From assembly GCA_030604905.1 (NCBI GenBank), contig JAUVVA010000004.1:1-64000 (forward strand): DNA of 64,000 nucleotides, in the 5' to 3' direction. How positions within the stretch are numbered: position 1 is the first letter of the stretch; each line of letters opens with the position of its first letter. The notes under the pieces were generated by a model. That model was not told the origin of the DNA and ran no database searches. It saw only the letters and a list, made by a program, of their open reading frames with translations. The translations under genes were made by a program, and so were the position numbers. Positions 1 to 64,000 of this stretch are shown piece by piece. This DNA comes from Verrucomicrobiota bacterium. Its GTDB lineage: Bacteria; Verrucomicrobiota; Verrucomicrobiia; Opitutales; Opitutaceae.

Positions 1-224
1 ACTTCGACGGCATCCTCACCGAGGGCGCCTTCCTCGTCGGCGCCACCGTCCGCGGCGGCCGCGTCCACGAGATCCGCGTCCTCTCCCGCCATGGCTGCCA
101 CCTCCACCTCGTCCTCCCCCACGAGGGCCCCTGGCAGGTCACCAACGAATCCACGCACACCCAGTGCCGCCGCGACTTCGCCCACGATACCCGCCCAGGC
201 GAGCGCTGGCGCTTCACGTCATGA
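1..224 (+). CDS. C-terminal fragment of a GH95-like alpha-L-fucosidase (5' end outside window)
   Basis: Frame 3 reads FDGILTEGAFLVGATVRGGRVHEIRVLSRHG...WRFTS* with stop at 222-224; resembles GH95 C-terminal domains. Too short for a firm family call. Confidence 0.5.
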   Translation, partial: FDGILTEGAFLVGATVRGGRVHEIRVLSRHGCHLHLVLPHEGPWQVTNESTHTQCRRDFAHDTRPGERWRFTS

Positions 225-370
225 AGTTCGCGCGGTGAGGCAAGGGCGAGCCCGCTGGACCAGCCGCCCTGCTTCGCCATGGACGCCGGATAACCCGTGG
301 CGAACGGCAAGAGGTGCAGAGCATATCAAACAGAGGTATGGCCGCAAACAGGCACAAAAAATCCTTGCTG

Positions 371-450
371 CCGTCGCGGCTCTCCCGCGCGCCTATAGGC
401 GCCTGCACCGCCTCATGCGCCTGATGATTTCTTGCGCCTTTTTGCGGCCA
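371..450. repeat. Dispersed intergenic repeat, copy A (partner at 25624-25703)
   Basis: Ungapped alignment of about 80 bp with about 79% identity by eye; shares CGCGGCTCTCCCGC-CGCCT-TAGGCGC and TGATGA-TTC-GCGCCTTT-CGGCCA; contains palindrome gcgcctataggcgc. Confidence 0.7.
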
Positions 451-714
451 ATCTCTCCTCGCCGTGCAGGTTTCGTGCGGCTACGACTCTGTTTGAAATG
501 ATATATTGCGTTTCAAATAGGACTGTAGCCAGAGGGGGCGCGACCGCTGGGCGCGCCCAGGTGGAGTGGCATTCGCTGAGAGGCAAACGCGGCGGGCTCA
601 GCGGGCCCGCCCTACCGCGGAAGGCAACACCAAGAGCTACAGTTTTCTCGAAATGCTTTAGCTCCGCGGGCTGCGGCGAGGTGACTTGAGCGCGGGACGA
701 GGCCCGCGCCCGAC

Positions 715-748
715 AGAAAAAAGCCGCGGCCTTTGAAGGCCGCGGCTT
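715..748 (-). terminator. Rho-independent terminator downstream of the PEP-CTERM gene 786-1631
   Basis: On the minus strand: AAGCCGCGGCCTT-CA-AAGGCCGCGGCTT followed by TTTTTC; 13-bp perfect stem. Confidence 0.9.
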
Positions 749-785
749 GGGCAAACGATGGAGCGGTGGGAGCGGGGGCGTGCGC

Positions 786-1631
786 TCATGCACGCGCGGG
801 CGCCTGCCGGCGACGGCGCATACCCGTGAAGCCCAGCGCCCCGAGCGCGGCCAGAACCGTGAAGGCCGAGGGCTCGGGAATCGCCGTGATCGTGAACTGA
901 TCAAAGCGAAGGTAGGCGTCCGAGTTCGCGGTAATCAACAAACCCGCCGCCTCGATCGTTCCTTGGGGAAGCATGGCAGTCCCGGCGACGGTCGCGAGCG
1001 ACTGGGACGGGTTGATGGTGGACCAAGTCACAGCGGAGGGATCCACAGTGAAGATCGTGAAGCCCACGCTGGTGGCGGTGTTCACTGTGTTCGAAACATA
1101 CCAGGTGCCGCCGATCTGAAGCGCCACCTGACCGCGGAAGAGATCCGCCCCCCAGCCACCCGTTTGGAATCCGCTGTCCGAGCCCCCGTAGGTGATCGAA
1201 GTGATATTGCTGGACTGAATGCTCAGGGGCGCCACCTCCGTCGTGCTGAAAAAGGCGCGACGGAGGGAGACGGCGCCGGTCCAGTCGAGACTGACGCCAA
1301 GGCTACCAGTGTTATTGTCCGGCACGGCGGGGAAAGACGCTACGCTGGGAGCGGCGGCGACCGAGATCCCCGCGCTGTTGTTCACGTAGGTCTTGGAGAG
1401 ATCGCCCGGACGGAGGGTGCCGTCTGCAAGCCCCACAGAGACGCTCCAGCCCATCTCGGCGATGGTGTCGGCGGCGGGGTTGTTGAAGGTGAAGTTTTCG
1501 CGATAGACGACAGATTGCGCCTGGCTGCCGGCGGCCGCCCCGAGCAGGACGGCGAGGAGGAAGGCGACGCGCGTGCCGGACCCGGAGGATCCGGTGGACG
1601 GGGCGAGGTGATGCTGGATTTTGGTGTTCAT
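786..1631 (-). CDS. PEP-CTERM sorting-domain protein
   Basis: N-terminal signal-like segment; C-terminus IPEPSAFTVLAALGALGFTGMRRRRQAPARA. Confidence 0.9.
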   Translation of the reverse strand: MNTKIQHHLAPSTGSSGSGTRVAFLLAVLLGAAAGSQAQSVVYRENFTFNNPAADTIAEMGWSVSVGLADGTLRPGDLSKTYVNNSAGISVAAAPSVASFPAVPDNNTGSLGVSLDWTGAVSLRRAFFSTTEVAPLSIQSSNITSITYGGSDSGFQTGGWGADLFRGQVALQIGGTWYVSNTVNTATSVGFTIFTVDPSAVTWSTINPSQSLATVAGTAMLPQGTIEAAGLLITANSDAYLRFDQFTITAIPEPSAFTVLAALGALGFTGMRRRRQAPARA

Positions 1632-1675
1632 CGTGTGTCTTGGGGGGCTGAAGATTTACGTCGGGATGGGGGGAA

Positions 1676-2419
1676 CTAGCGGCGCATGAAAAGCCCGTAG
1701 GTCACTTCCGAGGGCTTCAAAACGGCGGCGTGGCCGTCGAGGAAGGCGAACTTCGCGGCGGTATTGGACTGGGCCCGCCAGCGGATATTGCCGGCCGATT
1801 CCGCGGTGTCCGTGTTGGGGCCCATCGGAATCGCGGTGTTGGCGGGCCACCATTCCGGGTTGGTGTTGAACCAAACGTTGTTGAGCGTGCCGTTCGCGAC
1901 ATTGAAGCCGCTCAGCTCAACGCCGCCCGCCGGACTGGTCCGGGACTGGGCGCCATCGAAGAACAGGATCAGCCGGGCGGGGTTGCTGTATTCGGTGATG
2001 CGGCGCGGCCCGCCGTTGGCGCTGCTCAAGCCCATGGCGGCGGTATTGGCCGTGAAGTGGGCGGCATCGCTGGCGCTCTCAATCCGCGCGCTCGGATCTT
2101 GGAACACCGCGTTGAAGGTCGGCGTGTCGGAGGTGACGACGCCATTGCCGCTACCCATGTAGGCGCCGAGCAGAATGCGAAAGTCGCCGCTGCCATCGGC
2201 GGTGTAGATGGGCGGCAGACGGGATTGGTTGTCGTTGGTGTAGGAGATCGTCGCGAGGGCGATCTGGCGAAGGTTGCTCAGCCCTTGAGCCGTGCGGGCG
2301 CTCTCGCGCACCTTGCCGATCGTGGGGATGAGGATCGCGGCCAAAACGCCGATGATCGCGATGACGGTGAGCAGCTCGATGAGGGTGAATCCACGGCGAT
2401 GAAAGCGGGTCGGTTTCAT
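1676..2419 (-). CDS. Prepilin-type N-terminal methylation protein (DUF1559-like pseudopilin)
   Basis: [56 protein letters not shown]...[11 protein letters not shown]; start moved in from the ORF to MKPTRF. Confidence 0.9.
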
Positions 2420-2671
2420 GGGGCTTGGGGGAAGTGCCCCACGAGTGGCCGAGCCCTTTTCACGAGGCGATAGCACTCGACGCTTATACATAAAACATGC
2501 CGCACCTTTCAGGCGCGCAGGGGGAAGCATTCATCGAGAGGGCATCGAGCTCCCGGCCCGATCCGGCTCGGGGCGCGGCGCGAAACAGGGAGCCAGGCTG
2601 ACTCTCGCCCATGCCGCTCGCAAGCTGGGCGATCCGCGGCCCGCAGGCCGTCTCGGCGGGGGAGACGCTCC

Positions 2672-3739
2672 CTATTCGTTGACCGGCGGCAAGGTGGTGC
2701 CGTGGTGCCAGGCGCCGATAAGCTGGTGCCGCATGGCGAGACGCGGAATCCCGCTCTCAAAATGTTCCAGGGTCTGCACGAGGATGTTGACGGCATGTTC
2801 GGCGAGCACGTTCCAGCACTCGTCGATTCCGGTCACGTCGGGGAGCCATTTCGGACGCCAGCGTGGATCGGGCAGGCAAGGCATGCAGATTCCGACAGGG
2901 CGGTGGCCGGTGGCGCCTCGATTGAGAAGCGATCGGATAATGCCGGCGTAGGTGCGGTTCTCATAGGCCACCAGCACCGCGTCGGCGCGAGTCTTGTCGA
3001 GCCACGCGGAGAACTTCGCCTCCGAAGGCTCCTCGTTCCAATAAATGCCGGGCCACTTTTCGCCCGAAGCGGCCATCGCGCCGAGGTAGGCGGCGGAGAG
3101 GTGATTCAGGAGGCGGCCCTCCAGTTCGTGGGTGGTGACGAGACAGGGGCGCCGGTAACCACGGGCCAGAATCTCGGCCAGAGCGAGGCGCAGGTTACCG
3201 TAATGATCGGTGATGATCGTGTTCAGGCGGGGCAGCTCCTGCGTGTCGTCAAGCACCCTGACCGCGTTGAATTCGTGCCAGTCGAGATCGTAGTGGTGGC
3301 GCGACGACGTGTGCGGCATCAAAATAAGCCCGCGTATGCCGCGGCTGATCAAGATCTGGCTCGCCCTCCGCTCGGAAAGACGGCCGCTCTCGATCCAGAA
3401 ATTCTCCAGCTTGTAACCCAGCTTCTCCGCCCGCCGGCACGCGGCCTCGAAAAATTCGGCGTAAACGGCCGACCCTTTCCACGCCTCGGCCGAGGGCATC
3501 GAGTGCACCCAGGCCAGCGTGGAGCGAAAGGGCTGGGGCTGCTGGCCGCGGCGATAATTTGCCAATGAGCGGAGAGCGGGGTCGGGGCGATAACCGAGAG
3601 ATTCCGCCAGGTTTAACACGCGCTCGCGCATCGCGGCGGAAATGCGCGGGCTCCCGTTCAAAGCCATCGAGACGGCGGCTTGACTGATTCCAAGTTTTTC
3701 CGCCAGGAGCCGTTGAGGTATCGGGGAATTACCGGACAT
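2672..3739 (-). CDS. LacI-family transcriptional regulator
   Basis: HTH IPQRLLAEKLGISQAAVSMALNGSPRISAAMRERVLNLAESLGYRPDPALRSL plus periplasmic-binding-like domain. Confidence 0.92.
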   Translation of the reverse strand: MSGNSPIPQRLLAEKLGISQAAVSMALNGSPRISAAMRERVLNLAESLGYRPDPALRSLANYRRGQQPQPFRSTLAWVHSMPSAEAWKGSAVYAEFFEAACRRAEKLGYKLENFWIESGRLSERRASQILISRGIRGLILMPHTSSRHHYDLDWHEFNAVRVLDDTQELPRLNTIITDHYGNLRLALAEILARGYRRPCLVTTHELEGRLLNHLSAAYLGAMAASGEKWPGIYWNEEPSEAKFSAWLDKTRADAVLVAYENRTYAGIIRSLLNRGATGHRPVGICMPCLPDPRWRPKWLPDVTGIDECWNVLAEHAVNILVQTLEHFESGIPRLAMRHQLIGAWHHGTTLPPVNE

Positions 3740-3969
3740 TTACCTAAGTATTACGTCCGGTCTCTCCGAGTGCAAGAGCGCGACTAAAAGCATTTTTTCG
3801 ACGGCGCCCGGGCTAACTTATAAGATCCGGAGGGCTTGGCTTGATATCCGCGCGCTTGGCTCCCTTACCCTCTTATGCATCGGAGAAAAAAGATGCGCAC
3901 TTGCCAGGCGGCCTATGTGCGCATCGGCAAGGCGCGCAGCACGCGCCCGCGGTGTTGAAACAACGCGAG

Positions 3970-4506
3970 TCAGTCCTCGATCATGCGAACATCGGTCACC
4001 CAGATGCTGCCGACGATCTTGCCGAGGTTACCGATGGAGAACCGACCGTTGGTTTCGTCGGCGCTGGGACGGAGCAGGATTGTCACGCGGGCCCACGTCG
4101 TCCCCACCTCGACGGAAGCGTTGCTGGCGAGCACGCGATAGGGGGCGTGATGCTGCATCAGGCCGACCGCGAGCCACCGCGGCTGATCGGCTTTGGCCAT
4201 GAAGCTGATCCGGTAGCGCTTATCGGCGCGAAGGGCGATCGGGTATTGGGTGAAGCCCATCTTCCAATGATCGTCCCCTGGCTCCACGAGCTCGATCTTG
4301 ACTGCCCGGGCGCCATCGGGACCTTCGTCGGTGATGGTGATGTCGCCCAGGGCGGGCGAGTGCTGCTCGAGGTTCCAGCCTTCGAGCAGATTGTCGAAAT
4401 TGCCATTTCGCAAAAGCTGACGGCCTTGGGCGGATGCAAGGGAGGGCAGGAGACAGAGACAAAGCAGACCGAGGATACGGAGCAGAGCGGGGACGGAGTG
4501 TTTCAT
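3970..4506 (-). CDS. Secreted carbohydrate-binding-like protein (CBM4/9-like fold)
   Basis: Signal peptide, then LLRNGNFDNLLEGWNLEQHSP...YRISFMAKADQPRWLAVGLMQ...GSIWVTDVRMIED, typical of CBM4/9-like jelly rolls. Confidence 0.7.
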   Translation of the reverse strand: MKHSVPALLRILGLLCLCLLPSLASAQGRQLLRNGNFDNLLEGWNLEQHSPALGDITITDEGPDGARAVKIELVEPGDDHWKMGFTQYPIALRADKRYRISFMAKADQPRWLAVGLMQHHAPYRVLASNASVEVGTTWARVTILLRPSADETNGRFSIGNLGKIVGSIWVTDVRMIED

Positions 4507-4649
4507 TGGACGTTGGGTTGGTTGTTGAGGCGGAGGTTAAGCTGTTCGGAAACTATCACCGACAAGCTGGATGCAAGATTTCCACCACCCGATCCAGCGC
4601 GCGGGCGATGATTCTGATAAGCGCTCATCACAGGACGGCGCCGACCACG

Positions 4650-5867
4650 TCAGCCCACCATCGCGGGCGACGCCGCCCCGCCGATAATCGGTCGTGCTTC
4701 GGCGGGAGAGGACTCGAGCATGTCCACCAAGGCCAGACAGACGCCGGCCGTGACACCCATCGTCCCGGGCAACACCGCGCTGGCACCAACGGGCACGTTG
4801 CCGCTGCACGCATCATGCCCGGGCCAGAGATCCCCCGTGGTGCGGAGATTCGACGCGACGCAAGAGAGGAACCGGCCGGCGAGGCGCGTGGCCGCCGCGG
4901 ACTGCCCCCCGTTTCGTAGTGCCGCGACCGTGACAAAAACCAACGCGGGGCGGGCCAAACGGGTCTCCGCAGAGGAGGCTGCGGCCACCGCCGTGATCCC
5001 ATGCGGCTGCTCGAACTCGGCCAGGCGGGAAAGAATCCGCCGCGCCTGGCTCCCGTCCGCGCCGCCCAGCCACACGGGATGAAAAATCGTCGCCTCGAGA
5101 TTCGGGGTTTGGGACAGCCCGCGCACGGCGACCGAGGGCTCCGTCGCGTCGGCGAAGATGCCGCGCGCCTCATCCCACAGCCATTCGCGCACGAGGTCGG
5201 CACGTCGCACGGCGGCATCCGCGAGACGAGTCGCTTCCAGCGCATCGCCCCGGGAACGATGATAGTCGGCGAGACATCGTTCGGCGATGCCCAGGAGCAT
5301 GTTCACGTTCACGGAAAGCGACCGCGCGGCTCCGCCGCGGCGACCGCTTTCAAAACAGCCCTCGGAGACGGGGAGCGGCGGCGCGGCTCTCGGGGCACGG
5401 GGAGGAAAGGAGAAGGCGAGCCCCATCGGCGCGGTGCGCCGGGCTCGCCAGAAGTTCAATTCTCTCGCGATGGCGGGCGCGACGAGATCCCACGCGGTAT
5501 CGTCGTTCGTCGTCTCCACGTAACGCCGCGTCATCCATCCCAGGATCGGGTGGGCCGGTGACGGCTTCGCCTCCACCAGGCTGGTTGCGGGGAGGTAACC
5601 AAACTGGAGCGCAAGGTGGACGAGGTTTTCCAATTGGTCCCGCGCTTCTCGGCGGCGCCCCATCGCCAGCAATCCCTCGATGATGAAGGGGACTTCGTCG
5701 GAGACCAGGTGCCTCACGACCTGACGGCGAGATGCGACATAGTAGGCACGAGGCAACCCGAGCGTGCCCTGCCGGTTTTCCGGCTGGAAACGGCGCGCGC
5801 CGTCCCAATGCCGGAGGATGAAGGACGAGAGTCCGGCGAACCGGGAAGTCGCGGGCGGAGTGTTCAC
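4650..5867 (-). CDS. GH37/trehalase-like (alpha/alpha)6-barrel protein, probably catalytically inactive
   Basis: Alignable with 6955-8304 and 52621-53871 (EGLLAMGRR..A...LENLVHLALQFGYLP). Lacks the WDTF, GWDF and NEY/GEY...GW motifs. GTG start overlaps the upstream stop. Confidence 0.75.
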   Translation of the reverse strand: MNTPPATSRFAGLSSFILRHWDGARRFQPENRQGTLGLPRAYYVASRRQVVRHLVSDEVPFIIEGLLAMGRRREARDQLENLVHLALQFGYLPATSLVEAKPSPAHPILGWMTRRYVETTNDDTAWDLVAPAIARELNFWRARRTAPMGLAFSFPPRAPRAAPPLPVSEGCFESGRRGGAARSLSVNVNMLLGIAERCLADYHRSRGDALEATRLADAAVRRADLVREWLWDEARGIFADATEPSVAVRGLSQTPNLEATIFHPVWLGGADGSQARRILSRLAEFEQPHGITAVAAASSAETRLARPALVFVTVAALRNGGQSAAATRLAGRFLSCVASNLRTTGDLWPGHDACSGNVPVGASAVLPGTMGVTAGVCLALVDMLESSPAEARPIIGGAASPAMVG

Positions 5868-6907
5868 GAGTGGATGCCGGTGTGGTGACGATAGGCGGCG
5901 GTGATCGGACCGTGCGGAAAGGGCACCATGCCCTTCTCCACCCTCCTCTGCCCCAGCGGCTCGGGCGCGAGAAACTGAAAGTGTTCAAAGCCGAGGGGAA
6001 AGAGCGCGTCTTCCTCGAGCGTGCCGTGCCAGGAGCGCCCCTCGGGATCCCGCCACAAACCCTCGCCGGCGACCGTGAACCCGTCGGCGAAATCCACCAG
6101 CACGGCGCCAAACTCCTGCAGGGCGCGGGCGACCACTTTGGCGCCGGGGGAAAGCGCGAAAGCATCGAGCGCGAGGGACGGGTCCAAACGAAGCACGGTT
6201 CCCGCCGGCACGCCTCCGGGCACGCCGCCGTCCGTCCACAAAGCCGGAGGAAAATAGTGCGACAGCAAGCCGCTCGCCTTCATCGCGAAACTCAGCTTAT
6301 GGGCGATCCTGCCCTCGACGACATCGGCGTGCCGGATCATGCCTGCGATCGCCGGGACACCGGTGGCGCGGCTAGGACCGTAAAGGTGGATGCTCTCGCC
6401 ATTGCGCGCCGGAAAATCTCCGGGCGAAAACACGCCCGGGCCGTCCAAGCGATAAGCCATGCCGGTGCAGGATCGCCAGGCGCCGTCCTCGGCACGGCGC
6501 GCCGCCCACATGTCCCATGCCTCCCCGGTCGAAGGCGAGACGACGGCGAGGTGGCCGTCTTCTTGGGAGTCGCTCTCGGCGTGGGGAGGGATCGGCACTC
6601 CGCCGCCGGAATTGAAGTCGGGGTGGTGCCCGAGCTCCCGGCCGGGCTCGAGGAAGGGGCGCGAGTTGGCCAGAAACATCCTGCCCTGCGCGTCTTCGTG
6701 CAGTCTCCGCCCGACCGGCCGCCGTGGGGCGCCGGGACCGGCTTCATAGATGGGCACGGTCCAAGCGTGCAGATTGATGTGCAGCCCCGCCGATCCGGTC
6801 GACCAGCGGGTCAAGTCGAGGAAGCGATCCTGCTCGGGATGAGGGTCGCAGTTCGCGGGCAGGGGCGTGTTCCAGAAGCTGTCGGGTGCGAAGAAGGGGA
6901 GCGGCAT
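5864..6907 (-). CDS. Uncharacterised protein (FWNTPLPANCDPHPEQDRF...; possible glycan-active fold)
   Basis: Long ORF with coherent composition; operonic between two trehalase-like genes; start placed at MPLPFFAPDSFWNTPLP. No family recognised confidently. Confidence 0.7.
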   Translation of the reverse strand: MPLPFFAPDSFWNTPLPANCDPHPEQDRFLDLTRWSTGSAGLHINLHAWTVPIYEAGPGAPRRPVGRRLHEDAQGRMFLANSRPFLEPGRELGHHPDFNSGGGVPIPPHAESDSQEDGHLAVVSPSTGEAWDMWAARRAEDGAWRSCTGMAYRLDGPGVFSPGDFPARNGESIHLYGPSRATGVPAIAGMIRHADVVEGRIAHKLSFAMKASGLLSHYFPPALWTDGGVPGGVPAGTVLRLDPSLALDAFALSPGAKVVARALQEFGAVLVDFADGFTVAGEGLWRDPEGRSWHGTLEEDALFPLGFEHFQFLAPEPLGQRRVEKGMVPFPHGPITAAYRHHTGIHS

Positions 6908-6954
6908 GCGGGGAAAGAGGCGCGGAAGCGAAGGCGGCGCGGAGTGCGGCGGGA

Positions 6955-8304
6955 TCAGCGCCAGGCGGGCTCGTCGGCGGACGCCGTGCAAAGCATGTCG
7001 GGCTCATCGGCGAGCCCCTCGTCCTCGCGGTCGCAGGACAGGACGAAGCCTGCCAAGGCCGCGCCGACACCGGCGGTCCAGCCCATCATGGAAGGCAGCT
7101 CGTATTCATTGCGCACGTCCAGGCCACCGGTCTCGGCGTTATACTTCTCCCAGAGATCTCCGGTGCGGGCGAGGTTGCGCGCGACCGTCTCCACGAAGCC
7201 GCTCGCCACGCGGCGGGCGGCGGACCGTGCTCCTCCGGCCAGAAGGGCCTTGACGGTCGAGTATTGGAGAGGAGGCCACGCATTGGGGGCGTCCCATTGA
7301 CAATGACGGGTGCGCGGCCCCGGGGCGCAGGCCAGGATGCCATGCGCGCGTTCCAGATAAGGCAGGAGGGCGAGCGTGGAGGCGGTCTCGGCGGGCGTGG
7401 TGAGGCCGAGCCAGACCGGGTAGAACGACGCCGCGGAGACCTGCGCCGAAAGCCGACCGCGAACATGATCGTAATCCATGAAGGCGCCGAGTTCACGCGA
7501 CCAGAGCAGCTCTCTCATCAGCCGCGCCCTCAGCGAAGATCGCTCCGTCCAGAGGCGGGCTTCGTCCCGCTCGCCCAAAAGCAGACGACCGCGGGAGAGG
7601 ATCTGTTCGGACGCGAAGAGCAGCGCGTTCAGATCGACCGGGCAGAAGTCCATGCAACGCCCGCCGAAGCGCGGCGAAAAATCCCAGCCCGACTCGCACT
7701 CCGCATACGAATGCGCGACCGATCGCAGCTTCTCCTCAAAGCTGCGATCATCCGGCTCGGCCGGCCCCTCGACCCGCCGGTCCGTCCGCCCCACCCAGCT
7801 CGCCAACTCGTCGCGCTCGGCGTGATGCCCGTAGTGGTTGAGCCCGCAGGGCGCCCTCCGCTCGGCGTGCCAAAACGCCAGTTCGTCCTCGATCCGGGCG
7901 AGCGCGCCGCGCAGCCAGTCCCGATCCCTCGTATGGATGAACACCTGCTGCACCATCAGCGCGAGGTGGGGCGGCTGAGATCGGGTCAGGTAATACGTTC
8001 GGTTGCCATTGGGCATGTATCCGAATCGCCCTACAAGGTGGAGAATGTTGTCCACATTCTGCCGCGCCAGGTCCACCCGCCCCTGCGCCAGCAAACCCTC
8101 GTTCGTGTAGAAGGTGTCCCAGTAATAGAGTTCTTGGAAGGTCGTCTTGCGACAGGGCACCGTGTAGGGATGAGGGAGCCCGAGGACGTCGCCCTCGTCG
8201 TTCGGGGAAAAGCGCAGCGTGTCCTCCCAATGGTCGCGGATGAAGGTGAGCAAAGGTTCGAACCGATCGGCGGAGCATTCGGGCGGTGTGAGAGTCATGC
8301 CCAT
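6955..8304 (-). CDS. GH37/trehalase-like glycoside hydrolase
   Basis: YYWDTFYTNEGLLAQGRVDLARQNVDNILHLVGRFGYMPNGNRTYYLTRSQPP; catalytic-like ESGWDFSPRF and NEYELPSMMGWTAG. Confidence 0.88.
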   Translation of the reverse strand: MGMTLTPPECSADRFEPLLTFIRDHWEDTLRFSPNDEGDVLGLPHPYTVPCRKTTFQELYYWDTFYTNEGLLAQGRVDLARQNVDNILHLVGRFGYMPNGNRTYYLTRSQPPHLALMVQQVFIHTRDRDWLRGALARIEDELAFWHAERRAPCGLNHYGHHAERDELASWVGRTDRRVEGPAEPDDRSFEEKLRSVAHSYAECESGWDFSPRFGGRCMDFCPVDLNALLFASEQILSRGRLLLGERDEARLWTERSSLRARLMRELLWSRELGAFMDYDHVRGRLSAQVSAASFYPVWLGLTTPAETASTLALLPYLERAHGILACAPGPRTRHCQWDAPNAWPPLQYSTVKALLAGGARSAARRVASGFVETVARNLARTGDLWEKYNAETGGLDVRNEYELPSMMGWTAGVGAALAGFVLSCDREDEGLADEPDMLCTASADEPAWR

Positions 8305-8344
8305 GCGATAGGGGCCTTAGGAAACCGCGGCCACGCAGGCCCGA

Positions 8345-8406
8345 GCTTATACCAATAACACGCGGTGGGAGCGAACTCAGCTCCCGCGACGCTTATCGGT
8401 ATAAGC
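8345..8406. repeat. 62-bp imperfect inverted repeat (REP-like or double operator) between divergent genes
   Basis: GCTTATACC...GGGAGC-GAACTCA-GCTCCC...GGTATAAGC; outer 9 bp perfectly inverted, inner 6 bp perfectly inverted. Confidence 0.8.
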
Positions 8407-8459
8407 CCGGCGTCTGGTTGTCGCCTCCTCGCGGCAGGGAAAGCCTGCGCACCCATCCG

Positions 8460-9764
8460 ATGAAACTAGCCCAGCACTTCGCGACCACGGCCGAGTCAGC
8501 GTGGAGAGACATCAACCGCTCCGGGCCGAGCTCCCGGACCGAGACCTCCGCCCTCGTCGAGGCCGCCGGAGAGGCCGCCGAGGTATGGGCCGGTTTCGGC
8601 GGCTGCTTCAACGAGCTGGGCTGGCAAGCCCTTCGGGAGCTGGCACCGCGGGAGCGGGGCGCCGTTCTCGACGCGCTCTTCGGCGCGGAGGGGCTGCGGC
8701 TCGACTTGGGCCGCATCCCGATGGGCGCGTCAGACTACGCCTCGGAGTGGCACAGCTACGCGGACAGGCCAGGCGATTTCGCGCTCGAACATTTCTCCAT
8801 CGAGCGGGACCGGACGGAACTCCTGCCCTATATCCAGGAGGCGCTGTCCCGCCGCCCGGATCTGTGCTTCTTCGCCTCGCCATGGAGCCCGCCGGCTTGG
8901 ATGAAGTCGCCCGCGGTCTATAATCACGGCCGCTTCCGCATGGAGGCCCGCTACCTCGACGCCTACGCGCGCTACTTCGCCCGTTTCATCGCGGCCTATC
9001 GCGCCGAGGGGGTGAGGATCTCCCAGGTGCACCCGCAAAACGAACCCGCGGCCGACCAAAAATTCCCGTCCTGCGTCTGGTCCGGGGAGCAACTGCGCGA
9101 ATTCATCGGCGGCCATCTCGGCCCGGTGCTCGCCCGTGAGGCGCCGGAGGTCGAGGTCTGGCTGGGAACCATGAACACCGCCGACTACCCGGGGATGTTT
9201 CAACCCGTGATCGCGGACGAAGCTTGCCGGCGCCATCTTCGCGGACTGGGCCTCCAATGGGCCGGCAAGGGAGTCGCGCACCGGCTGCGCCAGCTCCACC
9301 CGGAACTGCCCGTTTGGCAGACCGAGAACGAATGCGGCGACGGCACCAACTCGTGGGACTACGCCCACTACGTTTTCGACCTGGTGCTCCACTACCTCGA
9401 CGCCGGCACGACCGGCTATGTTTACTGGAACATGGTCCTGCCTCCCGGCGGGGTGAGCAGCTGGGGCTGGCGCCAGAACGCGATGATCACCGTCGATCCC
9501 GCCGGCGGAACGTGGAGCGCGAACCCCGAGTATCACGTGATGCGGCATTTTTCGGCTTTCGTCCGCCCGGGCTCGCGCCGCCTGCCCTTGCGTGGGAGCT
9601 GGGCGGGAGGCGCCGCCGCCTTCGTGCTCGCCGACGGGAGGGTCGCACTCGTGTCGCACAACAGCGGGGCGAGGCCGCGCCCCCTCCGCGTCCGGCTGGG
9701 CGGCGGCGAGTTTGAGACGGTGCTGCCTGCCCGCTCCTTCAACACGCTGATCTGCTCGAACTGA
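8460..9764 (+). CDS. GH30-family glycoside hydrolase (glucosylceramidase-like), no obvious signal peptide
   Basis: GFGGCFNELGWQAL...FASPWSPPAWMKSP...QVHPQNEPAADQKFPSCVWSGEQLREFI...VWQTENECGDG...YVYWNMVL. Confidence 0.9.
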   Translation: MKLAQHFATTAESAWRDINRSGPSSRTETSALVEAAGEAAEVWAGFGGCFNELGWQALRELAPRERGAVLDALFGAEGLRLDLGRIPMGASDYASEWHSYADRPGDFALEHFSIERDRTELLPYIQEALSRRPDLCFFASPWSPPAWMKSPAVYNHGRFRMEARYLDAYARYFARFIAAYRAEGVRISQVHPQNEPAADQKFPSCVWSGEQLREFIGGHLGPVLAREAPEVEVWLGTMNTADYPGMFQPVIADEACRRHLRGLGLQWAGKGVAHRLRQLHPELPVWQTENECGDGTNSWDYAHYVFDLVLHYLDAGTTGYVYWNMVLPPGGVSSWGWRQNAMITVDPAGGTWSANPEYHVMRHFSAFVRPGSRRLPLRGSWAGGAAAFVLADGRVALVSHNSGARPRPLRVRLGGGEFETVLPARSFNTLICSN

Positions 9765-9773
9765 CGCACTCCC

Positions 9774-11801
9774 ATGCCCCCGCGACCCCTGCCCCTGCTC
9801 AACCCCGCGCTGCCCGTCATCTGGTATGGCGGGGACTACAACCCCGAGCAATGGCCCGAGGAGGTGTGGATCGAGGATGTGCGGCTGATGAAGGAAGCAG
9901 GCATCAACCTCGCCACGGTGGGCGTCTTCGCCTGGTCGCGCCTGGAGCCGAGGCCGGGCGAGTTCGATTTCGGGTGGCTCGACCGCGTGCTTGATCTTCT
10001 GCACGCGCACGGGATCCGGGTTTGCCTCGCCACCGCCACCGCCTCGCCGCCGCCTTGGTTCGTCCATCGGCACCCCGAGAGCGCGCCGGTGACGGCCGAG
10101 GGGGTGCGGCTCACCTACGGCTCGCGCCAGTGCTACTCGCCCGCCAGCCGCGCCTATCGCGAGGCCGCCGCCACCCTCGCCGGCCGCATGGCCGAGCGGT
10201 ATGCGCGGCATCCCGCCCTCGTGGCCTGGCACATCAACAACGAGCTGGGCTGCCATGTGGCCGAGTGCCACGGCGAGGAGAGCACGCGAGGATTTCGCGA
10301 ATGGCTGCGCCGCCGCCACGGCACGCTCGACGCGCTGAACGACGCCTGGGGCACGGCGTTCTGGAGCCAGGGCTACTCCTCCTGGGAGGAGATCAACACG
10401 CCTCGCCGCACGCCCTACCTGCCCAACGGCGCGCAGGCGCTCGACTTCAGACGCTACTGCAGCGACCTCCTGCTCGACATCTACCGCGCGGAGCTCGCCG
10501 CCGTCCGTCGGCATTCGGAGCTTCCGGCCACGACCAATCTGATGGGCTTTCACCGACCCACCGATTATTTTTCGTGGGGGCCCGACCTGGACTTCGCCTC
10601 GTGGGACGCGTATCCAGAACCTCATGACACGCTCGGCGGGGCGATATGGGCGGGCTTTTCCCACGACCTCACCCGCGGGGTCCGGCCCGACCGGCCTTGG
10701 GTGCTCATGGAGCAGGCCGTGGCCTCGACCAACTGGAACGCCTGCGGCATGACCAAGCCCCCCGGGAGGATGCGCGCCCTTTCCTACCAGGCCCTCGCGC
10801 ACGGGGCCGACGGGATCCTGTTTTTCCAGTTCCGGACCTCCCGTTACGGGATGGAGAAGTTCCTGCCCGGCCTCGTGCCGCACGGCGGGACCAAGGGTAG
10901 CCGCGTCTGGGGCGAGGTCTGCCGACTCGGCGCCGAACTCGCCCGGCTCGGCGAACTGGTCGGCAGCCAGGCGGCGAACCAGGTCGCCATCCTTGTGAGT
11001 TGGCCCAACCGCTGGGGCCTTGAGCAAGCGGGGAAGCCGCAGGCCTTCGACTACCCCGCGGAACTTCTCGCCGTCTATGAAAGGCTGTGGCGGCGGGGGA
11101 TCGGCGTGGATATGGTGCCTCCGGGGGCGAACCTGGCGGCCTACTCGCTCGTGTTCGCGCCATGTCTCTACCAGATCGGCGAGGCGGACGCCGCCAGACT
11201 CCTCGCCTACGTCGAGGGGGGCGGCGCCCTCGCCCTCGGCTGGTTCTCGGGCGTGGTGGACGAGAGCGAACGAGCGCATCTGGGAGGCTACCCCGGACCT
11301 CTCGCCGCGGCTATCGGCGCCGTGGTCGAGGAATGGCACGCGTTGCCGCCGAACCGGGAATGGGCGGGAGAGATCGGTGGCCGCCCCTGCGCGGTCCGAC
11401 ATTGGGCCGAGGCCGTGCATACCCGCGGCGCGGAGGTGCTGGGCAGCTTTCGCGAAGGGCCCCTCGCCGGCCGCCCGCTCGCCCTCCGTCATCGCCACGG
11501 GCGCGGCCTCGCCTGGTATCTCGCCGGCAAACCTTCCGCCGCCGAAGATCTGGGCCGATGGATCGACTGCATCCTCGAGGAGAGGGGCCTCCGCGCGGAG
11601 ATCGCCGCCGGCCCGGACGTCGAGGTCGCGTGGCGCGTCGGCGGCCACGGCCGCTTCCTGTTCCTGATCAACCACGGCGAAGCCCCCTCCCACGTCCGCC
11701 TCCACGCAGTGGAAGGGGCGGACCTCCTCGACGGAAAACGGTATCGCGGGAACGTCCCACTCCAGCCGGCGGAGGTGCGAGTGCTCCGGGCCGGCGCCTG
11801 A
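9774..11801 (+). CDS. Beta-galactosidase, GH42
   Basis: WYGGDYNPEQWPEEVWIEDVRLMKEAGINLATVGVFAWSRLEPRPGEFDFGWLD...AWHINNELGCHV, typical GH42. Confidence 0.95.
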   Translation: MPPRPLPLLNPALPVIWYGGDYNPEQWPEEVWIEDVRLMKEAGINLATVGVFAWSRLEPRPGEFDFGWLDRVLDLLHAHGIRVCLATATASPPPWFVHRHPESAPVTAEGVRLTYGSRQCYSPASRAYREAAATLAGRMAERYARHPALVAWHINNELGCHVAECHGEESTRGFREWLRRRHGTLDALNDAWGTAFWSQGYSSWEEINTPRRTPYLPNGAQALDFRRYCSDLLLDIYRAELAAVRRHSELPATTNLMGFHRPTDYFSWGPDLDFASWDAYPEPHDTLGGAIWAGFSHDLTRGVRPDRPWVLMEQAVASTNWNACGMTKPPGRMRALSYQALAHGADGILFFQFRTSRYGMEKFLPGLVPHGGTKGSRVWGEVCRLGAELARLGELVGSQAANQVAILVSWPNRWGLEQAGKPQAFDYPAELLAVYERLWRRGIGVDMVPPGANLAAYSLVFAPCLYQIGEADAARLLAYVEGGGALALGWFSGVVDESERAHLGGYPGPLAAAIGAVVEEWHALPPNREWAGEIGGRPCAVRHWAEAVHTRGAEVLGSFREGPLAGRPLALRHRHGRGLAWYLAGKPSAAEDLGRWIDCILEERGLRAEIAAGPDVEVAWRVGGHGRFLFLINHGEAPSHVRLHAVEGADLLDGKRYRGNVPLQPAEVRVLRAGA

Positions 11802-11909
11802 CCACGCTCCGCCTTTTCCCTCCGCCCGCAGCCCCTCGTCGCAGCCCGCGTCGTGCGCGCTCCGCGGACTCCCGCCCCGCAAGACATTGCCCCCTGCCCC
11901 TCCCTCTCC

Positions 11910-14420
11910 ATGAATCCCCGCATTCGCTCCCTGCTCCATTCGCTCCTGCTTTTCTGCCTCCTCGTCGGCGCGGCACCGGCAGCTCCCCTTCGCCTTCTCG
12001 AAGAACGCGACGCTTGGGGCTGGGCCAAACGCGAGTGGGAAACCACGCCGACGTTCCGCGTGTTCTGGATCAAGTCGAAGAACGGCACGGTGGAGACACC
12101 CGTGTTGCGGATCCGCGCCACGCTCCCCGCGTGGGATACCACCTTGGGTCGCTCGTTCGTCCTGGCGGAAGAACCGGCCGTGGTGCGCCTGCGAGGGCGG
12201 ATGCGGGTGGAGAAAGTGGTCGCCGGGGTCGAGCCATTCATGTCGGCGCGCGCGCAGGTCACCTTCCACGACGCCGAAGGCGAGCGCATCGGCGGGTGGC
12301 CCGCGGGCGAACTGGTGAGCGGCACCCGCGACTGGTTCACGTTCGAGCAGACCCACCGCCCGCCCGCCGGCACGCGCGGAGTGGGATTGACCCTCGGCTT
12401 GGTCAATAGCAGCGGCCTGGTGGAGTTCGCCGATCTCGAACTCGAGGTGCTCGATCAGGCGGGGAATTCCATCGCCGCCTCGGCTCCGCCCGAGGAGGAG
12501 CGCACGGATACCCGCGCGTGGTGGGTCTTTCATTCCGCGCCGGCCGCGCCGGACGACGACGGTGTGCACATCGGACACCTGTTCACTCGCGAGGCGGCCG
12601 GCGCTCGCGGCCGCGTGCTGTCGCGCGACGGCGACCTCGTCTTCGCGGATGGCAGTCCCGTCCGTTTCTGGGGCACCAATGTCGCCCCCCCGGCCACCTG
12701 GCCGGAGCCCGAGGCGGGCGCGCGCATGGCCGAGGCTCTCGCCCGCTCGGGCGTGAATCTGGTGCGTCTGCACCACATGGATCGCGGCTGGCACGCGGAC
12801 AACATCTTCGAGGCCGATGTCCCCCACACCCAGTCCTTCGACGCAGCCAAGCTCGACCGTCTGCACCGCTTTACCGCCGAGCTTCGCAAACGCGGGATCT
12901 ACATCGCCATGGACCTGATGGTCACACGCCGCTTTCGCCCCGATGACGGCGTCGAGGCCTACGGCGACCTGGAGTTTGGCGGCAAGATGGCCGCGCATTT
13001 CGACGAGCGCATTCTCCAGCTTCAGGAGGACTATGCGCGTCGCCTGCTCAGCACGCGCAATCCCTACACCGGCCTCGCCTACGCCGAGGATCCCGCCATC
13101 GCCTTCGTCTCGATCATCAACGAGAGCAGCCTCTATCTCAACGGCGCGATCAGCTCCTACCAAAAGCTGCCGCCGGTCTACCGGCAGCGTCTGCTCGACG
13201 CCTTCGCGCGCCGCCAAAACGCTCGTGGCCTGGAGCTGCCTGCGGGAGACGTGCTCGCGCTGTTCAACCGCCGCGAACCAGATTTCTGGAATTTTCTCCG
13301 CGAGACGCAGGACGCCGGCTACGACCGCCTGACACGCTTCCTGCGCGAGGACCTCAAAGTTCAGGGCCTGATCGGAGGGAGCAACTTCATCGAATTCGCC
13401 GACGACCTGCACTCGAACGCGCGCCTCGATTTCATCGACGTGCACGTTTACTGGGACCACCCGGTGGGCGGTTGGTCCGAGCTCAACAGCGTCAGCAACC
13501 GCTCCGTGATCCCCGCCTTGGCGGGCGCAAACCCCTTCCGCCAAATCGCGCTGCAGAACGCCAAGGCGCTGCCGCTCGCAATCAGCGAGTGGCAGGCCTG
13601 CTGGCCCAACGAACACCTCGCCGAGTTCCCTCCGCTGATGGCTGCGATCGGAGGCCTGCAAGGTTGGGACGCACCGATGTGGTTCACCTTCGAGGGGCAC
13701 GAGCCCGCGCCGCTCATCTCGGGAGTGTTCTCCGCCGACAACAAACCTCACCTGCGAGTTTCCGGCGCCTTCGCCTCCATCGCGTTTCGCCGCGGCGACT
13801 TCAGCCCCCTGCCCGCCCGCGTGAGTTCCTACGCCAACACCTTGCCCTGGGAGAGCGTAAACTCGCTGGCGTCCGAGGCGGACGTGCTCACCGAAAGGCT
13901 TCTGTGGAGTTCCGGGCCTGCTTCCACCAAACCCGCGAAGGAAGGCCGCGCGGGCAGCGTCGTGGTGGCGGACCGCGCGACCGCGCTCCTCTCCTCGCCG
14001 CGGACGGCCGCCGTCGTGGGTCGCGCTTTGCCCCGCCCCGCGGCCGCGGGGGCTTTGACCGTCGCGTCGCGCACGCCCTTCTCCGTCATCGGCGTGACCT
14101 CGTTGACGGACGCGCCGATCGAACGCGCCAACCGCCTCCTGCTCCTGGCCGTGGCCCGCATGGAAAACACCGGCCAAGTCTTCCGCGGCTACCGCAAGGG
14201 GCTCCGCTCCGGCGGCGTGGCCCCGATCTTGGCCGAGCCCGTTCGCGCCACCCTGTTGATCGAGCGGGCCAACGAAAAGTCGCTGCAATTGGTGCCCCTG
14301 GATGTGCATGGCCGCCCGGCCGGCGCCGCGCGTCCCCTGTCCCGCGATGCGCAAGGCCGCGTCCGCGTGGAGCTGGATGGCGAGCAATGGCTGTGGGCCG
14401 AGCTCGTGGCCGTGCCCTGA
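11910..14420 (+). CDS. Secreted GH5-like (clan GH-A) glycoside hydrolase with N-terminal beta-sandwich-like region
   Basis: Signal peptide; GSPVRFWGTNVAPPATWPEPEAGARMAEALARSGVNLVRLHHMD...FVSIINESSLY...LAISEWQACWPNEH. Confidence 0.8.
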   Translation: MNPRIRSLLHSLLLFCLLVGAAPAAPLRLLEERDAWGWAKREWETTPTFRVFWIKSKNGTVETPVLRIRATLPAWDTTLGRSFVLAEEPAVVRLRGRMRVEKVVAGVEPFMSARAQVTFHDAEGERIGGWPAGELVSGTRDWFTFEQTHRPPAGTRGVGLTLGLVNSSGLVEFADLELEVLDQAGNSIAASAPPEEERTDTRAWWVFHSAPAAPDDDGVHIGHLFTREAAGARGRVLSRDGDLVFADGSPVRFWGTNVAPPATWPEPEAGARMAEALARSGVNLVRLHHMDRGWHADNIFEADVPHTQSFDAAKLDRLHRFTAELRKRGIYIAMDLMVTRRFRPDDGVEAYGDLEFGGKMAAHFDERILQLQEDYARRLLSTRNPYTGLAYAEDPAIAFVSIINESSLYLNGAISSYQKLPPVYRQRLLDAFARRQNARGLELPAGDVLALFNRREPDFWNFLRETQDAGYDRLTRFLREDLKVQGLIGGSNFIEFADDLHSNARLDFIDVHVYWDHPVGGWSELNSVSNRSVIPALAGANPFRQIALQNAKALPLAISEWQACWPNEHLAEFPPLMAAIGGLQGWDAPMWFTFEGHEPAPLISGVFSADNKPHLRVSGAFASIAFRRGDFSPLPARVSSYANTLPWESVNSLASEADVLTERLLWSSGPASTKPAKEGRAGSVVVADRATALLSSPRTAAVVGRALPRPAAAGALTVASRTPFSVIGVTSLTDAPIERANRLLLLAVARMENTGQVFRGYRKGLRSGGVAPILAEPVRATLLIERANEKSLQLVPLDVHGRPAGAARPLSRDAQGRVRVELDGEQWLWAELVAVP

Positions 14421-14429
14421 CGGAGGCGC

Positions 14430-14462
14430 GCACGGCGCGCAGCTCCCCCCTGCGCGCCGTGC
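14430..14462. other. 13-bp perfect hairpin after the GH5-like gene
   Basis: GCACGGCGCGCAG-CTCCCCC-CTGCGCGCCGTGC; no T tract. Confidence 0.75.
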
Positions 14463-14645
14463 AGCCCGAAGGCGGTGCGGCTGGTTCAGGGCGCATGGGC
14501 GCTGGCGTCGTGCGCGCACCGCTGCGCGCGAGTGGGGATTGTTGAACGGTATAAGCAACACCGTGAATTGCGGGAAACGACGCGGGACAGCCTGTTGATG
14601 ATGCGGTCTCTCCCCTCTCCGGCCCGCTCCCCACCCCCAAAAACA

Positions 14646-17312
14646 ATGCGCTACCTTGCCTCGCCCGCTCCGGGCGGCGCCGTCCTTGGACGGTTCATGG
14701 TCAGATTCGCGGCCGTGCTCGTCACCGGCCTGCTCCCCGTCCAGTCCCTCCGCGCCCAGTCCGCCACCCAGGTCGATCTGAGAGGCATGGGCTTCGTCAC
14801 CGGCGTCGTCGCCCGCCCCTCCACCAGCGCGCTCGAGATGTATGTGCGCACCGATGTCGGCGGAGTGTTTCGTTGGGAAGCCGCCGATTCGAGGTGGATC
14901 CCCCTCCTCGATCGCGACCACTCCGACAAGCTTCACATCGAGTCGGTCGCGGTGGATCCCTCCACCGCTGGCACGCTCTACGCCGCCTATGGCAACAACG
15001 CCACCGGCTCCGGCACGGGCCACACCGGCATCCTGAAAACGGTGGACAACGGCGCGACTTGGCAGCGCACCGGCCTGCCTTCCAGCGTCCGCATGGGCGG
15101 CAACGCCCAATACCGCTGGACCGGCGAGCGCCTTCAGGTGGACCCGCGCAATCGCAATTACCTCTACTTCGGCAGCCGGCTCGACGGCCTCTGGGTCTCC
15201 ACCAACGGCGGCGACACGTGGGCGATGATCGATAGCGTGCCCAAGGGCAGCGCGTCCTCGACCGACAAGGCCGCGGCGGGCGTGTCCTTCGTCGCGATCG
15301 ACCCCCGCAGCACGGCGGTCGTGTCCAACCCCACCCGCGCCTCCACGATCTACGTCGGCGTGCAACGCTCCGGCGTCTATCGTAGCACCGACGGCGGCGG
15401 CTCCTTCTCGCTGATCTCGGGCTCCTCCGGCCCGGGGACTGCCGCCACCCCCATGCGCGGCGTGGTCGCGAGCGACGGCACCCTCTACGTGACCGCGTGG
15501 GGTTCCGGCGGCGGTATCTGGCGATTCCGCAACGGAATCTGGTCGAACATCAGCGTGCCGGCGTCCATCGCGTGGTATGATCGCGCTTGGACCGGCATCG
15601 CGGTCGATCCCGCCAACCCCGACCGCATCCTCGTCACGGCGGACGGCGAGGTGCCGAAGGACATCTTCATCTCCTCGAACGGCGGCGCCAGCTGGCAGGG
15701 CTACGGAGACAGCGGCGCCTATCCGCGCCGCCTCACCCAGGAATGGCCCGCTTGGTGGCCGGCCAAGGCGTCGAACTCACTCGCGGGCGGCCTGATCTTT
15801 GATCCGACCAACAGCAACCGCGCTTTCGTCACCTCGGGCTATGGGTTCCACGCCATCACCGACCTGAATTCCACCACCTCGCCCGCCAACGCGCGGGATT
15901 TTATGCGCGGGCTTGAGATTCTCATCGCCACCCGCGTGCGCTCCCTCCCCGCCGGCGCGCGCAATCGCCTCCTCGTGACCTGCCAGGACATGGTGGGCTT
16001 CGCATTTACCGATCACCAGACGGTGCCCGGCGAGGCGCTGATTCGCGGCACTCCCTGGGCCATCGCCGCCGGCACCAGCCTCTCGTTCTGCCAAAGCCAG
16101 CCCGACCACATGGTTGTCGTCGGCGGGCATGTGGAGTATTGGGGCGGCCTTGCCCGCATCACCAACGACGGCGGCGTCACCTGGCGCAACCTCAACCCCC
16201 CGGTTGAGAAAGCCTTTGGCGGCCACATCGCGATGTCCTCCACCAACCCAAACAACCTCGTGTGGATCCCGATGAATGTGAGCTGGTATTCCGGCCGCTC
16301 CGGCCCCGTTTATACCACGGATGGCGGAGCCACCTGGCACACCGCGGCCGGGCTCCCCAGCTGGAACGACGCCTCGTCCCAGATTTGGTTCGGCGCCAAC
16401 GCGATCTTGGTGCCCGATCCGGTGAACGGCCTCACCTTCTACGCCTTCTACCCGCAGGACCAAGGCATCTACCGCTCGGTGGATGGCGGAGCAAACTTCA
16501 CCCGCGTTCGTTCCGGCGTCACTTCGCAGACCCACCTGATTCAGCTGAAAACAGTCCCGGGCAAAACGGGCGAACTCTGGCTCGGCAACCGCGACTCCGG
16601 CCGATTGTTGATGAGTTCGGACGGGGGAACCAACATGGCGCCGATTCCCAACATCACCGGCTTGTCCACCTACACCTTGATCCCGGGCACGCCCACCACC
16701 GTGATCGCGCACGGCACCGTGAACGGCGTGCGCGGCCTGCACCGCTCCAGCAACCTCGGCGCCACTTGGCAGCAGATCGACACCCAATCGCTCGGCCTGC
16801 CGCTCGCATCCCTGCTGGACATCGAGATCGACTCGCGGGATTCGACCAAGGCCTACCTCGCGTTCAGCGGGCGCGGCTACTACCACATCACGCTCCCCGG
16901 CAGCTCCCCCAACCTCGTCCAGAACGGGTCCTTCGAAAACTCGCTCACTTCCTGGAGCAACTGGGCCCAGAGCACCGTCGTCTCGAGTGGGGTGAGCGGC
17001 AACGCCCTGCAAGTCGGCGCCTTTGCCGGCGGTGTCGGGCAAAGCATCTCGGGATGGTCCGCCGGCGCCAGCTACACCCTCAGGGCCTCGGCCCGTCTGA
17101 GCGCCTCGAGCGACACCGTGTGGGTCGGAGTGAAAGGCGGCGGCGGCCAGAATTTCGACCAAGCCCTCTCCTTCAACACGACCGAGTTCCAGAGCAAGTC
17201 GCTCTCGATCACGCTGCCCGCCGGGACGAGCTGGGTGCAGATCTACGTGTGGAAGAACGACGGCACCCGCGCTCTCGCAACCGTGGACGACATTTCTTTC
17301 ACGCGGAACTGA
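14646..17312 (+). CDS. GH74-like beta-propeller hydrolase (xyloglucanase-type) with C-terminal CBM-like domain
   Basis: VDLRGMGFVTGVVARP...YVRTDVGGVFRW; repeated TxDGGxTW motifs; C-terminal LVQNGSFENSLTSWSNWAQSTVV...VDDISFTRN. Confidence 0.88.
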   Translation: MRYLASPAPGGAVLGRFMVRFAAVLVTGLLPVQSLRAQSATQVDLRGMGFVTGVVARPSTSALEMYVRTDVGGVFRWEAADSRWIPLLDRDHSDKLHIESVAVDPSTAGTLYAAYGNNATGSGTGHTGILKTVDNGATWQRTGLPSSVRMGGNAQYRWTGERLQVDPRNRNYLYFGSRLDGLWVSTNGGDTWAMIDSVPKGSASSTDKAAAGVSFVAIDPRSTAVVSNPTRASTIYVGVQRSGVYRSTDGGGSFSLISGSSGPGTAATPMRGVVASDGTLYVTAWGSGGGIWRFRNGIWSNISVPASIAWYDRAWTGIAVDPANPDRILVTADGEVPKDIFISSNGGASWQGYGDSGAYPRRLTQEWPAWWPAKASNSLAGGLIFDPTNSNRAFVTSGYGFHAITDLNSTTSPANARDFMRGLEILIATRVRSLPAGARNRLLVTCQDMVGFAFTDHQTVPGEALIRGTPWAIAAGTSLSFCQSQPDHMVVVGGHVEYWGGLARITNDGGVTWRNLNPPVEKAFGGHIAMSSTNPNNLVWIPMNVSWYSGRSGPVYTTDGGATWHTAAGLPSWNDASSQIWFGANAILVPDPVNGLTFYAFYPQDQGIYRSVDGGANFTRVRSGVTSQTHLIQLKTVPGKTGELWLGNRDSGRLLMSSDGGTNMAPIPNITGLSTYTLIPGTPTTVIAHGTVNGVRGLHRSSNLGATWQQIDTQSLGLPLASLLDIEIDSRDSTKAYLAFSGRGYYHITLPGSSPNLVQNGSFENSLTSWSNWAQSTVVSSGVSGNALQVGAFAGGVGQSISGWSAGASYTLRASARLSASSDTVWVGVKGGGGQNFDQALSFNTTEFQSKSLSITLPAGTSWVQIYVWKNDGTRALATVDDISFTRN

Positions 17313-17339
17313 GCCGGCTAGCGTCACCCTCCCCCACCA

Positions 17340-17379
17340 CGAGCGGCGGTCACCTGCGGTGCCCGCCGCTTTTGTTTTG
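17340..17379 (+). terminator. Rho-independent terminator after GH74-like gene
   Basis: AGCGGCGG-N13-CCGCCGCT followed by TTTGTTTT. Confidence 0.85.
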
Positions 17380-17591
17380 CCCTGTAGCGCCACGGGGGCA
17401 TCCGGTTGAACGATGCGAGCCGAACCCGTCTCGCCAAGGTTCGACCGCTAAGCCAGCCGCGCCGGAGCGCCGGGCTCCCATCTGGACGAAAAAAATCGCC
17501 GGCGGCCGACGGCCCGCCCGGCGCCTCACCCCATGGACCCCGCCTACGTTTCCGTTCGCGCCGCACGAGCGAGCGTGCCCGCCCCGCTCCC

Positions 17592-19940
17592 CTATGGCGA
17601 CGAAGGATCGACGAGCGAAACACGCAACCGCATGAACCGCGCACGACCCAGGATATCACTGGAGTCATCCTCCACCAGGACATCCTCTCCCGGACTGCCC
17701 GGGTTGACCGCGATCGTGGCCCACGGACCGGCGGGGCTGGAGGCGGCCAGGACTTCGTAAGTCACCGCGCCCGGGCCGCGCGCGCGCCTGAACCCGAGGG
17801 CCAGCCGCCCGCGCGACGTCCGGGAGACGGAGGGCTGCGCGGGCAAAGCGGGATCCGAAGCAGATGTGCCCAGGGAAAATCGGAGCAGGTTGGGGACGCC
17901 GTCTCCAAACGGGGTGGCAAGCGGCGCGGCCAAGCCCGCATCCCGCTGGGCAAGGCTGAAGGTCTCGTTCCGCCACGCCCTATAGGCCGGGCCGGGCGAA
18001 GACGCTTCCGCGCGGAGCGTGACGACGGAATATCCCGGCATGGGCACCGTGATCGCCCCGCCCGGCCCGGGAGTGGGTTCAAACGTTTGCCACAGCTGGC
18101 CCGATGCCGAACGCCAGCCTCCAAAAGAACCGTAACCGAGCGGAGTCTGGAGGGTGGCGCTTCGTGCGGAGGAGGATCGATTGATGAGCACGACCACCAG
18201 CTCGCCGTCGATCTCGTGGACATAGGAGGAGGCAAGGACGTCCGCGGCGTTCTCGCCTGTCACCGAGACCTCGTGACGCACCGCGCCGGGCCGGATAGCC
18301 GCGGAGAAATGCTTCATCGCGACATACTTTGGAGCAGCCGACCGGGGAGTGGACCCGGTAAGCGTCTCGGTGGACGCGTTGGAACCGGTGGAGAACTGCC
18401 AGTAAAGCCAGGCGTTCTGACGGCCCGCCACCAGGGCCTGGTGGATCTTCAAGGCGATGCTCCACGCCCCGTCGGACGGGAAGCCCGAAGAGGGCGAAAG
18501 CCACGCGGAGGCCTCCCCGGAGGTCTCCGTCATCCACGAACGTTTCCCGTAGGCGGTAAATCCCAGCACCCGGCTTGGCAAACCAGCGGCCGGGCTGCTG
18601 GTCCATCCTTCGGCCCAGCGTCGCCAGGCCACGGGGTCGGCGCCGGCGGAGCTGGCGCCGTCGGCGGCGTAGCCATGGATGCAGAAAAAATCCACCGCGG
18701 CGGCCGCGACCGAATCGGCGGCGAGGGCCGTAAGGTAGCGCAGATTCTTGTGCGTTACGTTCTCACCGCTGCCAAACTGCCAGAGCGCATAGTCCGAGCC
18801 TTGCAGCAGGTCCTCCGGCCCCTTGATGCGGATGCCCCGCAGATCGTCGTATTTGTCGAACTCGGCCCGCACAGCCTTGAGCGCCGCCAGATACTGCTCG
18901 GCCCGCGGGTATGTGCAGGAGTTGTAGAAGGTCTCGAAGTTGAGCTCGTTTTGGATCGAAATCGCGTAGAACCGGGCGCCGACCCGGTTTTGAAAGCCGC
19001 GCACGTAGGCGGCGGTGCTGCGGGCGAACTGGGTGAGCGCGGACGTGGGCCCGCGGGCCGCTCCGGCATGGGGCCCGCCTGCGACGTCGTCAGGCAGACC
19101 GGAGTCGTCGAACACGTGTAGGGGCAATCCGGATACATCGAGACGACCTCCGACGAAGCTGCCGTCGGAGGCGATGTGCGGGCGCGGCGTTCCCGGTCGG
19201 GAGAAGGGCCACGCGCCGTATTGCTCGCCGGTGACGGTGCCTGAGGAAACCTTCAGCCAGGGGGCGGGCGACCAGATGGAGCCGACAAGCTTGAAGCGGG
19301 CGAGGTCTGGATCACGGGAACGGGCGGCGGCGAGGACGGCCGCGGCTCCGCGGACCATCCCCGAGTCGAGGTCGAGCGTGCGCGAGATATTGTCATCGAT
19401 GTTCGGCCCCATGACGGCGATCGGGGCGCTGAATCCGCCAAAGGAACGTCCGTAGTCGGCCGGCCCGGTGTAGGTCCGGGCGCGGTTGCCATCCGGCCCG
19501 TTGTAGTAGGAAACACCGTTCACGAGCTCCCATTCCCATTCCGGAGGTCCGGAGTAGTGCCGAGGTTGTTGGGTCGAGCGTGTCTCGAAGTTGAGCGCAT
19601 AGGGCGTGCGACCCGACCCCTTGAACCAGGGGCTGTAGTAGTGATGGTCGCTCCAGGGAGACTTGAAGCGCGGCACGAGGTCCACGCGGATCACCGAGGC
19701 GCCGAAATCATCGAGATAAAGTTCCTGCCACCAGGCCTCCCGTGGCTGGCTTCCCGAAATACAGGTGCCGAAACCGTCGATCACCTGCGCCCGCCCCGCA
19801 TCCGACAAATTCAAGCTGACCGTCTGCGCGTGCAGCGCCGGAAGGCACAGCGTGAAGGCGGTGGTCCAACAGCGGGAAACCAGCAGCGACAGAAAGCAGG
19901 GGGAGGCGGGGCGGCGGGTATCGGGGTGGCGGGGCATCAT
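17592..19940 (-). CDS. Secreted GH30-family hydrolase (endo-1,6-galactanase/xylanase-like) with recurrent C-terminal module
   Basis: VIDGFGTCISGSQPREAWWQELYLDDFGASVIRVDLVPRFKSPWSDHHYYSPWF...AISIQNELNFETFYNSCTY...WMTETSGE; C-term FGDGVPNLLRFSLGTSAS...ARFMRLRVSL. Confidence 0.85.
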   Translation of the reverse strand: MMPRHPDTRRPASPCFLSLLVSRCWTTAFTLCLPALHAQTVSLNLSDAGRAQVIDGFGTCISGSQPREAWWQELYLDDFGASVIRVDLVPRFKSPWSDHHYYSPWFKGSGRTPYALNFETRSTQQPRHYSGPPEWEWELVNGVSYYNGPDGNRARTYTGPADYGRSFGGFSAPIAVMGPNIDDNISRTLDLDSGMVRGAAAVLAAARSRDPDLARFKLVGSIWSPAPWLKVSSGTVTGEQYGAWPFSRPGTPRPHIASDGSFVGGRLDVSGLPLHVFDDSGLPDDVAGGPHAGAARGPTSALTQFARSTAAYVRGFQNRVGARFYAISIQNELNFETFYNSCTYPRAEQYLAALKAVRAEFDKYDDLRGIRIKGPEDLLQGSDYALWQFGSGENVTHKNLRYLTALAADSVAAAAVDFFCIHGYAADGASSAGADPVAWRRWAEGWTSSPAAGLPSRVLGFTAYGKRSWMTETSGEASAWLSPSSGFPSDGAWSIALKIHQALVAGRQNAWLYWQFSTGSNASTETLTGSTPRSAAPKYVAMKHFSAAIRPGAVRHEVSVTGENAADVLASSYVHEIDGELVVVLINRSSSARSATLQTPLGYGSFGGWRSASGQLWQTFEPTPGPGGAITVPMPGYSVVTLRAEASSPGPAYRAWRNETFSLAQRDAGLAAPLATPFGDGVPNLLRFSLGTSASDPALPAQPSVSRTSRGRLALGFRRARGPGAVTYEVLAASSPAGPWATIAVNPGSPGEDVLVEDDSSDILGRARFMRLRVSLVDPSSP

Positions 19941-20108
19941 GCCTATAGGGGTGCCATCCAAGCGAGAGAGCGGCAACGGGGCCAAAATCGGGAACATGCC
20001 CAACGATTCCGGCGCCCGGCACCTTTGCCCGCGGCTCGCGCCGGCTTCGTCGAGCCCGGCCCCGCGCCGTCCTCCCACGCGCTCCTTCCGCCCCGCCCCC
20101 CGCTCGGT

Positions 20109-20120
20109 TTATGAGAATAA
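20109..20120. promoter_or_regulatory. Putative operator TTATGAGAATAA
   Basis: Perfect TTAT-N4-ATAA in the divergent region between 17592-19940 (-) and 20208-21485 (+). Confidence 0.4.
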
Positions 20121-20207
20121 CGGCCCGGAGCTTTTGTATCCGTCCCGGTCCGAGACAGCGTCACTCCACCTCGCACCGGATCCGACTCGGCTTCGGCCGC
20201 GCACCAC

Positions 20208-21485
20208 GTGATTCCCATGCCCCCTGCCCCCCGCCACCCCCTCAGCCCGCCGTCCGCCAACGACGGCGCGGCACCCCAGGCCGGCGCGGTGCCGGCCCCA
20301 CCCTCGACACTGGAAGACTGCGAGGAACGAATGAAGGCGCTGGCACAGGCCGCGACGCGGCCGGTGCTCGATTTGTCCGGGATCCGCGGTCCGGTGATCA
20401 TCGAGGCGATCGACACCCTACGCACCGCAAACGGCAAATACCTCGTGCGAGTCCGCTCGGGCGATGGCGTCGAGGGCATAGCGGTCGGCAATGAGTTCCA
20501 CCTCGGGTTTCTGCACCCGCTCATGCACCACCGCATCGTGCCCGCCTTGATCGGTCAGGACGCGCGGGACTGGGAGGCGCTGCTGGAGCGCGTCTATCGG
20601 CACGCATGCAACTACAAGCTCCAGGGCATGCCCTTCTGGCAGCCTCTCGCCACCATCGAGTTTGCGGTTCTCGATCTGCTGGGCCGCATCGCGGGCTGCT
20701 CCGTCGCCTGCCTGCTCGGCGGGCCGGTCCGCCACGACGTCGCGGTTTACCAGGCCTTCGACGACCGGGAGAAGGACGCCGAGGAGAGCGTGGAACGGAT
20801 GGCGGAGGCGATCGCCGCGAGCGGGGCGCGCGCCGCGAAGTTCAAGGTCGGGGGGCGTATGGGACGCAATGCGGACTCCCTTCCGGGACGCACCGCACGG
20901 ATCATCCCTCTCGCCCGCCAACGCCTCGGCGATAGCTTTACGCTCTACGCCGACGCCAACGGCTCCTTCGACGTTCCCGAGGCGATCCGGGTGGGCCGCA
21001 TGTTGGAGGACATCGGCGCCGCATTCTTCGAGGAACCCGTGCCCTTCGACCACTTCGACGACACACGGCGCGTGGCCGCCGCGCTCCGCATACCGCTCGC
21101 CGGAGGAGAGCAGGACGCGAGCCTCTACAATTTGCGCTGGGCGCTCGCCCACGACGCGCTGCAGGTCGTCCAGCCCGACCTGTTCTACTTCGGTGGGTTC
21201 GTGCGCTGCGCGCGTGTCGCCCGGATGGCGGCCGCGCTCGGTCGCGACTGCACGCCGCACATCTCCTCCACCGGGCTCGGCTTCCTCTACCTGCTGCACT
21301 TCGCCGCGGCCGTGCCCAACGTCGGGCCCCACCAGGAATACAAGGGGTCCGCCAACGACGTCCCCTTCTCCTGCGCGACCTCCCCGCTCCGCGCGGAAAG
21401 CGGCGTGGTCCGCACCCCGGCCGGCCCCGGCCTTGGGGTGGACCTCGACCCCGCCTGGGTCGCTTCCGCCGACCGGCTCGTCTGA
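20208..21485 (+). CDS. Enolase-superfamily (mandelate racemase/muconate lactonizing) sugar-acid dehydratase-like enzyme
   Basis: KFKVGG, LYADANGSFD, FFEEPVPFD, GGEQD, HISSTG motifs. Confidence 0.9.
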   Translation: MIPMPPAPRHPLSPPSANDGAAPQAGAVPAPPSTLEDCEERMKALAQAATRPVLDLSGIRGPVIIEAIDTLRTANGKYLVRVRSGDGVEGIAVGNEFHLGFLHPLMHHRIVPALIGQDARDWEALLERVYRHACNYKLQGMPFWQPLATIEFAVLDLLGRIAGCSVACLLGGPVRHDVAVYQAFDDREKDAEESVERMAEAIAASGARAAKFKVGGRMGRNADSLPGRTARIIPLARQRLGDSFTLYADANGSFDVPEAIRVGRMLEDIGAAFFEEPVPFDHFDDTRRVAAALRIPLAGGEQDASLYNLRWALAHDALQVVQPDLFYFGGFVRCARVARMAAALGRDCTPHISSTGLGFLYLLHFAAAVPNVGPHQEYKGSANDVPFSCATSPLRAESGVVRTPAGPGLGVDLDPAWVASADRLV

Positions 21486-21541
21486 TGCCGCACCCGCATG
21501 CGCGGTTCGCCGCCGGGCCGCCTCCTCGACCTTCCCTGCCC

Positions 21542-24535
21542 ATGATCTTCAATCTGGAAAACCCGCCCCATCGCTTTCGTTGCGAATGCCTCGTTATCGG
21601 CGCCGGCCCGCGCGGCGTCGCCCTCGCCCGCGCCTTTCGCCAGGCTGGTCGCGACGTTCTCGTCGCCGAGCGCCGCACCTACCCTGGCGGCGAAACGATC
21701 TCCGCCAACCGGCTCTGGATCGATCCCGCGGAACGGAAGGCACTCGACCGGCTCTTGGCCCCGGCGAGCGGCTGGGTGGTTGATCCTGCGGGCGCCGACC
21801 ACGGCGCGCTCTGGCCCGACGCCTACAAGCGCGCACTCGAGGATGTGCTGATCGACTCCGGCTCGCGCCTGCTCTACCACGTGCGGCCGGTGCGCTGGGA
21901 GCGAAGCGGGGCGGTCCATCGGGTGATCTTCGCGGGAAAAAACGGCTGCGTGCTGGTCGAGGCCGCACTTGTCGCGGACACCACCCGCGATGGCGTCCTG
22001 GCCCAGCTTGACCCGCGCTGCACGGAGCGGCCCGACGGCGGCGTCATCTCGCAGACCCTCGAGTTCACGAACACCCGCGAGATTTTCGGCGGCGGCGCCT
22101 CCATCGACCACGAACACGCGGGCGTGCGCTACCGGTTTTACCCCGGCGGGCATCCCGACGGGCACGTCCTTGTGGACTGCCGCTGGCAAGGGGCCGCGGG
22201 ACTCGCCGCCCGCCGCTCGCGCGCCTGGCAGACGGCTCTTCGCCTTGGCGCGAAGGAACGTCTGGTGCACCTACGCTCCACCTTCCCCGGCCTCCTCGCC
22301 GGCCGACTCGGTTCGATCGCGCGGGAACCTTGGCTGGCCCCCGCGCGACGAGCGGCTGGCGGAGGGGCGCCCGGCCCGCTCGCGCCCTTCGTCACCGGGG
22401 AAGGGCTGCTCGTCTTCTCCGGTTCCGCCGACCTCGGCGACGACGAGGCCATGCGGCTCGAGGAAGACCTACCCCTGCAGCTTCAACTGGCCGAACAGCT
22501 GGCCGCCCTCACGCCCGTCGGAGGCGGCGTGGACTTCGCCCGCGAACTCCCACGCGAGACGGTGCAGGTGGACGTCCTGGTCGTGGGCGGAGGCACGAGC
22601 GGTGGCGCCGCCGCGGTGGCGGCGGCCGAAGCCGGCGCCCGCACGCTCCTGGTGGAGATGAATTCCGCTCTCGGCGGGACCACCACGAGCGGCGGCATCA
22701 ACAGCCACTGGCTCGGCCGCCCCGTCGGCTACAACCAGCGCGTCCTGCGCCGCATCGAGGAAATCGACGAGGACCCCTACTCGCCCTTCGCCAGCAGCCA
22801 GTGGAACGTGGAAAGCCGCGCCGCGGCGATGCTCGGCCTCGCTCATGAGGCCGGCGTGGATGTCGCCCTCGGCACTTGCCCCGTCGCGGTCACGGTGGAA
22901 GGCGGGCGCCTCGCCCGGGCCCTGTGCGCCACCGGCGACCATCTTCTCGAGATCAAAGCGGCGGTCACGGTGGATGCCACCGGCGACGGTGATGTCGCCG
23001 TCGCCGCCGGGGCCCCCTGGGTGTATGGCTCCGGGCGGGAATGCATCACGATGTGGTATGCCTTTCTCCCCTGCCCCCGGCCCGGCACGATGCGAAGCAA
23101 CTTCCACAGTCTCGTCTATGTCGGCGACCCGGAGGACTACACCCGCGCCATCCTCTCCGCTCGCCGCCGCCTGCCCGGCTACGACCATGCCACCTACCTC
23201 GCACCCCGGGAGACCCGCCACATCAAGGGGCGCGACACGCTCACGCTGGAGGACCAGTTGCTCCTCCGCCGACGCCCGGACGTGATCAACCTCGCCTTCG
23301 GTAACTACGACATCAAGGGCCACAGCGTCTCCGCGTGGGTGCGCTTCGGCCTGATCCCGCCCCAGGCCATGATCGAGATCCCCTACGGCGCGCTCGTGCC
23401 GCAGGGCGTCCACTCGTTGCTCGTCACCGGCAAGGCCATCTCCGCGAGCAACGTGTCCCTGCCCTCGTGGCGCATGCAGGCCGACGTGGAAAACCTCGGC
23501 TACGGCACCGGGCTGGCGGCCGCCCGCGCCGCGCTTGCAGGGATAGAGCCCGCCGATCTCGATGTGCGGGCGCTTCAGGGCGAGCTCGTCCGGCACTCGA
23601 TCCTGCCCCCCGAAATCCTCGACCGACCGCTCACGCCCGCCCCCGACGAAGACGCGAATACACTCGCCGCACACGTCGCCGCGCTGGACGACTCCGTCTC
23701 CCTTCGCAGCTACCAACACCAGAAACCGCACGAGGTGGCGACCGAGGTCATCCCCTTCGTTCGGGTCTGCCTGGCTCCGCCCGGTATCGAGCCGCTCTTG
23801 GTCGGCGCGCTCTCCGATCCTTCCCGCAAGGGCCGGAAGCTCGCCGCGATGGCGCTCGCATGGCGGGGGCACCCCGGCGGCGCGGACCTGCTCCACGCGG
23901 CCATCCTCGCGGAGCTGGAAGGCGCGCCCCCCGCCCGCCTGCCCGGTCGCCATCCCCTGACCCTGCACGCCCACGAGGACCCGGACCACGGCGCCATGAG
24001 CGAGCTCGCCAACCTCCTCCACGCCTTCGCCCGCACCCGGGACCCGCGCGGCGCCGCTCTGATCGAGACGGTGGCGGCGAGGCTGGATCTCGAGGACGCC
24101 CGCTTCCGCGACCGGAAGACGGGGGTGTTCTACTACCTCGACGCCATCGGCGACGTCGCCGAGCGCCTCGCCACTCCCGCCTGCGCGCCCACCCTGTCGA
24201 AGCTGCTCGCCCACCCGCTCCTCGACGACACCGTCCTTCGCGCCCCCCACCAGCCCGACTACTTCCGGGAGCGGCAAGCCTACACCGCGCTCGTGCTTTC
24301 CCGCGCGCTCGCCCGTTGCGGCGTCCGCGCCGGCTACGAACGGCTGCTCGCCTTCACCGAGGACCGACGCCGCCCCCTGCGCGAGCACGCCTGCAACGAA
24401 CTGCGGGCCCTCATAGGCGACGCCGAGCCTCGGCCGGAGCGGTGGCGGGCATGGGTGCTTCGCCAGACCCAGTTTCGCTCGCGCGCCTGGAACGAAAAAG
24501 ACGATCCCTTCGCCGCCATACTCCCGAACATCTGA
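21542..24535 (+). CDS. Tandem FAD-dependent oxidoreductase with C-terminal helical-repeat-like region
   Basis: Two dinucleotide-binding segments: VIGAGPRGVALARAFRQAGRDVLVAE and VLVVGGGTSGGAAAVAAAEAGARTLLVEMNSALGGTTTSGGINSHW; DATGDGDVA. The ORF allows an upstream ATG at 21485 overlapping the previous stop. Confidence 0.85.
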   Translation: MIFNLENPPHRFRCECLVIGAGPRGVALARAFRQAGRDVLVAERRTYPGGETISANRLWIDPAERKALDRLLAPASGWVVDPAGADHGALWPDAYKRALEDVLIDSGSRLLYHVRPVRWERSGAVHRVIFAGKNGCVLVEAALVADTTRDGVLAQLDPRCTERPDGGVISQTLEFTNTREIFGGGASIDHEHAGVRYRFYPGGHPDGHVLVDCRWQGAAGLAARRSRAWQTALRLGAKERLVHLRSTFPGLLAGRLGSIAREPWLAPARRAAGGGAPGPLAPFVTGEGLLVFSGSADLGDDEAMRLEEDLPLQLQLAEQLAALTPVGGGVDFARELPRETVQVDVLVVGGGTSGGAAAVAAAEAGARTLLVEMNSALGGTTTSGGINSHWLGRPVGYNQRVLRRIEEIDEDPYSPFASSQWNVESRAAAMLGLAHEAGVDVALGTCPVAVTVEGGRLARALCATGDHLLEIKAAVTVDATGDGDVAVAAGAPWVYGSGRECITMWYAFLPCPRPGTMRSNFHSLVYVGDPEDYTRAILSARRRLPGYDHATYLAPRETRHIKGRDTLTLEDQLLLRRRPDVINLAFGNYDIKGHSVSAWVRFGLIPPQAMIEIPYGALVPQGVHSLLVTGKAISASNVSLPSWRMQADVENLGYGTGLAAARAALAGIEPADLDVRALQGELVRHSILPPEILDRPLTPAPDEDANTLAAHVAALDDSVSLRSYQHQKPHEVATEVIPFVRVCLAPPGIEPLLVGALSDPSRKGRKLAAMALAWRGHPGGADLLHAAILAELEGAPPARLPGRHPLTLHAHEDPDHGAMSELANLLHAFARTRDPRGAALIETVAARLDLEDARFRDRKTGVFYYLDAIGDVAERLATPACAPTLSKLLAHPLLDDTVLRAPHQPDYFRERQAYTALVLSRALARCGVRAGYERLLAFTEDRRRPLREHACNELRALIGDAEPRPERWRAWVLRQTQFRSRAWNEKDDPFAAILPNI

Positions 24536-24597
24536 GCCCCCGAATGCGCCTCCCGCCCTCACGGGCTCCCGGCCCAGGAAACAAATTCGAAACACGC

Positions 24598-25572
24598 ATG
24601 CACGTCCCCAAGGTTTTTCTCACCCGCCGCCTGCCCGGCTCCGTGATGGCTCGTCTTGCCGTCGAGACCGACCTCGCGCTCCTTCCCGAAGACCGGGCCC
24701 CGACCAAGGCCGAGATTCTCGCCGGCCTCTCGGGCCGGGAGGTTTTGTTCTGCAACATCACCGACCGGGTGGACGCGGAGATCCTCTCCAGCCCCGGGCT
24801 GCGGGTGGTGGCGAACTTCGGCGTCGGCTTCAATCACATCGACGTGGCCGCGGCCAGCGCCCGCCGTATCCCCGTAATAAATACACCCGGGGCGCTGACC
24901 GAGGCCACCGCCGACCTCGCCTTTGCGCTCCTGCTCGCGACCGCGAGGCGCCTCGGGGAAGGCGAGCGCCTCGTCCGGTCGGGACGTTGGAGAGGATGGG
25001 AGCCGCTTCAGCTGCTCGGCGCCGACGTGAGCGGCACGACACTCGGCCTCGTCGGCTTCGGGCGCATCGGCCGCGCCATGGCGGACCGCGCCCGGGCCTT
25101 CGGAATGCGCCTCGTCTATTGGAACCGCACCCGTCTGTCGCCGGCTGAGGAAGCCGCTTGCGACGCCCGCTACCTGCCGCGCGACGAACTGCTCGCCAAT
25201 TCCGATTTCGTCTCCCTCCACATCGCCTACACGTCCGACACGCACCACCTGATCGACGCGCGCGCCCTCTCCTTGATGCGACCTCATGCGATTCTAGTGA
25301 ACACCGCCCGCGGCGCCGTGGTGGACGAGGCAGCGCTCGTGATCGCGCTGCGGGAGCGGCGCATCGGAGGCGCCGGCCTCGATGTGTTCGAGCAGGAGCC
25401 CCTTCTCGCGCCCGGTCTGGCAGGATTGGAAAACTGCGTGGTCGTCCCGCACCTGGGCAGCGCCACCTCCGGGACGCGCGCGCGCATGGGCCACATGGCG
25501 CTCGATGACCTGCTCGCCGTTTGCGCCGGGCGGAAGCCGAAGCACTGCGTGAACCCCGCCGCGCTCGAATAG
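24598..25572 (+). CDS. D-isomer-specific 2-hydroxyacid dehydrogenase (glyoxylate/hydroxypyruvate reductase-like)
   Basis: NFGVGFNHIDVAAASARRIPVINTPGALTEATADLAFALLLATARR, GLVGFGRIGRAMADRA, LVNTARGAVVDEAAL, GLDVFEQEP. Confidence 0.95.
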   Translation: MHVPKVFLTRRLPGSVMARLAVETDLALLPEDRAPTKAEILAGLSGREVLFCNITDRVDAEILSSPGLRVVANFGVGFNHIDVAAASARRIPVINTPGALTEATADLAFALLLATARRLGEGERLVRSGRWRGWEPLQLLGADVSGTTLGLVGFGRIGRAMADRARAFGMRLVYWNRTRLSPAEEAACDARYLPRDELLANSDFVSLHIAYTSDTHHLIDARALSLMRPHAILVNTARGAVVDEAALVIALRERRIGGAGLDVFEQEPLLAPGLAGLENCVVVPHLGSATSGTRARMGHMALDDLLAVCAGRKPKHCVNPAALE

Positions 25573-25623
25573 CGCACTTTCAGAGCGGAGTGTGGCCGAT
25601 ATCAGGCGCCAAGTTTCGTGTCG

Positions 25624-25703
25624 CCGCCGCGGCTCTCCCGCACGCCTGTAGGCGCGCGCGACGCACCGGGCGCTTGATGACTTCCCGCGCCTTTCTCCGG
25701 CCA
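25624..25703. repeat. Dispersed intergenic repeat, copy B (partner at 371-450)
   Basis: See copy A. Confidence 0.7.
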
Positions 25704-25777
25704 CATCGTCGATCGCTCAAGAAGTAGGGCCCGCGTCGGACGCGAGCCGACGCGACGCGCGAATCCGGCAAAGTCGC

Positions 25778-27145
25778 CTAAGGGGCAAACGACAGGCTGT
25801 GCAACCACACCGGCCCGCCCCCGCAATGGCGGCAGGAGAGCTCGCCAATCTCGCGCACCGCCTTCGGCCAAACGACCTCGACCTCGTGCCACCGCCCGTC
25901 GCCCGGCACCTCGGCCGCGCACTCCATCGCCTCGTCCGATACGGCTCGAAGCACCAGCCGCCCGCCCTGCTCGCCCGCTCGCAGCCGCAGCCTCAGCCGG
26001 GTCACCGGGCGCTCCGCCCGCCACCGATGGAAGCCCACCCAGGCACCAGGCTCGCGGAGAAGGGCGGCGCCGTCGCCCTCGACCGAAAGGTCCCGCTCGC
26101 GCTCCACGGGGCCGCCCGAGGCGTGATAATCCACCCCGAGATGGCGCCCCTCGACATCGAGCCATAGCTCGCGGGCGCGCACTGGACCGCAGCCACGCGG
26201 GGAGTCCGGCGGGGCGCCATCCAGCCGCCGCGGCCGCAGCTCGCCGCGAATCCGCCGGTGCAGGGGGTCGGGACCGTCCTCGTGATAGAGGACAAGGTCC
26301 CGCCCCCGCCAGCCCGCGACGCAGGCTTGGACGGTGCGGGCCCGGTCCCGTTGGACGTCGCCGGTGTATTCAAACGGGCCATACGGATTGTCGGCGACCG
26401 CGCGCGCCAGGATGTCGCGCTCGTCCTCGAGGCGCGCCGCCTCGACCTCGCGCCTTCCGTAGAGCATATGGAAACGTCCGCAGCGGTGATACACCCACGG
26501 GCTTTCGTGGTATTTCCAGGGCTTCGACACCTCCCGCGCCGGGCCGGCCAGCTCCGTCATCGAGGCCGCGAGGGGCGCGCAGTATAGCTCCTCGTTTTGA
26601 CCGAAGTAAAGGAAGGCCCCGTGCGGCGAGAAGACGCAGACGGGCGAGACCAGCAGGCCCGACGCCGCGGATCGCACGCCGGGCGTCCGCCGCGTAATCA
26701 GCGGAGCGCCTCGCGCGTCGCGGAAGGGCCCCTGCGGCCGGTCGGCCACCGCCACGCCGATCTGGTCCACCATGGGGAAATAATACCAGTAGCGCCCGAG
26801 CGCCTCCACGCAGTCACCATCCCAGGCGGGCCCGTCGGCCCATGCGATATCCTGGCGCCGCAGCACGCAGCCGTGGTCGGTCCATGTCTCCAAATCGGAC
26901 GTCGAAAAGGCATGGTAGTCGTTCATCGACCACCATCCGTCGTTGCTCCAATGCGGATCCTGGTCAGCGTAGAGCCACAGCCTCCCGTCGCTGAAAACGT
27001 GGGCCGCGGGATCGGCGAGATACTTCGGGGTGGGCAGAAGCGCGAGCCCGTCCGGTTGCCGGGCGTCCATGATCCCTGCTTTAGCGGAGGCGAGCGCCGC
27101 GCCGCCATCCGCGCCGTTCCATTCCATTTGCAGTCGTGCGTTCAT
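25778..27145 (-). CDS. GH43-like five-bladed beta-propeller glycosidase
   Basis: KYLADPAAHVFSDGRLWLYADQD...HAFSTSDLETWTDHGCVL...AWDGDCVEALGRYWYYFPM...KYHESPWVYHRCGRFHMLYGR. Confidence 0.8.
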   Translation of the reverse strand: MNARLQMEWNGADGGAALASAKAGIMDARQPDGLALLPTPKYLADPAAHVFSDGRLWLYADQDPHWSNDGWWSMNDYHAFSTSDLETWTDHGCVLRRQDIAWADGPAWDGDCVEALGRYWYYFPMVDQIGVAVADRPQGPFRDARGAPLITRRTPGVRSAASGLLVSPVCVFSPHGAFLYFGQNEELYCAPLAASMTELAGPAREVSKPWKYHESPWVYHRCGRFHMLYGRREVEAARLEDERDILARAVADNPYGPFEYTGDVQRDRARTVQACVAGWRGRDLVLYHEDGPDPLHRRIRGELRPRRLDGAPPDSPRGCGPVRARELWLDVEGRHLGVDYHASGGPVERERDLSVEGDGAALLREPGAWVGFHRWRAERPVTRLRLRLRAGEQGGRLVLRAVSDEAMECAAEVPGDGRWHEVEVVWPKAVREIGELSCRHCGGGPVWLHSLSFAP

Positions 27146-30100
27146 TCGTTATCCCAAGGCATCTCGATTCTCAGTCGCAAAAAGCGCCGGGGCTCCTGGG
27201 CGAGAGGTTGCGGGTCCACGAAGGACACCTCTCCGCCGGTCGTGCCCGGATTCCTGGCCAAGGCCGACCAGTTCACTAGGTCGGAACTCGCTTCAACGAT
27301 GTAAACAAGGTCCGCACGGTGTCGGGCAAAGCTGAGCACCAGATGGCCGCCCGTGCTGTCGATCCGGGGCACGCGAAGGGAGCCGCCGTTGGTCGGCGAG
27401 GTGCCGAGCGCGTATTCGAGCAGGTTTGACATGCCGTCCCCGTCGGGATCGGCACCGGGCCCGATGACGCTCGCGTCCAAGCTGCTTGGCCAATGGCTTT
27501 GCTGCCACAGGGCAAAGCCCGGCAAGCGCGGGGAAACCTCGACGAGAAACTCCTCGATCGACGCGTAGAGTTCGTTGGTGCCTTGCGCGTCGTTTTCCAG
27601 ATAGACGCCAAAGCCGGTGAGGTCCCGAAAATTTCTCGGCGAATAGGTCAAGGAGCCGAGCGCCAGATTCAGATCCGTCGCCGGAGAGATCTCCGCCCAG
27701 CCGCCATCTTGCTCGTCGTCGGTGAAACTGAGCGTGCGGGCCGCCTCCGAGGCTTGGGAAAAACCGGCTTGCGAAACGAACCAACGCGTGTCTTCGCGGA
27801 CAACCCAGCGGGCGTTCGCCACGTTGGCCCAGCGCGCCGTGTAGTTGGTTTCGGCTCCGTCTCCCTGGCGGGCGATCAGCTTCGAGGTGGTGGTGAAGTG
27901 CAGTGGCCCGGCGCGGTGCGCGGGTGAAAAGTCGTCCTTGAGCCAGACAAAGAACGCGTGCGTCGCGGTCGAGGCGTTCGAACCGGTCTGGGTGCGCAGG
28001 GTGATGGCGTCCTCGGCGACGTTGCCCAGCGCCCCATTCTCCCGCACCGCGGCGATGGTGAGCGCGGGAGCGGAGTTCGAATTGAACCGCACGCGCTGGA
28101 TGCCGCCGTAGAAACGATCCGAAGGCCCGGCGTAAGAGGCGCCCGGGGAGATCAGCGGCGTCCCCAGGTCCCAGGGGATCATTCGCCGCACATCGTTCGC
28201 CGTCGAGCCTCCGTCGAGGTTGAGGGACGACTCCGTGTTCGATGCGCGGAAGTTTTGGTGGGCGGAGACGTAGTCGCCGCGCCAACGCACCACCTGCATG
28301 GTGCCCGAGCCGGCCACGTTGGTCACCGTGGCGAGGTCCGTGATCGTGCCGTGCCTCACCTCGACCAGGTAGGGTCCGCCAAGATAATCGCCGGCGGTGT
28401 AAAGACCGCCGGAGGAGATGCGGCCTCCTGTCGTGCTCCAGACCACGGCCGGCGGCGTGTTGAGGAGCAAGCCGTGCGTGGTGCGGGCCGTGACCGCGAA
28501 GGCCTGCGTGCCCCCCACGGGCACGGAGGCGAAGCCCGGCGTAATCTCCAAGGCTCCCAGCACGCCTTGCACGTTGACGCTCAGATCCGCATGGGTGCTG
28601 CGGCGGTCGGCATCGCTCACCGTGCAGCGGAGCACATAGGTGCCGGTGGCGGTGAAGGTGGCGGTGCTGGCGGACGCCGCGGGGGAGAAGTTGGAGCTGA
28701 AGCTCACCGCGCCACCGTGCGGCGCGGAAAGCACGGTCCAGGCGTAGCTGAGCTGCGCGGCCGGCGTCTCCGCATCGGTCGCGCTCGCGCTTAGTGTGGT
28801 GGAGGCGGTGGTGACGGGATTCGACGCGGCGGAGGGCGGCTGGGTGAAGACCGGCGCCTCGCCCACTTCCGCGCTGATCAGATCGACGTAGAAGAATCCT
28901 CGTCCGGTGGTGGCCACGAACACCCGCCCGGGCCGGGCGAGATCGCCCGAGATGCCGACGCCCATGTCGAGGGGGGCGGCCCCTTGGCCCGTCGGGCGCG
29001 TCCACGTGGCGCCATCGTCGGTGGAGTAGTAGATGGACGGCGCCGTGTCGCCCGTGCGCCGCCCCAGCACGTAAAGGGTCGTGCCGGTGCGCCCGGGAAG
29101 GGCCGCTCCAAACCCAAATGCGCTCACCCGTTGCCACCCGCTGATCGATTGCCAGGTGGCTCCGCCGTTGGTCGAGCGGCGAAGCGAGGTTGAGCGATCG
29201 GTGAACCAAAGCTCCCGGGCGACCCCCGGCCGGGCCTCGATGTGTGCCAACCAATGGGACGGCAGCGTGCGCTCCGAGACCAGGCTCCAGTTCGCGCCCC
29301 CGTCGGTCGAACGGAAGATCGAGCCGCCAAACGGGGAGCTGGTGTGCTCGTGGTAGGCGTAAAAGGTGAGTTCCTCCACCGCGTCGGCCGCCAAGACCGA
29401 GCTTGAGCCGTTGTAGATGTTGTTTGCCCCGCTGAAATTGATCGAGCCGCCGTTATAGACCAACCCTTGCGCGAGCTGCCAGGTGGCCCCGCCATCGACC
29501 GAATAGACCGGCCGGTGATTGTTGCCCGAATACCAGCCGGCGTTGAAGGGAATCCAAACCATGCGGGTGCGGTTGGTGGCGGACACGGCGATGTTGCCCC
29601 CCAGCGCCATGCCATAGCCGGAGGCCGGCGCGGAGGGATGTTTTCCGAGGCGGCGCCAGGTCTGCCCGCGGTCGTCGGAAGCGAGCACTTCTCCCGCACT
29701 GTATTCGGGGTCGGAAAAGGCGACCGCGATGGTGTCGGTCTGCGCGCTCACGCCGAAGCCGGTGGAGTTGGCGATCGCGCGCGTGCCGAGATGCGCGCGT
29801 GGCATCACCGTCGGGTCTTGGATGAGGAAGCCGCCCTTGTCCATCGCCCCGAGCGCCACGCCGCCTCCCCACGACAGCGGCAGCGGGAGCGCACGCATGC
29901 CGACCAACTCTTCCAGCCCGGCCATGAAAGCGAGGCCGTCCGCCACCACGGGAGTCGCCGCGAGGTTTCGATACACGTAAACCGCGTAACCGGTGGTCGC
30001 CCAAAGCTGCTGGGGCTTACCGGGTGCGAAGATCATGCCGCCGGAGTAGCTGTGGCGGGCGGAGCTGGGCTCGATCCACTCGGGCTGCACAAAGGTCACC

Positions 30101-31206
30101 GCGCGATGCGTGCCGGTCGGGAAGGCTGACGCGCTGTCGGAGGTGTGGATCCGCCAGTTGGCGCCACCGTTCGAGGAAATGAACAGGTCGCGGACGGTGT
30201 TGCCATTGTCGTTGATCGCGATGCGGTCCGGGTTGCTCGGATCCACCGCGAGGCCGGCCCACTGCCGCCAGCTGTAGGTGAAACCGGATACAGGCGGCGT
30301 GATGTTGGCCCACGCGCCCCCCCGCCAGCGCCAGACGCCGTTGGTCAAGGTGACATAGAGCGTGCCGTCGGAGCCCAGCCGCCCTTGGATCGGGTTCGCG
30401 TTTGCCGTCGGCTGCGTGCCGAGCAGGGTGAAGCTCTCCCCGCCGTCGGTGCTCCGCCAGACGCCTTCCTCCATGATTCCGAGATAGATCGTCGAGGATC
30501 GGGTTGCCCCGCCCGTCGCGACGGTCGTCGCCGGATCGATCGCCACGAAAGTGATGCCCGCGTTCTGCGCCTTGCCGTCGCGCGTCGCGCCATTGCTCCC
30601 GCCCAAAGGCAGGCTGGTCGCGATCCGCGTCCATGTGGTCCCCGAATCGAGGCTGCGCCAGAGACCGTCCTGGCGGGTTCCGAAATACAGCACGGACGAG
30701 TTGGAGGGATCCACGACCAACCGGTCCCCGGCGTGGCGCCAGGCGCTGTTGCCCCCCTGCTCGATCGTGGAGCTGAAGCCCGTCAGGGTGCTCCACGTGC
30801 GCCCTCCGTCGGTCGACCTCAGGATACCGTTTGGCCCCTGGCCATCCTCGACGTAGGCCCCGAACGCGACATAGATGCGGAGCGGATCACGCGGATCGAG
30901 GGCCATGCCATCCACATAGCGAACGGCCGGCATCTGCATCCCGTGCTCGTCCAAGAGAGCGGTCCAGCGCGCGGCCGCCCCGTCCCAGCGAAAAATCCCG
31001 CCCACATCGGTGCGGACATAGATCTCGTCGGTGGCCGGATGCGAGGCGATGCCGGTGACAAAGCCCATGCCGCGCAGGTCGATGTTGCGCCACTGCGTCT
31101 GCCCGGTGGCAAAGGCGGTCGAGGGCCGCACGCCCGCCCACGACAGGACGAGCAGAACGACAAGCAGGAGAATCGCGCGAGGGCGCCTGAACGGGGTGAT
31201 TCGCAT
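27142..31206 (-). CDS. Large secreted GH74-like beta-propeller protein with PKD/Ig-like domains and recurrent C-terminal module
   Basis: IDLRGMGFVTGIASHPATDEIYVRTDVGGIFRWD; multiple STDGGxTW; LSYAWTVLSAPHGGAVSF; C-term DPDGDGMSNLLEYALGTSP...RRFLRLRI. Confidence 0.85.
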   Translation of the reverse strand: MRITPFRRPRAILLLVVLLVLSWAGVRPSTAFATGQTQWRNIDLRGMGFVTGIASHPATDEIYVRTDVGGIFRWDGAAARWTALLDEHGMQMPAVRYVDGMALDPRDPLRIYVAFGAYVEDGQGPNGILRSTDGGRTWSTLTGFSSTIEQGGNSAWRHAGDRLVVDPSNSSVLYFGTRQDGLWRSLDSGTTWTRIATSLPLGGSNGATRDGKAQNAGITFVAIDPATTVATGGATRSSTIYLGIMEEGVWRSTDGGESFTLLGTQPTANANPIQGRLGSDGTLYVTLTNGVWRWRGGAWANITPPVSGFTYSWRQWAGLAVDPSNPDRIAINDNGNTVRDLFISSNGGANWRIHTSDSASAFPTGTHRAVTFVQPEWIEPSSARHSYSGGMIFAPGKPQQLWATTGYAVYVYRNLAATPVVADGLAFMAGLEELVGMRALPLPLSWGGGVALGAMDKGGFLIQDPTVMPRAHLGTRAIANSTGFGVSAQTDTIAVAFSDPEYSAGEVLASDDRGQTWRRLGKHPSAPASGYGMALGGNIAVSATNRTRMVWIPFNAGWYSGNNHRPVYSVDGGATWQLAQGLVYNGGSINFSGANNIYNGSSSVLAADAVEELTFYAYHEHTSSPFGGSIFRSTDGGANWSLVSERTLPSHWLAHIEARPGVARELWFTDRSTSLRRSTNGGATWQSISGWQRVSAFGFGAALPGRTGTTLYVLGRRTGDTAPSIYYSTDDGATWTRPTGQGAAPLDMGVGISGDLARPGRVFVATTGRGFFYVDLISAEVGEAPVFTQPPSAASNPVTTASTTLSASATDAETPAAQLSYAWTVLSAPHGGAVSFSSNFSPAASASTATFTATGTYVLRCTVSDADRRSTHADLSVNVQGVLGALEITPGFASVPVGGTQAFAVTARTTHGLLLNTPPAVVWSTTGGRISSGGLYTAGDYLGGPYLVEVRHGTITDLATVTNVAGSGTMQVVRWRGDYVSAHQNFRASNTESSLNLDGGSTANDVRRMIPWDLGTPLISPGASYAGPSDRFYGGIQRVRFNSNSAPALTIAAVRENGALGNVAEDAITLRTQTGSNASTATHAFFVWLKDDFSPAHRAGPLHFTTTSKLIARQGDGAETNYTARWANVANARWVVREDTRWFVSQAGFSQASEAARTLSFTDDEQDGGWAEISPATDLNLALGSLTYSPRNFRDLTGFGVYLENDAQGTNELYASIEEFLVEVSPRLPGFALWQQSHWPSSLDASVIGPGADPDGDGMSNLLEYALGTSPTNGGSLRVPRIDSTGGHLVLSFARHRADLVYIVEASSDLVNWSALARNPGTTGGEVSFVDPQPLAQEPRRFLRLRIEMPWDNE

Positions 31207-31379
31207 ACGGGGGCGGCTAAGCGAGAAGCAAGAAGGGCGGAATTCGGCGAAAGACAGGCCGCGACAGCGGGTGCGGACCCAATCTCCCACGCTGGAAAGG
31301 CGAAGAGGTCTGCGCGGCGGGCGGGGGCGAGCGGTGAAACTCAAAACGCGTTGCCGGCCCGACGCAGCCGCAGCGACAT

Positions 31380-31393
31380 CTTATTCTGATAAG
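31380..31393. promoter_or_regulatory. Putative operator CTTATTCTGATAAG
   Basis: Perfect 5-bp arms with 4-bp spacer in the divergent region 31206 (-) / 31531 (+). Confidence 0.4.
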
Positions 31394-31530
31394 CGCGGCA
31401 CTTCGCGCGCCTTGGGGCGGCTCCCAAAATCCGCGGCTTGTCGCGCGCGCCCCCTCACTTTCGCCTCACCGCGGCGTCCCCCTCGCCCGCCGCTCCCCGC
31501 CTCCGGCGCCCCCAAAGTCGCGCTCCTCTC

Positions 31531-34500
31531 ATGACCCACCTCCGCCCTCTTCTCCCCGCCCTCACCCTCGCCCTCGCCCCCCTGCTGCCCGCACAGCTCC
31601 CGGGCCAGCCCTTCACCTGGCAACAGCGCAACGCCGAGGTCCTGCCCCAAGGCGACCTGCGGTGGTCGCCGCAACCCTATCGCTTCGCCGCCGGCGCCAC
31701 GGTGCGCTACATCGATTTCGCGGACGGGGACGACAACGCCACCGGCGAATCCCAGACGAACGCTTGGAAACGTCACCCTTGGGACCCCGAGGCCACCGGC
31801 ACCGCCAAGGCCTTCAAACCCTCCGGCCCCGTGACCTACGTCTTCAAACGTGGCGTCGAATACCGGGGCCAACTCATCGTCCCGCCCGCCACGCGCGCGC
31901 CGGCCGAAGCCGGCGAGCCGATCCGATTGACCTCCGATCCTGAATGGGGCCAAGGCCAAGCCGTATTCCTCGGCTCCGAACGCGTCACCCGCTGGAGCCG
32001 GGGAGGGACGCCCGACATGCGCGAGCCGCAAAAAGTTTGGCGCGCGGAACTCGATTTTGCCCCCCGCACCCTCTGGGTCCTAGGGCAAGACGGCAGCGCG
32101 CAACGCCAGCCGCTCGCCCGCCACCCGAACTGGCGCGAAAGCGATCCGCAGGACCCGATGTCCGAATGGCCCGTGTGGGAAAATCCGGAATGGTGGAAAA
32201 ACGGAAACCGCTTCCACACCACCGAAGTGAAGGGCCGAAAACGGCACCAAGGCGTCAGCCGCAAGGTGTTTGACCGCCCCGCCGCCGATTACGTTGGCGC
32301 GACCGTTTGGACGGAATGGGGCATCGTGATGGGCAGCCCCTACCCCGCTCAGGTGGAGGCTTTCGACGATGCGAAAAAGGCCGTCGCCTTCCGCGGTCCC
32401 TGGACGTGGGAGCAGCAGGAAACCATCATGACGGGCAACCGCTTTCACCTCGAGGACAAGCCGTGGATGCTCGACGAGCCCGGGGAGTTCTGGGTGCGGC
32501 GCGGAGAAGGCGGCCGCAAGAGCGTGATCTACTTCCGCCCGCCGGAGGACAAAGACCCCAACACCCTCCGCATCGAGGCCGGGCGCCGCCTCAACTTCAT
32601 CGAAGCCACCGAACTCACCCACCTCGCCGTCTCGGGCCTGACCTTCCGTTTCACCGGCGTGCACTGGGACTACAACATCCCTTCCTGGGCTCATCCCGAC
32701 CTGAAAAACGCCGTCATCCGACTGAGCGGGCCAGCCGGGTCGCTGGCCGTTTCCCATTGCGTCTTCGAGCACGTCAACATGGCCGCCCGCGTGACGGCGC
32801 CCGAGCCCGGTGCCGGCCGCATCGGCCTCGTGCGTCTCGCCGACAACATCGTCCGCGACACCGACCACGGCGCCTTCACCGTCCTCTCCAACTTCGGCCG
32901 CCCCGAACACGGCGCCGTCCTCGCCGCCGATCCCGCCGCCGGGCGCGTCGAGCACGTCGATGTGCTGCGCAACCGCCTCGAGCGAATCGGCTATCGCATC
33001 ATCTCCGGCGAGCACGGCCACGCGGTGGACATCCGGTTCCCTCATACCTCGGAGATGTCGGGCAACGTCCTGCACCGCATCGCCGGCTGGGGGCTCTCCG
33101 TTTTCGGCGGAAAGCCCAGCGACGGGGGCCGCCACATCGCGGCGCTCGACGCCCCCTTCAGCCGCCACCTGATCCACCACAACCGCGTCGAGGATGTCCT
33201 TCTCAAGTCCAACGACTGGGGCGCCATCGAGACCTGGCAGGGCGGCCCCTTCTACGTCTGGAACAACGTCGTCATCAATCCCCGCGCCTTCAAAAACTGG
33301 ACCGCGGTGAACCTCAAGCCCGACGGAGTGCCCTCCTTCGGCCACGCCTACTACATGGACGGCTCGTTCAAAAACTACCTCTTCAACAACATCGCCATGG
33401 GCCGCAGCTCGAAGCTCGGCACCAAGGAGGTGAACACCTCGGCGGTGCAGGGAATCATCGGCTTCGAGAACACCTTTTTTCACAACACCTTCTTCCGCTT
33501 CGCCAACGGCACCCGCCAGCAGCAGCCGGACGCAGGGCGCCTCCGCTTCACCGCCAACGTCTTCGAGGACATCACCGCCTTCGTCTTTCGCAACGCCGAC
33601 CCCAAGGACGCCGCCCCCGATCCCAACGCCGCCCACTTCAAACAGGGCGGGGCCTTCGACTACCGGACGCTCGGCTACTCCCGTAACGTATTTTTCAATA
33701 CGCCCGGGCGCTTCGTTTTCGAGGAGACCGGCGTCGCCCACCCCGCCCCCGCGCCATTCGCCGACGCGCTCCGGCGCGTCGGCGCCCAGGCGTCCGCCAC
33801 CGGCGTGGTGGCCGACCGCCCGCCTCTCCGCGCCCCGGCACAGGGGGATTTTCGCCCCTCCGCAAACAGCCCCGCGATCGGACAGGGCGTGCGCGTCTTC
33901 GTGCCCTGGGGCCTGCGCGGGGTCGTCGGCGAATGGAGTTTTGTGAGAAACGCGGCGGCCCCCGCCCTCGTCCTTGACGAGTCGTGGTATATGCACGCGG
34001 CCCACACCACGCGCGAACGATACCACCGGGCGCCCCGCCCCCACCTGCGCGGCATGAACGTATCCGCCGCGGATTACGTCGCCGGTCCCTTGGAGAACTG
34101 GGCCGACGGGCCGGGGGCGCTCCGCCTCGACGGTCGCTCCCGCTTCCTCGCGCTCCCCGCAGCCGAAGCGGAGGGCAGCGGCTCCGCGGGCGACCATCGT
34201 GGCGTGAACATCCGCGGCGGCGATCTCCTCATCGAGGTCTATTTCCGTGCCGAATCGCCCGACGCCGTCCTTGTGCGCAAGCAGGCCGCCGACGACGGAC
34301 CTGGCTATCAACTCGCCCTGAAAGCCGGCCGGCCGGCCTTTCACGTGCGCGACGCCGCGGGCGTCTCGGGCAAGGTGCTGGGCGACTCGGAGCCCTTGCA
34401 CCGCGGCGACTGGCACCACCTCGTGGCCGAGTTCGACCGCGCGACGAACCGGCTCACCCTCTACCTGGACGGGCGCATGCTCGGCTCCTCCACAAGCGAC

Positions 34501-34734
34501 GCCCCCCTCGCCGGCAGCCTGGAGAACCGCGGCGACTTTCTCGTCGGCGGCGGCCCCGGCTTGCCGCACCTCGCCGGCGACATCGAGTTCCTCCGCGTCG
34601 CCCAATCCACGCTCGCCGCCTCCCGCACCAGCATCGAGGAACTCCACGCCTGGCAATTTGCCGGCCCCCACTTCCGCGACTTCGCCGGCAACCCGCGGGA
34701 GGCTGAAACGGCCGCGGGAGCGTTGGTGAAGTAG
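31531..34734 (+). CDS. Secreted right-handed parallel beta-helix protein with C-terminal LamG/concanavalin-like domain
   Basis: Signal peptide; RYIDFADGDDNATG...; beta-helix-like HLAVSGLTFRFTGVHWDYN...VSHCVFEHVNM; C-term DGPGYQLALKAGRPAFHVRDAAG...HRGDWHHLVAEFDRATNRLTLYLDGRMLGS. Confidence 0.8.
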   Translation: MTHLRPLLPALTLALAPLLPAQLPGQPFTWQQRNAEVLPQGDLRWSPQPYRFAAGATVRYIDFADGDDNATGESQTNAWKRHPWDPEATGTAKAFKPSGPVTYVFKRGVEYRGQLIVPPATRAPAEAGEPIRLTSDPEWGQGQAVFLGSERVTRWSRGGTPDMREPQKVWRAELDFAPRTLWVLGQDGSAQRQPLARHPNWRESDPQDPMSEWPVWENPEWWKNGNRFHTTEVKGRKRHQGVSRKVFDRPAADYVGATVWTEWGIVMGSPYPAQVEAFDDAKKAVAFRGPWTWEQQETIMTGNRFHLEDKPWMLDEPGEFWVRRGEGGRKSVIYFRPPEDKDPNTLRIEAGRRLNFIEATELTHLAVSGLTFRFTGVHWDYNIPSWAHPDLKNAVIRLSGPAGSLAVSHCVFEHVNMAARVTAPEPGAGRIGLVRLADNIVRDTDHGAFTVLSNFGRPEHGAVLAADPAAGRVEHVDVLRNRLERIGYRIISGEHGHAVDIRFPHTSEMSGNVLHRIAGWGLSVFGGKPSDGGRHIAALDAPFSRHLIHHNRVEDVLLKSNDWGAIETWQGGPFYVWNNVVINPRAFKNWTAVNLKPDGVPSFGHAYYMDGSFKNYLFNNIAMGRSSKLGTKEVNTSAVQGIIGFENTFFHNTFFRFANGTRQQQPDAGRLRFTANVFEDITAFVFRNADPKDAAPDPNAAHFKQGGAFDYRTLGYSRNVFFNTPGRFVFEETGVAHPAPAPFADALRRVGAQASATGVVADRPPLRAPAQGDFRPSANSPAIGQGVRVFVPWGLRGVVGEWSFVRNAAAPALVLDESWYMHAAHTTRERYHRAPRPHLRGMNVSAADYVAGPLENWADGPGALRLDGRSRFLALPAAEAEGSGSAGDHRGVNIRGGDLLIEVYFRAESPDAVLVRKQAADDGPGYQLALKAGRPAFHVRDAAGVSGKVLGDSEPLHRGDWHHLVAEFDRATNRLTLYLDGRMLGSSTSDAPLAGSLENRGDFLVGGGPGLPHLAGDIEFLRVAQSTLAASRTSIEELHAWQFAGPHFRDFAGNPREAETAAGALVK

Positions 34735-34917
34735 CCCGTGCCATCGGGAGCGACGGCAGCTTCCTCCCACGCCCCAACGAGCGCGGGGCAGGCAGCTCCT
34801 GCGCTTGCTGAGTCGCCCGGGGGCCGTGAAGGCCCCGTGAATTCGCCCGCCACGGAATGCGACACATTGCCGCGACCCTCCGGCGTAGCGCACCGTGCCG
34901 CGTCCCCCCCCCGAACC

Positions 34918-37293
34918 ATGACGCTTCGTCGATTCCTCGTTCCGGCCTTCTCGCTGCTCCTCGTCGGCCACGCCCTCGTCTCTCCGCTCCACGCCACGGC
35001 GGCAGACGAACGCGTCTTCTATCTCGGCGGCGCCGGCAACGAGGAGCTGTTCGACGCGTATCGGCTCTCCGACGGGCGCTGGCTGCTCGCCGGGCGCGCG
35101 ACGGCGCTCGACTGGCTGCCGGCCGGCACGCCGGTGACGGTCGCGAACGTCGGCTCCCTGATCAACAGCCCCAACTCCACCCGGAACTGGATCGGCTTTC
35201 TCCTCGTTGTATCCGCGGACCTGCGACAGATCGAGCGCTGCTGGCACCTGCCCAAGGGCGCCGCGGAAAGCATCCGCCGCATCCGCGGCACCGAGGTGCC
35301 CGGCGATCGCACCGGCGACCTCTACATCTCGGGCAACGTGGCCCGCAACTCCTGGGGCGACACCCAGGGCGGCTACTTCGTCGCGAAGCTGGATGACAAC
35401 TTCCTCTCCGGCACCCCCTCCGACCTCGCCTGGGCCGTCAACATGAGCGCGCGGGGCGAGTTGAAGGACAACCAACCCTGGGACGTGGCGAAGGCGGGTG
35501 GCGACACCCTTCTGGTCGCCGTGACCGGCTATCCCCACAGCCCCGACTGGATGGCGGCCGAGTTCTTCGACGGCGCAGGGAAACCCCGGACGCTCCCAAA
35601 TCTTCGCGCCAACAACCGCGGGCAGATCGTCCTCAAGACAAATTCGACCGGCGACTTTCGCTCCTGGACCTACGCCGACCACGCCGCCACCACCTCCGAC
35701 ACCAACGGCGGCTTGCGGCGCGGCCGCTGGCCCATGGACGCCTTGTTCGACGGCCCCTATGGCCTCCCCGGCAACGGCGCCGGTCGCGGCTACACCGGCT
35801 ATCGCACCACCAGCTACGCCGGCCACATTTCCGCGGTGGTCCTGGACCGCCGCACCAACGATTTTTACCTCGGCGCGAACCACAAGACCGCGCTGCCCGA
35901 CAACAAGCCCGACTTCGAGCCCTGGGTCATCTCCTACGCCGCCGACGGCACCATGCGGTGGTGGTCCCGCCTCTACTCCGAATGGCGCGACAGCACCAGC
36001 GGCCCGCTCGCCAATGGCGCGATCGACATCGACCTCGACAGCAACAACGACGGCGTCCTCGACCGCTCCAGCGAAGGCCTGCTCTCCACGCCCGACCAGT
36101 ATGTGGACGCTCTCGCGATCGACTACGCGCACGACAAGCTGATCGTCGGCGCCCGCAGCCACGGCAACAACACGAGCAACTTTTGGTCCGGCACCGCCGC
36201 CTCCATCCCCGGTGCCCCCCCGGGCTACAGCGGCTTCCAACGCCAGTTCACCGGCACCGTCGGCAACGTGCACATCTCGTGGCTCGGTCGCCACGATCTC
36301 GAGGACGGCACCCTTCGCGGCGCCACCTACCTGGCCGGCTTTGACCGATTCGGGAACGTCAACGCCTCTGGCGGCTACTCCGATCCCAATCTAGCCGGCT
36401 GGCCCAATGTGAACAGCGGGTGGCCGAACCTCAACACCACCCGTATCCGGCCCAACCGCCTCGTCGTGGACGCCACCGGGCGGGTGATCGTGATCGGCGT
36501 CGCGCCGCGGCTCGCCACCACCAAGACCGCATGGCAACCCCTCCTGCCACCCCCTGCCGTCGCCCCCTGGCATGAATTCGTGCGCATCTACTCGCCCGGT
36601 CTCGACCAGTTGCTCTACGGCAGCGCGCTGGTCGGCGCCTTCACCTACCCGGGAGGAGCGACCAACGTCGAACCCGAAGGAGCCGAAGGCGTCTCCATCA
36701 ACGGCGTCGCCGCCGCGCCTGGTGGCGTCCTGGTCGTGGGTGGCGGACTGGAGACCAACGGCGCTCCGCAGGGGAATCCCATCCGCCAAGGCGACGCACC
36801 CACATGGGCCCGCGGTGCGCGTGCCGCCGCGGACGGGCTGGTTGCCCGCCTCGCCCTACCCGGCACCACCGCGCAGACCTTCGCCGCCTGGAGTCTCGGC
36901 CACCTCGGCCGCGCTGATGCGCCCTGGGACGCGGACCCTGACGGCGACGGAATCCCCAACCTTGTTGAATACGCGCTCGGCCTCTCGCCCACCGCGCCCG
37001 ACGCCACTGGCGACGCCCTCTCGCCCCACGTCGATACGCTCCCCGGCGCCGGCCCGCGCCTGCGCCTTCAAGTGCGACGCGACCCGGGGCGTCACGACGT
37101 CCGGCTGTCCGTCGAGGCGAGTTCCAACCTCGTTGAGTGGGTGGAGATCGCCCGCAGCGAGGCGGGCGGCTCCTTCCGCGGTCCCGGCTACGTCAGCGGC
37201 GAGGTGGCTGGCGACGCACCGCGCACCGTGGAGATCGGCGACCCGGAGCCTTCCGAACGGCGCTTTCTCCGCCTGCGCGCCACGCGCCCCTAG
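34918..37293 (+). CDS. Secreted protein of unknown function with recurrent C-terminal DPDGDG...RRFLRLR module
   Basis: Signal peptide; long unrecognised central region; C-term DADPDGDGIPNLVEYALGLSPTAP...VRLSVEASSNLVEWVEIA...ERRFLRLRATRP. Confidence 0.75.
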   Translation: MTLRRFLVPAFSLLLVGHALVSPLHATAADERVFYLGGAGNEELFDAYRLSDGRWLLAGRATALDWLPAGTPVTVANVGSLINSPNSTRNWIGFLLVVSADLRQIERCWHLPKGAAESIRRIRGTEVPGDRTGDLYISGNVARNSWGDTQGGYFVAKLDDNFLSGTPSDLAWAVNMSARGELKDNQPWDVAKAGGDTLLVAVTGYPHSPDWMAAEFFDGAGKPRTLPNLRANNRGQIVLKTNSTGDFRSWTYADHAATTSDTNGGLRRGRWPMDALFDGPYGLPGNGAGRGYTGYRTTSYAGHISAVVLDRRTNDFYLGANHKTALPDNKPDFEPWVISYAADGTMRWWSRLYSEWRDSTSGPLANGAIDIDLDSNNDGVLDRSSEGLLSTPDQYVDALAIDYAHDKLIVGARSHGNNTSNFWSGTAASIPGAPPGYSGFQRQFTGTVGNVHISWLGRHDLEDGTLRGATYLAGFDRFGNVNASGGYSDPNLAGWPNVNSGWPNLNTTRIRPNRLVVDATGRVIVIGVAPRLATTKTAWQPLLPPPAVAPWHEFVRIYSPGLDQLLYGSALVGAFTYPGGATNVEPEGAEGVSINGVAAAPGGVLVVGGGLETNGAPQGNPIRQGDAPTWARGARAAADGLVARLALPGTTAQTFAAWSLGHLGRADAPWDADPDGDGIPNLVEYALGLSPTAPDATGDALSPHVDTLPGAGPRLRLQVRRDPGRHDVRLSVEASSNLVEWVEIARSEAGGSFRGPGYVSGEVAGDAPRTVEIGDPEPSERRFLRLRATRP

Positions 37294-39142
37294 TCTAGCG
37301 CGAAGTCTCCGATGGCCACGGCCCAATCCGAGGTGAAGGGAAAGGTGATGGTCTGGGCCGAGGCGCTCAGCAGCCCCAGATCGGTCTCGGCGTAAGCGGC
37401 CTTGGTGTTGACCGCGATGGCGCGGCGAGTGCCCGTCGCGCCCGTGAGATTGATGTGGAGGTTAGAGGCGTCTCGGCGGTAGAGCACCCAGTGGCTGCGC
37501 GCGGAGTTCACCAAGATGCGGGTCATGCTGTTGTTGCTGAGCGTCTGGTTCACGTGCAGGTCGGCGCGGAAGCGGCGATGGGTGTTCCAAAAGGTGCCGT
37601 GGGTTCGCAGTTGGGCTTTGTTGGGATAGGGATGGGAGGCCTCGCCCGCGCTTTGTCCGTCGACGTTCAACAAGTTCCCCCAAATGGCGGCCAGGCCGCC
37701 CGCCATGTTGAGTTCCCACATTAGGGTGCGCGTGCGGTCGGCGCTCAAATCCTTGGCCGCGTGCGTGGGGTTGTTGCGGATGCGGAAGCGGTCTTCGGTG
37801 AACGAGGGGCGGCCCGGCCGGTCCAGCATCGTCGCAACCCAGCCGTTGAAATCGTAGAGGGTTTGGTGCTGCTCGTAGCCGACGTAATCCAGCCCCTCAT
37901 AAAACTGGGACGTGGCGACTTCGTTCTTGCGGCCCCGCGAGCCGAGGAAGTGGTGCCAGCCGAGGTGCTGATGTTGGTAGGTGTGCCAGGCCTCCTGCAT
38001 GGCGGAGGAGGACCACTCGAAGACATCGAACCCGTAGCCCATGGTCCAGCCGGGGAGAGGGCCGGGCCGGGCGCCGATGTAGCGTAGAAGGCGGCGGTCG
38101 ACGACGCCGTTATGGCCGCCCATGTTGCTGGTGGCGCTGGTGGTCAAGGTCTGGTGGCGCTCCGCGCGCCCCACATCCATAGGTGGACCTGTGCGCCGCG
38201 GGCGTGCGCATCGATGATGAGGCCTTCCAAGGCCCTGAAGGTCTCTGGGTCGGGCGAGGTTTTGCTGTCATTCAGGTCGCTGTTGGAGCTGAAGCGGTTG
38301 CCGTTGGCGTTATGCTTGAACCAGAAAGCGGCCATCGAATTCAGGTTCACTCCGGTGAAGCCGTGGCCGTCGATGAATTCGTCGAGCAGGGCGGCCCGCT
38401 TGGCGGGGCTGTTGTAGTTGCTGGGCGTCTGTTCCAGCATGACCAAGTGGGGCGTCACGGCACGATTTGTCCCTGTCCACCCCCACTTGTCTCCGTCCAT
38501 GCGCTGCAACATCCCATCGACCACCTGCTCGGTCACGACGAGCGAGCCCGTGAGCCCATCAAGGGGACCGTGGCTGGAGTGAGACCGATAAGTCCATTGT
38601 CCGGGAATCGTGCCGGTGAAGCGCCATTTCCACGTGTTGTTGCCATCGTAGAACATCCCGGTGCGGTGGGTGGCGCCGGTGCTGGTGTGGGTGACGGTGA
38701 CATAGGCCTCCACATCGAAGGGGTTGTTGCTCCAGCCGGTGTAGGTCCTGCTCCACTCCAGATGAGGGCGCCATTGGGTGACCGTTTGCGCCTTCATCGA
38801 CCAGACCCCCGGCAGCAAGCCAAGCAGCAGGAAGACATGTCCGCACAGCCGTGCGCCGCGCCAAGCGGCCACGGGGCTCCGGAGCATGGCACCGCGGATA
38901 CCTCCGCCGGGGGACGGGGCGGCTAGAGACGTGGCGAGCACACTGAAGCAGGCGGCGAGCAGACGGCACAACGGGGCGAACGGGGCATTTTTCACGGCGG
39001 GTCGCCTTGAGTCGCGATTTTTTGGATACAGGATATGGGTATCCGCACGGGGAGAAAGCCGCGCATCGCGTAGGCCTCGTCGGCGGTGTCTGGGCGTGAG
39101 ACCGCACGAATGCGGGTGCAGCCAGTGCGATGCGAACGCCAC
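37290..39142 (-). pseudogene. DUF5060-containing glycoside hydrolase-like gene split by an apparent frameshift
   Basis: ORF 38144-39142 ends ...HARGAQVHLWMWGARSATRP*; ORF 37290-38180 continues in another frame ...AERHQTLTTSATSNMGGHNGVVDRRLLRYIGARPGPLPGWTMGYGFDVFEW. Together they read as one protein. Confidence 0.8.
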
Positions 39143-39395
39143 GGCGTGGGCGCGGGTCCAAACGGCGGGCCCGGCGAGGCGAGCTTGGGAGCGGGTGCAT
39201 CACGGCGGCCGCGTGCTGTGCGGGAATCGGAAGAGGGACTGAGTCGGGCTAATGCCAGTAGCCGCTTGATTGGGACTTTGGGAGGGTTGCGGCTCCGCCC
39301 CTCGCGCCGGCAGCGGGTGCGACGGGCCGCTCCTGAAAAACGTGGACGCCGAGGACGACGTCTCTCCGGGTGCAGCCCACGGAGGGATGTCCAGA

Positions 39396-39421
39396 GGCTT
39401 TCAGCAGTCGGTCTGAAAGCC
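39396..39421. other. Hairpin GGCTTTCAG...CTGAAAGCC
   Basis: 9-bp perfect stem with 8-nt loop in the 39142-39568 intergenic region. Confidence 0.6.
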
Positions 39422-39497
39422 CTTGATCGGGGCATTGGACAGGCGGCCGGCGGACGCTCACGTCTCGGAAGCGTCGGCGGGGCCTGCATACCGCTGA

Positions 39498-39519
39498 AAG
39501 CCGGCCCGAAGGCCGGCTT
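39498..39519 (-). terminator. UUCG-capped hairpin downstream of the G8-domain gene (possible terminator)
   Basis: Minus strand AAGCCGGCC-TTCG-GGCCGGCTT; only a short T run follows. Confidence 0.6.
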
Positions 39520-39567
39520 CAGCTTGCTGTCCAAGTAGGCAGGGGGCCGCGGTTGCGGGATCTGCTC

Positions 39568-42500
39568 CTATTGCGTGATCACGATACGCGCGCCGTTGGA
39601 GCTTTCGCGGGTCGAGATGCCCGTCCAGCTGCTCAGGTTGGTGCGGATGGCGAGCGAGATAACCTTGTCGCCCGCGACTTCGGCCGCGACCGCGTTGGTG
39701 ATGTCGATCTCCACCCAGGTGCCGGAACCCGATGCGGGCTGGGTCACCGAGCCGATGGAGGCCCCGTAGCCGGGCACCGAGCCCGACTGCGTCCACGAAT
39801 CGCCATTGGCGAGGTGGGCGGTGAAGGTCGCCGCGGAGCAACCGCTGGGCAGGTGCAGGCGGAGCTTGGCGGACGAAACGGAACTCACGCCCGAGAGGCT
39901 GAACTTGAAGTAGGCGTAGTTCCACATGCTCGCGCTGATCGCGGTGTTCGTGCCTGCGGCGTTGTCCGACTGGGTGTCACGATCGTCGCTGGCGAAGACG
40001 GTGACGGCCGCCGGAGCTTCGGGCTTGGCGCTGACTTGGGAGGAGTTCGCGCTTTCGCCACCGCTGTTCGTGGCGGAGACCACATAGTGGTAGGTCGTGC
40101 CGTTGGTGAGGCCCGTGTCCGCGTAGGAGGTGGACGTGAGGTTGCTCGCGACGACGCTGTAGCCGGAGCCGCTCGTGGTGGAGCGCTTGACCGTGTAGCT
40201 CGTGGCGCCGGTGGAGGCGGACCACGAGAGCGTGACCGAGCCGTTGCCGGCGCTGGCGGACAGGTTGCCGGGGGCGGCGGGGGCGCTCACCGCGTCGATC
40301 ACCAAGCGCGGCGCGTGGTCGCTTTCCTTGGTGTTGAGGCCGGTCCAGGAGCCTAGGTTGGTGACCAGGGCGATGGAGATCACCTTGTCGCCGGCCGCCT
40401 CGGACCGCACCGCGGACGTGACGTCGATCTCGAGCCAGGTGCCCGACGCGGAGGACGGTAGGGTGGCCGAGCCGATCGACGCGCCGTAGCCCGGAACCGA
40501 ACCGGACTGCGTCCACGAGTCGCTGTTGGCGAGGTGGGCGGTGAAGGTGACGGCGGAGGAGCCGCTGGGCAGGCGCACGCGCAACCTCGCGGAGGAGACG
40601 GACGAAACGTCCGCGAGGCTGAACTTGAAGTAGGCGTGGTTCCAGAGGCTGGCGCTGATGGCGGTGTTCGTCCCGGCGGCGTTGTCGGACTGCGTGTCGC
40701 GGTCATCCGAGGCCAGGATCGTCACGGTCGCGCCACCGCTGCCACCGCCGCCGGGGGCGACAGGCTGAGCGCTGGCTTGGGCGGAGTTGGCGCTCTCCCC
40801 GGCGCTGTTGGAGGCGGAGACGACGTAGTGGTAGGTCGTGCCGTTGGTCAGACCGGCGTCGTTGTAGGACGTGGCGGTCAGATTATTGGCGACGACGCTG
40901 TAACCCGAGCCGCTGGTGGTGGAGCGCTTCACGGTGTAGCTCGTGGCGCCGCTGGAGGCGGACCAAGAGAGCGTGACCGAAGCGTTGCCCGCGGTGGCGG
41001 ACAGCCCGGTGGGCGCCGCGGGAGCGGTGATTGGCGCGACGGGCTGGGCGCTCGCTTGCGAGGAATTGGCGCTTTCCCCGGCGCTGTTGCTCGCGGAGAC
41101 GACATAGTGGTAGGTCGTGCCGTTGCTAAGGCCGGTGTTGGTGAACGAGGTGCCGGTCACGCCGGAGGCGATGGTCGTGTAGCCCGAGCCGCTGGTGGTG
41201 GAGCGCTTCACGGTGTAGCTCGTGGCGCCGCTGGAGGCGGACCAGGAGAGCGTGACTGAGCCGTTGCCCGCGGTGGCGGTGAGGCCGGTGGGCGCCGGGG
41301 GAAGCGCGACCGTGCCGTTGACGGTGAAGGTGGCGGAGGCGACGGGGGAGTCGATGTTGCCGCCCTTGTAGGCGAAGGCGCGAACGGTGGCGCTGGCCGA
41401 AAGACCAAGCATCCGGCCGCTCGGGATGATCTTGGCGTTGGTGCTGGTGCGGGGGTCGGAGCCATCGGTGGTGTAGCGGATGGACGCACCGGCCGTGGCC
41501 GTGCTCAGCGTGATCGGCTGATCCGAGGAGACGGACCCGCCGTTGGGGCTGAACTGCACCGACGCGGTGACCGGCGAGGTGGAATCGATCCGATAGACGC
41601 CGTTGCGGATGCGCGAATAGCGCCAGGGAGTGACGTTCTGGTCCACGCAGATCGCGATGAGCTTGCTCGTGGAGCTGATGGTGATGGGGCCCGTGTATTC
41701 CGTCCACTGGCCGCTCTGCAGGCGGCTTTCCACCGAGGGGCTGCGGAAGCCAGTGGGGCCGGTGACGTAGAAGATCTTGGCGTGAGCGGGGGCATTGGCG
41801 GGGCGGGTGATGGTCACCGTGACCGGGCCGGCATGGCGACCGGCGATGGGCAGGAAGGTGGGGAAATCCATCACCGCGTTGCGCGGGGTGTAGCGCACGA
41901 GGGGCTCGCCGCTCATCGTGCTGGTGTTGGCGAACTCCTTGCCGGAGCTGGAGGAGGATTGCAGCACGAGGGAATTGCCGATGACTTCCTGCTTGGCGAT
42001 GCGGTCCGGGAACTCGCCGTCGTCGTTGTCCACCGCGTTGATCAATCCCTTGACGAGGATGGTGTCCCAGCGGTCCGTGGCCCGGGTCTGCCAGGGATAG
42101 AGATGATCCACGAGGTGGTTGGCGCTGAAGGCCCAGCTGCCGCTCCACTGGTTGGCGGGCCACGAGGAATCGCGCAGCACGGTGGTGTCGCGGAAGGTGA
42201 AGTTGCGGTAGTATTCGATGCGGATCGCGTGGTTGCCCAGCGAGTTCAGATCAGTGTGGTCGTCGAGGATCGAGGTGGTCGGCCAGACGCCGTTGATTTC
42301 GTTGTCCACGTTGAAAATGCCCGTGTAGTTGGCGATGGATACATTGCCCCAGAACCGGGTGAGCGGGCTCTCGGAGGCCTCGATGTAGTCGTTGCCGCCG
42401 GCCGCCTCGAAATCGAGGAGGTTCTGGCGGTAGATCCGCTTGGCTGCCCCGAGGTCCACGTTGGTCCGCTGGAAGAGGGAGAAGCCGGCGCTCTGGGAGC

Positions 42501-43863
42501 CGATGGCGACGTTTTCCTCGACGATAAGATTCGCGCCCTGGAACCAGAAGCCGATGCCGGAAATCGCGAGGTCGTGGTTGTTGGCCCCGTCCTTGATGAA
42601 ACCGCGGCCCTTGGTCGAGGTGGCGAGGTTGCGCACAAAGCGTCCGATCTCGCCGCCGTTTTCGGAGATGAAGGCGGCGCCGAAGGAGTTGTGGGCGACA
42701 TTGTCGTCGAAGTTCACGAACGCGTCGTGGGTGACGTAGGCCCAGGAGGAGGCGTTGATGACGGAGCACCCCTTGATGAAGGAGGGGTTCACCCCGAGAT
42801 CATCCTTGCCGTTGCGATGGAAGTGCACCGCGTAGCGACCACGGGCGTTGGTGCCGGGGCTGTAGGGCTCGTTGAATTTGTTGGTCACGTTGATGTCCTT
42901 GCGGGTGCGGCCGAGGTCCTGGAACGCGGCGTAGCGCACATCGACGTCGGGGTTGTGCATGAACATCACATGCCCGCGGACAAACCTGCCGTTGACCAAG
43001 CCGGTGGTGGCCGAACGAAACACGACGTTGCGGGTGTGGTTGGCGATGTAGGGCGTGAGGCCATACTCGGCGAACTCCACCACGCGCGCGTGCCCAAGCC
43101 CTTGGTTCCAAGTCAGGCTCTGGCCGTTGATCGCGGTGATCGTGCGCACCTCGTCCCGGGTTTGAAAGGGGTCCGTCGGTCGCATCGTGGACACGACGAT
43201 GGTGTCACCGGACTTCCAACCGCTGGGAGCCTGAAGGAGGCTCGTCGAAGTCGCCCCGTTCGCAAGGGCCCCGGTGGTCTGCACGAAGGGCGTGACGGGC
43301 GCGCCGTGGATGCGAACCTTGCCCTTGGTGAGAAGGCCGCGGCCGAGCTCCATCGGATCATTGATCGGATGGATGTCAGTGAAGGTGACCGTGGAGGTCA
43401 CGTTCGAGGCGATGGGGGCCGTTGTCGTGCCTTGCTCCCACGTGCCGGTGTCCAGGACGACGATTGTGTCAATGGAAAGGGCCGTCGTAATGTCGGTGCG
43501 GAAACGCAAGGTGCCGTCCACCCGCAGCCAGCGAAGGGGCGTGGTGGAGTTGACATCATAGGTTACGGTGCGGCCTTCGGGAATAAGCACTCGAGATGCA
43601 TTGCCAGGAACGCTTCCGCCCCAGGTGGCCGGGTTGGACCAAGCTCCATTGTTCAGGGCGGTATGGGTGGCGGAGTCGGTGGGAACGAGCGCCCTCATCT
43701 CCTTATCTTCATTCATCTTGCCGGTATCGTCGCCGCACCAGGGGCAGGCGCTCGCTAGGCTCGCTCCGAGAGCAAAGGTAAGAAACGCCGTGGCGCGTCG
43801 AACGCTCTGCCGGAGATGGCTGCGTCTATCCAGTGCGCAGCCAGGTTGCATAATGTCATGCAT
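39568..43863 (-). CDS. Secreted multidomain protein: G8-like domain, beta-helix region, three FN3 repeats, two DNRLRE-like domains
   Basis: GAWSNPATWGGSVPGNASRVLIPEGRTVTYDVNSTTPLRWLRVDGTLRF (G8); repeated LSWSASSGATSYTVKRSTTSGSGY...NGTTYHYVVSASNSAGESANSSQ (FN3); SDDRDTQSDNAAGTNTAISASLWNHAYFKFSL...(DNRLRE) twice. Confidence 0.88.
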   Translation of the reverse strand: MHDIMQPGCALDRRSHLRQSVRRATAFLTFALGASLASACPWCGDDTGKMNEDKEMRALVPTDSATHTALNNGAWSNPATWGGSVPGNASRVLIPEGRTVTYDVNSTTPLRWLRVDGTLRFRTDITTALSIDTIVVLDTGTWEQGTTTAPIASNVTSTVTFTDIHPINDPMELGRGLLTKGKVRIHGAPVTPFVQTTGALANGATSTSLLQAPSGWKSGDTIVVSTMRPTDPFQTRDEVRTITAINGQSLTWNQGLGHARVVEFAEYGLTPYIANHTRNVVFRSATTGLVNGRFVRGHVMFMHNPDVDVRYAAFQDLGRTRKDINVTNKFNEPYSPGTNARGRYAVHFHRNGKDDLGVNPSFIKGCSVINASSWAYVTHDAFVNFDDNVAHNSFGAAFISENGGEIGRFVRNLATSTKGRGFIKDGANNHDLAISGIGFWFQGANLIVEENVAIGSQSAGFSLFQRTNVDLGAAKRIYRQNLLDFEAAGGNDYIEASESPLTRFWGNVSIANYTGIFNVDNEINGVWPTTSILDDHTDLNSLGNHAIRIEYYRNFTFRDTTVLRDSSWPANQWSGSWAFSANHLVDHLYPWQTRATDRWDTILVKGLINAVDNDDGEFPDRIAKQEVIGNSLVLQSSSSSGKEFANTSTMSGEPLVRYTPRNAVMDFPTFLPIAGRHAGPVTVTITRPANAPAHAKIFYVTGPTGFRSPSVESRLQSGQWTEYTGPITISSTSKLIAICVDQNVTPWRYSRIRNGVYRIDSTSPVTASVQFSPNGGSVSSDQPITLSTATAGASIRYTTDGSDPRTSTNAKIIPSGRMLGLSASATVRAFAYKGGNIDSPVASATFTVNGTVALPPAPTGLTATAGNGSVTLSWSASSGATSYTVKRSTTSGSGYTTIASGVTGTSFTNTGLSNGTTYHYVVSASNSAGESANSSQASAQPVAPITAPAAPTGLSATAGNASVTLSWSASSGATSYTVKRSTTSGSGYSVVANNLTATSYNDAGLTNGTTYHYVVSASNSAGESANSAQASAQPVAPGGGGSGGATVTILASDDRDTQSDNAAGTNTAISASLWNHAYFKFSLADVSSVSSARLRVRLPSGSSAVTFTAHLANSDSWTQSGSVPGYGASIGSATLPSSASGTWLEIDVTSAVRSEAAGDKVISIALVTNLGSWTGLNTKESDHAPRLVIDAVSAPAAPGNLSASAGNGSVTLSWSASTGATSYTVKRSTTSGSGYSVVASNLTSTSYADTGLTNGTTYHYVVSATNSGGESANSSQVSAKPEAPAAVTVFASDDRDTQSDNAAGTNTAISASMWNYAYFKFSLSGVSSVSSAKLRLHLPSGCSAATFTAHLANGDSWTQSGSVPGYGASIGSVTQPASGSGTWVEIDITNAVAAEVAGDKVISLAIRTNLSSWTGISTRESSNGARIVITQ
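40018..41303. repeat. Internal FN3/DNRLRE repeat cassettes in the G8-domain gene
   Basis: Near-identical DNA blocks (e.g. cggagacgacgtagtggtaggtcgtgccgttggt; ggagcgcttcacggtgtagctcgtggcgcc) recur about 270-1030 bp apart. Confidence 0.85.
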
Positions 43864-44075
43864 GGGGGTTAAGGGTCGGGGTTGGGGGTGAGGCCGGTGG
43901 CAGAAAAATTCTGCTCGGCGGTGGGGAAAGGGATCTCGCGTCAGCGGACCCCCACGCACCTTTTGCAGCTAGGCAGCAAAAAGTAATCCCAATTTATTGG
44001 AACCGATCCCATTATTCTCTTTTATCTAGACATCAATAGTTAACGAATTCTCAATTACACTCCAATACCTAGCCT

Positions 44076-44099
44076 TGATAGGCCTATCAGAGGCCTATC
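44076..44099. promoter_or_regulatory. Palindrome TGATAGGCCTATCA plus direct repeat AGGCCTATC upstream of the G8-domain gene
   Basis: 14-bp perfect palindrome (44076-44089) followed by a second AGGCCTATC (44091-44099), in a locally AT-rich intergenic stretch. Confidence 0.4.
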
Positions 44100-44635
44100 T
44101 TGCTGGGTTATTCTTGGGACGTTCTCTTAAAGGTTTATGGCGAAACCATCTCCGCAAGAAGCGTTACGAAGAGGCCCGAACGAAGGGGCCGGCGGCAACG
44201 CGTGCCCTCCAAAGAGGGTTGCGACCATCCATCTTTACTCGTCACCAACTCCGGTTCGCCACCCCCAGCGCGAGCAGTGGCACGCTCAAGCCAAGATCGA
44301 GCGCCCGCCACGCTCAGAAGAGAGCCATGCACTCGAGACTTTGACTGATGCTACCTCCGCGCGGCCACGATCCTCCCGGCCGTTCCACGCGATCATCCGG
44401 GCGAACTCCGCCGCGCCCCGACGAGGCGCTTTGAGTATCCATACCCTAAATACATTGCCCTGGCTTCTCATGCATGGCTGACCGCGCGAGCTCGGGCTCC
44501 ATTGAGCCGCGATATCCGTGCGAAACCTGCACAACCGCCTGGAGCGTCGAGACCCTCCGTCACGGGATAAACGAAAACGCCGTGGGGCTGGCCTTCCCAG
44601 GCGCGGCACCACGGCGAATCGATTTTGAAGAACGA

Positions 44636-45391
44636 CTATTGGAAGAGCGGATTGATGTTGCGGCGCAGGACTTGGTCTTGGGCCAGCACCTTCACGTGAC
44701 CGTCCAAGAACCCGAACTTGGCCCGACCTTTCGTCCAACGGATATTTCCAGGTTCGGAATTGCCAGGGGCGATGGGAGTCCCGGCCTGAGTGTCAGTGAC
44801 CGTTCCGCCCCAAATCGCGTCCCACGCCCACCACCCGTTGTCAACGGCCCAGAGATCGCCCGAGGGCCAGCCGTTGCTGGGATCGAGGCCGGCGTCAGCG
44901 ACGTAGATTTGCTGCGATGGCTGCTTGTGGGCGCTCAAATTCTTGAAACGCTGTAGTCCAGGAGCCGATACATCGGGGCTGGTGAACCCGGCGAGGAACG
45001 CGAAATGGTGAGAAGGACCCCAATCGACCTCCGGAGCGCCGACCACGGGGTCGTAGAGAATGGCTGCAGAACGGCGGGGAACCTGGTTCAAGTCCGCGCC
45101 GTGCAAAGTTTGGGTGAGGTAGTCGGTCCAGCCGCCGCCGGAGCCATTGGGCCGGGGCATGTTGTAGGGCATCAACCTTCCTTTGTTTTCCTCGGCGTGA
45201 ACGATCAAAGCCAAGGTAACTTGGCGGATGTTCGAGACGCCCTGCGATTGCCTCGCGCTTTCTCGGACCCTGCCCACGACAGGGATGATGATAGCGGCTA
45301 GAATGCCGATGATCGCGATCACGGTCAGAAGTTCGATCAGAGTAAACGCGCGCGGGCGCCTCGTCAAAGCGTGTGTGGGGGGGTATTTCAT
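44636..45391 (-). CDS. Prepilin-type N-terminal methylation protein (DUF1559-like pseudopilin)
   Basis: [51 protein letters not shown]...[17 protein letters not shown]. Confidence 0.92.
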
Positions 45392-45507
45392 ACGCCGGCT
45401 AAATTACAACGCCCGGCGCCCGCGTAAATGCGTCCAATTTGGGCACGGGCCCATCGTCGCCGACCGGTGAAAACCTCCACCGGTTCGCACGGAAAGCGAG
45501 CCGGTTG

Positions 45508-45528
45508 CGTATCCGTTTAACGGATACG
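45508..45528. promoter_or_regulatory. Putative operator CGTATCCG-TTTAA-CGGATACG
   Basis: 8-bp perfect inverted repeat in the region between the pseudopilin gene (-) and the upstream LacI gene (-). Confidence 0.55.
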
Positions 45529-45631
45529 AAACAGTCGGTTACGACGCGACCGGGTCCGCGATCTCGAATTCAGCCGCCGGTGCCGAAACAAGAGGGGGAC
45601 ATCAAGGGGCGGACGGGAGCGCGGAGATTGT

Positions 45632-46837
45632 TCATCGGGCGCGATGCCCGGCCCCCGATTCAACACGCGTGGGGCGGGCCCGCGGCTCCTCAACCTGCCT
45701 CCGCCCTCCGCTCGAGCGCGGCGGCAACGATTTTCCCTCACGCCACTCGGCATGCACCATGATGGTGATCGGCTTTCGCGGAACCCCGCGTTCACCGTGA
45801 CGGATCATTTGATCGAGAAGATTCACCGCGCTGCGGCCGATCAAGGGGTAGTCTTGAACGATACCCGCTATCCTCCCGACATAGGATTCGTCCGACGGAC
45901 TCGCCGCATCCAAGTGGAGGCAGGCGAAGGCGATGTCCTTCGGTATCTTGAATCCGGCGTCCACGAGTTCGAAGTATTGGCCGACGTGGAACCCGATCAC
46001 CACATCCGGGCGGTGCTGCTTCGCCCACGCCACCGTGTCGGAGGCGGAGCCAAGCGGATTGAGCAGCGGAGGAATGGGCGCCCCTTCCGCATGTTTGCTC
46101 AATGCCTGACAGGCCAACGCTGCGCCAAATCGGGAGAAATCGTCCTCGACCATCGGCTCGTGGCGAAGGATCGCGGCGCCAATTCGGCGGTAGCCCAGCC
46201 GAGTCAGTCGCTCCCACACTTGGTGGACGGAAAAGTGGATCGAGGGGCGCACCGTGTTGAAAGGCATCGGGTCGGTCCGCCCGACACACACCAGCGGGAA
46301 CAGGTCGTTCGATTCGAGGAGTTCCCGGTGCTCCGCCCGAAGCGACTTCGCGACGACTCCCGCCACCCCCCTCGCGTAAAGGACCTTCCACAGCCGCCGA
46401 GGAGTGTCCCAGGCGCGCAGGTTGATCAGCTCCACCCGATAGCCGAGTTCGGTCGCTCGCTCCACGACCGGCTGCGTGACGTGGCCCCCTTCTTCCCCCG
46501 CCCGCTCATCGACCAGCAACGCGAGCGGGATGCCTTGCCCCCCGCGCCGGGCGCGGCGCGATGCCAGGGCGGCGAAGATCGGGTCCGGCTTGTAGCCCAG
46601 CTTGGCCGCGGCTCGCCGCACCCGCTCCGCCGTCTCCCGGTTGCAGCGCGGATCGTTGGCCATCGCGCGCTGGACGGTCGATTTCCCCAAACCGAGGCGG
46701 CGGCCGATTTCGGTGAGCGTAAGTCGAGTCTCCACGCGCGCAGCACTGCACAACCCGACGCGTCGATGCAACTGGAACCGGTCGAGGAGCGATCGAGTGA
46801 ACCGTGCGCGCTCCTGCGGCCGCGGTTCGATTGCCAT
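45632..46837 (-). CDS. LacI-family transcriptional regulator (true start may be the GTG at 46735)
   Basis: ETRLTLTEIGRRLGLGKSTVQRAMANDPRCNRETAERVRRAAAKLGYKPDPIFAAL. Confidence 0.92.
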   Translation of the reverse strand: MAIEPRPQERARFTRSLLDRFQLHRRVGLCSAARVETRLTLTEIGRRLGLGKSTVQRAMANDPRCNRETAERVRRAAAKLGYKPDPIFAALASRRARRGGQGIPLALLVDERAGEEGGHVTQPVVERATELGYRVELINLRAWDTPRRLWKVLYARGVAGVVAKSLRAEHRELLESNDLFPLVCVGRTDPMPFNTVRPSIHFSVHQVWERLTRLGYRRIGAAILRHEPMVEDDFSRFGAALACQALSKHAEGAPIPPLLNPLGSASDTVAWAKQHRPDVVIGFHVGQYFELVDAGFKIPKDIAFACLHLDAASPSDESYVGRIAGIVQDYPLIGRSAVNLLDQMIRHGERGVPRKPITIMVHAEWREGKSLPPRSSGGRRQVEEPRARPTRVESGAGHRAR

Positions 46838-46948
46838 GCCGAGGTGGCGGCGAGAGCCGCGGGGGAGAGCCCGCGGCGAGGCACACGCTCCCGGATTTAC
46901 GGACGCGTGCGCTTCCCCTTCTCCGTCACCTCGGCCCGGCGAATCGCA

Positions 46949-48418
46949 TCAGCGAACTTCGCGGTCCTTCGAGTGGCGTTTTTTGGCGCGGCGGGCCTTC
47001 TCCGCCGCGCTCAAGCGGAAGCCGCGCGAGGGTTTGGTCTTGGGCGCGGGCTCGCTCTTGAGCCGGCGCTTCGCGGCCGGGATTGCGTCGGCGTATTGCG
47101 GCAGCCACCTGGCCTGCGCGACCAACATTTCGTCCGCCATCCGCCACACCTCAGGAGGATTGCAGACCGCGCCGACGAGCGGATCGAGCAGCATCGCCTG
47201 CTTCAACAGCGTCACGTCACCCGTCAGCGCGGCCTGCACGGCCATGCGCTGCACGGACACCGATTGGTTGCAGACCGCGGCGCACCCAAGCGGCAGATCG
47301 CCAACCTGGAGCATGTGAATCCCATGCTGATCCACGTAGCCCGGCCCCTCGATCACGGCGTCGGCGGGCAGATTGGTGATGGCCCCACCGTTGGGCAGAT
47401 TGAAATGGCCGCGATACACGCGCCCGGTTTCCAGCGCCTCCAAAATGAAGGCGCCATGCTCGTCCGACCGCTTCTCCATCGAATACTCCTGCGGCGGGTG
47501 GCCGTCCACTCCGCGCGCGAAATCCTTCTCGAACCAGTCGCGCCCCTCCTCGCAGACGCGAAGATAGCCCCCGGTCTCGCCATGGATCCAATAAGAAAGG
47601 TGGCACCAGCGCCGGATCTCGGCGGGACGCTTGCGATACCACATCAGATACTCGCTCAGATGGCCGTTGCTCTCCGTGCTGTAAACGCCGAAGCGACGCA
47701 ACATGTCGATGCGACACCTCTCGGTGACCGAGTAAACCGGATGCCGCTCGAAGCCGGCGAGAAGCTCCTCTCCGCCCACCCGCCGCCCCTTGGCCCGGAC
47801 GTCCACAAACCAGGTCTGGTGGTTGATGCCGGCGCAAATGTAGCTCAGCTCCTCGCGCTTCACCCCAAGCACCTCCGCGATCTGATGCCCGCCATGCTGC
47901 ACGCCGTGACAGAGACCGACGCAGCGCACGCCGCCGTGCACGTTGGCCGCCCACGTGAGCATGGCCATCGGGTTGGCGTAGTTGAGCAGGAGGCAACCGG
48001 GAGCGGCGACCTCGCGGATGTCGCGGCAAAAATCCAGCATCGCGGCGATGCCGCGCTGCCCATACATGATGCCGCCCGCGCAAAGCGTGTCGCCCACGCA
48101 TTGATCTACGCCGTATTTGAGCGGGATCTCGACGTCGGTCCGGAAGGCCTCCAACCCGCCGACGCGCACCACGCAGAAGACATATTTCGCGCCCGCCAGG
48201 GCCTTCCGCCGGTCGGTGGTGGAGACGATCTTTGCCGGCAGGCGATTGTGCGCGATGTCACGTCGGCATAGCTCGGCGACCATCTCCAGATTCCGCCCGT
48301 CGATGTCGGTGAAGGCCAGCTCGACGTCGGCGAATTCGGGGATCGTGAGCAGATCCGAAACCAGCTTGCGGGTGAAGCCGATCGAGCCGGCTCCGATAAA
48401 TGCGATGCGAAGTGACAT
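46949..48418 (-). CDS. GH4 NAD-dependent glycosidase (alpha-galactosidase/alpha-glucosidase-like)
   Basis: MSLRIAFIGAGSIGFTRKLVSDLL...CVGDTLCAGGIMYGQRGIAAMLDF...NYANPMAMLTW...GLCHGVQHG. Confidence 0.93.
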   Translation of the reverse strand: MSLRIAFIGAGSIGFTRKLVSDLLTIPEFADVELAFTDIDGRNLEMVAELCRRDIAHNRLPAKIVSTTDRRKALAGAKYVFCVVRVGGLEAFRTDVEIPLKYGVDQCVGDTLCAGGIMYGQRGIAAMLDFCRDIREVAAPGCLLLNYANPMAMLTWAANVHGGVRCVGLCHGVQHGGHQIAEVLGVKREELSYICAGINHQTWFVDVRAKGRRVGGEELLAGFERHPVYSVTERCRIDMLRRFGVYSTESNGHLSEYLMWYRKRPAEIRRWCHLSYWIHGETGGYLRVCEEGRDWFEKDFARGVDGHPPQEYSMEKRSDEHGAFILEALETGRVYRGHFNLPNGGAITNLPADAVIEGPGYVDQHGIHMLQVGDLPLGCAAVCNQSVSVQRMAVQAALTGDVTLLKQAMLLDPLVGAVCNPPEVWRMADEMLVAQARWLPQYADAIPAAKRRLKSEPAPKTKPSRGFRLSAAEKARRAKKRHSKDREVR

Positions 48419-48433
48419 AGTCTTTGTTTTTCC

Positions 48434-48466
48434 ATGCGAAGCATATCAGGTAGGTTTGCATCGCAA
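48434..48466. promoter_or_regulatory. Twin palindromes ATGCGAAGCAT and TTGCATCGCAA, centres 22 bp apart
   Basis: 48434-48444 and 48456-48466, directly upstream of GH4 and in the divergent region toward the AraC gene. Confidence 0.55.
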
Positions 48467-48562
48467 CAACGGGGTCGATGTGCTGTTTTTTGTCGAAACG
48501 TGCTTTTCCGCCGGCCATGCCGAGGAGAGAGCTCCCCACGCCGCCCCTCGGCCCAGAACCCG

Positions 48563-49432
48563 ATGCTGACCGCCTTTAACCGTCGCACCCTCGCCACCCG
48601 CGCCCTGGTGTTTCCGCGCCATGGCTTGCCCCTGCCCGCCGGCATCAGCAGCGCCGGGCACGAGCGACGTGACTCGGCCGACTACGACTGGCACGGGTTG
48701 AAACGCGGCGACGCCGGCGTAGTCCTTTTTCAATACACGCTTCGGGGGAGCGGGCGCCTGCGGGTGGCCTCGCGGGAGTGGACGGTGCGTCGCGGTGAAG
48801 CGATGCTGCTGCACTTCCCCGCGGACAACCGCTACTGGCTGCCTACGGATGCGGGCGAGCCGTGGGAGTTCATCTACCTTTGCATGCACGGCCGCGAGCT
48901 CCTCCGGATCTGGCGAGAGGCGGAGTCGAGGCTGGGCCCGCTCGTCCCCCTGGCGGCCGACTCGCCGGCTGTTCGGTGCGCGTCGCGGATCGTGCGCGCC
49001 GCGTGTCGGGACGAGATCAGCTCCGCGGCGCAGTCCGCCGCGCTTGCCTTGGAACTGGCGGCCCACCTGCTCGCCGAGCGGCCGCCCGCCTCGACCGGCT
49101 TCCTCGCTCCGCACGCCGAGGCCGTCGCGCGCGCCCGGTCCTTCGCCGATCACCACCTTCCGGACCGGATCGGGGTGGAGGAACTGGCCCGTGCCGCCGG
49201 CCTGTCGCGCTACCACTTTTCGAGGCTCTTCGCGGCTGAGGTCGGCCAAAGCCCCGCCGCCTGGCTCGCGACGCGCCGGGTGCAGGCCGCCGCCCAGCTG
49301 TTGCTGGCGAGCACGCTAAGCATCAAGGAAATCGCCGCCCGCTGCGGCTTCGGGGACATCCACACCTTCGGCAAGGCCTTCCACCGACACACCGGCACGC
49401 CCCCCGGCCGCTATCGCCGCAGCGGTGGTTGA
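48563..49432 (+). CDS. AraC-family transcriptional regulator
   Basis: C-terminal LPDRIGVEELARAAGLSRYHFSRLFAAEVGQSPAAWLATRRVQAAAQLLLASTLSIKEIAARCGFGDIHTFGKAFHRHTGTPPGRYRR. Confidence 0.95.
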   Translation: MLTAFNRRTLATRALVFPRHGLPLPAGISSAGHERRDSADYDWHGLKRGDAGVVLFQYTLRGSGRLRVASREWTVRRGEAMLLHFPADNRYWLPTDAGEPWEFIYLCMHGRELLRIWREAESRLGPLVPLAADSPAVRCASRIVRAACRDEISSAAQSAALALELAAHLLAERPPASTGFLAPHAEAVARARSFADHHLPDRIGVEELARAAGLSRYHFSRLFAAEVGQSPAAWLATRRVQAAAQLLLASTLSIKEIAARCGFGDIHTFGKAFHRHTGTPPGRYRRSGG

Positions 49433-49460
49433 ATGGCCTCCCGTTCGCCCTCGAGCGCGC

Positions 49461-49490
49461 TAAAAAACACCCGGCCATAAGGCGGCCGGG
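49461..49490 (-). terminator. Rho-independent terminator of the PEP-CTERM gene 49509-50369
   Basis: Minus strand CCCGGCC-GCCTTAT-GGCCGGG followed by TGTTTTTTA. Confidence 0.8.
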
Positions 49491-49508
49491 CGGAAAAAGC
49501 GCGCACGC

Positions 49509-50369
49509 TCAGGCGCGGCGGCGACGGCGGGAGACGGCGGCACCGACCGCCACCAACCCCGCCAAGGCGGCGAAACTCGACGGCTCGGGAATAACGGTGA
49601 AGGCGAGATCGTCGAAACGAACAAACCCGTTCCCCACCAGATCAAAGCCGGTGATCAGCTTCCCCGTGGGAGCGACGAAACCAAAGAAAAGATCCGATCC
49701 CTGCGAAGCGGTGCCCGCGCTCGGGTTGGTCCCAGCCTGGGAGAACGCGGTCAAGCTGACAGAGGTATTGTCGTTGAAATAAATCGTCGGCGTGTAGGTG
49801 CGGTTGGCGTCGCGCCATAGCGCGGTGATGGCGAAGGAATCCACCGCGGTGCCGAACCGGAACTGGTGGCTGCCACTATTGGCTCCTCCGAGGAAGAAGC
49901 CTCCCGACACGCCGGTCTGGTTCGCCACCGTCGCGTTCACCCTCCACTGAGTCCCCGTGGTGGCGGGCTTGGAAATCGTCATCGTCGCGGTGAAACCCGC
50001 GCCATACTGCGCGGTGAAGGACGAAAACGGATCCGACTCATACACCGCCGGCGTCGGACTGGTGGAATATTTCGGCACAAAGGTCGTGCTATCAAAAGTG
50101 ATCACGCCGCCGTAGCCTCCGTTGAACGCGGCGGTCAGACGCGTCCTGTAATCATCCAAAGAAACCACGCCAGAAGGGGCTCCGCCCGGGTAGGCGTTCC
50201 CCTCGATGAAGTTGCTCGGCGTGGTGCCGGCGCCGACGTTGTTGTCGATAAAGAGAAAGCCGCCGGAACCATAAGCGCCGGAGACGTTGCCGGTAGCCAT
50301 CTGGGCCGCGAGCGAAAGCGGCAACAAGGTGCCACCGAGGAGCGAGAGGAGGATGTGCTGGGGTTTCAT
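49509..50369 (-). CDS. PEP-CTERM sorting-domain protein
   Basis: Signal peptide MKPQHILLSLLGGTLLPLSLAAQ; C-term VIPEPSSFAALAGLVAVGAAVSRRRRRA. Confidence 0.92.
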   Translation of the reverse strand: MKPQHILLSLLGGTLLPLSLAAQMATGNVSGAYGSGGFLFIDNNVGAGTTPSNFIEGNAYPGGAPSGVVSLDDYRTRLTAAFNGGYGGVITFDSTTFVPKYSTSPTPAVYESDPFSSFTAQYGAGFTATMTISKPATTGTQWRVNATVANQTGVSGGFFLGGANSGSHQFRFGTAVDSFAITALWRDANRTYTPTIYFNDNTSVSLTAFSQAGTNPSAGTASQGSDLFFGFVAPTGKLITGFDLVGNGFVRFDDLAFTVIPEPSSFAALAGLVAVGAAVSRRRRRA

Positions 50370-50421
50370 AGACGACACAGGGAGTGGGCGCGGATGCGGG
50401 CCGCGTTCGCAATTTCTTGAA

Positions 50422-50439
50422 ATTTGAAACCGTTCAAAT
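50422..50439. promoter_or_regulatory. Putative operator ATTTGAA-ACCG-TTCAAAT
   Basis: 7-bp perfect inverted repeat between the PEP-CTERM gene (-) and a LacI gene (+). Confidence 0.55.
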
Positions 50440-50452
50440 CAGACCGATTTTT

Positions 50453-51445
50453 ATGGCCGAGGAACTTCGGGTCTCGCTGAAACAGGTCGCCGCCGTGGCG
50501 GGCGTATCGATCGCCACGGCCTCGCAGGCGCTTCGCCGGGTCGGCGGCACCTCCACGGCCACCGCGGCCAGGATCAAGGCGGTCGCCGATCGCCTTGGCT
50601 ACCGGCCCCACCCGACGCTCGCGGCCCTCGCCTCCGCCCGCTTTCGCGCGTCGAGCGCGCGCCGAGCCGAGCCCGTCGGCGTCTTCATGCTGCGCCCCAA
50701 CGGCGCGGGGGGGCTGCTGCGGCTAAAGACCGCCCTGCACCGCGACCTGCAGGACCTCGGTTACCGCGCGGTGATTGAAGTGGTCGCCTCCGCCGAGCGG
50801 ATCCCCGGCCGCGTGCGCCATTGGCGGCACAAGGGTATGCGCGGAGCTCTGCTCCTGCCGGTGGACGACTCGCGCTGGGACCAGAGTTTCCCCGCCGAGG
50901 AGCTCGCGGTCGTCTTTTGCGGCGGGCGCTTCCACCACCCCTGCTTCGACACGGTGAAGACCGACGTGAGCCGCAGCGTCCGCGACGCCTTCTCCCGGGC
51001 GCGGGCGCGCGGGGCGCGGCGCGTGGGCTTGGCCCCGATGCGCGTGGGCCCCGGACAGCTCGACGACTGGCTGCGCCGCGGCGCCGCCCTCGCCTGCGTG
51101 GACGAGCTCCCCGAGGCCGAGCGCATCCCGCCCTGCTGCCTGCCCCTCGATGACGGCAGGGGCTTTGTCGCTTGGTATCGAAAACATCGTCCGGACCTCT
51201 TGATCGGATTCAACCAGCTGCTGTGTTGGCACCTGGAGTCAGCCGGCCTGCCCCGCCCGGGCCGGGATGAATTCATCAACCTTCACGCCGAGCTTGGATC
51301 TCCCTACCCGGGCCCCGCCGAGCCCTTCGAGGAGATCGCGCGCAAAGCCGTCGAGCTGCTAGACTGGAAAATACGGTTCTCGGTGGTCGGCAAGCCCGAG
51401 TCGCCGGTCGTGCTGCTCGTGCCCCCGGCCTGGCGCGAGGGCTGA
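50453..51445 (+). CDS. LacI-family transcriptional regulator
   Basis: LRVSLKQVAAVAGVSIATASQALRRVGGTSTATAARIKAVADRLGYRPHPTLAAL. Confidence 0.92.
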   Translation: MAEELRVSLKQVAAVAGVSIATASQALRRVGGTSTATAARIKAVADRLGYRPHPTLAALASARFRASSARRAEPVGVFMLRPNGAGGLLRLKTALHRDLQDLGYRAVIEVVASAERIPGRVRHWRHKGMRGALLLPVDDSRWDQSFPAEELAVVFCGGRFHHPCFDTVKTDVSRSVRDAFSRARARGARRVGLAPMRVGPGQLDDWLRRGAALACVDELPEAERIPPCCLPLDDGRGFVAWYRKHRPDLLIGFNQLLCWHLESAGLPRPGRDEFINLHAELGSPYPGPAEPFEEIARKAVELLDWKIRFSVVGKPESPVVLLVPPAWREG

Positions 51446-51494
51446 GCCACGCCCGCACGTCGCCCTCCGCCGGGGAGCGACGCTCGGCGGGGGA

Positions 51495-52562
51495 TCAGCG
51501 GGCTCGAGAAGCAGGCGGAGGACGAGGGCCGGCGCCGGCCTCGCGCCTCCGCAAGGAAGGCCCGTCCTGCCAGAGGCCGGGCACAAGCACCTGCAACGGG
51601 GTCGCGGGCGGCCCCGCCTGGCGCTCGTGCAGCCGAGCCGCCACCAGGCGCAGCGCCGTGGCCCCCACCCCGCGCAGGTCGGGAAGCGCGCGGGCGAAAG
51701 GGGCGGCGCGCGGGCCCTCGCTCAAGCTGACGTAGCCGAGGGCGCCGCCCGCCCCCGAGCGCATACCGAGCCGCTCCGCCACCAAGTCGCTCTGCCCAAG
51801 CACCACGTCGAGCCGCTGCTTCGACACCCAGTCGCGCAGCCCGCTGGCCTGCTCCGCCGCCGAGCCGCCCTCAAGCCACCAAAGCGGCGGCGGCACGCCC
51901 CGCCCCCGCGCCTCGTGCCAGGCGGCCAGAGCGCCGCCCACCCGTCGCAGCTCGTCGGCCAAGAAGCGCGGCCCCTGCAGCACCAACCCCGGCCGGACAT
52001 AGCCCCGCGCCAGCACCTCGCGCATCGCCCGTAAGTGAGTCTCGAATACATCGGGCGTGGCGGCGTCCAGCCAGGGCGCGCGGTCCGGGGGCAGACTCAC
52101 ATGCACCGCCGCGAATCGCTCCCACGGCCAGCCGCCCAGCTCCACGCCCGGACGGTCGAGATGCAGGAGCATGCCTTGGATGGCCCGCGCGGCGAGCACC
52201 CGGGCAAGCGCCGCCGCCGAGGGATAATCGCCCCGTGCGAACACCTCCAGGCGCCAGCCGCGCCGCTCCGCCTCCGCCTGCGCGCCCAGAAACACATCCT
52301 CGCGGGCGGCCCGGGTCGCGCAGCCCGCGCCCGCGACATAGGCGATGACGTTCGCGTTGCGCCGCGGGCGTCCCAGCCAACGATCCCTCGCCATCGCGGC
52401 CAAGGCCGGATCGGGCCGATAGCCCAGCTCCTGCGCCAGCGCGCGCAGCCGATCCCGGGTGGCGGCCGCGACATGGGGATGGTTGGACATCGCCCGCGAC
52501 ACCGTCGCCCGGTCCACCCCCGCCGCCTTTGCCACGTCGCCCAGGCTCACCCGTTTTTGCAT
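51495..52562 (-). CDS. LacI-family transcriptional regulator
   Basis: MQKRVSLGDVAKAAGVDRATVSRAMSNHPHVAAATRDRLRALAQELGYRPDPALAAM. Confidence 0.93.
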   Translation of the reverse strand: MQKRVSLGDVAKAAGVDRATVSRAMSNHPHVAAATRDRLRALAQELGYRPDPALAAMARDRWLGRPRRNANVIAYVAGAGCATRAAREDVFLGAQAEAERRGWRLEVFARGDYPSAAALARVLAARAIQGMLLHLDRPGVELGGWPWERFAAVHVSLPPDRAPWLDAATPDVFETHLRAMREVLARGYVRPGLVLQGPRFLADELRRVGGALAAWHEARGRGVPPPLWWLEGGSAAEQASGLRDWVSKQRLDVVLGQSDLVAERLGMRSGAGGALGYVSLSEGPRAAPFARALPDLRGVGATALRLVAARLHERQAGPPATPLQVLVPGLWQDGPSLRRREAGAGPRPPPASRAR

Positions 52563-52574
52563 GATTATGCAAAA
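52555..52574. promoter_or_regulatory. Putative operator TTTTGCAT-GATT-ATGCAAAA overlapping the LacI start codon
   Basis: 8-bp perfect inverted repeat in the divergent region LacI (-) / GH37-like (+). Confidence 0.65.
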
Positions 52575-52620
52575 TCTGCGAATCGCGGTCCCCGCAAGCC
52601 CGCTCCAGCTTCCAGCCCCC

Positions 52621-53871
52621 ATGTCAGCCCAAGCCGTTCTCGATTACATCCACGCCAATTGGTCGCGCTCCGTTTACCGCGACGCGCCCGGCGAAGGCTT
52701 CGCCGGAGTGGACCTGCCCCACCCCTACACCTCGCCCTGCATCAAGGGCGAGGGGCACTTCCACTTCTTCTTCTACTGGGACACCTACTTCACCAACCTC
52801 GGCCTGCTCCGCTCCGGGCTCGCCGACGTGGCGCGCGACAACATCCGGAACATGCTCTGGTTGATCGACCGCCACGGCTTCATGCCCAACCACGTGGGGC
52901 TGGAGAACCGATCCCAGCCGCCTTACCTGGCCCGCATGGTGCGCGACTACGTGGCCGCGACCGGCGACCAAGCCTTCATGGCGGAAGCCGCGCCCCGCCT
53001 CCGCCAGGAATACCATTTTTGGACCACCGCGCGGCAGCGTCCGCTCGGCCTGCAAGGCCACGGCCACCACGACAGCGCGGAGGGCGCGGTCCGGTTTTAC
53101 GACACCATGCTGCGCAACCGGCTCGGCCTGCCCGCCGACCTCCCGCTGGAGGAACGGGCTCGCGTCGGCGGTCATCACCTCGCCGAGGCGGAGACGGGCT
53201 GGGATTTTAATCCCCGCTTCGACCGGCGCTGTCTCGACCATGTGGCCGTGGACCTCTCCGCCCTGCTGCACGACTACGAGACCCTGCTCGCGGAGGCGGG
53301 CCCGGCCTTGGGCTGGGACGACGCGGCGCTGTGGCGCGCGCGATCCGAGCGTCGCCGCGCGCTGGTGAACACGCACCTTTGGTGCGACGACCGCGGCTGG
53401 TTCCTCGACTACGATTGCGCCAACAACCGTCGCAGCCCCGTCCGCGCGCTGGCGGGGTTGCTGCCGCTTTTCACCGGCCTGGCTTCGCCCGAGCAGGCCG
53501 CGCGCGTCGCCGCGGGCTTGGGAGATTTCGAACGCGAGCACGGCATCGCGGTCACCGCCGAAAGCGACTTCGGCGCGCGAGGCTACCAGTGGGCATTCCC
53601 CAATGTCTGGCCGCCCCTGGTCTTCGTGACCGTCGAGGGCTTGCGCCGCTACGGGCACCTCCGGGAGGCGCGTCGCATCGCGGAAAAATTTGTGTCCAAC
53701 ACCATCCGCTTGCACGCCCGCACCGGGCAGCTCTGGGAAAAGACCAACGCCGAGACCGGCGAGGTGGCGGGCGGCGAATATGCGGCCGCGCCCATGCTGG
53801 GCTGGACTGCTGGCATCTTCCTCGAACTGCACTTCTGGCTCCAATCCGCTCAGGCCGCCGAAGCCGCCTGA
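52621..53871 (+). CDS. GH37/trehalase-like glycoside hydrolase
   Basis: FFYWDTYFTNLGLLRSGLADVARDNIRNMLWLIDRHGFMPNHVGLENRSQPP; ETGWDFNPRF; GGEYAAAPMLGWTAG. Confidence 0.88.
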   Translation: MSAQAVLDYIHANWSRSVYRDAPGEGFAGVDLPHPYTSPCIKGEGHFHFFFYWDTYFTNLGLLRSGLADVARDNIRNMLWLIDRHGFMPNHVGLENRSQPPYLARMVRDYVAATGDQAFMAEAAPRLRQEYHFWTTARQRPLGLQGHGHHDSAEGAVRFYDTMLRNRLGLPADLPLEERARVGGHHLAEAETGWDFNPRFDRRCLDHVAVDLSALLHDYETLLAEAGPALGWDDAALWRARSERRRALVNTHLWCDDRGWFLDYDCANNRRSPVRALAGLLPLFTGLASPEQAARVAAGLGDFEREHGIAVTAESDFGARGYQWAFPNVWPPLVFVTVEGLRRYGHLREARRIAEKFVSNTIRLHARTGQLWEKTNAETGEVAGGEYAAAPMLGWTAGIFLELHFWLQSAQAAEAA

Positions 53872-53912
53872 GCCGCCGAACCGGCCGACTTCCCGAATTC
53901 CAAACCCGCCCC

Positions 53913-54875
53913 ATGCTCCCTTCGCTTGCTCCCCTCGCGCGCCTCCGCCGGGCCCTCTGCCTTCTCGCGATCTGCCTCGCCGGCAACCTCGTCGGCGCCG
54001 ACACACTGCGCGTCTTTTACATCGGCAACAGCGTGACCGACACCATCCGCTACGACGCCCTAGCCGAACTGGCGAGGAGCCGGGGCGACACGATCGTCTG
54101 GAGCCGCCACATGGTGCCGGGCGCGCCCCTGTCCTGGATCTGGCAAAAAGGCGGCGGCTTCACGAAGCGCGAGTTCGGCCCCGCGCCGGAAGCCTTGGCC
54201 AACCACGATTGGGATGCCGTCGTGGCTCAACCTTTCGATCGCCACCTGACCAGCACGTCAGGCGAAGGCGATTTGGAGGTGATCCAGGAGATGATCAAGC
54301 TGCAGGCGGGGCGAAACCCCGCGGCGCGCTTCTACGTTTATTCGCGTTGGCCAAGGATGGTCGGCCTCGACGGGAAGAGCTTCAAATTCGACCAAGACGA
54401 CTACGATCCATCCACGCCCGGAAGCCGACCCGACCTCTCGGGCGTCCAAGCGTGGTCCTCCCTCTGGGAACGCCGCTATAAGCCGGGCGCCTGGGATGGA
54501 AGCAACGAGAGTCGCGACTACTTCGAGCGGGTGGTGGCCGGCCTGCGGGACGCCAACCCGCAACTCGCCCACCCGGTCGGGATCGTGCCGGTGGGCGACG
54601 TGTTGCACGCGTTGGACCGCAAGATGGCGCGAGGCGAGGTGCCGGGCTTCGATACTGTCTGGCTCTTCTACAAGGACGGCGTGCACATGAACGACCACGG
54701 CTCCTACGTCGCCGCGCTGACCTTCTACGCGACGCTTCTGAAGAAGGCGCCGCTGGGCCTCTCCACCAGCGCCTACGGCGGCGATAAAATCAGTCCGGCG
54801 TTGGCCCAGCTCATCCAGGAGACGGTTTGGGAGATCGTTTCGCGGCACCCGCTCACCGGCGTAAAAGCGCCCTGA
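53913..54875 (+). CDS. Secreted SGNH/GDSL-like hydrolase
   Basis: Signal peptide; LRVFYIGNSVTDTIRYDALAELARSRG (block I-like) and YKDGVHMNDHGSYVAAL (Asp-x-x-His block). Confidence 0.7.
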   Translation: MLPSLAPLARLRRALCLLAICLAGNLVGADTLRVFYIGNSVTDTIRYDALAELARSRGDTIVWSRHMVPGAPLSWIWQKGGGFTKREFGPAPEALANHDWDAVVAQPFDRHLTSTSGEGDLEVIQEMIKLQAGRNPAARFYVYSRWPRMVGLDGKSFKFDQDDYDPSTPGSRPDLSGVQAWSSLWERRYKPGAWDGSNESRDYFERVVAGLRDANPQLAHPVGIVPVGDVLHALDRKMARGEVPGFDTVWLFYKDGVHMNDHGSYVAALTFYATLLKKAPLGLSTSAYGGDKISPALAQLIQETVWEIVSRHPLTGVKAP

Positions 54876-55023
54876 CGCGCCGCGGCAAGCGGGGTGCATT
54901 ATGCTCCGCCTGAAGCGCGCGCCGGTGCTAAACAAACTTCCGTTTCTCGAGCTGGAGAGGTTTGGACCCGGTCCCAAAGCGGGCCAATTGAGAATCAACG
55001 ACCGCACCGCTGAAAGAAGGACC

Positions 55024-56877
55024 ATGTCCTCTTCGCTACCCCTTCGCGCCGCCACCCGCGCGCTTCTCGCGACTGTCGCGCTTCTTCCCCTCGCACAGGC
55101 TCAGACCAACGGGACCTGGAATGCGGCCTCCGGGAATTGGATTGGCGGCGCCAACTGGGCCGACGGCGCGATCGCGAACGGCATCGGCGCCGTCGCGACC
55201 TTCGCGCCGAGCACGACGAACATCACCGTCACCAACGACCTGACCGATCTCGTCTTGGGTGGTATCTCGATCGGCACTACCGCCACTCATACCACCACGA
55301 TAAGCGGCGGAAGCATTCTCCTCCGAAACGGCACAGAGAGCGTGCCCACCACCCCGGTCATCCACCTGGGCTCCACCGGTTTTTCCGCGAACCTTTCCCT
55401 CAACTCGACCCTCACCGGCACCCACGGCTTCACGCTAACCAGCACGAACAACAATCCGCGCCTCACCATTGGAGGCACCAACACCAGCCTGAGCGGAACG
55501 GTGACGATCAATTCCGCGACCCTGGCGCTCAACAACGACAGCGCTCTTGGATCGGCCAACGTCGTGCTAAACGGAGGCAACTTCACCGGCAATAACGGCC
55601 GCACGATCAACAACGCGGTGACATGGGCCGCCGGCTCCTTCAGCCAAGACACCGGCAGCAACGACTCGGGCGCCACCTCGACCATCACGTTCTCCGGGCC
55701 GGTCACCCTCAACGCCGCCTCCGGCAACCTCGTTAACAGCGCCCCCAATCGCACCGTCAGCAACGTCGTTCGCTTTACCGGAGTCCTGTCCGGCGGCACC
55801 GCGGGCAACACCTTCACGCTCAACAACGGCAACGAGCAGGGCAACGTCTTCACCGCCTTCACCAACGCCAACACCTTCGCGCACAACATCACCGTCAACC
55901 ACTCGGGAGGCGGCAGCCCCGCGAGCGGGCTCGGCAAAAGCGGATCGATGGGAATTGTGGTGGGGAACGACGCCGCTCTTTCCGCTGCCACCGTCACCAT
56001 CGCGGCCGGCACGCATCGCTTCTCCCTGGCCAGCACCGACTCCGCGGCGCGCAGCCTGGCCAACAACTTCGTCTGGCAGACCAATAACGCGACGTCCGGC
56101 AACGCCCCCGCCTACCTCTTTAATTTTGGCGCCTACAATCCCGTCACCCCCACCTACACGACCGTGCAAAACGTTGGGAACAACGTTACCTTGGGCGGCA
56201 CCGGCGACGTCGCCATCGGCGCACTCACGATCAACGCGAACACCGGCGCGGTCGCCGCCACCCATCGCCGCCTCAATGTCTCGGGCGCCACCGTCGCCAC
56301 CGTCAACGGCGTGCTCTCCCGCACCGGCACGCTCGCCGCAGCCAGCCTGGTCTTGGAGAAAACCGGCAGCGGCACCCTCGTCCTGACCAACGCGGGCAAC
56401 ACTTACGACGGCGTGTTCAACGTCGCCGGAGGACGGCTCGTCGTCGATGGCGCGCTCCCCGCATCCACCGTCACCGTCGGCCCCGGCGCCGCCATCGGCG
56501 GCAACGGCACGATCACCCACAGCCTCGCCTTCGACTCCGGCGCAAAGTTCGTCTTCGATCCCGCCGCGACACTCAAGGCCGGGTCCCTCAGCTTCACCAA
56601 TTTCAGCGTGGGCGACCTGCTCGGGTTTGGCCCCGAAGTGGCGGACGGCGTATATACCCTGCTCCAGCGCACCAACAACAACAGCATCTCGAGCACGGGA
56701 CTGCAAAATTTAGGCGCCGCCAATGCCTACGAACTCGGCGGCGGTCGATCCGCCTACTTTCTGACGAATGGCAGCCAGCTTGATCTCGTCGTCGCGATCC
56801 CCGAGCCCGCGGCTTTTGGCGCAATGGCCGGATTCGGTGCGCTCGGCTTGGCCGCCCTCCGCCGACGCCGCCGTTAG
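55024..56877 (+). CDS. PEP-CTERM protein with autotransporter-associated beta-strand repeats
   Basis: GTWNAASGNWIGGANWADG...LVLTNAGNTYDGVFNVAGGRLVVDGALPASTVTVGPGAAIGGNGTI; C-term IPEPAAFGAMAGFGALGLAALRRRRR. Confidence 0.92.
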   Translation: MSSSLPLRAATRALLATVALLPLAQAQTNGTWNAASGNWIGGANWADGAIANGIGAVATFAPSTTNITVTNDLTDLVLGGISIGTTATHTTTISGGSILLRNGTESVPTTPVIHLGSTGFSANLSLNSTLTGTHGFTLTSTNNNPRLTIGGTNTSLSGTVTINSATLALNNDSALGSANVVLNGGNFTGNNGRTINNAVTWAAGSFSQDTGSNDSGATSTITFSGPVTLNAASGNLVNSAPNRTVSNVVRFTGVLSGGTAGNTFTLNNGNEQGNVFTAFTNANTFAHNITVNHSGGGSPASGLGKSGSMGIVVGNDAALSAATVTIAAGTHRFSLASTDSAARSLANNFVWQTNNATSGNAPAYLFNFGAYNPVTPTYTTVQNVGNNVTLGGTGDVAIGALTINANTGAVAATHRRLNVSGATVATVNGVLSRTGTLAAASLVLEKTGSGTLVLTNAGNTYDGVFNVAGGRLVVDGALPASTVTVGPGAAIGGNGTITHSLAFDSGAKFVFDPAATLKAGSLSFTNFSVGDLLGFGPEVADGVYTLLQRTNNNSISSTGLQNLGAANAYELGGGRSAYFLTNGSQLDLVVAIPEPAAFGAMAGFGALGLAALRRRRR

Positions 56878-56940
56878 ACATTCACCGCGGCCAAACCGCC
56901 TGCTCCCTCACCGGCCCGTGCGGCCAGACGTCCTCTCCGT

Positions 56941-56973
56941 AGCGCCGGCCTCTAGCCGGCGCTTCTTCGTTTG
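56941..56973 (+). terminator. Rho-independent terminator after the PEP-CTERM/beta-strand-repeat gene
   Basis: AGCGCCGGC-CTCTA-GCCGGCGCT followed by TCTTCGTTT. Confidence 0.75.
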
Positions 56974-58557
56974 CCCCGGGGTGGAAGTTCCAAGCCATCC
57001 CGCCCGGCAATCGATCCCTCTCCCGTGCCCACTGCCATCCCTTCCGCCAAACAAGTCCGCGCCAGTGCCCAAGCCATCATCGATGCAATCCAGCCGCCGT
57101 CGATTCCGGATCGGGATCTCGACCTGATCGCACATGCCGGCGTCGAGCCCGACCCGGAGGGGAGCCACGATTTCGGCCCCGCCATCGCCTCGGCCATCGC
57201 CCAACTCTCCGCCGCCGGGGGCGGTCGCCTCGTCTTCCGCCATCCCGCCGGCGCCCATGCATGGGTTAAACCGGTGCTCACCTACCGTGTCTTGGGGCCC
57301 ATCCACTTGCGCAGCCGGATCAGCCTGGAGTTTGATCCCTGCTTGCGCCTGTTTTTTCCCTTCGCTCCGCGCGCTTTCACCGTGGGCGGAGACGGCGTTT
57401 ATCTTCGCTACGAGGGCAGCTCGATCTTCTCCTTCTCCCCGCTGATCTACGCCTTCGACTGCGCAGACATCCGGCTTCGCGCTCGCCCGGGCTCGGGGGC
57501 CCCTCCCGTCATCGATGGCGACGGCGAGCGTTGGCAGACCTGGGCCGACCTCGGTCAGCGCGCGCAAGAGAAGACCGGGCGCAAGCCCTCCTACCAGCGA
57601 CTGAAGGAGATCAACCAAAGCCGGGTTGCGCTGGCCGCGCGTCGCTTCGTCGACCCGGACGCGGACTTCTTTCGCCCCACCCTCCTCGGTCTCTATTTTT
57701 CCCGCCGGATCGAGGTCGAGGGTCTGCGGCTGCAAAACAGCCCGTTCTGGGTCGTGCACCCCGTATTTTGCCAGCACGCCGTCTTCCGCGGCCTGCTTTT
57801 CCACGCCTACGTGGTCAACAACGACGGCATCGATCCCGAATCCTCCTCCCATGTGTTGATCGAGAACGTGATCTTTGGAAACCATGACGACAACGTCGCC
57901 GTGAAAGGCGGCCGGGACGTCGAGGGGCGCGAGGGTATCCCTGTGACGGATACACCGCTGGCCGCGCTCCGGCACCCCGCCATCCACGAGGGCAGGCTCG
58001 GCGCGCCCACCGAGAACATCGTGGTTCGCCACTGCTGCTTCGAGGGGCACTACGGCTTCTGCGTCGGCAGCGATCTCGCCAACACCACCCGCCACATCTA
58101 CGCGTTGGACAACGTGGTGACGCGCGAGGTCGGGATGGCGGTCTATGTGAAGAACAGCCGCAGCCGCGGCGCCTGCATCCATGACGTCCATGTCCTGGGC
58201 TTGGAAGTGGCCGCCTCACGCGGCCCGGTTGTCTGCGTGAACGCCAATTATGACAACGATTCGCACAGCGCACATCCGCCCTCGATCTCACGGATCAGCG
58301 TCCGCGAGGTCCGCGCCCGCCAGGCCGGAGGCGGCGTGACCATCAACGGCTGGTCCGACGCGCCCATCCGCGACCTGCTCGTCGAGGATCTCTCCGTCGC
58401 CGCCCTCCTCGCCGCCAATTCACAATCACCGGCGGCACCCTTCGCCCTACAGAACGCGGTCGGCGTCACCCTACGCCGGTGCGTGGCGGGGGGGGTGTCG
58501 ATCGATGGAGAAGCGCTCGAAGCCAGGTCCGCCGAGCCCCCTCCGCATGTGACCTGA
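56971..58557 (+). CDS. GH28/pectate-lyase-like right-handed beta-helix protein (start uncertain; GTG at 57025 possible)
   Basis: GPAIASAIAQLSAAGGGRLVF...VVNNDGIDPESSSHVLIENVIFGNHDDNVAVKGGRD, GH28-like. Confidence 0.85.
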   Translation: MPRGGSSKPSRPAIDPSPVPTAIPSAKQVRASAQAIIDAIQPPSIPDRDLDLIAHAGVEPDPEGSHDFGPAIASAIAQLSAAGGGRLVFRHPAGAHAWVKPVLTYRVLGPIHLRSRISLEFDPCLRLFFPFAPRAFTVGGDGVYLRYEGSSIFSFSPLIYAFDCADIRLRARPGSGAPPVIDGDGERWQTWADLGQRAQEKTGRKPSYQRLKEINQSRVALAARRFVDPDADFFRPTLLGLYFSRRIEVEGLRLQNSPFWVVHPVFCQHAVFRGLLFHAYVVNNDGIDPESSSHVLIENVIFGNHDDNVAVKGGRDVEGREGIPVTDTPLAALRHPAIHEGRLGAPTENIVVRHCCFEGHYGFCVGSDLANTTRHIYALDNVVTREVGMAVYVKNSRSRGACIHDVHVLGLEVAASRGPVVCVNANYDNDSHSAHPPSISRISVREVRARQAGGGVTINGWSDAPIRDLLVEDLSVAALLAANSQSPAAPFALQNAVGVTLRRCVAGGVSIDGEALEARSAEPPPHVT

Positions 58558-58919
58558 CCTGCTTTGGGTATTTGATTCCTGTGGAGGACCGGGCCAGCCG
58601 CGCCTTAGCGGCATTCTCTGCGGGCATGGAATTCGCCGGCAGCCTGCGGCGGGCCATGCAGGGTCGCCCCTTCCATACGCTATCCGTCTCTTGAAACGCC
58701 CCAATAAGCCCGCAACGCGCGCCAAACGAGACGGAGCCACTTTTCTCGCGTGCGCCCGTCCGCAGCGACAGAGCGAACGGGAGAAAGCGGTTGAACGGGA
58801 TCGTGCCGTTCGGCCACTGCCGAGGACGCACTCAACGATAACCGCCGCCGGCAGCTATTTCCACCCTCGTGCCCCGCGAACTGCGCGCTTTTCCGGGAGC
58901 GCGTTTCGCGGACACAGAC

Positions 58920-59642
58920 TCAGGGGTCGAACGAAGGATTTGGCTGTAAAGAGTCCGCCGGCAGCAGACGCGCCGTGTGGCCATCCACATACGCGACGTG
59001 CCCAAAGCCCGCCGCGCGGCGCACCTCGTCCGCCGAAGAAAAGGCGGTGGCGCGGCTTTCTCCGCTTCCATGCCGGAACGCAATGTCGGTGCGGTCGGTG
59101 CGTCCTTGGAAGATAGTGATGGCGTAGCTAATGTTGCCCACATCCGCGATCATAAAGGTCCGGGCGGGATTCTGGACGCGGTTTAGGGGGCGACCGAAGT
59201 TTTGAGCGACTCCCCCGGCCCGCGCGTGCCCGAGGTTTACGCTCACGTTGAACCCGTAGTGCGAGAACAGGTTTTCACGCGTCTCCGAGGGGCAGCGCAG
59301 AATGGTAGGCGCGGAGCTGTTGGCTTGGCGCGTGTTTGGGATGTAAGGAATGACCAGATCATACCAGCGAGGGTTGGTCTGGTTAAAAAACGTCATACCC
59401 GGCCAGTCTTCTGGGCGAGGCTGGGGCGGCGGAAGGACCCCCTTGTTTTCGCTGGCGAAGAGCAAACTGGCCTGCGCGAGCTGCCGGAGGTTGCTCACGC
59501 AACTCGCGTCGCGGGCGGCGCTCCGTGCTCGGCCTACCACCGGGATTAGGATCGCGACCAGCACACCGATGACCGCGATCACGGTGAGAAGTTCGACCAG
59601 CGTGAAGCCCGAACGCTTCGGGGAATTTGAAGGGATTTTCAT
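58920..59642 (-). CDS. Prepilin-type N-terminal methylation protein (pseudopilin)
   Basis: [60 protein letters not shown]...[14 protein letters not shown]. Confidence 0.92.
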
Positions 59643-59858
59643 GTTCGAAGGCCGGATAGAATTTCGGGGGCGCAGGACCGGATATTCACCGAGTCTAGGC
59701 GCCGCTTTAACGAGGAGAAGCGCGTAAGACTGGAACCGGGCCCATTCGACCAAACGCGGCGCCCATGGGCCCGCGCCCACTACCGTGGCATCGCCCTCAA
59801 GGGCACGGTTTCACCATCCAGACCGTCTCCCCAAGCTGACTCCGACCCTGGGTTTCCC

Positions 59859-61196
59859 ATGATAAACTTCCTCCGCCTGTCCCTCCCCTTGATCACTTTC
59901 CCCGCCCTGCTCATTGCCGCTCCGATCACGCCTTGGGATTCTTTCGTGACCATTGACCCGTTGTATCGCGCCCACTTCCAAACGGCTGATGGGGCGAGAC
60001 CATTTGTGTTCTGCAAAACCGCGTGGCATTACTTCAGCTCCAAGCGCCCCGAGGTGTCTCTCCACCGCGCGAACAAACTGGGGGCCAACGTGCTTCGAGT
60101 GGGCCTCGAGTGCGCCTATTACCACAAGGTCATCGGCTTGGACGCGTGGCCTTGGGGCGGCACCCGGGCCGCACCTGATTTCGGCACTTTCAACGAGGGT
60201 TATTGGGACGAGGTGGACCGCCGCCTGTCCATGGCGGCGAGCCACGGCATCGCGGTGAACCTTACGCTCTTCACCTCGCTCCACCTGCCCGACCGACGGG
60301 AGTCTTTCGATCTCGTGCGCCCCTACCTGGATCGCGTGCTCCAGCGACTCGGCCGCCACCCGAATATCTTTTGCTGGGAGGTGCACAACGAGCATGTCGC
60401 CAACCCCCTTTTCCAGCGCTTGGTCGGGGAATACCTGAAAGCCAAGGACCCTCACCGCCGGCCGGTGATCTCGTCCAACGGCACCACCGATTATCCCCTT
60501 TGGCCTCACGCGACTTGGATGGACATGGCGGTTGCCCACCACTGCACCGGCGTGCAGCCGCAATACGACCTTCGCGACTGGTATCTGGCCATCGCACGCA
60601 ACTTGAGAGGCTATGGCAAACCAGGCTTCGTCAACGAGGCCGGTCGCGAGAAACGGCATCAAAACGACGATCCGGTCCACCGCCGCAAGCAACTGTGGCT
60701 CCAAGCCGCGGCGGGCATCTACACCAACTGGCACAGCTGGGATGGCTGCGAGGGAATCGACGACCCCGATCACGTCGCACCCGGCGAAAATTATGCCGCC
60801 GTCTTCGCCCGATGGTGGGCCGCCCAAGCGTTTTGGCGCCTGGCGCCCGATTTTTCCGCCATCCAAGTGCCCGCAGCCGCCTCTTGGAGCGACGAAGTGG
60901 TCGCTGTCACCTTGGCGGGCGACTCCCGCGATGTGCTGCTCTCCTACCTCTTCACCCGGACCGGGGGCAGCCTGATCTCCGATGGCAAACTACGCGTGCG
61001 ACTCCCGGCCGGCGACTACAGGCTCGAGTTCTTCGAACCCGCCTCCGGCCAACCGCTCGGCGAGCCACGCGTCCACGTCGCCCCCCACCTCCGAGACACG
61101 CTCGATCTGGCGCTCCCGACTTTCCGCGACGACCTCGCCCTGCGCCTCACCCGAGTGCTTACCCGCGACCAGACCGCGATCCCGGGGACCGAGTAG
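59859..61196 (+). CDS. Secreted clan GH-A-like (GH5-like) glycoside hydrolase
   Basis: Signal peptide; ANKLGANVLRVGLECAYYHKVIGLDAWPWGG...HPNIFCWEVHNEHV...GKPGFVNEAGREKRHQNDDP. Confidence 0.75.
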   Translation: MINFLRLSLPLITFPALLIAAPITPWDSFVTIDPLYRAHFQTADGARPFVFCKTAWHYFSSKRPEVSLHRANKLGANVLRVGLECAYYHKVIGLDAWPWGGTRAAPDFGTFNEGYWDEVDRRLSMAASHGIAVNLTLFTSLHLPDRRESFDLVRPYLDRVLQRLGRHPNIFCWEVHNEHVANPLFQRLVGEYLKAKDPHRRPVISSNGTTDYPLWPHATWMDMAVAHHCTGVQPQYDLRDWYLAIARNLRGYGKPGFVNEAGREKRHQNDDPVHRRKQLWLQAAAGIYTNWHSWDGCEGIDDPDHVAPGENYAAVFARWWAAQAFWRLAPDFSAIQVPAAASWSDEVVAVTLAGDSRDVLLSYLFTRTGGSLISDGKLRVRLPAGDYRLEFFEPASGQPLGEPRVHVAPHLRDTLDLALPTFRDDLALRLTRVLTRDQTAIPGTE

Positions 61197-61355
61197 ATAA
61201 CACGCCGGGCGAGGCTTACGCATGCCCCCGCGGCCCTCGGAAGGGGGTTGGGCGCGGACCCAGTTCCCGCCGCTCGCGGCCACGGAGGGAACGGAGGACT
61301 CTGCGGCATCCAAAAAAACGCCTCCTTCGTCCGAACCGCCACGCGCCCAGCACCC

Positions 61356-64000
61356 ATGGCCCCCTTGCCAATCTCCTCCCACTCCCCGTCGCCTTCATCG
61401 GACCACCTGCCGCCTCCGTTTCAGGGCTCAAATTTTTGCTGGGCTCCGGATCTGCCGCCCGGACGCAATCAGTTCGTCAGTTTCCGGCTTTCCTTCCATG
61501 CCGAGTCCCCTCGCGTGGAAGGGCGGATCCACCTTTTCGCCGACACGCGATACCGCTTGTTTGTAAACGACACCTTCGTCGCCTACGGGCCCGCTCGCTT
61601 TGTCACCGGGCATCCGGAGTTCGACACCTTCGACCTCGGCAAGTGGCTCCGCGCCGGGGAAAATCAACTGCGGGTGGAGGTCAATTTCTACGGCTGCAGC
61701 TCCTTCCAAACGATGCCGGACGGCATGCCCGGCTTTATCGCCGCCGGAGGCACGAACGACCGCAGCGTCTCCTTTGCCACACCGGGCGCTTGGCGGGTGA
61801 CGATTCACCGCGCATGGGAAGCGGACGCGCCGCATTTCAGCTTCGCGCAAAACCCGGCTGAGATCTGCGACACCCGAGTGCTCGCCGCCGAACTCAGCGA
61901 GCCCGCCTCCCTGCTTCCTGCCGTCCTGCCTGCGGCGGCACGACCGTGGGGCCCCCTTTCCGAGCGCAGCGCCCCTTATCCGGACTACCTTCCTGTGCGC
62001 CCCGCGCGCTTGCTGGTCGCGGGCCCGCTCCTCGATTCCCGACGCTGGGGATGCCAGCTCAAACGCCCGAAGCCCGCCTCGCCAGAAGCTCCGCCAACAC
62101 CCGTCTTTGTCGCCTTCGCCACCTGGGTCTATTCTCCCCGGGCCCAGCAGACCGAGTTGGAATGCTTCTGGGGCGTTCACCACCTGAACGGGCAGCTGCT
62201 CGAAACGAAACCTTCGCGCTCCCGGGGCAATCACTGCACCGCTTCGGTGCGGCTTAAAGAAGGTTGGAACTTCCTCGCCGGCAATTTCTCGCTGCTATCG
62301 GACCACTGGGCGTTCCTCCTCGGGTTCCCCGCGGATTCGGGCGTTTCCCTGCACTCCCGCCCGACACGGGAGGAGCCTCGGGTTTTTCTTTTCTCGCCGC
62401 CGCTCACGACCCGCGAGTTGCTCCCCCCGCCGGCTCGACCGAAAGATTTCGCCCCCCCCGAGGGCTGGACGGAGACGTCGAGCGACCTCACTCAAGTCAC
62501 TCCTGCCCGCATCGTGGCCTGGGATTCGCCGGACTCCGCCCGCGCCCTGTGCGATCTACCCGCGGCGCGGCTCTCCGAGCTGTCGCCCATCCAAGCCCAC
62601 GCGGCGGTTTGGTCCTTTGATTTTGGCGACGAATACCACGGCCATCCTGTCATCGAGGTCGAAGCGCCGGCGGGCTCCGTGCTGGATATCGCCTATGACG
62701 ATTGGCACCGAGGCGACGGCTGCGTCGATCTCTTCCACTCCAATCCCTTCACCGACGCGGCCGACCGCTTCGTTCTTCGCGGCGGTCGGCAGCGAGTGAT
62801 GGTGTGCAATCCCCGCGGCGGAATCTTTCTCCAAGTGATTTTGCGGGCACCGGACGGCATCGAAGACGCCCCGCTCTCGCTGATCGATCTCTCTTTGCGT
62901 CGCCGCACCACGCTCGGCGCCGTGCAAGGAGATTTTGCCTGCGGCGATCCGGTGCTCGACTGGGCGTGGCGCATCTCGACACACACGCTCGTCGCCTCCA
63001 CCGACGAAGCCTATTGCGACTGCCCTTGGCGCGAGCGCGGCAGCTACATCGGTGACAGCCAGGTGAACCTGCATCTTCATCGGTTGGTGTCGGCGGATCT
63101 CGCGGTGGCGCGACGAACGCTCGACCTGTTTGGGAAAGCCCAGCTCCCGAATGGCCAGCTCGCCTGCTGCGCCCCGTCCTGGCTTCGCAAGCCCCACGAG
63201 GACTTCACGCTCATCTGGGTGCAAGCCGTGCGCGACTACTGGTCGGCCACGGGCGACCTTGCTTTCGCCCGCGCGCAGATGCCTGTGCTACGAGGCATCT
63301 TTTCCAGCCCCACCTGGAAAGCCGATGCCGACGGCCTGTGGGACAGCACGGGCATGCGGCTTTTCATCGACTGGGGCGTTCTCGTCGCCGAACGCGAAGG
63401 GGTGGCCAACGGCGTGCTGAACATCCTCCGGGTCGCCGCCCTCCGCGCGGGCTCGGAGCTGGCGCTGGCGCTCGGCGAGCGGGAGGAGGCGGAGAGATGG
63501 GAGCGAGAAGCCGCCGCGGTCTCGGGCGCCGTGGCCCATCGCCTGTGGCACGAGGGTGAAGGTCGCTTGCTAGCCAGCGAAGGAGCCACCACCCCTGCGC
63601 TGCACGCCAACGTGCTCGCCCTGCGACACGGTGTCGGCCCCGCCGCCCAGATCCTGGCCTACTTGGAGCCCCACCTGCGCAATAACTTCGAAAACGGCAC
63701 CACCCGCGGGGAGTTCAGCGGACACATCGAGCTGTATTTCATGCACACGCTCTTCGAGGCGCTCGTGCGACAGGATCGTCCCGATTTGGTGGAGCACATG
63801 ATCCGGGAGACCTACGGTTTCCTGAAGCGTCTGGGGCACCCCACGCTGCCCGAGTGCTTCAATCGCGCTCACGATAACGGCGGCAGCTGTTGCCACAGTT
63901 GGAGTGGCGCGCCCGCCATCTACGCCACCTCCTGGGTGCTTGGGCTTCGTCAAGCCTCCCCCGGTGTTCCCGACGCGTGGCTCCTGGACCCACTTCCCGG
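61356..64000 (+). CDS. GH78-like alpha-L-rhamnosidase, 3' end outside window
   Basis: Open frame from ATG 61356 to window end (not in the ORF track because it has no stop). TDEAYCDCPWRERGSYIGDSQVNLHLHRL is the GH78 DCPWRE...GD signature; GEFSGHIELYFMHTLFEAL; GGSCCHSWSGAPA. Confidence 0.88.
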   Translation, partial: MAPLPISSHSPSPSSDHLPPPFQGSNFCWAPDLPPGRNQFVSFRLSFHAESPRVEGRIHLFADTRYRLFVNDTFVAYGPARFVTGHPEFDTFDLGKWLRAGENQLRVEVNFYGCSSFQTMPDGMPGFIAAGGTNDRSVSFATPGAWRVTIHRAWEADAPHFSFAQNPAEICDTRVLAAELSEPASLLPAVLPAAARPWGPLSERSAPYPDYLPVRPARLLVAGPLLDSRRWGCQLKRPKPASPEAPPTPVFVAFATWVYSPRAQQTELECFWGVHHLNGQLLETKPSRSRGNHCTASVRLKEGWNFLAGNFSLLSDHWAFLLGFPADSGVSLHSRPTREEPRVFLFSPPLTTRELLPPPARPKDFAPPEGWTETSSDLTQVTPARIVAWDSPDSARALCDLPAARLSELSPIQAHAAVWSFDFGDEYHGHPVIEVEAPAGSVLDIAYDDWHRGDGCVDLFHSNPFTDAADRFVLRGGRQRVMVCNPRGGIFLQVILRAPDGIEDAPLSLIDLSLRRRTTLGAVQGDFACGDPVLDWAWRISTHTLVASTDEAYCDCPWRERGSYIGDSQVNLHLHRLVSADLAVARRTLDLFGKAQLPNGQLACCAPSWLRKPHEDFTLIWVQAVRDYWSATGDLAFARAQMPVLRGIFSSPTWKADADGLWDSTGMRLFIDWGVLVAEREGVANGVLNILRVAALRAGSELALALGEREEAERWEREAAAVSGAVAHRLWHEGEGRLLASEGATTPALHANVLALRHGVGPAAQILAYLEPHLRNNFENGTTRGEFSGHIELYFMHTLFEALVRQDRPDLVEHMIRETYGFLKRLGHPTLPECFNRAHDNGGSCCHSWSGAPAIYATSWVLGLRQASPGVPDAWLLDPLP

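Follow-up and report, generated by a model that had tools for sequence, protein, structure and literature searches.

What the C-termini of three otherwise unrelated secreted proteins have in common, and what their shared end might do, is the question raised by a 64,000-nt stretch of DNA (the window; contig JAUVVA010000004.1, positions 1-64,000, assembly GCA_030604905.1) from a Verrucomicrobiota bacterium of the Opitutaceae. A sequence-only reading of the window had described one pattern at the ends of these proteins. An HMM of ∼125 residues was grown from the window's own genome, and this single profile matched all three C-termini (tails) end to end, with i-E values of 3e-31 or better, at the places where that reading had put them:

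34918..36876, forward strand: signal sequence and ∼650-aa body carrying a tail (from the translation)
36877..37290, forward strand: tail of the 34918-37293 protein, HMM i-E 2.8e-31, 1 aa before the stop
27142..31206, reverse strand: carrier, a BNR/Sortilin-like propeller protein with a PKD-like domain (Pfam PF15902, PF02012)
27148..27519, reverse strand: tail of the GH74-like/Sortilin-BNR protein, HMM i-E 6.5e-41, 5 aa before the stop
17592..19940, reverse strand: carrier, a GH30-type xylanase-like protein (Pfam PF17189; NCBIfam NF052681 below cut-off)
17601..17987, reverse strand: tail of the GH30 protein, HMM i-E 2.9e-35, 6 aa before the stop

The profile runs from a W/F-containing helix through a loop, D-P-D-G-D-G-x-x-N-L-L-E-Y-A-L-G, into ∼90 residues that hold Y-x-V-E-x-S-x-D-L-x-x-W and a final R-R-F-L-R-L-R-V. 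In the 36877..37290 tail these parts are the helix FAAWSLGHL, the EF-hand/TSP3-like loop DADPDGDGIPNLVEYALG and a β-sandwich ending RRFLRLRATRP. The bodies are unrelated, as had been claimed: the ∼650-aa body and the rest of the 34918-37293 protein gave no family match in Pfam or NCBIfam, and the other two belong to Sortilin/BNR and GH30C, respectively. A DxDGDG start had been ascribed to all three tails, and here the GH30 copy departs from the description, because most of its loop is lost (ATPFGDGVPNLLRFSLG; the degenerate loop reads ATPFGDGVPNLLRF) and the sandwich is kept. With one tail as query, 38 places in its own genome matched at E ≤ 0.01, the best other place at 4e-21, which excludes chance likeness.

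Positions 6955-48271 of the window form a polysaccharide-degradation region with trehalase-like, GH42, GH30, GH43, BNR/Sortilin-type (BNR/GH74-like), LamG and CEMIP/CBM96/fn3 proteins. Elsewhere in the window three ORFs end in PEP-CTERM tails (786-1655 and 49509-50438, reverse strand; 54865-56877, forward strand).

Present on all three proteins as first described, the module proved to be part of a far larger family. Full copies numbered 33 in the window's genome and 54 in a complete relative, IMCC26134 (CP011265, 4,001,000 bp). The tail was found in 24 of 29 genomes in a search of relatives, where a single genome of the same genus could hold as many as 76 matches, and in 120 of 241 genomes in a phylum-wide draw of Verrucomicrobiota. 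A GTDB search over 84,980 species, queried with a 12-sequence subset of 30 tails, gave 237 confirmed matches, and the best 80 of these carried a Verrucomicrobiota label or came from unclassified or apparently misbinned MAGs (one labelled Oxalobacteraceae). One copy (G243:C1:1739114-1739401) has an in-frame TAG, and its gene is apparently decayed.

The domain is strictly placed. Full copies ended within 10 aa of the stop in 31 of 33 cases in the window's own genome, 54 of 54 in IMCC26134, 84 of 89 at the GTDB loci, and for all 18 distinct tails of an additional set, drawn mostly from Akkermansia; in 123 of 189 distinct tails, 3-5 residues follow the F-x-R-x-R/K box. In IMCC26134, matches to the loop half only were internal (12/12), which makes the terminal rule a property of the composite; matches to the sandwich only were terminal (3/3), and position therefore goes with the sandwich. 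The exceptions are few. At L010, L080 and L122, 24-33 residues follow the tail; at L014 an SGNH-type domain follows an internal copy; and L105 (4117-6360), the only tandem case seen, has three tails in a row at its C-terminus. An internal copy is followed by a TIGR02597 module at L067 (4588-7290) and by a similar, TIGR02597-like arrangement at L064. TIGR02597 is, like the tail, a C-terminal module of Verrucomicrobiota, but its ∼300-aa sequence is unrelated.

AlphaFold2 predicted a helix, a loop, a second helix and then six or seven strands forming an Ig/FN3-like β-sandwich, with a pLDDT of 92.9 for the GH74-like tail, modelled from 30 sequences, and of 90.1 for the tail of the 34918-37293 protein, modelled from 69. 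Foldseek returned no match in the PDB at E ≤ 1e-3, and its best matches were FN3/Ig-type sandwiches with TM of about 0.3-0.4. Among 30 tails, Pfam TSP3_bac matched five (best E 1.6e-4) and the NCBIfam Amuc_1099_fam matched ten (best 8e-6, below the curated cut-off where shown). Pfam and NCBIfam thus cover only the ∼22-residue TSP3-like loop, and weakly; the ∼125-residue domain is undescribed there, as the sequence-only reading had supposed, and no already described sorting domain in these databases covers it. Literature searches on the motif, and on a C-terminal sorting domain of Verrucomicrobia, yielded no description of it.

That reading had also given the module a Ca2+-binding-like DxDGDG start. 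Among 156 tails with a parsed loop, the calcium ligands are kept at D1 in 87%, D3 in 83%, D5 in 92% and E12 in 83%. D1, D3 and E12 are lost in Akkermansia, where the loop reads CPAGDGISNLMKY, and in the GH30 tail of the window, and the sandwich persists. Since ligands are often lost, the window's GH30 copy included, the sandwich is the constant part; sandwich-only copies are also C-terminal, and calcium binding is rejected as the core function. An ordinary calcium-binding module without a dedicated role would explain the likeness of the loop to the D-x-D-x-D-G-x-x-N-x-x-E type seen in the TSP3 repeat (PF18884) and dockerins, and the TSP3_bac matches. These families, however, account for only ∼22 of 125 residues, the ligands are lost in many copies in which the sandwich stays, and loop-only copies lie inside proteins whereas composites lie at the end, so that we regard this explanation as very improbable.

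Carriers of the tail are diverse and look exported. The 35 carriers in the window's own genome contain 64 Pfam families, including PKD, LamG, Calx-beta, RCC1, subtilase, GDSL lipase, Sortilin and CBM96, which bears out the view of a portable domain. By a simple heuristic rather than SignalP, signal-peptide-like N-termini were called in 29/34, 50/52, 51/58 and 17/18 carriers of four sets, compared with 16-22% of interior stretches. Full copies are thus nearly all terminal and sit on exported proteins, most with signal-peptide-like N-termini, as predicted, rather than being mostly internal or cytoplasmic. A tail that is predicted to be compact and closes mostly long carriers (often >1000 aa) could also be a C-terminal folding cap, or a shield against proteases, that keeps long exported proteins stable. 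We consider such a role improbable, because long secreted proteins of the same locus lack the tail, carriers of only 371 and 405 aa exist, and the exchange with PEP-CTERM set out below would be left unexplained.

The tail had been proposed as an alternative to PEP-CTERM, and homologous bodies now show it in the PEP-CTERM slot. At L112, two divergent neighbouring paralogues with bodies 62% identical part at the same point, where one continues IPEPSAFALAGIAAGSFVLRRRRGN (PEP-CTERM) and the other enters the tail. At L071 and L088, the tail follows a choice-of-anchor M domain (above cut-off) in the encoded protein; at L088, the next gene carries choice-of-anchor M and then PEP-CTERM. Carriers in the window's own genome include choice-of-anchor D (2) and choice-of-anchor M (1) proteins and relatives of rhombosortase-, myxosortase- and LPXTG-anchored proteases. 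Choice-of-anchor and sortase-type protease bodies elsewhere end in known anchors (NCBIfam families). The tail, which lies at the anchor position of such bodies and is exchangeable with PEP-CTERM, is therefore most simply another anchor or sorting end. Like PEP-CTERM (PF07589), with its exosortase (PF09721), it is C-terminal and present in many copies in the same genomes. It differs from PEP-CTERM in being a folded ∼125-aa domain, and the PEP motif, transmembrane helix and basic tail are absent from the aligned tails.

The link to exosortase extends to whole genomes. Among the 241 genomes, 116 had both the tail and exosortase PF09721, 4 the tail only, 64 exosortase only and 57 neither; exosortase was thus found in 116 of 120 tail genomes vs. 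64 of 121 tail-less ones (Fisher P 2e-16, kinship of genomes ignored). Same-strand PEP-CTERM genes adjoin tail genes four times in IMCC26134 (0.22 expected, P 8e-4), a PEP-CTERM gene adjoins 3 of 6 tail genes in the Akkermansia genome G060 (0.04 expected, P 4e-4), and two such adjacencies occur in G243 (0.04 expected, P 2e-3), under a circular-shift null that leaves the clustering of secreted-protein genes outside. Over the fetched loci as a whole, a PEP-CTERM gene lies next to the tail ORF on the same strand in only 15 of 202 cases, and adjacency is therefore a tendency. Among the matches listed, the adjacent PEP-CTERM proteins show no sequence likeness across Akkermansia loci that would mark a dedicated partner, and hence no single receptor family is proposed. 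No dedicated processing or receptor partner emerged from these comparisons, which gave exosortase co-occurrence only.

For most tail genes examined at the Akkermansia loci L179, L180, L183, L185, L187 and L189, a gene for a ∼230-300-aa PEP-CTERM protein lies directly upstream on the same strand, and the bodies of these proteins differ from locus to locus. Both tail genes of A. muciniphila also have a PEP-CTERM gene immediately upstream. The PF09721 search gave no exosortase match in A. muciniphila and did match other Akkermansia genomes; the A. muciniphila genome paper names Amuc_1470 as EpsH, an exosortase (PMC3048395).

The architecture recalls type IX secretion. The CTD of the type IX secretion system (T9SS) is an Ig-like sandwich that forms the extreme C-terminus of signal-peptide proteins whose bodies are unrelated, in dozens of copies per genome. 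The tail, a predicted folded β-sandwich that closes exported proteins at their C-terminal end, resembles it (Por_Secre_tail PF18962/TIGR04183) in all these respects and differs in the helix-loop-helix lead-in, which belongs to the tail. When 30 tails were compared with Pfam and NCBIfam at E ≤ 1, neither Por_Secre_tail nor TIGR04183 was among the matches. The PorV family was found in 0 of 241 Verrucomicrobiota genomes above cut-off, and SprA (SprA_N) likewise in 0 of 241, a weak negative because no control genome matched either. With no marker above cut-off and no tail match to CTD models, T9SS is unlikely to be the tail's system.

The main rival explanation is a C-terminal binding module, whose sandwich would retain the carrier through affinity for a glycan, for an S-layer-like protein or for exopolysaccharide of the cell itself, and would take no part in transport. 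The FN3/Ig-like predicted fold is consistent with this, as is the glycan-active nature of many carriers, and a weak sequence likeness to the CBM22 chains 4xup/4xun (E 0.27-0.64) points the same way. So does A. muciniphila, in which the two tail proteins, one a sulfatase and the other a GH18 protein, both carry a BACON domain just upstream of the tail. Judging from the BACON match and its position, these two would be Amuc_0953 (sulfatase) and Amuc_2164 (GH18), for which BACON was reported "on the C-terminus" (PMC3048395). BACON (PF13004) itself is rejected as the identity of the tail: reported as C-terminal in these proteins, it matches the adjoining stretch without overlap (residues 1286-1342 in one carrier, with the tail from 1349), and the match stops where the tail begins. 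Binding modules, however, usually sit at either end or inside a protein, whereas full tails are nearly all terminal and single; proteases, GDSL lipases and RCC1 proteins are found among the carriers too; and the tail and PEP-CTERM replace each other at one and the same point. We therefore judge this explanation somewhat unlikely.

Amuc_1099, a secretin-operon protein (L217:5363-6418, reverse strand), was considered as related machinery and set aside, as only its TSP3-like loop aligns well (16 bits). Its family matches 210 of the 241 genomes at E ≤ 0.001 and is therefore without discriminating power for the machinery of the tail.

These data lead us to lean slightly towards the view that (i) the tail is a Verrucomicrobiota C-terminal sorting or retention domain, which works like the T9SS CTD or PEP-CTERM and is identical to neither; and (ii) it is probably the phylum's own signal for where its carriers end up, because, on proteins that are otherwise alike, it stands in place of a tail known for membrane sorting. 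In the mechanism we propose, carriers would be exported through Sec, as their N-termini suggest, and then fold in the periplasm, the tail forming an Ig/FN3-like sandwich braced by the helix-loop-helix. A phylum-specific receptor or translocon would recognise the tail from the extreme C-terminus and either bring the carrier to the cell surface or its matrix or keep it there. The tail would thereby do the job of PEP-CTERM on sister proteins, without a transmembrane tail. A more far-reaching version, which we put forward only tentatively, is that the tail is the signal of an undescribed, phylum-wide delivery or anchoring system with its own outer-membrane receptor or translocon, which might run parallel to type IX, be coordinated with exosortase and act on the mucin-active enzymes of A. 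muciniphila.

To our knowledge, the placement of many large polymer-degrading enzymes by Verrucomicrobiota, A. muciniphila among them, is largely unexplained. A terminal domain on dozens of unrelated exported proteins per genome offers a handle for finding the machinery, and the tail family permits re-annotation of "hypothetical" C-termini across Verrucomicrobiota. In the gut commensal A. muciniphila, surface display could be tested through two natural carriers, the tail proteins taken to be Amuc_0953 (sulfatase) and Amuc_2164 (GH18 enzyme).
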